Virus record (IMG/VR): IMGVR_UViG_3300032323_000263
Coordinates: 1-31,637 of that record
DNA: 31,637 nucleotides
Direction: 5' to 3' (one strand)
Origin: a virus
Both the position numbers and the translations under genes were made by a program. The notes under the pieces are model-generated. The model was not told where the DNA came from. It saw only the letters and a program-made list of their open reading frames with translations, and did not search any database. Shown here one piece after another: positions 1 through 31,637 of the stretch (position 1 is the first letter of the stretch; the number at the start of each line of letters is the position of its first letter).

Positions 1-1
1 A

Positions 2-250
2 TTCGGTGGAGCACGTACAACACGTGTTCTCGGAATTGACGTACAAGAAGTTCCATACTACCCTGCAGGATATGTCGATTTGACATTCCCACAGAACCGT
101 GTATGGGGATTCCAGCGTGACATCACTGTTAACCGTGAATACAAGCCAAAGAAGGATACTGTAGAATACACAGTCTTCGTTCGCTTTGGTATTCAGTGGG
201 AAGAGCAGGATGCAATCGCGTTCGCTGATGCAGCAGACGATGCAGCATAA
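2..250 (+). CDS. Major capsid protein, C-terminal fragment (5' end outside window)
   Basis: The frame is open from base 2 to a TAA at 248-250 and gives 82 residues. The segment includes WGFQRDITVNREYKPKKDTV and ends in an acidic, Ala/Asp-rich tail. I recognise this as the C-terminal part of an HK97-fold major capsid protein of the type found in actinobacterial siphophages; that call rests on family memory plus position, directly before head-completion genes. Codon choice is biased to C-ending codons (TTC, AAC, GAC, CGT) compared with the tail genes downstream, as expected for a very abundant protein. A strong hairpin terminator follows within 25 bases, so the capsid transcript probably ends here. 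Only the fragment is visible, so full length and start are unknown. Confidence 0.75.
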   Translation, partial: FGGARTTRVLGIDVQEVPYYPAGYVDLTFPQNRVWGFQRDITVNREYKPKKDTVEYTVFVRFGIQWEEQDAIAFADAADDAA

Positions 251-270
251 CCTATAAACAGTAAAAACTA

Positions 271-304
271 AGGGGGGTAGGAGTTAACGCTCCTGCTCCC
301 TTTA
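271..304 (+). terminator. Rho-independent terminator after capsid gene
   Basis: A G-rich arm at 272-283 pairs with the C-rich arm at 290-300 around a short TTAACG loop. About 11 pairs form, two of them G-U, and A-T pairs can extend the stem before a T-rich run (TTTATTACTT). It sits between the capsid stop codon and the promoter-like sequence at 310-323, so it separates capsid transcription from the head-completion operon. Confidence 0.8.
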
Positions 305-309
305 TTACT

Positions 310-323
310 TATAATGATATAAT
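310..323 (+). promoter_or_regulatory. Tandem -10 boxes, extended -10 promoter
   Basis: Two perfect TATAAT hexamers lie at 310-315 and 318-323. The second is preceded by TG plus one base (TGATATAAT), an extended -10 element. No good -35 is visible. With normal spacing from the second box, transcription would start near 330, directly at the Shine-Dalgarno AAGGAGG (330-336), giving a leader of only about 11 nt before the ATG at 341. Confidence 0.65.
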
Positions 324-340
324 ACTAACAAGGAGGAATT

Positions 341-775
341 ATGGAAAACATTAATGAAAATCCAATTGTAGAAGAAACAACATACGAAGCACCAGTTTTT
401 GAAGCACCAGTTGTAGAAGAACCTGTTGTAGAGCATGTAGAAGAAACTCCAATTGTAGAAGAGGCTGCAGAAGCAGTCGTAGAAGCACCTTCATACCAAG
501 CACCTGAAGAAGTTCAGGCACTTGGAGCAGTAGAAGCAGGAGTCATTGGAGCAACAACAGCGCCAAAGGCAACTGAAAGAAAGAAGAGTGCAAAGGTTGA
601 AAAGCCTAAAGAGACAGTTGCTCTTTACTCAACAAAGAATGTAACATGGTCAGAGGTAGGTAAAGTTTACCGTGGCTATAATATTGTTAGCAAGGATGCT
701 GCTGAAAAGTGGCTTACTCGCTCACATATCCGCATAGCAACCCCAGAAGAAGTTGCCAAGGAATTCGGTAAATAA
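341..775 (+). CDS. Capsid-adjacent protein with acidic P/V/E-rich N-terminus
   Basis: The 144-residue product begins at an ATG 5 bases after a strong AAGGAGG. Residues 1-55 are low-complexity, rich in Glu, Val, Pro and Ala, with repeated EAPV/VEE units, and are very likely disordered. Residues 75-90 are Lys-rich. Residues 92-144 form a compact domain (LYSTKNVTWSEVGKVYRGYN, then an AEKWL...ATPEEVAKEFG end). I recall similar C-terminal domains encoded just after the capsid gene in actinophages, but know no proven role. Position, own promoter and strong ribosome site suggest an abundant virion or assembly protein, for example head decoration or connector-associated. That role is inference. Confidence 0.6.
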   Translation: MENINENPIVEETTYEAPVFEAPVVEEPVVEHVEETPIVEEAAEAVVEAPSYQAPEEVQALGAVEAGVIGATTAPKATERKKSAKVEKPKETVALYSTKNVTWSEVGKVYRGYNIVSKDAAEKWLTRSHIRIATPEEVAKEFGK

Positions 776-778
776 TTC

Positions 779-1717
779 ATGGAGATATTGAGAGTTCCGC
801 CATATGATTCTATCAATGTGCAATACTACACTGTGCCACTAGACTGGCCTAGTAATAAGAGCATATCAGTTAGAATAACGGATATGGCGGACCTTTCAGT
901 ACAAACAATGTCTTATGCAGCACCAGTAACTCCAGGCAGAGTTTTGCAGACTGATCCAATTGGTTTTTCTGGTAGATATGACAATAACTATAGGTTAGAG
1001 GTTTTTCAAGATGAACTAGACGGAATCTTGTTGAAAGAGGAATACTACGAAATTGTTAGACCATATGTAGACCCAAATACATTAGGAACAACAGCATCAG
1101 AGATTGCTGAATATAAAATTTTAGAATTAGTTGCAAGATCAATGATAGACACATTTGTGCCAGAAGGCTTTTATAACAAAAAGATAACAATAGTTGGAAC
1201 TGGTAATGGATCAGACTATTTCTCTTTATGGGAAAAGGTTTATAGAGTATTTAAGGTTTACGAGAATAATGTTTTAGTTTATGATAGATCAACTCCAGAC
1301 CTAAGTGAGTATCAATACGCAATAACACCAGATAAGACTGCTATTCAAAGAGTTCGTGCAGATGTTCTTGAGTTAAATAGATATGAATCAACAGCGCAGA
1401 ACCTACCAGTAGCAAGCGGAGATCTTGGTTATTATGGATACGAAGGAATCTCCTTTCCGTCAGGATATGATTACACATTTGTTGTAGATCACGGATATCT
1501 AAACGTTCCTGACGATGTAGAGTATGCAGCAAAACTATTAATAGAAGACCTAAAGTGTGGTAAGTTAGACTACTACAAGAGATATATAACTGCATACAAT
1601 ACAGATCAGTTTAGAATTCAATTTGATAAGGCGATGCTTGGCGGTACTGGTAACTTCTTAGTTGATAAGATACTTGACAAATATGTTAAGACCATTGTCA
1701 AGCCAGGGATAATTTAA
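779..1717 (+). CDS. Head-to-tail adaptor (connector) protein
   Basis: The 312-residue protein has a long N-terminal beta-rich part (about 1-100) and a helical C-terminal part. A segment around residues 245-270, VEYAAKLLIEDLKCGKLDYY, resembles the helical repeat of gp6/gp15-type head-completion proteins that dock under the portal. The middle contains FSLWEKVYRVFKVYENNVLV, typical of the longer actinophage version. It lies three bases after the preceding stop with no clear Shine-Dalgarno, so translation probably depends on coupling. The next gene starts in the last base of its stop codon. Gene order (capsid, this, stopper, neck, terminator, tube) is the main support for the role. It is longer than lambda-type adaptors. 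Confidence 0.7.
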   Translation: MEILRVPPYDSINVQYYTVPLDWPSNKSISVRITDMADLSVQTMSYAAPVTPGRVLQTDPIGFSGRYDNNYRLEVFQDELDGILLKEEYYEIVRPYVDPNTLGTTASEIAEYKILELVARSMIDTFVPEGFYNKKITIVGTGNGSDYFSLWEKVYRVFKVYENNVLVYDRSTPDLSEYQYAITPDKTAIQRVRADVLELNRYESTAQNLPVASGDLGYYGYEGISFPSGYDYTFVVDHGYLNVPDDVEYAAKLLIEDLKCGKLDYYKRYITAYNTDQFRIQFDKAMLGGTGNFLVDKILDKYVKTIVKPGII

Positions 1718-2163
1718 TGATATGCGAAGAGCCAGACTTTGCATTTCCAATGCTTGCAGATGTCTATCATCCTGTAGTTGAGCAAGGCGTTTATGGAAAC
1801 GTACAAAAGACATGGATATTAGATAGAACAATTGCATGTTCTTTTTCATCAGCAGGAGGAGCATTTAAAGAAGAGTTAACCCCCAACGTAAACATTACAG
1901 AAGAAAAACTTTTAATTGGGAGAGTAAAGACTGATATAAGAATGTCCAGCCTTGAAGCCAAAAACTCAATTACAAATGTTATTGTTACAAACATTAGAGA
2001 CAAAAACTGCAACGATATATACACAGAAACTTCTGGTCCAAGATCAGGTAAGTCAACTATTTTTGAAATTGCAACGCAGGACCCATTCGTAGGTCCTTTT
2101 GGATCTGTTGAATATTACAAACTAATTATTAGAAGGTCTGAGAATCAGGCGGTAGATGTATGA
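1717..2163 (+). CDS. Head-to-tail stopper
   Basis: This 148-residue, beta-rich protein has the size and position of SPP1 gp16/lambda gpFII-like stopper proteins, which close the connector pore and join head to tail. Features seen include an early PMLADVYHPVVEQGVYGNVQ stretch, a central IGRVKTDIR element, and an IRRSENQ end. The ATG overlaps the previous stop as TAATG, and the next ATG overlaps this stop as ATGA, indicating coupled translation and fixed relative dosage. Sequence-level identification is weak; the call rests mainly on synteny and length. Confidence 0.6.
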   Translation: MICEEPDFAFPMLADVYHPVVEQGVYGNVQKTWILDRTIACSFSSAGGAFKEELTPNVNITEEKLLIGRVKTDIRMSSLEAKNSITNVIVTNIRDKNCNDIYTETSGPRSGKSTIFEIATQDPFVGPFGSVEYYKLIIRRSENQAVDV

Positions 2164-2834
2164 TAAAAGTTAAGTTTGATAATAAAAAATTTAATAACCA
2201 GATGAAAAACCTTGTTGAATACTCAACTGGTTTTACTGAGGGTGTACAAAACGGAAAGTCAGAATTTTTAAAACTATTAGGAGCAGATGTATCAGAGATA
2301 GCATCTCAGTTTATAGATACAAATGCAAGAGTTTCTCCATCCACTCTACACCACGTATACGAATGGTACAAGAATGGAAGCCCTGAAGCAAGACTATTTG
2401 ATATAGACTACACTGTTAGCAACATAGGTCTATCCTTTATATCTAATTTTAAGCAATCACAAACAGTTAAAAATGGATCGCATGAACCATTTAGAAACAA
2501 AGCAGAAATAATGGAAAATGGAACTACAGTTGTTATTAGACCAAAAAATGCTGAGGCTTTAAGGTTTGAGGTAGGTGGAGAGGTTGTGTATACAAAGAAG
2601 CCTGTAGTTGTTCAAAATCCAGGAGGAAACACTCAGGGAGAATTTGAAAAAGCATTTGACATGTTCTTTGGTAGATACTTTACCCAGGCATTTTTAAAAA
2701 GTAGTAACCTAGGACAATATTTTGAGAACCCAATAGTATATAAGAAAAATCTAAGAAAAGGAATGCGTAGTGGAAGATCCACTGGACTATCTACAGGTTA
2801 CAGATGGGTTGTTAACGCAAAGGTGGCTGGATAA
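2160..2834 (+). CDS. Neck / tail-completion protein, HK97 gp10-like
   Basis: The 224-residue protein has an N-terminal helical segment (KFDNKKFNNQMKNLVEYSTG), a mid-region with conserved-looking HHVYEWYKNGSPEARLFDI, and a hydrophilic beta-rich remainder. The early HHVY...W pattern after a run of helices is familiar from actinophage members of the HK97 gp10-like/minor capsid family that sit between stopper and tail terminator. It is located exactly there, overlapping the previous gene by 4 bases and the next by 1. The function in the neck is inferred from position. Confidence 0.55.
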   Translation: MIKVKFDNKKFNNQMKNLVEYSTGFTEGVQNGKSEFLKLLGADVSEIASQFIDTNARVSPSTLHHVYEWYKNGSPEARLFDIDYTVSNIGLSFISNFKQSQTVKNGSHEPFRNKAEIMENGTTVVIRPKNAEALRFEVGGEVVYTKKPVVVQNPGGNTQGEFEKAFDMFFGRYFTQAFLKSSNLGQYFENPIVYKKNLRKGMRSGRSTGLSTGYRWVVNAKVAG

Positions 2835-3391
2835 TGACAGATTCAACATCAGTAATAAATACTCCAGTATTGTGGATTAATAAATATCTTCAAGCAAAGA
2901 TTTCAGAGTTGACACAATTAAATGATGTCCCATTTTTCCCAACAGGACCATCTACATTAGAGGCTTTACAAACACAATTTCCGACAGGTGGCACTATGGC
3001 AGTTTATGACAGAATGTTTAGAATGCGTAGGGGTCCATTTCCTCATATAAAATCTGAACAAGTTTTGTATTATTTTTATTATACTGCGTCAAACACAACT
3101 ACCAATATGATTAGAATTCAAGAGGCTGTTTTAAGACTTCTAGATCGTGGAGACGAAAGCGCTGAAGATCTAAACAAATGGGCTAAAAATAATCCAATAA
3201 ATTTTGGAACTGCTTTAAACCCAGATTTTGTTACCTGTAAGTTCTATTTCCACGACTTTAAGATTTACCAATTAGAAGAGGCAAGAGATATAGTAGACTT
3301 TGGAACAGCCCGAACATATGCGGGTAACAAGATAATTATTGACTACGACTACCATCAGATGCAAGACGTAATAGACTCAGTAAACGCTTAA
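2834..3391 (+). CDS. Tail terminator protein
   Basis: The 185-residue protein sits immediately before the major tail gene, the standard place for the tail terminator that caps the tube and fixes its length together with the tape measure. Its composition (mixed alpha/beta with a conserved PHIKSEQVLYYFYYTAS strand pair around residue 75 and a final DYDYH segment) fits the gpU-like fold seen in this family. It starts in the overlap TAATG. Its stop codon is directly followed by the left arm of a hairpin, so this is the last gene of the head-completion operon. Confidence 0.65.
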   Translation: MTDSTSVINTPVLWINKYLQAKISELTQLNDVPFFPTGPSTLEALQTQFPTGGTMAVYDRMFRMRRGPFPHIKSEQVLYYFYYTASNTTTNMIRIQEAVLRLLDRGDESAEDLNKWAKNNPINFGTALNPDFVTCKFYFHDFKIYQLEEARDIVDFGTARTYAGNKIIIDYDYHQMQDVIDSVNA

Positions 3392-3432
3392 AAAAGGGCT
3401 GTATAATTAAAGTGAGGAAACAAGCCCTTTTA
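3392..3432 (+). terminator. Terminator-like hairpin with a promoter in its loop
   Basis: The arm AAAAGGGCT (3392-3400) is perfectly complementary to AGCCCTTTT (3423-3431), giving 9 pairs, with a 22-nt loop. The right arm ends in the T-run. The loop holds a perfect TATAAT (3402-3407). RNA from upstream genes can fold the hairpin. RNA started from the loop promoter lacks the left arm and cannot. Confidence 0.55.
3402..3407 (+). promoter_or_regulatory. -10 box for the major tail protein
   Basis: TATAAT is preceded directly by CTG; there is no convincing -35. The predicted start is near 3414, giving a leader of about 48 nt that carries the Shine-Dalgarno GAGGTG (3450-3455). Confidence 0.55.
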
Positions 3433-3461
3433 ATCCAAAAGAAAAAAAAGAGGTGAAAAAT

Positions 3462-4085
3462 ATGGCATATACACGTGGTAGCAGCAACAATATTATTGTT
3501 GGAGCAGCAGCCCTCTTCACACATGAAGACGGCGTACTCACAGACGCAGCCCTTCCAGCATACGTAGCAGGAACATCATTCAGAGAGACACTTTCTGGCG
3601 ATGCAGACTTCCGCAATGTTGGTTACACAATGAACGGTTTGGAAATTCAATTCCAGCCTGACTTTGGTGAGGTTGCAGTAGATCAGGTTCTTGACGTTGC
3701 TAAGTTGTTTAAGCAAGGCATGCAGGTAAACCTAAATACTACATTCGCAGAATCAACACTAGAGAACCTTCTATTTGCTCTCGCAGGCAAGGATGGAGAT
3801 CTAAACACAGTATCAGGAAACCCAACACTTAACCTTTCAGCAGGAGACATCGGCGAATGCCCAGTCGAACGTGGTTTGGTTGCAGTTGGTCCAGGAACTG
3901 GAGATTGTGCAATTGGAGACGAACTCGAAAGAGTTTACGTAGCATACCGTGCACTCTCAATCGAGAGCGTAACAGTATCTGCAAAGAGAGATGAAGCGAC
4001 AATGTTCGAAGTATCATTCCGTCTTCTTCCAAATGATAATGCATCATACGGTAAGATCGTAGACCGCACTATCCCAGCAGCATAA
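3462..4085 (+). CDS. Major tail protein (tail tube subunit)
   Basis: I choose the ATG at 3462 (MAYTRGSSNN...) rather than the in-frame GTG at 3453, because the GAGGTG at 3450-3455 is ideally placed for 3462. The product is 207 residues. A beta-rich tube fold is suggested by segments such as YTMNGLEIQFQPDFGEVAVD, then LFKQGMQVNLNTTFAESTLE, and a C-terminal AYRALSIESVTVSAKRDEAT. These match the HK97/lambda-gpV-type tube proteins of actinobacterial siphophages. It has its own promoter and is followed by a strong terminator, so it is a monocistronic, highly expressed unit. Codon use is again C-ending and resembles the capsid gene, not its tail neighbours. Confidence 0.85.
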   Translation: MAYTRGSSNNIIVGAAALFTHEDGVLTDAALPAYVAGTSFRETLSGDADFRNVGYTMNGLEIQFQPDFGEVAVDQVLDVAKLFKQGMQVNLNTTFAESTLENLLFALAGKDGDLNTVSGNPTLNLSAGDIGECPVERGLVAVGPGTGDCAIGDELERVYVAYRALSIESVTVSAKRDEATMFEVSFRLLPNDNASYGKIVDRTIPAA

Positions 4086-4106
4086 TATAACTTAATATAT
4101 TCAGTC

Positions 4107-4135
4107 AGACCCAGACCGTAAAAAAGTCTGGGTCT
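4107..4135 (+). terminator. Rho-independent terminator after major tail gene
   Basis: AGACCCAGAC (4107-4116) pairs perfectly over 10 bases with GTCTGGGTCT (4126-4135). The loop is CGTAAAAAA, and TTCTGTT follows. This is the cleanest hairpin in the window and would limit read-through from the abundant tube transcript into the chaperone genes. Confidence 0.8.
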
Positions 4136-4138
4136 TTC

Positions 4139-4147
4139 TGTTATACT
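4139..4147 (+). promoter_or_regulatory. Extended -10 promoter giving a leaderless mRNA
   Basis: TG plus T is followed by TATACT (4142-4147), an extended -10. Counting the usual seven bases from the end of the hexamer puts +1 at 4154, exactly the A of the ATG of the long chaperone gene. There is no Shine-Dalgarno between, so a leaderless transcript is predicted. Confidence 0.6.
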
Positions 4148-4153
4148 ATATAT

Positions 4154-4837
4154 ATGGCAACAACTGTATATAATACAAAAAATATTACCCTACAAGACGG
4201 AGTAGAAATAGAGTTATCGCCACTAAAAATAAAATATCTTAGACAACTAATGGATATTTTTGATGAAGTGAGAAACGCTACAGGAGACCTTGAGGCTATT
4301 ATTGCGTTGTCAAAATGTGCAAGGATCTGTATGAAACAGTTTAGACCAGAGATCACAGAAAGCCAAGACATGCTAGAAGAGTATGTTGACCTGCAAAACA
4401 TTTATGACATATTAGATATAACTGCTGGAATTAAGATTAATGAAAAATCAGAAGAGACTGTTAAGAAGCAAGCAGTTGATAGTGGGTCCTCTTGGGAAGA
4501 TCTAGATCTTGCAAAACTAGAGTCTGAAGTATTTTTGCTGGGAATTTGGAAAGACTACGATGAACTAGAACGGTCCATATCTATGCCAGAGTTAATGGTA
4601 ACACTTTCTATTAGGAGAGAACTAAACTACGATGAAAAGAAATTCCTTGCAGCAATGCAGGGGGTCGACCTAGACAAGAATAATGAAAAAAGCAATGCCT
4701 GGGAAGAAATGAAAGCCAGGGTATTTAGTGGTGGTCAAGCGTCTAATTCAAAAGACATCGTTGCACTACAAGGATACAATGCACAAAAGGCTGGATTCGG
4801 AATCGGCATGGGATTAGACTATGAAAGAATAGACTAA
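4154..4837 (+). CDS. Tail assembly chaperone, long form (G-T type in one frame)
   Basis: The 227-residue protein has two parts. Residues about 10-105 (LQDGVEIELSPLKIKYLRQL through DILDITAGIKI) form a G-like domain that is clearly paralogous to the next gene. Residues about 115-227 (LGIWKDYDELERSISMPELM, then KKFLAAMQGVDLDKNNEKSN and a GFGIGMGLDYERID tail) correspond to the T extension usually reached by programmed frameshift in siphophages. Here the whole G-T protein is read without a frameshift. Tail chaperones bind the tape measure during tube assembly and are absent from the virion. The ATG has no Shine-Dalgarno and appears to be leaderless. Confidence 0.75.
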   Translation: MATTVYNTKNITLQDGVEIELSPLKIKYLRQLMDIFDEVRNATGDLEAIIALSKCARICMKQFRPEITESQDMLEEYVDLQNIYDILDITAGIKINEKSEETVKKQAVDSGSSWEDLDLAKLESEVFLLGIWKDYDELERSISMPELMVTLSIRRELNYDEKKFLAAMQGVDLDKNNEKSNAWEEMKARVFSGGQASNSKDIVALQGYNAQKAGFGIGMGLDYERID

Positions 4838-4853
4838 AAACAAGCCTGTTTAT

Positions 4854-4861
4854 GGTATAAT
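4854..4861 (+). promoter_or_regulatory. Extended -10 promoter before the short chaperone
   Basis: TGGTATAAT occupies 4853-4861: TG at 4853-4854, G at 4855 and a perfect TATAAT at 4856-4861. The predicted start is near 4868, which gives a leader of about 18 nt containing GGAGGA (4876-4881) for the ATG at 4886. No good -35 is visible. Confidence 0.6.
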
Positions 4862-4885
4862 TAAACAACTACAATGGAGGAAATC

Positions 4886-5209
4886 ATGGTTAAAGAAGCA
4901 GAAAGCAAGAATCAACTGTCGCTTATTGATGGAACAAAGTTTGAGATTAAGCCACTAAAAATCTCTCTACTTAAGCCATTTATGGAGCAGTTTACAAAAC
5001 TTCAAGAGGTAGCAGAAGATAACACCAAGTCAATGGATATTTTAATTGACTGTGTTCAAATTGCATTTAAACAATACTTGCCTGCAATTGCAGACAACAG
5101 AGAGGCGATTGAGGAAAATCTAGATCTTCCTACAGTCTACAAGATCATTGATGCTGCTTCAGGAATGCAACTTTCCGATGCAACAGGTCTTCTAAACTCA
5201 ATCAAGTAA
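4886..5209 (+). CDS. Tail assembly chaperone, short paralogue (G-like)
   Basis: The better start is the ATG at 4886 (MVKEAESKNQ...), because GGAGGA at 4876-4881 is a good ribosome site 4 bases upstream and overlaps the alternative in-frame ATG at 4874. The product is 107 residues. It aligns along its length with residues 10-105 of the preceding chaperone: shared features are the DG followed by IxPLKI pair of strands, the FKQYLP/MKQFRP segment, and the ENLDLPTVYKIIDAASGMQL end versus a matching end there. It lacks the T extension. It probably acts as the free G-type chaperone that coats the tape measure. It precedes the tape measure gene by 13 bases. Confidence 0.75.
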   Translation: MVKEAESKNQLSLIDGTKFEIKPLKISLLKPFMEQFTKLQEVAEDNTKSMDILIDCVQIAFKQYLPAIADNREAIEENLDLPTVYKIIDAASGMQLSDATGLLNSIK

Positions 5210-5210
5210 A

Positions 5211-5216
5211 GAGGTG
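5211..5216 (+). promoter_or_regulatory. Ribosome binding site fixing a TTG start for the tape measure
   Basis: GAGGTG lies 6 bases before TTG at 5223, which is the first possible start after an in-frame TGA at 5220-5222. The ATG at 5219 is out of frame and closes after three codons. The same GAGGTG is used by the major tail gene. Confidence 0.7.
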
Positions 5217-5222
5217 TGATGA

Positions 5223-8200
5223 TTGTCTGACGTAAATGCAAATATAGGTATTAATTTTGATACCTCTAACGCACTAGCACAGTTACGTCAGTTACAGGCT
5301 GGACTCAGCCGATTCAACCAATCCCTAACTCAGGGAAATGTTGCAGCAATGAATGCACAAAAGGCATTAAACTCCCAGTTGATGCAGGCAATAAATGCCA
5401 CTGGGAAGTTTGTTGCAACACAAAAAGATGTAGCCACAAGTACATCTTCTTTTACGCAGGCACTTGAAAAAAATCAAATGTCCATGCGACAGTACTTTAG
5501 GTACACAGCAGCAGCAGCCACACAAAATACCAAGGTGTTTAAGGGGATGTTTGCACAAGAGCGTGAGACTTTAACCCGTGCTAGTAAAGATAGGGTAAAA
5601 CTTCTACAGGCTCAGTATATCCAGATGCAGTCTGCTAATGGAGATATGATTAAGACTCTTCAGGTTATTCCAAAGCACCTAAAGATGGTCAACGGTCAGT
5701 ATGCAGATTATGCAACACGCATGCAGATGGCAGCACAAAGACAGCAATTCTTAAATAAACTATTAAGCCAGGGATCAACCCAACTACTGAACTTTGGTAA
5801 GAACACTCAGTGGGCTGGTCGTCAGTTGATGGTTGGTTTAACAATACCTCTCACGATCTTGGGTTCAACAGCAGCAAAAACATTCATGGAAATGGAACAG
5901 GCTGTAATCAAGTTCACAAGAGTTTACGGTGATATGCTCACAGATGGGGCTGCAACCGACAAGGCAATTGCAGATATCCAAAGACTTGGAAGAGAGTATA
6001 CAAAGTACGGAATTGCAGTAAAAGATACTGTTGAAATGGCAGCCTCTGCAGCAGCAATGGGTCTTACTGGAGATGCTCTTAATGCTCAAGTAATTAATGC
6101 AACAAGGCTTGCAGTACTTGGTCAAGTGGAACAAGCACAAGCGCTAGAAACAACAATCTCTTTGACAAATGCTTTTGGTCTTGCAGCGGATCAACTTGCA
6201 GGAAAGATCAACTATCTTAACGCAGTAGAAAACCAAACAGTTCTTTCGATTGAAGATTTGACTATTGCAATTCCAAAGGCTGGACCAGTTGTAAAGCAAC
6301 TTGGTGGATCTGTAGAAGATCTTGCATTCTTTATGACTGCAATGAAGGAAGGTGGAATTAACGCATCAGAAGGTGCTAACGCACTTAAGTCTGGTCTTGC
6401 TTCCATGATTAATCCTTCTAAGAAGGCTGCCGAGTTCCTTAATGATTTAGGTATTAACATCAAGGGAATTGTAGAAGCAAACGCTGGAGACCTCAAGGGT
6501 ACTGTTGTTGGATTCGCTAGAGCACTTGATACACTTGATCCTCTTAACCGTGCCCGTGCAATTGAGCAGATGTTTGGTAAGTTCCAGTTTGCTCGTCTAT
6601 CAACATTGTTCCAAAACGTAACAAGTGATGCATCTCAGGCTTCAAGAGCACTCGGATTAGCGGGGGCATCAGTAGAAGAACTTGCAATCCTATCTGAGCG
6701 AGAATTAAAGAAGGTAGAAGACGCAACAGGAACAAAGTTTAAGAAGTCAATGGAAGACCTTAAGCAACAGTTAATCCCAATAGGCAAAGCATTCTTGCAG
6801 GCAGCAACACCAATTGTTGAATTTGTTGGAAAGGTTTTAGCAAAGTTTAATAATCTTTCAGAAGGAACTAAGAAGGTTATAGCGATTATTGTTGGTGTTG
6901 TTGGTGGCCTTGCCCCTATTGCTTTGATGACATTCGGTATTTTGATGAATGGTGTAGCAAACACAATTAAACTATTTGCTAAACTACGTGGCGGAGTTGC
7001 ACAACTAAATGGATCAAACAATGTTCTTGGTGGAGGATTTGAGTATTTAACTAATCAGCAGATTGAAAACCTTGCACAATCTAATGCCCTGCATACATCT
7101 CATAGCCAACTAATTTCTACATTTAATGTTGAAGCAGCGTCAGTTCAAGCATTGGCAGCAGCATATGGAAATGCAGCAAGTCAGGCAAGAGCACTTGCTC
7201 AATCATCTCCAGGATTGTTTAACACAGTCCCAGGACCAGCAGGAGCAGTTTCGGGTCTTCCTCCAAAGAAGTTTGCACAGGGCGGAGTAGTTCCAGGAAC
7301 AGGTAATAAAGATACTGTTCCAGCAATGCTCACTCCAGGAGAAGTTGTTTTAACTAAGCAAACTGTAAAAGAAAATCCAGAACTAGTTGCTGCACTTCAA
7401 AATGGATCTGTAAAAAAGTACAACGATGGAACTGGAAGAATTGTTACTCCTGACCAAAGAAGATTCATTAGTCAGGTGAGTAGTCGTTCAGCAGATGCAG
7501 CAGGTGTTGCAGATGAAATTGGTAAGCAGTTTGAGTTTATAAATAATACTACTGCAGAAAAACTTATGGCATACGCAAGGGCAACTGGTAGAACAGTAAC
7601 TGATAGCAGCGAAGAAAGTTTGGAGCAGTTAAGAGCATCTTTAGTTACTAGCGTAAAGAATGTAATTGAGGCAGCAGCAGATGCTGCAGAAGCAAGAGGA
7701 AGAGAATTAACTGTTACTGCAGCAGCAAACGCCCCCAAGAAGGTAGGAACTGCAGGGGCACAAGCCAGCCTTCATCAATTCTATAACCCTAGAGCAAAGC
7801 AACAAGAGAGCCAGCAGTTTTCCCATGTAGAAACATCTACCTCAATGCCGCTTGATCAGTTATCTAGAACTGTAGTCATAACAAATGAAAAAACTCAATC
7901 AGAACTTTTAAATCTTCAAAGAGCAATTCAGGCAAGTAATGAGGCAAATGGCACATCTGTTCCAATGCCAACTGTAACACCAGTCAGTGGATTTGGATAT
8001 GAACTTCAAGGTCAAGTAAATAAGGCCATGAATGATGAATCCCCAGAGATTAGAAACTTTAAGGGTCAAGGTCGAACTGTTGCAACAATTGATGCCTTCT
8101 TGGAAAACTTTGAAGAAACTGGTGTTCAGAAATGGCAAAAAGCAATTGAAATTGGCGGAGGAAATTTTGAACAATTATCTGGAGCATTAAGGGTATACGA

Positions 8201-11200
8201 TGATAGACTTTTGCAAGCAGTTAGACAATGGAAGCAAGACAATCCAGGGCAAGCGTTTACTGACACAGTCTTTAAAGGCATAGAGCAAACTGTTCGCTCT
8301 CAAGTTGCTGGACTAGATACTGAACTTGGTCAGGTTTTTGAAGTAGCAAGACAAACAGTTACTGCAGTAAGAGTAAGCATGACAGCAGAACAAAAAGCAA
8401 TTGCTAATGCAGACGCCATTTCCAGAGGGGAAACAAACTCTAAGGGCGAAGCCTACACAGAACAAAAACCAAAATACAGTAAGAGCCGATCAACATTTCA
8501 AGGAGGGGGAACAGAAAGAAGAGACGAGGGCGGAGTAGGTAATTTTATAGAAGTAGACGAAGCAGCACTTGCAGATGCTAGAGCAGAAGGAGCCCAACTA
8601 GGCCAAGCAGTAATTGATGGAGTTAGAAGCGATCCAGGAACCGCAGCAGACTCACCATCAAGAAAGGGTATTAAAGCAGGTAAAGAAGTTGCAGACGGTT
8701 TGATAATTGGAATGCAAGAAGGACAGCCTGCAGTCGATGCACAATCTGCAAAACTTGGTAGCGCTGCTGTTCCAACAGCAGCAGAAACACAGGCAAAAGT
8801 CGACAAGATGGATCTTGGAAACAAGGCCTTCTATGACGAACTTGATACACCAGAATTGCGAGATGAAAGACAGATCTACAAGTCTGTAGATAGACAAAGA
8901 AAGAAACGTGCCAAAGAACGGGGAGCAGGAAATGCTGCAGAAACATCGCTAACACCAGTTCCTTCTCAAGCATCAGTGCGAATTACTGCAGCAACAGCCA
9001 AAACCGAAGCAGCAGCAGAGCAGTTAGCGGTAAGTACAGAGCAAGCAGCAACAGCACAGGCACAGGTTGTTCAACAAATCAGGGATGAAAGTAAATCCAG
9101 AGTTACCATTAAGGGTAATACTGTTAACATTGGTAAGGCTCGTGAAGATGCAGACAAGGCTGAAAATGAAGCAGCAATTACTAGAGCCCGTGCAGCAGCA
9201 ATTGAAAAAGAGCAAGCAGCACAAAGAGCAAAGAACTCTCCAACAACCATTACTGACGAACAGGTTCTTGCTGCTAAAGAAAAAGCCAATGCTGCAGAAT
9301 TAAAGGCTGCTGAAACTAGAGCAGCACTTGCAATGGCTGAAGCAGAAGGTAAAGAAATTGTTATTTCTGATGAAGATGTAAAAGACCCAGGTAAAGTCAA
9401 AAAGATTCAAGAAAAAAATGATGAAGTTATTTCTAATGGAACACAAGAACAAGGTGACGGACTAAGGAGAATTGTCGAGGGTACAGACGAAGCAGCAGAT
9501 TCAACATTATCAGTTGCAGACCAGACAGATGAACTTGCAAACATAACTGGAGAAGCGGTAGATGCTCAAACACAAACTGCAGGAAACCTTGTAACTGGAG
9601 CACAGATAACAAATGCTACTACTGGAAACATGAACGATGTTCTTCAGTCAACGGATATGACTGGCATAGCGCAAGATGATATTGCAGGTTCTTCAGAAAG
9701 CATTGCTAAAATAAATAGAGACATTGAAGAAGATAAGCGTAAAATAAGAGCATTAGGACAACAAGAACTTGCTGCACGAATGAAAGATTCAGGTGCAATT
9801 ATTCCTGATGGATCGCAGTCAACTAATGCAGTTTTTGATGAAAGCAAAGCCCCAAGTTACACAGAAGCATATGATGAAGTAATGGGTAGAGATCCAGGAA
9901 CCAATGGTCCAGATGACCCAGGACAAACTGGATATACAAGAAATAAAAAGGGACAGTTCGTATTTGATCCAGAAACAGGACAGCCAACAACTCTTACTGA
10001 AAGCCAACTAAAGAAAAAGAAGCGTGGCATGCGTAGAGAGAAGGTTGGAAGGGCTTCTGGAAAGATCTCAGGTGGTCTTGGAACAGCAGCAATGGTTGCT
10101 GGTATGGCAGGAGCGCCACCACAAGTAACTGCAGCACTAGGTACTGCAGCAACGGTTGCACAGTTTGCGCCAATGATTGCTGGTATGGGTCCAATAGGTA
10201 TTGCAGTAACAGCCATCGCAGCACTTGGTGCAGGAGCATTTTTACTTAATAAACACTTTAATCAGATGGCTGCAAAGGCAGCCCAGTTTGCGAAAGACTT
10301 ATCTGCAACACGAGATGGCCTTAAGGCTATAGGTGAAGTTAGTGGTAAGGTTGGCGCATCTGAAATAATGGATAAGCGCAGACAGACTAGCCAGTATGGT
10401 AAATACGATGAAGAAATTAAAATTGATAACACCTTTGGTGAAAAGTTCTTAGGATCAGAGGTTGGTAAAAAAGAAAAGAAATTGTTCCAAGAAAATGTTA
10501 AAAAGTTTGGAAGCGACAAAGCAGTTAAGGACTTATCTCTAAAACTTGCTACAGCAGTTGCTGATGGAGTACTTGATGCCCAGGCAGCAAATAGTATCGC
10601 TGCAGAACTTGCATTACAGTTAGAAGATCAAAAACTTGAAATGCAGGTTGTTGGACAACTATCAACAATCATTGGTCCAAACGGAGAAAACTTAAAAGAT
10701 AAGCCAATTGAGACTAGAGCATTAATTTTAGCAAATGCCAACAACAGAGTTATAGATGCAGAGTCAGACATTGCACAAGGCAAGGGCAACACAAGAGAAA
10801 ACGTTGCATCAGTGGCAGCCTACAATATGAATAATATTGAAATGGCTACAATGATGGCAGATCAAATACAGGTTGAGTATGAAACTCAAAAGAAAAAACT
10901 TGAAGCAGAACTAGCCTCTACAACTAACGCACAAAGAAAATTAGATATTGGAAAACAGATTGCACAACTTGATTCTGAAAACCTATCAAACTCAAGACTA
11001 ATGAATGCTCAACTTCTTACACAGATTCAACTTCAGACAAAGAGTTTTGAAAAGGTTTATAGTGCTTCTAGATTTGGAGCCCAATCAAGAAGAGAAGATG
11101 CTTACTTTGACGCAACAAGAACTCAACTTGAAACAACATACAAGGGAACTGATCAAGAAGAAGCAGCAAAGAAATTCTTAAATACATCAGAAGACTTTGC

Positions 11201-14200
11201 AGACAATGCTTTTACTAATGGCCTAGCAGATCAAAAAACTGCACAAACCTTCCAAGCAAAAATGGAAATGCTTGTTGGAAGCAAGGTGCTAAGTCCAACT
11301 GAAGCAAACAACTACATTGAACTATTTTCTGGCCAACTAGACAAGTTTGATATACTTTTTGATGCAAGCGTTCAGTTCCACGGAACAGCAAAAACAAAAG
11401 AACTTTTAAATATGTTCTCTGGATACACAGACAAGAAAAAAGCAACAGAGATGGTTACACAGATTGCATTAACAAAAACGGACCCAGCACAGTTTGATGC
11501 AATCATGGAAGCACTAAAAGGTATACAGGCACTCGATGGGGTAACTATCGATATGGAAATTTTGCTTACTAGTCTTGGGCTAGAAGGTTTAGAAGTTGTT
11601 AAAAAGCAAATGGAAGATATTGAAAAAATAAAAGAAGAGGCAGCCAAGAGAGGCGACAAGAGTATGAATCTTGATGCTGTTGGAGAACTTGGACCAACGC
11701 AGCAAGCACTAGTTGACGAATTAAAGCAAAATGAAACACGAATGGGAGAGTTTAATAAACTCAACCTAGAGCAGCAAGCAGAGTACTTGCAAAAACTTCA
11801 AACACAATACGCTTATGAATCAATGCTCACAGAAACAGAAAAAACATTGCAGGCAGAAAAGTTTGCAAGACAGCAAGCAATGATGCAGCAAGCAGCAGGA
11901 CTTATAGCAATTGGTGTAGAAGCGTTTGATGCTGCAGTGGAAGGATTTAAGGCAGACTACTTAGCAATGACTCCACAAGAAGCAGCAATAGCAAAATTAA
12001 AACCGATATATGCATCTGGTGTAACTTCCCTAGGAGCAAAAGATGTTCCAGCAGCAGCAGACGGAGGTAAAAAAGATGATCCTCTTGATTTCTTAGACTC
12101 ACTTGCTATGCGTATTAAGATGACTAGAGATCAAGCATTTAATGCAAAGAAGCCAATTGAGTCTATGCTTGCAGCATTTTATAGCCCTGCTGCAAAGAAA
12201 AATGTTGCAAACATGTTTAAGTTGTTTGACGGTGTCCAGCAAAAACTTATTGCTTTAAAGGTTCCAGAAGAGTTTAGAGATTATATTGCTGGCCTAGATG
12301 CAGAGCAGTTCGATGAATTAATGAAGGCTGACCTTAATAGAAAGAAAAAGGGGCAGCAAGGCATCTTTACATATGGTGCAAAGAAAGATAAAAGCGGAAA
12401 GGTTATTAAAGACAAGAAGGGCAATGTTGTCTATGATAAGTCAAGAATTGTTGGAATTTCCGAAGAAGGTAAGGCTATCGTTGCAGCATACAACGAAGCA
12501 CCTCTTGATAAATTTAATATCGCACAGCAAAAGATAATCGTTGACTCTGACAACCAGTTTAAAGCATTTAATAAGTTAAAGGCTCAAGGAGTAGAAACAG
12601 GTCTTGCGCTTGAAACATTATCTGACCCAATCCTTGCTGCAGCGATTGCTTCAAAGCAATTAGAGGGTACTGATTTAAAGAAGTTTATTGATGACTTAAA
12701 GAAGTCAGCAGATGCAACAGAAAAGGCTGCAGTAATGGCAGACCTGTTAAAAAAGAATGCTGACTTTGAGTTTAGATCAAAGGCTGTTCCTAAGTTAGCA
12801 GCAGCACTTAAAGAAACTGGAATGTCTGTTGCAGATATTCAAACAGTTCTTTCAGATCCAGCCCTAGCAAAGCAGTTAATAAAAGATCTAGAAGACGGAA
12901 AGATAGATTCAAAGGCTATTGCTGACTATCTTAATAGTATAAAAGATGAAAAAATTGTTGAGATACGTGGCAAGTTTAATGCTGGAGACTTTGCTGCAGC
13001 AGCAGCACCAGGTATGGAACTTGTCAACAAGATGTTCTCAGTACAAGAACAACTAATTAGAACAGGTGTTGATGGTAGATCTACAGAGATGGTTAGAAGA
13101 CTTAAAGATCTTAAGACAACTAATGAAAAACTTCAAATAGACATTCAAAAGATTACATTTGACTTTATTCGTCCACTTGAAAAGGCAATTGAAAAAGCAC
13201 AAAGAGATATTGAAATAAACATTACTAGAAAAATTGAAGATTACCAAGAGCAAGTTAGTGATCTTCAAAGAATTATTGAGATTGCATTTGAAAGACCAAT
13301 CGCAGCCATTAATGCAGAAAATACAATTCTGTCTAACGACATGGAGATAATGAATAAGGCTGCAGAAGAAATCAATAAGCGTTATGACGAGCAGGCAGAA
13401 GCCCTATCTAAGGTTGCAGAAATTAATGCACAAATTGTTGAACAAGAAAAGGAACAACTTGATTTAGCAGATGCATTATCTAAGGGTGATATTGCAGCAG
13501 CAGCAAGAGCAGTACAGTCTATAAGGGCGTCGCAGGCTGCAAGAAATGCAGAGAATGCATCAAAGGCTTTAGAGCAATCACGTAAAAATGAAGTTGATAG
13601 TCTCAGAGGCCGTGACTCAGGTTTAAGTCAAGAGCAGATAACTGAAAGACAGTATGTGAATGCACAGGCTATATACGATTTAGAAAATAGAGCAACAACA
13701 GAGGTTAATGGAAAACTTCTTACAAGGCTTCAAATACTAGACGACATACAGAAAAAATCTGATGAAATTTATAACCTTGAAGAAAAAAGAGAGGCTGCAC
13801 AACTTCTTATTCGCAATAATGAAGACAAGATTTACGACATAAGAGAAAAGCAGATAAAGCCTCTAGAAGAACAACTTGAAATTAACAACATGCAGATTGC
13901 ACTAGACGAGTATAACCTTGAAAGACTTGTTGCTGGTATAACTGTTTTAGGAAGAACCAAAGACACTTGGGATGGGATTGCAGCAAAGATTGAGGCTTCA
14001 TCTCTTGCGGGTCAAGATTTTGACAGACTGATGGGATCAATGCTTGCTTCAGTTGATAAGATTGAACAGGGATGGTCTAAGACACTAGAAACTTTATCCA
14101 AGTATTCATCTGCTTCCGCTGCAGGTCCAGGAACGGAAATGGACAAACTAAGAAAGTCAATGCTTGAAGAGTTAGCCCTTAATGAAAAGATTGCATCAGA

Positions 14201-15767
14201 AAAAGCAGCACAAGCAAAGGCAGCACAAGAAGCAGCACAAAAAGAATATGAAATTAAAAAGGCTGCATACGATGCTGAGATGGCACAAATTAAAAAACTA
14301 AGAAGCATGGGGCTTTCAAGTTTTATTACAGATGCAATGCAATCTGCTCTGAAAGCACCAGTTGCTCCAACCTTTGGTCCAAACTCAGCAGCAGACAATC
14401 CTAACGTTTCTTACAATGATCTAACACAGAATGCTGCAAATGATATTTATAATACTGGAAAATTTAGTGGGCCAACAACTAGCAACGCTGGTGGAGGTTC
14501 AGGAAGCACAACAACAGTTCCAAGCCCTGGACAAACAAGCGGAGGCTCATCAAGTGGAGGTTCTTCGGGTGGAGGCTCGTCAAGTGGAAGTTCTTCGGGT
14601 GGAGGTTCTGGAAGCAGCGCCCCAGTTCAAGTTCCAGGTGCTGCATCAGTATTTAGTATGAAGCCGCTACCACAAAAAGGCACTGTAGCATCTAACGCTA
14701 TTTATAGATTATCAGAAAAAGGCTTTAAAGAAAATTATCAAAAAGCAGTAGATAAGACTTTTGAACTACGCAGAGCAATAGAAGAAAAGTATGACGGAAT
14801 ATTGCGTGGTGATTTAAGCGTTAGCAGTTATGCGACAACAGAAGAAAAACAAAAAATATACATGGATGCTGGATCTAAAATTACTAAAGCAAGCGACAAG
14901 CAGCCATACCTAGCAGATATTAAAAAACTTCAAGAACTAGAAGCAGAAATGGACAAGTATTTAACTGTTACCACAAAGAATGGTTATACAAGCATACTAG
15001 TTGATAATGAAAAATCACAACAAGCAAATATTTTCAAAGCAGCAGCAAAAAAGCAAATACCAAAAGATGTTCTTTCTGTGTTAGAAATTCTAAGTCAACT
15101 AAATAGCACTCACAGCGCAGATCAGACAAAACTAAAATCAGTGCTTGACGCATACAAGACTGTAAAAAGTAATAACTTATACTCAGAAGCAATGTATCCA
15201 GTAAGCACATGGGATCCAAATAGCATTAAGACTCAAGACCCAGTAGCATACAAAAACATTCTTCCTTCTTATGAAGAATATAAAAAACACACAGAGGCTA
15301 TGCTGGCTAAATCAAATCAAGCAGCAAGAGCCAGATCTCTTATAAGAAGTGCAGGATACTCAAGTAAAGACTTTGATTGGTACTTTCCAGAAGGTAAAAA
15401 CTACCTTGAAAGCACTGGACCCAACAACAGGTATAACAAAGATAATAACTATCCTACTTGGAAGGGCTATGCAACAGGAGGTCTTGTATCTGCTAAGTTT
15501 GCACAAAAGAGATTTAACATGGGTACAGACACAGTCCCAGCAATGCTTACTCCTGGAGAGTTCGTAATGAATAAGTTTGCCGTACAGACCCACGGTATAG
15601 GAAAGATGCAGGCTATGAATAGTGGCTCATCAGTAGGCGACTCAGTGTATAATTATAGTATTAGCGTAAATGTTAAGTCTGAGTCAAACCCAGATGAAAT
15701 TGCAAGAACCGTCATGGCTCAGATAAAGAGTATTGACGCACAAAAGATTAGAGGAGTTAGATCATAA
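5223..15767 (+). CDS. Giant tape measure protein, 3514 residues
   Basis: The protein sets tail length as an extended molecule inside the tube and is later ejected to help DNA entry. Regions seen: an N-terminal helical part (1-190); a TP901-type core at about 195-465 (repeated AAS/AAMGLTGDAL, LGGSVEDLAFFMTAMKEGGI, FGKFQFARLSTLF); a hydrophobic stretch at 552-577; a first DTVPAMLTPGE motif at about 682-712; an SPSRKG...GLIIGM motif near 1140-1165; Ala/Glu-rich helices at about 1250-1450; a second hydrophobic stretch at about 1617-1680; long predicted coiled coils at about 2620-2905; a Gly/Ser linker at about 3088-3135; an unrecognised domain; and a second DTVPAMLTPGEFV motif at about 3430-3450. 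It starts at TTG. I see no convincing peptidase or lysozyme motif. Confidence 0.92.
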   Translation: MSDVNANIGINFDTSNALAQLRQLQAGLSRFNQSLTQGNVAAMNAQKALNSQLMQAINATGKFVATQKDVATSTSSFTQALEKNQMSMRQYFRYTAAAATQNTKVFKGMFAQERETLTRASKDRVKLLQAQYIQMQSANGDMIKTLQVIPKHLKMVNGQYADYATRMQMAAQRQQFLNKLLSQGSTQLLNFGKNTQWAGRQLMVGLTIPLTILGSTAAKTFMEMEQAVIKFTRVYGDMLTDGAATDKAIADIQRLGREYTKYGIAVKDTVEMAASAAAMGLTGDALNAQVINATRLAVLGQVEQAQALETTISLTNAFGLAADQLAGKINYLNAVENQTVLSIEDLTIAIPKAGPVVKQLGGSVEDLAFFMTAMKEGGINASEGANALKSGLASMINPSKKAAEFLNDLGINIKGIVEANAGDLKGTVVGFARALDTLDPLNRARAIEQMFGKFQFARLSTLFQNVTSDASQASRALGLAGASVEELAILSERELKKVEDATGTKFKKSMEDLKQQLIPIGKAFLQAATPIVEFVGKVLAKFNNLSEGTKKVIAIIVGVVGGLAPIALMTFGILMNGVANTIKLFAKLRGGVAQLNGSNNVLGGGFEYLTNQQIENLAQSNALHTSHSQLISTFNVEAASVQALAAAYGNAASQARALAQSSPGLFNTVPGPAGAVSGLPPKKFAQGGVVPGTGNKDTVPAMLTPGEVVLTKQTVKENPELVAALQNGSVKKYNDGTGRIVTPDQRRFISQVSSRSADAAGVADEIGKQFEFINNTTAEKLMAYARATGRTVTDSSEESLEQLRASLVTSVKNVIEAAADAAEARGRELTVTAAANAPKKVGTAGAQASLHQFYNPRAKQQESQQFSHVETSTSMPLDQLSRTVVITNEKTQSELLNLQRAIQASNEANGTSVPMPTVTPVSGFGYELQGQVNKAMNDESPEIRNFKGQGRTVATIDAFLENFEETGVQKWQKAIEIGGGNFEQLSGALRVYDDRLLQAVRQWKQDNPGQAFTDTVFKGIEQTVRSQVAGLDTELGQVFEVARQTVTAVRVSMTAEQKAIANADAISRGETNSKGEAYTEQKPKYSKSRSTFQGGGTERRDEGGVGNFIEVDEAALADARAEGAQLGQAVIDGVRSDPGTAADSPSRKGIKAGKEVADGLIIGMQEGQPAVDAQSAKLGSAAVPTAAETQAKVDKMDLGNKAFYDELDTPELRDERQIYKSVDRQRKKRAKERGAGNAAETSLTPVPSQASVRITAATAKTEAAAEQLAVSTEQAATAQAQVVQQIRDESKSRVTIKGNTVNIGKAREDADKAENEAAITRARAAAIEKEQAAQRAKNSPTTITDEQVLAAKEKANAAELKAAETRAALAMAEAEGKEIVISDEDVKDPGKVKKIQEKNDEVISNGTQEQGDGLRRIVEGTDEAADSTLSVADQTDELANITGEAVDAQTQTAGNLVTGAQITNATTGNMNDVLQSTDMTGIAQDDIAGSSESIAKINRDIEEDKRKIRALGQQELAARMKDSGAIIPDGSQSTNAVFDESKAPSYTEAYDEVMGRDPGTNGPDDPGQTGYTRNKKGQFVFDPETGQPTTLTESQLKKKKRGMRREKVGRASGKISGGLGTAAMVAGMAGAPPQVTAALGTAATVAQFAPMIAGMGPIGIAVTAIAALGAGAFLLNKHFNQMAAKAAQFAKDLSATRDGLKAIGEVSGKVGASEIMDKRRQTSQYGKYDEEIKIDNTFGEKFLGSEVGKKEKKLFQENVKKFGSDKAVKDLSLKLATAVADGVLDAQAANSIAAELALQLEDQKLEMQVVGQLSTIIGPNGENLKDKPIETRALILANANNRVIDAESDIAQGKGNTRENVASVAAYNMNNIEMATMMADQIQVEYETQKKKLEAELASTTNAQRKLDIGKQIAQLDSENLSNSRLMNAQLLTQIQLQTKSFEKVYSASRFGAQSRREDAYFDATRTQLETTYKGTDQEEAAKKFLNTSEDFADNAFTNGLADQKTAQTFQAKMEMLVGSKVLSPTEANNYIELFSGQLDKFDILFDASVQFHGTAKTKELLNMFSGYTDKKKATEMVTQIALTKTDPAQFDAIMEALKGIQALDGVTIDMEILLTSLGLEGLEVVKKQMEDIEKIKEEAAKRGDKSMNLDAVGELGPTQQALVDELKQNETRMGEFNKLNLEQQAEYLQKLQTQYAYESMLTETEKTLQAEKFARQQAMMQQAAGLIAIGVEAFDAAVEGFKADYLAMTPQEAAIAKLKPIYASGVTSLGAKDVPAAADGGKKDDPLDFLDSLAMRIKMTRDQAFNAKKPIESMLAAFYSPAAKKNVANMFKLFDGVQQKLIALKVPEEFRDYIAGLDAEQFDELMKADLNRKKKGQQGIFTYGAKKDKSGKVIKDKKGNVVYDKSRIVGISEEGKAIVAAYNEAPLDKFNIAQQKIIVDSDNQFKAFNKLKAQGVETGLALETLSDPILAAAIASKQLEGTDLKKFIDDLKKSADATEKAAVMADLLKKNADFEFRSKAVPKLAAALKETGMSVADIQTVLSDPALAKQLIKDLEDGKIDSKAIADYLNSIKDEKIVEIRGKFNAGDFAAAAAPGMELVNKMFSVQEQLIRTGVDGRSTEMVRRLKDLKTTNEKLQIDIQKITFDFIRPLEKAIEKAQRDIEINITRKIEDYQEQVSDLQRIIEIAFERPIAAINAENTILSNDMEIMNKAAEEINKRYDEQAEALSKVAEINAQIVEQEKEQLDLADALSKGDIAAAARAVQSIRASQAARNAENASKALEQSRKNEVDSLRGRDSGLSQEQITERQYVNAQAIYDLENRATTEVNGKLLTRLQILDDIQKKSDEIYNLEEKREAAQLLIRNNEDKIYDIREKQIKPLEEQLEINNMQIALDEYNLERLVAGITVLGRTKDTWDGIAAKIEASSLAGQDFDRLMGSMLASVDKIEQGWSKTLETLSKYSSASAAGPGTEMDKLRKSMLEELALNEKIASEKAAQAKAAQEAAQKEYEIKKAAYDAEMAQIKKLRSMGLSSFITDAMQSALKAPVAPTFGPNSAADNPNVSYNDLTQNAANDIYNTGKFSGPTTSNAGGGSGSTTTVPSPGQTSGGSSSGGSSGGGSSSGSSSGGGSGSSAPVQVPGAASVFSMKPLPQKGTVASNAIYRLSEKGFKENYQKAVDKTFELRRAIEEKYDGILRGDLSVSSYATTEEKQKIYMDAGSKITKASDKQPYLADIKKLQELEAEMDKYLTVTTKNGYTSILVDNEKSQQANIFKAAAKKQIPKDVLSVLEILSQLNSTHSADQTKLKSVLDAYKTVKSNNLYSEAMYPVSTWDPNSIKTQDPVAYKNILPSYEEYKKHTEAMLAKSNQAARARSLIRSAGYSSKDFDWYFPEGKNYLESTGPNNRYNKDNNYPTWKGYATGGLVSAKFAQKRFNMGTDTVPAMLTPGEFVMNKFAVQTHGIGKMQAMNSGSSVGDSVYNYSISVNVKSESNPDEIARTVMAQIKSIDAQKIRGVRS
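14541..14611 (+). repeat. 30-bp tandem repeat encoding a Gly/Ser linker
   Basis: Two 30-base units (14541-14570 and 14571-14600) differ at only two positions, and a partial third unit follows to about 14611. Each encodes ten Gly/Ser residues in the tape measure frame. The unit keeps the frame, so copy number can change by slippage without breaking the gene. Confidence 0.85.
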
Positions 15768-16426
15768 TGGCAACTAATGCGTATATGTCAGGTCGTAAAA
15801 AATATCAAAGGCCTCAAGGACTTCTCTTTGCAGATAACCAGGGGATAAAAGTAGATGGTTTTCATATCCCTGAAGGAGACGAGATTGGGTCACTAGGAGC
15901 CTCTACAGATGGATATGGCGAGTTCTTAATCCTTTCAGATAACAATAGGTCCCCCATAGACTTTAAGACTGTTAGAATCGAAAAGCGTGAAAGAATGATC
16001 AATGGTCGTATGAGGTCATACCATACTGCAGACAAGTCAACTATTTCGGTATCTTGGGATATGCTTCCATCAAGGGCTTACGATACCTATGCAGGATTTG
16101 ACACTAGTGGAAATCCAAACCTAGTAAAGAATATAAACACTAGGCCAAACCCTTTAGAGTTTACAACAGATGGTGGAGCAGGCGGAGTAGAACTACTTGA
16201 TTGGTATAAAAACCACAGTGGATCATTTTGGGTCTACCTTTCATATGACAAGTACACAAACTTTAAGGACACATACGAGACTGCACCAGATGAAAGATTT
16301 GCTAATATAAATAAATATAACGAGGTTATCGAAGTATTTTTTTCAGACTTTAACTATTCAGTTCAAAAGAGAAGCGGACTAAACTTTGATTTCTGGAACG
16401 TATCCCTAACTCTGGAAGAAGTATAA
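15767..16426 (+). CDS. Distal tail protein (Dit-like) / minor tail protein
   Basis: The 219-residue protein directly follows the tape measure, the usual place of the Dit hub protein that ends the tube and starts the tail tip. The N-terminus is hydrophilic (MATNAYMSGRKKYQRPQG). The body alternates beta strands with many aromatic residues (WDMLPSRAYDTYAGFD, HSGSFWVYLSYDKY) and ends FDFWNVSLTLEEV, a pattern typical of Dit N-domains. Start and stop both overlap neighbours by one base (TAATG), and GAGGAG lies 10 bases before the ATG. The family call is by synteny and fold impression. Confidence 0.65.
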   Translation: MATNAYMSGRKKYQRPQGLLFADNQGIKVDGFHIPEGDEIGSLGASTDGYGEFLILSDNNRSPIDFKTVRIEKRERMINGRMRSYHTADKSTISVSWDMLPSRAYDTYAGFDTSGNPNLVKNINTRPNPLEFTTDGGAGGVELLDWYKNHSGSFWVYLSYDKYTNFKDTYETAPDERFANINKYNEVIEVFFSDFNYSVQKRSGLNFDFWNVSLTLEEV

Positions 16427-19400
16427 TGTTTCAAGACAAAGATTTGTTAAATCATATAGAAACAAGTTCATCTATTAAAACACAGTCAGCAGTTATTGCT
16501 GAATGGAATATGAATATTTATACAAACATATTAGCAGTTGGAAACTATAGATATCGTCCAAACGATCCAACATCTATTTACAGAACAATCCCTAATACTT
16601 TTATGCCAGAAAACAAAGACTCTTCTCCAGCATTTTATTATGGAGCAACAGATGCGGATGTGGTTATCGATGCGGGGTTTGAAAACAATGACTTGCCAAT
16701 GATTCTTGTTCCTAAAAAAGATAAGTTGAAAATGCTTTATTCGTTAGAAGATTGCTTAAAGCCATTTAGACCTAGGTCTGGAATTAATAAAGCCATGCTA
16801 ATAGACGGAAGATTTCTTCACAACCCAGATATAAACATGGCTAGAAAACCAAGATACTACATGCCAGACAAAAACGATCCATTTAAATACTGGACATCTT
16901 ATAGAACTGAAAATGGGGTTGAGTATGGAATATCTAATAAGACAGTCAATGGAAGACATGCAATTGAAGATGCTGCTCCTTTTGTTGTTTATAAAGAAAA
17001 GGTTCCAGCAAACAGGCTTGTTGTAAAGATGCAAACAAATACAGGAGATATTAATTCTGGAGTATATGTTAAAAAATCAGGATCTTTTCCAGATCCATAT
17101 TTTGGAGAATTAAATCAGACTACTCCAAGTGTTTGGAAGGTCCAAGTGCTAAAGAATAATAACTGGGTAGATGCCGTTTCTTTCTCTGATCAAGATAGAA
17201 GAAAAGATGGCACCTCAATAATTCAGTCTGATGGATATGTAGAACTCTCTTACGGTTTGCGAGTACCAAAAATATATTCAGATGTTTTTACTTACCGTGG
17301 AGAACTTCCTTCTGTATCTCTTAGACCACTTGCTGGAACAAGAGAAGGAGATGCATTCCTTGTTGTTCAAAATACAGGGGATATCGGAGAGTATCATATA
17401 TGGTACAAGGATGAATGGAAGATATTCGTTCCAACCTATGGCTGGAAGTTTCAAGAGCCAGAAGTTGATAGTTTTACAAATTTTGTTACTGAGTTGTCAA
17501 ATCCTACAAAGTATGTTGTAAGCGGAGAAACAAGATATAAGGAGTTTGAATATATCTCTGGAATAAGAATTGTTGTTGATAGCATGAAGAAGTTTGACTC
17601 ATCTTTTGACCTTATCGAACTTTCTCCAAGACTGACTGCAGATCTTTCAGACAGAGTAACATCTTTTAATATTAATAAAAGTGCTTCAGATTTGGGTGTA
17701 AGTGGTATGCCAGTAGGACAACTTCTTGCTTCTACTGGAAGTATTTCCTTTTTTGATTTTGATGATTCGTTTAACTACAGTAATACTAAGAGTATTATTG
17801 CTAATAAAAAAATAAAAAATATTCAAATTAAAATATACGAGGTTTTAACAGATGCCATTGGTATAAATTATTATGTACCAGTTAAGACAATGTATTCAGA
17901 CGGATTTGCAAAAACAAACAATCAGTCAAAAGAAGTATCTTTAGATTTAAGAGATTTATATTTTTATTTTGAGTCACAGACTGCTCCAGAAATCTTATCT
18001 ACAAGCACATCAGTAAGCGCAGCGGTCTCACTACTACTTGACTCTATTGGATTTTCTAACTATATTTTTAAGAGAGTAGAGGGAGAGTCAGAGATGGTTA
18101 TTCCGTATTTCTTTATTCCTCCAGATAAAAGCGTTGCAGAAGTTTTAGAGTCATTAGCAGTTTCCACACAGACAGCAATGTTCTTTGACGAATACAATAA
18201 CTTCGTAATGATGAGTAAAGATTACATCATGCCAACAGAAGCACAGAGACCTACAGATATAACTTTATACGGTTCTTTAGATTCTGAAAATGTAGAAGTT
18301 ATAAAAAATAAAACTACTAAGCCCAAACTTTCAAACATTATAGAACTAACAAGTCAGAACAACCAAGTTTACAATGGTGGACAAATATCTTACACCACAA
18401 GGCACATACAAAGATCAGTTGGAACAATTAAAGAAGCCCTAATGGTTGACAGAGAAAGATCCTACATCTATAAGCCAGTTCCTCTTTGGGAAGTCTCTGG
18501 AACAGAATTTACAAAGTCGGTCAATCAAGAAGTTTCAAACATGTCAAGTTATTCCCTTAGCGCAATTCCTTTGAACTCTTCGCTATCTTCTTTAGTTCCA
18601 AGAGTCTCAAACGGCAGAATCATTGACAATACCATCGACCTAGGAGAAGCAATTTATTACATATCAAGATACAATGGTTATTTTTATGCAAATGCAGAAA
18701 TTATAAAATATGATGCAGTTCAGTATAATGTTGCAGGGGTAGGAGATGTCTGGATTAATAATGTTGAAGAATACAGCAAGTACTTTGCTTCCTTGCCATT
18801 TAATGGAAAAATATATCCAACAGGTCTTATAAGAATATACTCTGAGCCAAACTATGAAGAGGTAAATGGGTTCTCTAGATTAAAAAATGGAGATGTAGCA
18901 AAGCACGGAAGAGGTCAGTTTGGAACTCCAATTGTAGAGCACCTTGCTGGATTAAATGAGCATTGGTCTAATAACAATAATGTAAGAGGATGTAAGATGG
19001 AATCTAAGTATTTGTTTAGGTTTAACCAAACTATCCCAGAAACAACAAAGAATGTCGCAGCAGGAGTTGATAATGTTCTTGCTACAAAGACAACTAGAAA
19101 TGGAATTATTAAAAATTTTTATTCCTCTAAATACATTGCAGAGTCAAACATTAATAAAATGCTTTCGGCTCAGGCAGGAACTGTTCAATCATCAGCCTTA
19201 GTTATGAATGGTGCAGGATTTAAAACAACAGAATCTCCTACAGATTTTATCTCTTATGTATATAAACCATTAGACAATAATTTTAAGCATTTTGGAACAA
19301 GGCTTAGAGTAATAGGAAGAATTGTAGATAATGAAAAAAATGGTCAGGTTCCAGTTGGACTAGCAGAATTATATACTGTGCCAGGCAAAACAGCAGATGA

Positions 19401-20727
19401 AAAAATTACTATCTCTGGTGGCGGTGGCGGTCTTGGAATTATGGTTGATCCAAAAACAAATGCTGGATACTTTTTTGAAATAATTGCTCTTGATGCAACT
19501 AAACTAACAGATACTCAAAGACAAAATGTTCACAATATTATTTTTTATAAAACAGAGGCTCGTAAGTCAACAGACACTAATCCAAATGCACCAGCAATTC
19601 CAATTAAATTGTATGAAGGTCTTGCTAACATAATCGTAGATGGTGGAGATTTTGCAGGGCAGTATAGGCTGTCTGCAGAGCAAGATCCAACTGTATACGA
19701 CTTGTCAGTAGAGTATCAAGACATTGGTTCAAGAAGAAAGTTTTTCTTATACTTAAACAATAATCTTATTGCTACTGTTTTTGATGACTCCCCATTAAAA
19801 GTTTATAACAATGTTGCTCTTTTTGTTAGAGGGTCGTCCAGAGTAATGTTTGAAAATATCTATGCATTAGCAAACAACTACTCTCAAAATACTGCGTTTG
19901 AATTAAATACACCAATTTCTAGTGTTTTTGGTAACTCAAATGTAAACGCACACGACTCTTTTAGGAAATATTCTATGAGCGGAATGGTTCAGGCATCTTA
20001 TCTAACTGGAATTGGCTCTGCCCAGCCACCAAAGTTCAGCATGTATTTTGATGAGTTTGGTACAATTATGAGAGAGGCAGCATCGTTTAACTTTAAATAT
20101 GACTTAGCCTACCCAGCACTATATGCAGAACTATCTCCGACTTTTAACAAACTAAAAGGATATGCTGTTTCTGGATTTAGAGCAAGGTCTTATGGCGCAG
20201 AGTTTTTAATTTTTAATACAACAGACACTGCTTTAAATCTAGATGAGACAAGTCAAAACTATTTAAGAGTTCAGGGTGTTGCCTTTACTAATCAATCTCC
20301 AAATAATTTTACTGTTGATGAGTACTTTATAAAAAATAGCGACATGTCAGACCCACAATTTGATTCAACTGGTTTAGTAACATCTGTTGGTAAAACAGCA
20401 AAAAATTATCAAGACATCAAGGCAAGTAGAATGCTTTATGGAAGAAAAGACTTTTCTTTAGATGTTCCATACATTCAGTCTAGAGACGATGCTGAATCAT
20501 TAATGTCTTGGCTAGTACAAAAAATAACAAAGCCAAGAAAGTCTATAGGTCTTAAAATATTTGCAAACCCTATGATTCAACTAGGTGACATCGTAAAGGT
20601 AGATTACGTAGAAAAGGGTATAAATAAGATTGAGAATGAAGACTCTAGGTTTGTCGTGTACAATATAGAGTATTCAAAAACAAAGGATGGCCCAGAGATG
20701 TCTGTATTTTTAAGCGAGGTATTATAA
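16426..20727 (+). CDS. Tail hub / minor tail protein (Tal-like) with lectin-like insert
   Basis: The 1433-residue protein has the position and end segments of the central tail-tip (Tal) protein of actinophages. Residues about 285-335 contain a GDAFLVVQNTG...WYKDEWKIFVP unit, like the short W-containing modules of tail fibres. Residues about 370-640 look like hub core (LTADLSDRVTSFNINKSASD; PYFFIPPDKSVAEVLESLAV). Residues about 900-1150 read as a beta-sandwich of the laminin-G/concanavalin type, which would bind cell-surface sugars. The C-terminus (WLVQKITKPRKSIGLKIFAN...MSVFLSEVL) resumes hub-like sequence, so the lectin-like part seems inserted. I see no peptidase motif. Confidence 0.7.
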   Translation: MFQDKDLLNHIETSSSIKTQSAVIAEWNMNIYTNILAVGNYRYRPNDPTSIYRTIPNTFMPENKDSSPAFYYGATDADVVIDAGFENNDLPMILVPKKDKLKMLYSLEDCLKPFRPRSGINKAMLIDGRFLHNPDINMARKPRYYMPDKNDPFKYWTSYRTENGVEYGISNKTVNGRHAIEDAAPFVVYKEKVPANRLVVKMQTNTGDINSGVYVKKSGSFPDPYFGELNQTTPSVWKVQVLKNNNWVDAVSFSDQDRRKDGTSIIQSDGYVELSYGLRVPKIYSDVFTYRGELPSVSLRPLAGTREGDAFLVVQNTGDIGEYHIWYKDEWKIFVPTYGWKFQEPEVDSFTNFVTELSNPTKYVVSGETRYKEFEYISGIRIVVDSMKKFDSSFDLIELSPRLTADLSDRVTSFNINKSASDLGVSGMPVGQLLASTGSISFFDFDDSFNYSNTKSIIANKKIKNIQIKIYEVLTDAIGINYYVPVKTMYSDGFAKTNNQSKEVSLDLRDLYFYFESQTAPEILSTSTSVSAAVSLLLDSIGFSNYIFKRVEGESEMVIPYFFIPPDKSVAEVLESLAVSTQTAMFFDEYNNFVMMSKDYIMPTEAQRPTDITLYGSLDSENVEVIKNKTTKPKLSNIIELTSQNNQVYNGGQISYTTRHIQRSVGTIKEALMVDRERSYIYKPVPLWEVSGTEFTKSVNQEVSNMSSYSLSAIPLNSSLSSLVPRVSNGRIIDNTIDLGEAIYYISRYNGYFYANAEIIKYDAVQYNVAGVGDVWINNVEEYSKYFASLPFNGKIYPTGLIRIYSEPNYEEVNGFSRLKNGDVAKHGRGQFGTPIVEHLAGLNEHWSNNNNVRGCKMESKYLFRFNQTIPETTKNVAAGVDNVLATKTTRNGIIKNFYSSKYIAESNINKMLSAQAGTVQSSALVMNGAGFKTTESPTDFISYVYKPLDNNFKHFGTRLRVIGRIVDNEKNGQVPVGLAELYTVPGKTADEKITISGGGGGLGIMVDPKTNAGYFFEIIALDATKLTDTQRQNVHNIIFYKTEARKSTDTNPNAPAIPIKLYEGLANIIVDGGDFAGQYRLSAEQDPTVYDLSVEYQDIGSRRKFFLYLNNNLIATVFDDSPLKVYNNVALFVRGSSRVMFENIYALANNYSQNTAFELNTPISSVFGNSNVNAHDSFRKYSMSGMVQASYLTGIGSAQPPKFSMYFDEFGTIMREAASFNFKYDLAYPALYAELSPTFNKLKGYAVSGFRARSYGAEFLIFNTTDTALNLDETSQNYLRVQGVAFTNQSPNNFTVDEYFIKNSDMSDPQFDSTGLVTSVGKTAKNYQDIKASRMLYGRKDFSLDVPYIQSRDDAESLMSWLVQKITKPRKSIGLKIFANPMIQLGDIVKVDYVEKGINKIENEDSRFVVYNIEYSKTKDGPEMSVFLSEVL

Positions 20728-21236
20728 TGGCAGTAGACTCAACAGCAAATCAAGCAACAACAACTTGGGTATCTGACTTTGGTCGCAGTTCCGTAAAGGA
20801 TCCAATCAAGGTAGCAACCCCTAATCTAGTAGAAATATTAAACCCACCACTAGACTATAACACTATGACCGAACTTATATTCCAAGACATAGGTGGACAA
20901 GAAATGATTAACATCTCTAGATCTGATGCTATAAATGGGCAAAATGTTATGTATAGCATTATCAAAAATTTGAAAAATATCATGCTAGACTACAACTCTA
21001 ATAATATAATTAAACTTCAGGGAACATCGGATGTATACTTTAAAAATTTCTCCATAAGACTTGAAGACAAACTACCTATAAAAAACACGGCAGACGAAAG
21101 TCCCAATGTCTATATTGATGGAACTACTAAAAACATAGTAGTTGAACTAGTTAACCTTGAAGAAGATGAGCAAGTAGAGATAGAGATAATAACCCAGGGA
21201 AACTACTTTGATGATACAATTAGGGGTGAGGAGTAA
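20727..21236 (+). CDS. Small minor tail protein, function unknown
   Basis: This 169-residue protein begins MAVDSTANQATTTWVSDFGR and ends in an acidic beta-rich tail (LVNLEEDEQVEIEIITQGNY). No signal peptide, membrane segment or known motif is visible. It overlaps the hub gene by one base (ATAATG), and the next ATG follows two bases after its stop, with GAGGAG inside its last codons. Being enclosed by tail-tip genes and translationally coupled to the hub gene suggests it is part of the tail tip. I cannot say more from sequence. Confidence 0.55.
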   Translation: MAVDSTANQATTTWVSDFGRSSVKDPIKVATPNLVEILNPPLDYNTMTELIFQDIGGQEMINISRSDAINGQNVMYSIIKNLKNIMLDYNSNNIIKLQGTSDVYFKNFSIRLEDKLPIKNTADESPNVYIDGTTKNIVVELVNLEEDEQVEIEIITQGNYFDDTIRGEE

Positions 21237-21238
21237 AA

Positions 21239-22426
21239 ATGATAACTAATGAAGGTAAGGGAATTTTAGCAAAATACCTTGTTGGGCAGGCACCTGCCTT
21301 TGCATCTTTTATTGCTATTGGATGCGGAGCAAAGCCAGTTTCCTCATCACACATTTTTTCAAGTAATGAGTTAAATGAGATGAAAAATAAAAAATCTTTA
21401 GACTTTGAAATGTTTCGTGTTCCAGTAACCTCTAGGGGATATGTTACTGAAAATGGGGTAGACAAGATTGTTTTTACTGGAGAACTTCCAACACTAGAAA
21501 GATATGAAATAACAGAAGTAGGTCTTTGGTCAGCAGGATCTAATCCTAGTGCAAACTTTAATGATAGCAGACCAATATTTTTATTTAATGAAAATGAGGC
21601 ATGGCAAAATGTTAACACACCTGGTTCGGTTCTTAACCTAAGCCCATACAGCCAGGTATTAGATTTAGACGGGGTGTTGATTCCTACTGAAAAAGCATTC
21701 CTAACAAATTCCGATAACCCAACATTCAAAGATCCAAATCGATCTGATAGATACGAAGGTTCTAGATTTTTAAATAGCCTTGTAGTGCTTAGAGGAGATT
21801 TGTCAAAGATAGTTACAGATCCAGTAAGTGGAAGATTAAAGATAGACCCAACCTCTCCTGGCCACTTAAGGCTATCTGCAGCAACTCTAGACTTCGATAA
21901 GTCATCTCCAAAGGATGAATTTAGGTTAGCATTTTCTGTAATAAATAAAGATTCTAATAGAACAAACATTGATCCATATGATGTAAAAATTGTTGTAGAA
22001 TTTGCAGATAAAGATGTTATGGACGATGATGAAAAACAATACGCAAGATTTGAAACAATAATTAGCAGTGAAGACGAAGATGGAAATCCAAATCCTGATG
22101 TAGACTTTGCAAATCAAAGATACTTTGTCTCTGTGGCAAAGTTTGAAGATCTAGATAGAAGCCCTGGATTTACATGGAAGATAGCCGATATAGTAAAAAT
22201 TTATGTAACTATACAGGAAAAGGATCCAAACACAGAGGTGGTATCCATATCTGACAAATACTATGTTTGCCTTGACGCATTAAGATTAGAGAATACAACA
22301 AATTTAAATCCCATATATGGACTAACAGGATATTCAGTTATAAAAACTATAGACTCAATGCCTGTTGTAAAAATTTCTAATAGTTCAAACCACATTGAAT
22401 TTAGATTTGGCCTGGATGTATTATAG
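21239..22426 (+). CDS. Tail-tip / receptor-binding-type protein
   Basis: The 395-residue protein opens with MITNEGKGILAKYLVGQAPA followed by FIAIGCGAKPV, an N-terminal module I recognise from tail fibre or baseplate-attached proteins of actinophages. A further conserved element, RYEITEVGLWSAG, lies near residue 95. Residues about 170-395 form a second, beta-sandwich-like part with a DKYYVCLDALRLENTTNLNP stretch, similar in flavour to carbohydrate-binding modules. GAGGAG stands 4 bases before the ATG, giving one of the better ribosome sites in the tail cluster. Together with the hub's lectin-like insert it is a candidate host-range determinant; that is inference. Confidence 0.6.
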   Translation: MITNEGKGILAKYLVGQAPAFASFIAIGCGAKPVSSSHIFSSNELNEMKNKKSLDFEMFRVPVTSRGYVTENGVDKIVFTGELPTLERYEITEVGLWSAGSNPSANFNDSRPIFLFNENEAWQNVNTPGSVLNLSPYSQVLDLDGVLIPTEKAFLTNSDNPTFKDPNRSDRYEGSRFLNSLVVLRGDLSKIVTDPVSGRLKIDPTSPGHLRLSAATLDFDKSSPKDEFRLAFSVINKDSNRTNIDPYDVKIVVEFADKDVMDDDEKQYARFETIISSEDEDGNPNPDVDFANQRYFVSVAKFEDLDRSPGFTWKIADIVKIYVTIQEKDPNTEVVSISDKYYVCLDALRLENTTNLNPIYGLTGYSVIKTIDSMPVVKISNSSNHIEFRFGLDVL

Positions 22427-22902
22427 TGGCAGATCAGGGAATAAAAAAGGCAACAGTCTTAAAAGAAGATCTACCCGCTTTTAATGCAAATGACTTAGGA
22501 TATTTTGTTAGATATAGAGTTATATCAAGCGATAAAAACAGGACTTCTCATTGGTCTCCATACTATTTTTTAATAACTGGAACTATACAAAAGGTTTCCT
22601 GCTCTGTAGAGTTTATTCAAGTTCAGCCCGATTTAAATGTTATAAGCATGGTTTGGCAACATCCCAAACTTTCTTCAAATCTAGAAAGCAACGAGATATC
22701 AATTTTTAAGGAGTATGACATTTATATAAAAACAGATACCCGTGATTGGTATTATCTTGCAAGTTCTTCTTCTACGCAGTTTTCAACTCTGGCCCCAGAA
22801 GGAATGCTGTCTTTCCAGGTTGCAGTGCAAGTGCCCACCTACCCAAAGGTTTATTCTCCAGATGCTGCAATCTTTACTTTAGCAGAGCCTTTAGTGGTAT
22901 AA
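22426..22902 (+). CDS. Small tail protein with fibronectin type III-like fold (GTG start)
   Basis: The start is GTG overlapping the previous TAG as TAGTG, giving 158 residues. From about residue 60 on, the pattern of strands (VISMVWQHP..., EYDIYIKTDTRDWYYLASSS, STQFSTLAPEG, FQVAVQVPTYPKVYS) is typical of a fibronectin type III domain, common in tail proteins for surface adhesion. The stop codon TAA (22900-22902) lies inside a perfect TATAAT, so the promoter for the next gene overlaps this coding end. The FN3 call is by pattern, not alignment. Confidence 0.55.
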   Translation: MADQGIKKATVLKEDLPAFNANDLGYFVRYRVISSDKNRTSHWSPYYFLITGTIQKVSCSVEFIQVQPDLNVISMVWQHPKLSSNLESNEISIFKEYDIYIKTDTRDWYYLASSSSTQFSTLAPEGMLSFQVAVQVPTYPKVYSPDAAIFTLAEPLVV

Positions 22903-22903
22903 T
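22895..22903 (+). promoter_or_regulatory. Extended -10 promoter overlapping a stop codon
   Basis: TGGTATAAT is a perfect extended -10, with TATAAT at 22898-22903. Predicted +1 falls at 22910-22913, and the next ATG is at 22913 with no Shine-Dalgarno, so the transcript would have a leader of zero to three bases. A TTTACT at 22873-22878 is a poor, over-distant -35 candidate. Confidence 0.6.
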
Positions 22904-22912
22904 TGATATACT

Positions 22913-23356
22913 ATGTCAAAGATACCATTACCTGAGCGTGGACAGCCACTAGATGTAACCTACATCTATGAAATGGCACAAGCAATTAATGATTTATCCA
23001 AAGAGGTTTCTCCAGCCACATATGACTACGTAACTGTTCAAACAGCAGACAATGGTCCACAAAATAGAAAAATGTCAGAAGTTAGAATGATTGGTGGATT
23101 AGTTAAGGTTGCAAGCAGCAGATCTGTACTTGCTGGAGATCAACTGCCATTCTCTGTTTCTTTTACTGGAGAGTTTAGATTCCCACCAATCGTTACTGCA
23201 ACCCCAGTTAACGTAGGACAAACTCCTGCTGGTGCAAATGTTACACTTATTTTAAATGATCCATCGACATCTTCTGTAAATGGATTTGTTAAGTTTAATA
23301 CCTCTGGTCTGGTTTCAGTTAATGTTAACTTGATGATCATTGGAATACCAAACTAA
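22913..23356 (+). CDS. Small tail-tip protein, possibly receptor-binding
   Basis: The 147-residue protein has a short helical N-terminus (PLDVTYIYEMAQAINDLSKE) that could trimerise, followed by a beta-rich C-terminus (FRFPPIVTATPVNVGQTPAG...GFVKFNTSGLVSVNVNLMII). This layout, a short helix then a beta sandwich with a final hydrophobic strand, resembles small H-type-lectin-like tail proteins, but I cannot name a family firmly. No Shine-Dalgarno precedes the ATG; a promoter places the transcription start within three bases of it, so it is probably a leaderless gene. It is the last structural-looking gene before the DNA-binding and replication genes. Confidence 0.5.
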   Translation: MSKIPLPERGQPLDVTYIYEMAQAINDLSKEVSPATYDYVTVQTADNGPQNRKMSEVRMIGGLVKVASSRSVLAGDQLPFSVSFTGEFRFPPIVTATPVNVGQTPAGANVTLILNDPSTSSVNGFVKFNTSGLVSVNVNLMIIGIPN

Positions 23357-23547
23357 TGTTAAAGTGCAAAAAGTGTAGTGGGAGAATGTTTCTTGACAGG
23401 CAGTACAGTACCGTTGGGCATCTTGAAACCTATTGTATGGCATGCGGATCAAGAAATTTTTACAACCCACCAGAAAGTTCTGCGGAGGGGTCATGGCTGT
23501 TAAAAAGGGAAGTATCGAGAGCGAAGGCTACAATGTCCTCCCTGTAA
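23356..23547 (+). CDS. Small zinc-ribbon protein
   Basis: The 63-residue protein has two CxxC knuckles, C4/C7 and C27/C30, separated by about 20 residues, the classic zinc ribbon spacing. The rest is basic. Such small proteins in phages bind nucleic acid or modify host transcription, but no specific role can be assigned here. Its ATG overlaps the previous stop (TAATG), and its last 55 bases overlap the next gene in another frame, so the two are probably co-translated. I keep it as real because the four cysteines are precisely placed. Confidence 0.65.
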   Translation: MLKCKKCSGRMFLDRQYSTVGHLETYCMACGSRNFYNPPESSAEGSWLLKREVSRAKATMSSL

Positions 23548-24035
23548 TTCCAGGGAATAAAAAGGTTTGGTTCCTTAACGGAGACCTTGTAAGAATACAC
23601 CATTTAAACAAATCAAATGGAATAATGTCTGTTTATAATATTACAAAGGATCAGATTGAAAGTTGTTTAATTTCTGATTTTAAAAAGAAGCGTGAAAGAG
23701 CATACACTGTTAGAGAGACTGCTGATTTAGTTAATCGTCATAAAAAATATATGCCATCGTTAATGAAACGAGGTGTTATACCATTTCCAACGGGATCTCA
23801 AAAGGGTGGTGCAAGGGGATTTCAAGTAAGGTCATACTACTCAGAATCACAGGTAAGGGAGATTCGTGATATACTTGCTACATACCATATTGGCAGACCA
23901 AGAAAAGATAATTTAATAACAAATGATATTACGCCTAGCAAGCAAGAGTTGACACGAAGAATGGGCGATGGTATACTTACATATACAAGAACTGAAGATG
24001 GGCGATTCATTCCAATCTGGTCTGAATCTATTTAA
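23493..24035 (+). CDS. Helix-turn-helix DNA-binding protein (MerR/excisionase-like)
   Basis: I place the start at ATG 23493, which has GGAGG at 23484-23488 just upstream; the frame is open further back to 23433, but that part lies in the zinc ribbon gene and has no ribosome site. The product is 180 residues. Residues about 69-100 (AYTVRETADLVNRHKKYMPS followed by LMKRGVIPFPTG) form a MerR/HTH_17-type helix-turn-helix with wing, and SYYSESQVREIRDIL continues the usual pattern. The N-terminal 65 residues are beta-rich and unassigned. At the border of structural and replication genes, it could be a regulator. That role is inference. Confidence 0.7.
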   Translation: MAVKKGSIESEGYNVLPVIPGNKKVWFLNGDLVRIHHLNKSNGIMSVYNITKDQIESCLISDFKKKRERAYTVRETADLVNRHKKYMPSLMKRGVIPFPTGSQKGGARGFQVRSYYSESQVREIRDILATYHIGRPRKDNLITNDITPSKQELTRRMGDGILTYTRTEDGRFIPIWSESI

Positions 24036-24048
24036 CGAAGGGTATGAA

Positions 24049-24255
24049 ATGGAAAACGAAGAAACAAAAGTATCTGTTACATTGGGATACACACTTAACC
24101 TTGGCAACTTTCAGTCACTAAGACTAGACCTTAGTGTATCTGACAATAAGCGCAACGGAGAAAATACAAACGATGCATTTGAGCGTGTGTACAAATTTGT
24201 TGAAGACAAGTTAACTGAAAAGATTAACGAAGCAAAGTCTGAAATTAACGAATAA
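24049..24255 (+). CDS. Small conserved phage protein next to replication genes
   Basis: The start chosen is ATG 24049 (MENEETKVSVTLGYTLNLGN...), with AAGGG at 24038-24042 six bases upstream and directly after the previous stop. An upstream in-frame ATG at 23968 lies inside the preceding gene. The product is 68 residues: a beta hairpin (VTLGYTLNLGNFQSLRLDLS) followed by an acidic/basic helix (DAFERVYKFVEDKLTEKINE). I recall similar small proteins in many phages near replication genes, with no known function. Confidence 0.6.
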   Translation: MENEETKVSVTLGYTLNLGNFQSLRLDLSVSDNKRNGENTNDAFERVYKFVEDKLTEKINEAKSEINE

Positions 24256-24563
24256 TGGCTGAACGCAAAGACCGTATGGCTTTGCTTTCAAGATACAGTA
24301 AGTATCATACCGCAAGGTACGAATCAAAGCCATCCCTTAATTTAAATGTAGAGCAGTGGGCCTCAGATAGTCTTGTAGAGTCATACGGACTCTCTGGTTG
24401 TTACGATATACTTGAGTACTACTTTTCAGTTGCAGAGAATCCGTCGTGGAACTACTTTGCTTATAACGCAGAAAAAATTTTACAGGCACAAAAAGATAAA
24501 AAAAGAGATGATGAAGAGAGAGCAGAGCGTAGAAGAATGGCAAAGGAGTGGCTAAGTGAATAA
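24255..24563 (+). CDS. Unknown protein directly before the helicase gene
   Basis: The 102-residue protein begins at an ATG overlapping the previous stop (TAATG). It has an aromatic-rich centre (ESYGLSGCYDILEYYFSVAE then PSWNYFAYNAEKIL) and a strongly charged C-terminal helix (KDKKRDDEERAERRRMAKEW). The end overlaps the helicase start by 8 bases, and the helicase ribosome site AAGGAG lies inside it. Small proteins encoded right before a DnaB-type helicase are sometimes helicase loaders or replisome organisers; nothing in the sequence proves that here. Confidence 0.55.
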   Translation: MAERKDRMALLSRYSKYHTARYESKPSLNLNVEQWASDSLVESYGLSGCYDILEYYFSVAENPSWNYFAYNAEKILQAQKDKKRDDEERAERRRMAKEWLSE

Positions 24564-25776
24564 TACAGAGTCCAAACTAATTACTGCAGTTCTTCAGGAT
24601 AAGCAGATACATGTGCTGCTACAAGCAAATGTAGACAACCTTCTCAGAACTCATGGGGATATCTGGAACTTCATACGACTATACTTTGAAAACAACAAGT
24701 CATTGCCACCTGCAGAACTTGTTACAGAAAAGTTTAGAGACTTTTCCCCTATTGATAATGTTGGTGCAACAAAGCATCACCTTGAAGAGTTGCAGGGGGA
24801 ATATCTAAATGACAGTCTTAAAGATATTTTAAGGTCCGCAGCAACTAATGTTCAGAACAATCAGGGTAATATTGCATTAAATGATTTGATCACACAGACA
24901 TCAGAGTTAAAGAAAAATACCTCTGCCATTCGTGATATTGATGTAACAGATCTTGAATCTGCAGTTGCATACTTTGAGAACTTAAAGATTCAGCAAGCAG
25001 CAGGTCATGTTGGGATTAAAACAAACCTACCAGGCTTTGACAACTACCTCCCTTCTGGAATTATGCCAGGGCAGTTAGGAGTCTTCTTAGCATATCCAGG
25101 TATAGGAAAGTCATGGATGGCTCTATACTTTGCTGTACAGGCCTGGAAACAAGGTAAGACACCCCTTGTAATCTCCCTTGAGATGTCGGAAACAGAAGTT
25201 CGTAACCGTGTGTTTACAATTATGGGTGAGGGTCTTTGGTCACATAGAAAACTATCTAATGGAGAAGTAGAGTTGGATACTCTTAAGGCTTGGCATGCAA
25301 AGCATCTTCAAGGTAAGCCAGAGTTTCATATTATTTCAAATGATCAAGGTGGAGAAATTAATCCATCAGTTCTTCGTGGAAAGATTGATCAGTACAAACC
25401 AGACTTTGTAATCGTAGACTACCTGCAGTTGATGGCTCCTAACCAAAAGTCAGACAATGAAACGGTACGAATGAAGAACCTTTCACGAGAACTTAAACTT
25501 ATGGCTATTGGCGAAGAGGTCCCTATTATTGCTATCTCATCTGCTACACCAGACGATGTTAATGATCTTAGTGGAGTTCCTACCCTTGGACAGACTGCTT
25601 GGTCAAGACAGATTGCATACGATGCTGACTGGGTTATTGCTCTTGGCAGGGCCTCAAATAGCGACATCATTGAATGTGCATTTAGAAAGAATCGTAATGG
25701 ATTCATGGGAGACTTCCTTGTACAGGTAGATTTTGACAAGGGATACTACAGGTATAAAGATTATGAAGATAAGTAG
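24556..25776 (+). CDS. dnaB: Replicative DNA helicase, DnaB-type
   Basis: The 406-residue protein starts at GTG 24556, with AAGGAG 8 bases upstream. An N-terminal helical domain (about 1-110) is followed by the RecA-fold motor. Walker A is AYPGIGKS at residues 179-186, and Walker B ends in D288 in FVIVDYLQL. Before it comes ISLEMSETEVRNR, a DnaB motif, and near the C-terminus FRKNRNGFMG matches the arginine-finger/KNRNG element of DnaB. This is the hexameric fork helicase that pairs with the primase and polymerase downstream. Its N-terminal domain is shorter and more divergent than bacterial DnaB, as is usual in phages. It is the first gene of the replication group and is followed by a leaderless gene. 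Confidence 0.88.
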   Translation: MNNTESKLITAVLQDKQIHVLLQANVDNLLRTHGDIWNFIRLYFENNKSLPPAELVTEKFRDFSPIDNVGATKHHLEELQGEYLNDSLKDILRSAATNVQNNQGNIALNDLITQTSELKKNTSAIRDIDVTDLESAVAYFENLKIQQAAGHVGIKTNLPGFDNYLPSGIMPGQLGVFLAYPGIGKSWMALYFAVQAWKQGKTPLVISLEMSETEVRNRVFTIMGEGLWSHRKLSNGEVELDTLKAWHAKHLQGKPEFHIISNDQGGEINPSVLRGKIDQYKPDFVIVDYLQLMAPNQKSDNETVRMKNLSRELKLMAIGEEVPIIAISSATPDDVNDLSGVPTLGQTAWSRQIAYDADWVIALGRASNSDIIECAFRKNRNGFMGDFLVQVDFDKGYYRYKDYEDK

Positions 25777-25777
25777 T

Positions 25778-25783
25778 TATAAT
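25778..25783 (+). promoter_or_regulatory. -10 box giving a leaderless mRNA
   Basis: A perfect TATAAT sits one base after the helicase stop codon. The next ATG begins at 25789, six bases after the hexamer, so the expected start of transcription (25789-25790) coincides with the start codon. There is no room for a Shine-Dalgarno on that transcript. Confidence 0.6.
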
Positions 25784-25788
25784 ATGGT

Positions 25789-26142
25789 ATGTCTAAAAGT
25801 AAGGAAAATATTCCTCCTACCTTCTATCATCATAAGCCTATCAAAAAGTTTTACCTTGATGGGGTTATACATGATGAGTCAGCCCTTGGCAGACTTAAGG
25901 CAGAATACGTTAGACTACTTGAATCAGAAATGCGACTATCAGGCTACGTACCAAGGCTTGACATATTGCCAGACTTTACACTAGACTATAACCACAAGAA
26001 AAAATATTTTGAATTTCAACTAACAGTACACGGAACATATACGGGGAGAAAACAAAGCGAATGGATAGCAGGAATAGACGGAAGCACACCAATCTATACA
26101 CAAAAGAACAAATCAAAAGAGTTCTCACAGGAACAGGTGTAA
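25789..26142 (+). CDS. Unknown protein between helicase and primase
   Basis: The 117-residue product begins MSKSKENIPPTFYHHKPIKK and is mixed alpha/beta with a central helix (ALGRLKAEYVRLLESEMRLS) and strands (HKKKYFEFQLTVHGTYTGRK). I do not recognise a family with confidence, though the position next to the primase suggests a replication role. The start seems leaderless. The last 82 bases are shared with the primase gene in a different frame, so its C-terminal tail (roughly from residue 91) is constrained by two readings. Confidence 0.55.
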   Translation: MSKSKENIPPTFYHHKPIKKFYLDGVIHDESALGRLKAEYVRLLESEMRLSGYVPRLDILPDFTLDYNHKKKYFEFQLTVHGTYTGRKQSEWIAGIDGSTPIYTQKNKSKEFSQEQV

Positions 26143-27005
26143 CTATTGAGTCTGAGGTAGACTCAGACTATATAATCTTTTGTCCATATCACAACAACAA
26201 TAGAACCCCAGCAGGAGAAATAGATAAGAATGATGGAACCTTCTTTTGTTTTGCATGCCATCATGTGACTGGTCTGACCGAGTTTGTTATGCATATGTCA
26301 AACAGAACATACTTTGAGGCAGCAAGATTTATAAAAAGCAAAGAGACAGAGACTAGCATTGAGACAGACATCGACAAGGCTCTGTATAAAAAACCAGAGT
26401 TCACATTGTTTGATGAGTTGGTTCTTAAGCGTTTACATAACAACCTTATAGAATCAGATAGAGCAAAGAATTATTTTAATTATAGAAAGATAACAAAAGA
26501 ATCTGCTTCAAAGTTTGCATTGGGTTACTCAGATAAACAAGATATGGTTACAGTCCCAGTGCACAGTCCAGATGGACTACCAATTGGTTTTGTTGGTAGA
26601 TCAATTGAAGGAAAAGAGTTTAAGAATACTCCAGGTCTTCCAAAATCAAAAACACTTTTTAATCTTCACAGGGTAAAAAGTTCTGGTAAAGTATATGTTG
26701 TAGAGTCATCGTTTGATGCGATTAGACTTGACCAGTGTGGTTTCCCTGCAGTAGCAACACTTGGATCTAACGTATCAAACATACAAATAGAATTGCTTCA
26801 AAAGTACTTTAATGATATAATAGTCATTGCAGATAACGATGAAGCAGGTGGAAATATGAAAACTAAGATAGTTGAAAAACTTAGTTCTCGTGTATCTGTT
26901 ATAAAACTAAACAAACAATATAAAGATATAGGCGACATGGACGATAAGTCAATTCAAGAACTGGACTTCCAGTTTGACAAATCAATACAGTCTATGCTAA
27001 ACTAA
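26061..27005 (+). CDS. DNA primase (CHC2 zinc finger plus Toprim)
   Basis: The 314-residue protein has a CHC2-type zinc site (C41, H44, C63, C66, in FCPYHN and FCFACHH) followed by a Toprim domain with E215 (VVESSFDAI), a LGSN loop, and the D258-N-D260 pair in ADNDEAGG. This is a compact DnaG-like primase with no helicase-interaction domain apparent, which lays RNA primers on the lagging strand. The start ATG at 26061 lies within the previous gene, with GGGGAGA about 11 bases upstream; the next ATG falls after the zinc site and would remove it. The N-terminal residues before C41 look natural, which supports this start. Confidence 0.88.
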   Translation: MDSRNRRKHTNLYTKEQIKRVLTGTGVTIESEVDSDYIIFCPYHNNNRTPAGEIDKNDGTFFCFACHHVTGLTEFVMHMSNRTYFEAARFIKSKETETSIETDIDKALYKKPEFTLFDELVLKRLHNNLIESDRAKNYFNYRKITKESASKFALGYSDKQDMVTVPVHSPDGLPIGFVGRSIEGKEFKNTPGLPKSKTLFNLHRVKSSGKVYVVESSFDAIRLDQCGFPAVATLGSNVSNIQIELLQKYFNDIIVIADNDEAGGNMKTKIVEKLSSRVSVIKLNKQYKDIGDMDDKSIQELDFQFDKSIQSMLN

Positions 27006-27011
27006 TATAAC
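27006..27011 (+). promoter_or_regulatory. Possible weak -10 before the SSB gene
   Basis: TATAAC lies directly after the primase stop. A start near 27018 would give a 13-nt leader with AAGGAG (27018-27023). It lacks TG and differs from the consensus, so confidence is low. Confidence 0.3.
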
Positions 27012-27030
27012 AACACAAAGGAGAAAACAC

Positions 27031-27684
27031 ATGGCAATACTAAGAGGAATCAAAGAGATGGGCCCAGTACTAGATGGTCCAAAGGGCGGAGATGGCCCAA
27101 AGGTTAAGTGGCTAAAACTTGCAGATGGACAATCTGTAAAGATTAGGTTCTTAGAAGAACTAGATGAAGATTCAGCAAACTATAGCGCAGAGCGTGGATT
27201 AGCAATTGTTGTATCAGAACATACAAACCCAAAGGACTACAAGCGCAAGGCTGTAGACACAATGGACACAGAAGGTCGTGACTGGGCTGAAGAAATGCAT
27301 CGCAAGGATCCAAAGGCTGGCTGGAGAGCCCGTCTTCGTTTCTACTGCAATGTTCTTGTAGACGACGGCATTGAAGCACCTTATGTTGCAATCTGGTCAA
27401 TGGGTATCAGCAAGCAATCATCATTCAACACAATTCGTGAGTATGCACTTGAAACAGGAAGCATCTCAAATGTACAGTGGAAGTTAAAGCGTAATGGTCA
27501 GGGTACTGAAACTAACTACACACTTATTCCATCTGCACCAGATAAGGAACCATTTAATTGGGGAGAGATCAAGCCTTATCCACTAGAGTCAGCACTACGC
27601 AAGGTTCCATATGCGGAACAAGAAGCGTTCTATTTGGGGTTTGATACTCCATCTGTAACTTCATCTACCAACACTGATTGGTAA
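27031..27684 (+). CDS. Single-stranded DNA-binding protein (gp32/gp2.5-like)
   Basis: The 217-residue protein, with a clear AAGGAG ribosome site, reads like the phage gp32/gp2.5 type SSB rather than bacterial Ssb. An N-terminal basic leader (ILRGIKEMGPVLDGPKGGDG) is followed by an OB-like core (WLKLADGQSVKIRFLEELDE, then RARLRFYCNVLVDDGIEAPY and VAIWSMGISKQSSFNTIREY), and a C-terminal tail ending in DW after a Ser/Thr-rich stretch. Such tails recruit polymerase and helicase. It sits between primase and polymerase with one base between its stop and the polymerase ATG. A general ssDNA-binding role is likely but the family is inferred from pattern. Confidence 0.7.
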   Translation: MAILRGIKEMGPVLDGPKGGDGPKVKWLKLADGQSVKIRFLEELDEDSANYSAERGLAIVVSEHTNPKDYKRKAVDTMDTEGRDWAEEMHRKDPKAGWRARLRFYCNVLVDDGIEAPYVAIWSMGISKQSSFNTIREYALETGSISNVQWKLKRNGQGTETNYTLIPSAPDKEPFNWGEIKPYPLESALRKVPYAEQEAFYLGFDTPSVTSSTNTDW

Positions 27685-27685
27685 T

Positions 27686-30600
27686 ATGAACTACGTCGGC
27701 TTACATGTCCATACCCATTTTAGTTTATTTGATGGGATTGCTACTCCAGAAGAATACGTGAACCGTGCAGTTGAGTTAGGGATGCCTGCAATAGCCATCA
27801 CTGACCACGGTACTTTATCTGGGCATAGGGAACTGCACCGTATTGCAAAAGCAAATGGCATTAAGCCAATTCTTGGGCTAGAGGGATACATGTGTGCAGA
27901 CATATCTGATAAACGAGATAAGTCTGAAAGAGAAGGTCAGCAAGATCTTGTCTACAATCACATTATCCTTCTAGCCAAGAATCAAATTGGTTTAGAAAAC
28001 CTGAACAAGATTAGTGAATTATCTTGGACAGATGGTTTCTTTAAGAAGCCAAGATTTGATTTTAGTATATTAGAAAAGTATAAAGAGGGTATTATTGTAT
28101 CCTCTGCTTGTCCAAGTAGCGTTTTAGTTAAAGCACTTGAGGAAGAAGAGTTTGCTCTTGCTAAAAAGTATATCTCTTGGTTTAAAGAGCGTTTTGAAGA
28201 TGACTACTACATTGAGGTTATGCCTCACAATGAAGCACATATTAATAAATATCTTATAGAACTTGCGGATGAGTTTAATATTAAGGTTATTGTTACACCA
28301 GACTGCCACCATGTTGATCCATCACAAAAAGAGATTCAAGAGTTCAAGTTGCTCATGAACACACACGGCAAGTTTGTAAAAGATGCAACATATGATAAGT
28401 CAAAGAAAAAGGGCAACATGATGGAGCGCCTTGACTATTTGTATGGCGAAGATCGTCAAATGTCATTTAATAAGTTTGATATCCATCTGCTATCATATGA
28501 AGAGATTAAGGCAGCGATGGAATCGCAGGGTATTGATCGACCTGACATCTACTCAAACACAATACTATTAGCAGAGACAGTAGAAGACTATGGAATTCAA
28601 GAAGGACTAAATCTTCTACCAGTACAGTACAAGAGTCCTGATAAGGAACTTGCAAAGGTGGCACTAGAAGGTTTGGCAGAGCGAGGTTTGTCAGAAAACC
28701 AAGAGTATCTTGATAGACTTGAAGAAGAGTTACAAATTATTAAAGACAAAAAGTTTGCTCCATACTTTCTTGTTGTGAGTAATATGATTAACTGGGCTAA
28801 GAAAGAAGAGATTATGGTTGGCCCAGGTCGTGGTTCATCTGCTGGCTCTCTTGTTTGTTATGCACTAAAGATTACAGATATTGATCCTATTGAGCACAAT
28901 CTTTTGTTCTTCCGTTTTATTAACCCAGAGCGTAACGACTTTCCTGATATTGATACAGATATTCAAGATACTCGTCGTGAAGAGGTAAAAGACTATCTTG
29001 TTAGACAGTATCGACATGTTGCATCTATTGCTACCTTCCTTCAATTTACTGGTAAGGGAATTGTTAGAGATGTCTCCAGAGTGCTAAACATTCCTTTATC
29101 AGATGTTAATAAAGTATTAAAGACTGTAGACACCTGGGATGATTTCTGTACTTCAAAATCAACAATAGAGTTTCGTGAAAAGTATCCAGAGGTAGAGATT
29201 TACGGAGAACAACTTCGTGGTCGCATTCGTGGCACAGGTATCCACGCAGCAGGTGTTGTAACTGCAAAGGAGCCAATCTTTAGATATGCACCACTTGAAA
29301 CAAGATCATCTACTGGATCTGATGAAAGAATTCCTGTCGTAGGTGTTGATATGGAAGAGGCTGAGAGAATTGGCTTAATTAAGATTGATGCTTTAGGTCT
29401 TAAGACCTTATCTGTTCTTAAGAACACAATTGATATTATTAAAGAACGAGATGGAAAAAAGATTGACCTTCTTAAGATTAAGATGGATGATGCAAATGTT
29501 TATCAGATGCTGTCTGATGGATATACAAAGGGTGTGTTTCAATGTGAAGCAGCACCATACACAAACCTTCTTGTTAAGATGGGTGTTAAGAATCTAAACG
29601 AACTTGCAGCATCAAATGCTCTTGTTCGTCCAGGTGCAATGAATACTATTGGTAAGGATTATGTTGATCGCAAACATGGTCGTCAAAACATTTCTTACAC
29701 ACACCAAGTATTAAAACAATTTACGGAGGACACTTATGGCTGTATTCTTTACCAGGAACAAGTTATGCAAGCATGCGTACACCTTGGCGGTATGTCCATG
29801 TCGGAAGCAGATAAAGTTAGAAAGATCATTGGCAAGAAAAAAGATGCTAAAGAGTTTGATCAGTTTAAAGAGAAGTTCGTAGAGGGTGCCTCTAAGTTTA
29901 TCTCTCCAAACCTTGCTCGTGACCTATGGCATGACTTTGAGGCTCACGCAGGGTACTCATTTAACAAGTCTCACGCAGTAGCATACTCAACACTATCCTA
30001 TTGGACAGCATGGCTAAAATATTATTACCCACTTGAGTTTATGTACTCAGTGCTAAAGAATGAAAAGGACAAAGATGCGAGAACTGAATATCTTATTGAA
30101 GCAAAAAGAATGGGCATTAGCATTAAGTTACCTCACATTAACGATTCGGATATCGATTTTAAAATTGAGGGTAAAGGTATTAGGTTTGGACTCAGTGCTA
30201 TCAAGTTCATATCTGACAAAATTGGTGAACGATACATATCAGCACGACCATTTAATTCGTACAAAGAACTTGAAGAGTTTACATTTACCAAAGGTAACGG
30301 AGTAAACAGTCGTGCATTACAGGCACTACGAGCAATTGGTGCAGCAACATTCAACGATAATCCTAGAAATGATCAGGAGATTAAAGAGAATCTATATGAG
30401 TATTTAAACCTTCCAGAGTTTAATATTACAATACCTTCTCACTACTATGCATTCATTCAGGACATTGTTGACTTTGAAGAAAAAGGATCATACATTTTTA
30501 TGGGTATGGTAAAATCTATTAAAAGGGGAACAGGATGGTCACGAGTTGAAATTTTGGACAAAACTGGCAGTGTCGGTATATTTGATGATGAGAATACAAC

Positions 30601-30961
30601 TATTGAGACGGGTCGTTCTTATCTTGTCTTGTGTAATGATAACAGGATTGTTTCTTTCATACCTTCTGATGAGATAAAGGAATCATCTCATGCTCTTGTA
30701 AAGTTCTTAAGTTATAAGCAGTTGCCATATAAGGATGACGAAATGTTTGTTGTATCATTTAAGCCAAGAATTACAAAGGCTGGAAAGAAGATGGCATCTC
30801 TTACACTTGCAGATACGAGTAGAGAATTACATTCTATTACAGTTTTTCCTACATCTTTTGCAAAAGCATATATGCACATTGAAGAAGGAAAATCTTATAA
30901 GTTTAGTTTTGGAAAGACAAAAGACGGAACAGTCACATTGGAGGATGTACATGTCAGTTAG
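27686..30961 (+). CDS. dnaE: DNA polymerase III alpha subunit (DnaE-type, with PHP domain)
   Basis: The 1091-residue C-family replicative polymerase opens with a PHP domain. Its metal ligands all seem present: H7, H9, D16, H41, E66, H92, C142, H181, D206 and H208. The palm motif GPGRGSSAGSL comes before the catalytic aspartates D423 and D425 (PDIDTD) and D568 (GLIKIDALGLKTL). A helix-hairpin-helix region (RALQALRAIGAATF) follows near residue 885, then one or two OB-type domains at the C-terminus (SYIFMGMVKSIKRG...; PRITKAGKKMASLTL). No separate 3'-5' exonuclease is seen in the window, so the PHP domain may proofread. The ATG has no clear Shine-Dalgarno and probably relies on coupling. Confidence 0.93.
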   Translation: MNYVGLHVHTHFSLFDGIATPEEYVNRAVELGMPAIAITDHGTLSGHRELHRIAKANGIKPILGLEGYMCADISDKRDKSEREGQQDLVYNHIILLAKNQIGLENLNKISELSWTDGFFKKPRFDFSILEKYKEGIIVSSACPSSVLVKALEEEEFALAKKYISWFKERFEDDYYIEVMPHNEAHINKYLIELADEFNIKVIVTPDCHHVDPSQKEIQEFKLLMNTHGKFVKDATYDKSKKKGNMMERLDYLYGEDRQMSFNKFDIHLLSYEEIKAAMESQGIDRPDIYSNTILLAETVEDYGIQEGLNLLPVQYKSPDKELAKVALEGLAERGLSENQEYLDRLEEELQIIKDKKFAPYFLVVSNMINWAKKEEIMVGPGRGSSAGSLVCYALKITDIDPIEHNLLFFRFINPERNDFPDIDTDIQDTRREEVKDYLVRQYRHVASIATFLQFTGKGIVRDVSRVLNIPLSDVNKVLKTVDTWDDFCTSKSTIEFREKYPEVEIYGEQLRGRIRGTGIHAAGVVTAKEPIFRYAPLETRSSTGSDERIPVVGVDMEEAERIGLIKIDALGLKTLSVLKNTIDIIKERDGKKIDLLKIKMDDANVYQMLSDGYTKGVFQCEAAPYTNLLVKMGVKNLNELAASNALVRPGAMNTIGKDYVDRKHGRQNISYTHQVLKQFTEDTYGCILYQEQVMQACVHLGGMSMSEADKVRKIIGKKKDAKEFDQFKEKFVEGASKFISPNLARDLWHDFEAHAGYSFNKSHAVAYSTLSYWTAWLKYYYPLEFMYSVLKNEKDKDARTEYLIEAKRMGISIKLPHINDSDIDFKIEGKGIRFGLSAIKFISDKIGERYISARPFNSYKELEEFTFTKGNGVNSRALQALRAIGAATFNDNPRNDQEIKENLYEYLNLPEFNITIPSHYYAFIQDIVDFEEKGSYIFMGMVKSIKRGTGWSRVEILDKTGSVGIFDDENTTIETGRSYLVLCNDNRIVSFIPSDEIKESSHALVKFLSYKQLPYKDDEMFVVSFKPRITKAGKKMASLTLADTSRELHSITVFPTSFAKAYMHIEEGKSYKFSFGKTKDGTVTLEDVHVS

Positions 30962-31637
30962 TATAGAAGAAGCGTTAGCACAACTTGATCCTAAGTTGAG
31001 AAAAAGATTAGGTACTGGAGTAGGTGTAAACTATGAATACCAGCCTACACCTAGTTACGGATTAAACCGTGCACTGGGAGGCGGTCTACCATATGGCAGA
31101 CAAGTTCTTATCTGGGGTTCAAAGTCTTCTGCAAAGTCTTCTATGTGCCTTCAGATGATTGCTCTAGCGCAAGCAGAAGGAAAACTGTGTGCTTGGATTG
31201 ATTCAGAAATGTCATACTCGGAAGACTGGGCTAGAACTTTGGGGGTAGATCCAGAAAAACTAATCTACTCACAAGCAAGAACTATCAGTGATATGGTAGA
31301 TGTAGGCGTTGGATTAATGAACGCTGGCGTTGACCTAATAGTGGTAGACTCTATTACATCAATGCTTCCTGCAATTTATTTTGAAAAGGACACTGATGAA
31401 ATGAAGGCTTTGGAAAACACAAAGCAGATTGGAGCAGAATCTCGTGACTTTAGTAACGCATGGAAAATGCTTAACTATGCAAACAATAAAGTTAAGCCAA
31501 CTTTGCTTGTTCTCATTTCTCAGTCTCGTAATAATATTAATGCTATGTATACTAGCCAGCAGCCTTCTGGTGGTCAGGCTACTAAGTTTTATTCCTCATG
31601 TATTGTTAAACTCTTTTCTTCAGAGTCAGACAATCAA
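30951..31637 (+). CDS. RecA-like recombinase, N-terminal part (3' end outside window)
   Basis: An ATG at 30951 has GGAGG at 30940-30944 and overlaps the polymerase stop by 11 bases; 229 codons are visible and the frame is open at the window end. A GGGLPYGRQVLIWG lead-in is followed by a Walker A-like GSKSSAKSS (about residues 56-64), IDSEMSY, which matches the catalytic-glutamate segment of RecA (near E83), and Walker B LIVVDSITS. The C-terminal part shows LLVLISQSRNN. The P-loop has Ala where bacterial RecA has Gly (GPESSGKTT). This is the recombination and probably replication-restart protein of the phage, of the phage RecA/UvsX class. Confidence 0.85.
   Translation, partial: MSVSIEEALAQLDPKLRKRLGTGVGVNYEYQPTPSYGLNRALGGGLPYGRQVLIWGSKSSAKSSMCLQMIALAQAEGKLCAWIDSEMSYSEDWARTLGVDPEKLIYSQARTISDMVDVGVGLMNAGVDLIVVDSITSMLPAIYFEKDTDEMKALENTKQIGAESRDFSNAWKMLNYANNKVKPTLLVLISQSRNNINAMYTSQQPSGGQATKFYSSCIVKLFSSESDNQ

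Follow-up and report, generated by a model that had tools for sequence, protein, structure and literature searches.

How are the short and long tail assembly chaperones of a phage supplied when both parts of the long form are encoded in one continuous frame? Lambda-type phages make G and G-T by −1 programmed frameshifting (Xu, Hendrix and Duda; reviewed in PMC5009743), and in lambda itself G is in ~30-fold excess over G-T, the G part binding the tape measure protein and T binding the major tail protein (PMC5009743). This frameshift is a widely conserved recoding event, and the reason for its persistence is unclear. The question is raised by a locus in a linear stretch of metagenomic viral DNA of 31.6 kb and 38% GC (IMG/VR record IMGVR_UViG_3300032323_000263, positions 1 to 31,637), which is referred to below as the window. 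Here, a fused G-T gene is followed by a second G gene, and it is likely that the two together have replaced the ancestral −1 programmed frameshift, with the second gene providing the short form in an inferred excess.

A Fused Chaperone Gene Followed by a Second G Gene

All features of the locus lie on the plus strand. The major tail protein gene (3462–4085; PHROG 2175, Ig-domain type) aligns with annotated Streptomyces phage major tail proteins and has a conserved GAGGT Shine-Dalgarno sequence at its start (3462). Between it and the fused gene a terminator-like hairpin, AGACCCAGAC/GTCTGGGTCT followed by TTCTGTT (4107–4135), could be read from the sequence. The long chaperone gene (G-T, TAC-NC; 4154–4837) encodes 227 residues in a single frame and consists of a G-like domain (G1, 4154–4447), a linker with the consensus KSEExVKxQAxxSGS (4448–4480), which joins G and T in frame at the position where relatives carry a slippery heptamer and a change of frame, and a T-like domain (4481–4834), which can be aligned with the T that Streptomyces phages encode in the −1 frame. 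The short paralogue (G2, TAC-N; 4886–5209) is 107 residues long and precedes the tape measure gene (5223–15767; TTG start as called; PHROG 10030, E 7e-91). Both chaperone genes are found between the major tail protein and tape measure genes, which is the expected position for chaperones. The tape measure protein itself, at 3514 residues, predicts a very long tail.

Two start choices of ORF callers were not retained. ATG 4874, which would give a short protein of 111 residues, overlaps the Shine-Dalgarno sequence, and ATG 4886 is the likely start. For the long gene, upstream in-frame starts (237 or 244 residues) are the callers' choice in many relatives; these would fall within the terminator region and are also contradicted by the conserved protein start M-A-T, located at 4154 in the window.

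The G parts of the two proteins are clearly homologous. G1 and G2 share 31% identity over 94 residues (BLASTP, E 7e-16), and profile-profile comparison with hhalign gave a probability of 99.9% (E 8e-34, 97 columns), the homology of the short protein spanning the first ~97 residues of the long one. PHROG 10504 matches the G part of both, and PHROG 10474 matches the long protein only, at residues 131–189 in the T part. The pair consequently fits the pattern of tail assembly chaperones, in which the long form consists of G, as in the short form, plus a T domain. Searches with tblastn revealed homology to genes annotated as tail assembly chaperone in Streptomyces and Rhodococcus phages. AlphaFold2 models of the long protein (pLDDT 75) and G2 (pLDDT 77) show the same order of elements in G1 and G2. 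A Foldseek search of BFVD with the long model returned a chaperone of an uncultured phage (E 2e-4), as well as Kitkat (probability 0.93) and the GT protein of N15 (probability 0.96, E 0.014). Foldseek and sequence searches of the PDB, including the solved chaperones HK97 gp13 (2OB9) and YqbN (3KLU), produced no significant match, and sequence searches of Pfam and the PDB produced only weak, unrelated ones. The long and short genes are thus G-T and G-like tail assembly chaperones with homologous G parts. The first-pass annotation had placed the G-like and T-like parts in one continuous frame and had described a second gene, with its own promoter and Shine-Dalgarno sequence, encoding only a G-like paralogue; both claims hold, with the start of the second gene corrected from 4874 to 4886.

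Loss of the Slippery Site

At the G/T junction of named frameshift relatives the sequence is CCCAAAT, CCCGGAA or GGGAAAA. The homologous stretch in the window reads AAT GAA AAA TCA, after which T continues in frame through the linker, and no slippery heptamer (X_XXY_YYZ) was found in the window linker. A canonical X_XXY_YYZ heptamer lies within the G/T overlap of 138 of the 146 frameshift loci, and CCCGGAA takes its place in the other 8, such that a candidate (CCCAAAC/T/A, GGGAAAA/C, AAATTTR or CCCGGAA) is present in 146 of 146. Heptamer counts were compared with those expected when codons were shuffled within each gene, using non-redundant sets of 58 frameshift loci and 91 fused linkers. Frameshift relatives are enriched (52 heptamers versus 21.6 ± 4.2 expected in 58 genes), whereas fused linkers are at chance (19 versus 16.8 ± 3.5 in 91 genes).

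Two peculiarities were observed among the frameshift phages. The Boydwoodruffvirinae Streptomyces phages (L003, L087, L088, L091 and kin) carry CCCGGAA, rather than a canonical heptamer, at the conserved place, and in several of them a −1 frame stop just upstream pins the shift there. A further frameshift phage has two tandem major tail protein genes (L156:5001-6339) and an AAATTTA heptamer at its G/T junction.

Fusion and the Second G Gene Occur Together

Relatives were gathered by similarity to the long gene, to the second G and to the G of a frameshift sister phage. Most were supplied by a separate collection blind to the chaperones, made with the major tail and tape measure proteins. All loci were searched with G, T and major tail protein profiles. 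The resulting 359 distinct loci include 197 fused ones that extend as far as the tape measure gene and have a second G, a further 12 fused ones with a second G whose sequence is cut off later, and 4 fused ones that stop short of the tape measure gene and show no second G in the available part; the other 146 are frameshift loci, none of which has a second G. The chaperone-blind subset (251 distinct loci) gave the same picture, with 113 fused loci with a second G reaching the tape measure gene, 4 with a second G and cut later, 3 cut before the tape measure gene and lacking a second G, and 131 frameshift loci. Neither a frameshift locus with a second G nor a complete fused locus without one was found among the 359. 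Where the region is complete, the second G gene is therefore present if and only if G and T are fused. In the window, as in each of the 213 distinct fused loci, G-T forms one continuous frame, and T does not lie in the −1 frame of G.

In one locus (L389) the second G is split into two overlapping pieces. Another has an insert of ~1.2 kb between the fused gene and an intact second G downstream (L053:5682-6921); it contains two ORFs, one of which resembles, by eye, a 2-oxoglutarate/iron oxygenase.

As named relatives, tblastn finds 127 Streptomyces and 5 Rhodococcus phages. Those examined in detail encode T as a separate ORF in the −1 frame of G and lack a second G. The closest of them (Stanwilliamsviridae Streptomyces phages and the Rhodococcus phages Trina and Francesca) use the lambda-type frameshift with homologous proteins. 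All fused loci are on metagenomic contigs, and a scan of genome contigs for hosts or prophages found none. The lineage is large and made up mostly of uncultured tailed phages, for which an actinobacterial host is inferred from the nearest named relatives.

The Two Genes Have Different Start Regions

A −10 box, TATACT (4142–4147), ends 6 nt before the ATG of the long gene (4154), and no Shine-Dalgarno sequence precedes this gene in the window or in any of 212 distinct fused loci. A −10 ending exactly 6 nt before the long-gene ATG was found in 163 of the 212 (82 of 91 in a smaller set), with one ending 5–9 nt before it in 37 more; the exact pattern occurs at any ATG of these loci with a background frequency of 0.0076. 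The short gene is preceded by an extended −10, TGG-TATAAT (4856–4861), and by a GGAGG Shine-Dalgarno sequence (4876–4880), 5 nt before ATG 4886. Across fused loci, the second G has a Shine-Dalgarno sequence in 90 of 91 and a −10 mostly 24–30 nt before its start. Since the single G of frameshift phages also has a Shine-Dalgarno sequence (143 of 146), it is the second G, and not the long gene, that has retained the ancestral type of start. Across relatives, the anatomy of both starts is conserved far beyond chance. A generic −35/−10 scan misses both promoters of the window because they have no −35, and the promoter evidence for both genes is comparative.

The position of the −10 and the missing Shine-Dalgarno sequence fit a leaderless long gene, as the first-pass annotation had proposed. 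The proposal holds by anatomy and by its conservation in relatives, and remains an inference in the absence of transcript data. In some actinobacteria leaderless mRNAs can be translated well. Consequently, a leaderless start need not be a weak one, and the influence of transcription and mRNA stability may be as large as that of initiation. In all 91 fused loci, and in 57 of 58 frameshift loci, a terminator-like element precedes the long gene or G. Between the long gene and the second G, a terminator-like hairpin is rare (just 4 of 91 fused loci), and long-gene transcripts can therefore run on into the second G.

Codon Bias and Selection

The codon adaptation index was computed with the major tail proteins of the group as reference. 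Median values in fused loci are 0.633 for G2 and 0.550 for the N terminus of the tape measure protein, with T (0.468) and G1 (0.449) lower, and G2 exceeds G1 in 83 of 83 loci. The sister frameshift phages have values of 0.620 for G and 0.464 for T, with G above T in 11 of 11. The codon usage of G2 is thus that of an abundant G, and G1, as part of the long gene, scores about the same as T. This suggests high expression of G2 and low expression of both halves of G-T, from which the protein ratio is inferred. G1, T and G2 all have dN/dS values of 0.066–0.080, showing purifying selection on all three parts.

History of the Two-gene Arrangement

A tree of 134 loci was built from four markers (1171 columns) that include neither the chaperones nor the major tail protein, and in it the fused phages form one clade (0.995). 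The sister of this clade is a frameshift group, L239 and kin (1.0), with further frameshift phages outside. G1 forms one clade (100/99) and G2 another (96/97), also when 19 near frameshift phages are added. The single fused clade, the single G1 and G2 clades and the linker consensus common to the fused loci together favour one switch from frameshift to two genes. Because the sister phages still frameshift with one G, frameshifting is most likely the ancestral state, a conclusion that is well supported.

The origin of the second G is less certain. The G tree joins G2 to the G of the L239-type sister group (100/96), leaving G1 outside, and G2 is 48% identical to that single G as compared with 35% for G1. 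A tree with G1 and G2 as one clade is not rejected (p-AU 0.189). Mean identity is 52.7% for G1 and 65.7% for G2, indicating that G1 evolves faster. G was likely duplicated in place, but it cannot be ruled out that the second copy came from a relative.

The major tail protein tree was dropped as a phage phylogeny, as it conflicts with the four-marker tree by nesting the frameshift sister group inside the fused clade. A more widely sampled tape measure tree also breaks the fused clade, with frameshift loci L423, L481 and L489 adjoining fused loci L207, L236 and L497. At that sampling the T tree gives no resolution (support 0.0). The major tail and tape measure conflicts are read here as recombination, although reversal is not strictly excluded. 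Judging by the N termini of the tape measure proteins in these six loci, phages with either chaperone system seem able to exchange tape measures.

A Model for Chaperone Supply without Frameshifting

Collectively, these data make it likely that −1 programmed frameshifting, the ancestral mechanism, gave way to a fused G-T gene and a downstream G2. What has been shown is that the two G parts are homologous, that G and T are fused, that the slippery site is lost and that fusion and second G strictly co-occur, together with the anatomy of the start regions, the codon bias and the purifying selection; the protein ratio, the roles in assembly and the step that sets the ratio are inferred. In this model, a short linker would have brought G and T into one frame, leaving the long gene to make G-T only, and the free-standing G2 just downstream would supply the short form. 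The long gene would be read from a leaderless promoter directly behind the terminator. The short gene would be read from its own extended −10 promoter, with a strong Shine-Dalgarno sequence, and could also be read from the upstream promoter. With its own promoter, Shine-Dalgarno sequence and read-through, G2 would be expected in excess over G-T, an inference for which there is no protein or RNA measurement. By analogy with lambda, G2 and the G part of G-T may coat the tape measure protein, with the T part recruiting the major tail protein.

The ratio would most likely be controlled by the difference between a leaderless start for G-T and a promoter plus Shine-Dalgarno sequence for G2. The first-pass annotation had claimed that gene duplication and different initiation strength set the G to G-T ratio. 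The claim is supported insofar as the ratio can be inferred; whether initiation or transcription is the main lever has not been shown, and the duplication is likely rather than certain. It would have been refuted by a functional slippery site in the long gene or by a lack of homology between the G-like parts, and neither was found (heptamers are absent from the window linker and at chance level in the clade). A bolder reading is that recoding was exchanged for a second gene in one ancient event, and that the short-to-long ratio, which the ribosome fixes in relatives, is now set by leaderless versus Shine-Dalgarno starts; the balance of evidence falls a little short of this. Were it true, the ratio would depend on the state of the host translation machinery and would be tunable by promoter changes.

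Several alternatives to the likely two-gene replacement can be considered. The long gene might still frameshift in the manner of dnaX, a −1 slip in the linker giving free G and the second G being accessory. In the window, slippage at about the GAA AAA codons would indeed run into a stop within a few residues, and the 19 of 91 fused linkers that have a heptamer are mostly A-rich, e.g. A AAA AAG. However, these heptamers are at the codon-shuffle expectation, their place is not conserved and the window linker has none; slippage inside the fused gene was rejected by this test and is very unlikely. Equally improbable is that G2 is a paralogue with a new job and that G-T alone serves tail assembly. 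In its favour, G2 of the window lacks the MATTVY N terminus common to G1 and the single-copy G proteins. Against it, the single G of the sister frameshift phages is closer to G2 than to G1 both by identity and in trees, and G2 has the codon bias of that G, retains its Shine-Dalgarno sequence and occurs in every complete fused locus.

It remains possible that the second G was acquired by recombination from an L239-type relative and was not duplicated within the lineage, which would lead to the same working state. The grouping of G2 with the L239-type G apart from G1 supports such a takeover, as does the recombination of modules in this phage group, but a G1+G2 clade is not rejected and the faster evolution of G1 can displace it in the tree. 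Finally, every fused locus comes from metagenomic contigs, and fusion and second gene could both be assembly or sequencing artefacts. This can be all but excluded by the breadth of the set, with 197 distinct complete loci and purifying selection on all three parts.

Comparison with Other Chaperone Systems

The two-gene replacement favoured here retains much of the lambda-type G/G-T system, including the position between the major tail and tape measure genes, the G domain, the G+T form and the need for both forms. It differs in that the window has no slippery site, T is in the frame of G, a second G lies downstream and the long gene is leaderless, the last by inference. For T4-like phages, two genes and not a frameshift have been proposed as the source of the short and long chaperones (Vladimirov, Gautam and Davidson 2022, Virology 566:9-15; cited by PMC10274946 and PMC12846349). 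In genes 26 and 51, which we take to be the two T4-like chaperone genes, the products are detectably alike (gp26 versus gp51, E 2e-6). Separate genes for short and long forms with homologous N-terminal parts are thus common to both systems, a likeness of arrangement only. T4-like phages have contractile tails and genes 26 and 51 are on opposite strands, whereas the genes here are in tandem and the sister group still frameshifts. An excess of short over long chaperone can here only be inferred, from codon bias and start anatomy.

The Microbacterium EA phages have been described as partly without an evident frameshift (PMC7302621), as is the chaperone locus here. Their two ORFs are presented as a pair resembling G and T, and the section of PMC7302621 bearing on them has no fused G-T with an extra G. 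TP901-1 is no longer infectious when G and T are permanently fused and free G is missing, although its particles look complete (PMC4493119). G and T are permanently fused in that laboratory mutant as in the window, but it has no extra G; the second G here would rescue that state. The non-infectivity of the TP901-1 fusion lacking free G would explain why, among complete loci, fusion is not found without a second G. The open-access literature searched contained no report of a lineage with a fused G-T, a second G and a frameshifting sister group. Two-gene chaperones have already been proposed for T4-like phages; what appears to be new is the tandem fused G-T/G2 arrangement beside a frameshifting sister group.

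With the frameshift lost here and kept in sister phages, and homologous proteins on both sides, these phages offer a natural test of the purpose of the frameshift. Selection seems to keep an excess of the short form over the long, which two genes with different start regions can meet. A fused G-T, a second G, an apparently leaderless long gene and low codon adaptation of the long gene provide a signature for frameshift-free chaperone loci, which annotation expecting a slippery site would miss.

Two further genes of the window may also be leaderless. The genes at 22913–23356 (unknown) and 25789–26142 (PHROG 17515) each have a TATAAT-like −10 ~5–9 nt before the ATG (22895–22913 and 25778–25789, respectively) and no Shine-Dalgarno sequence.
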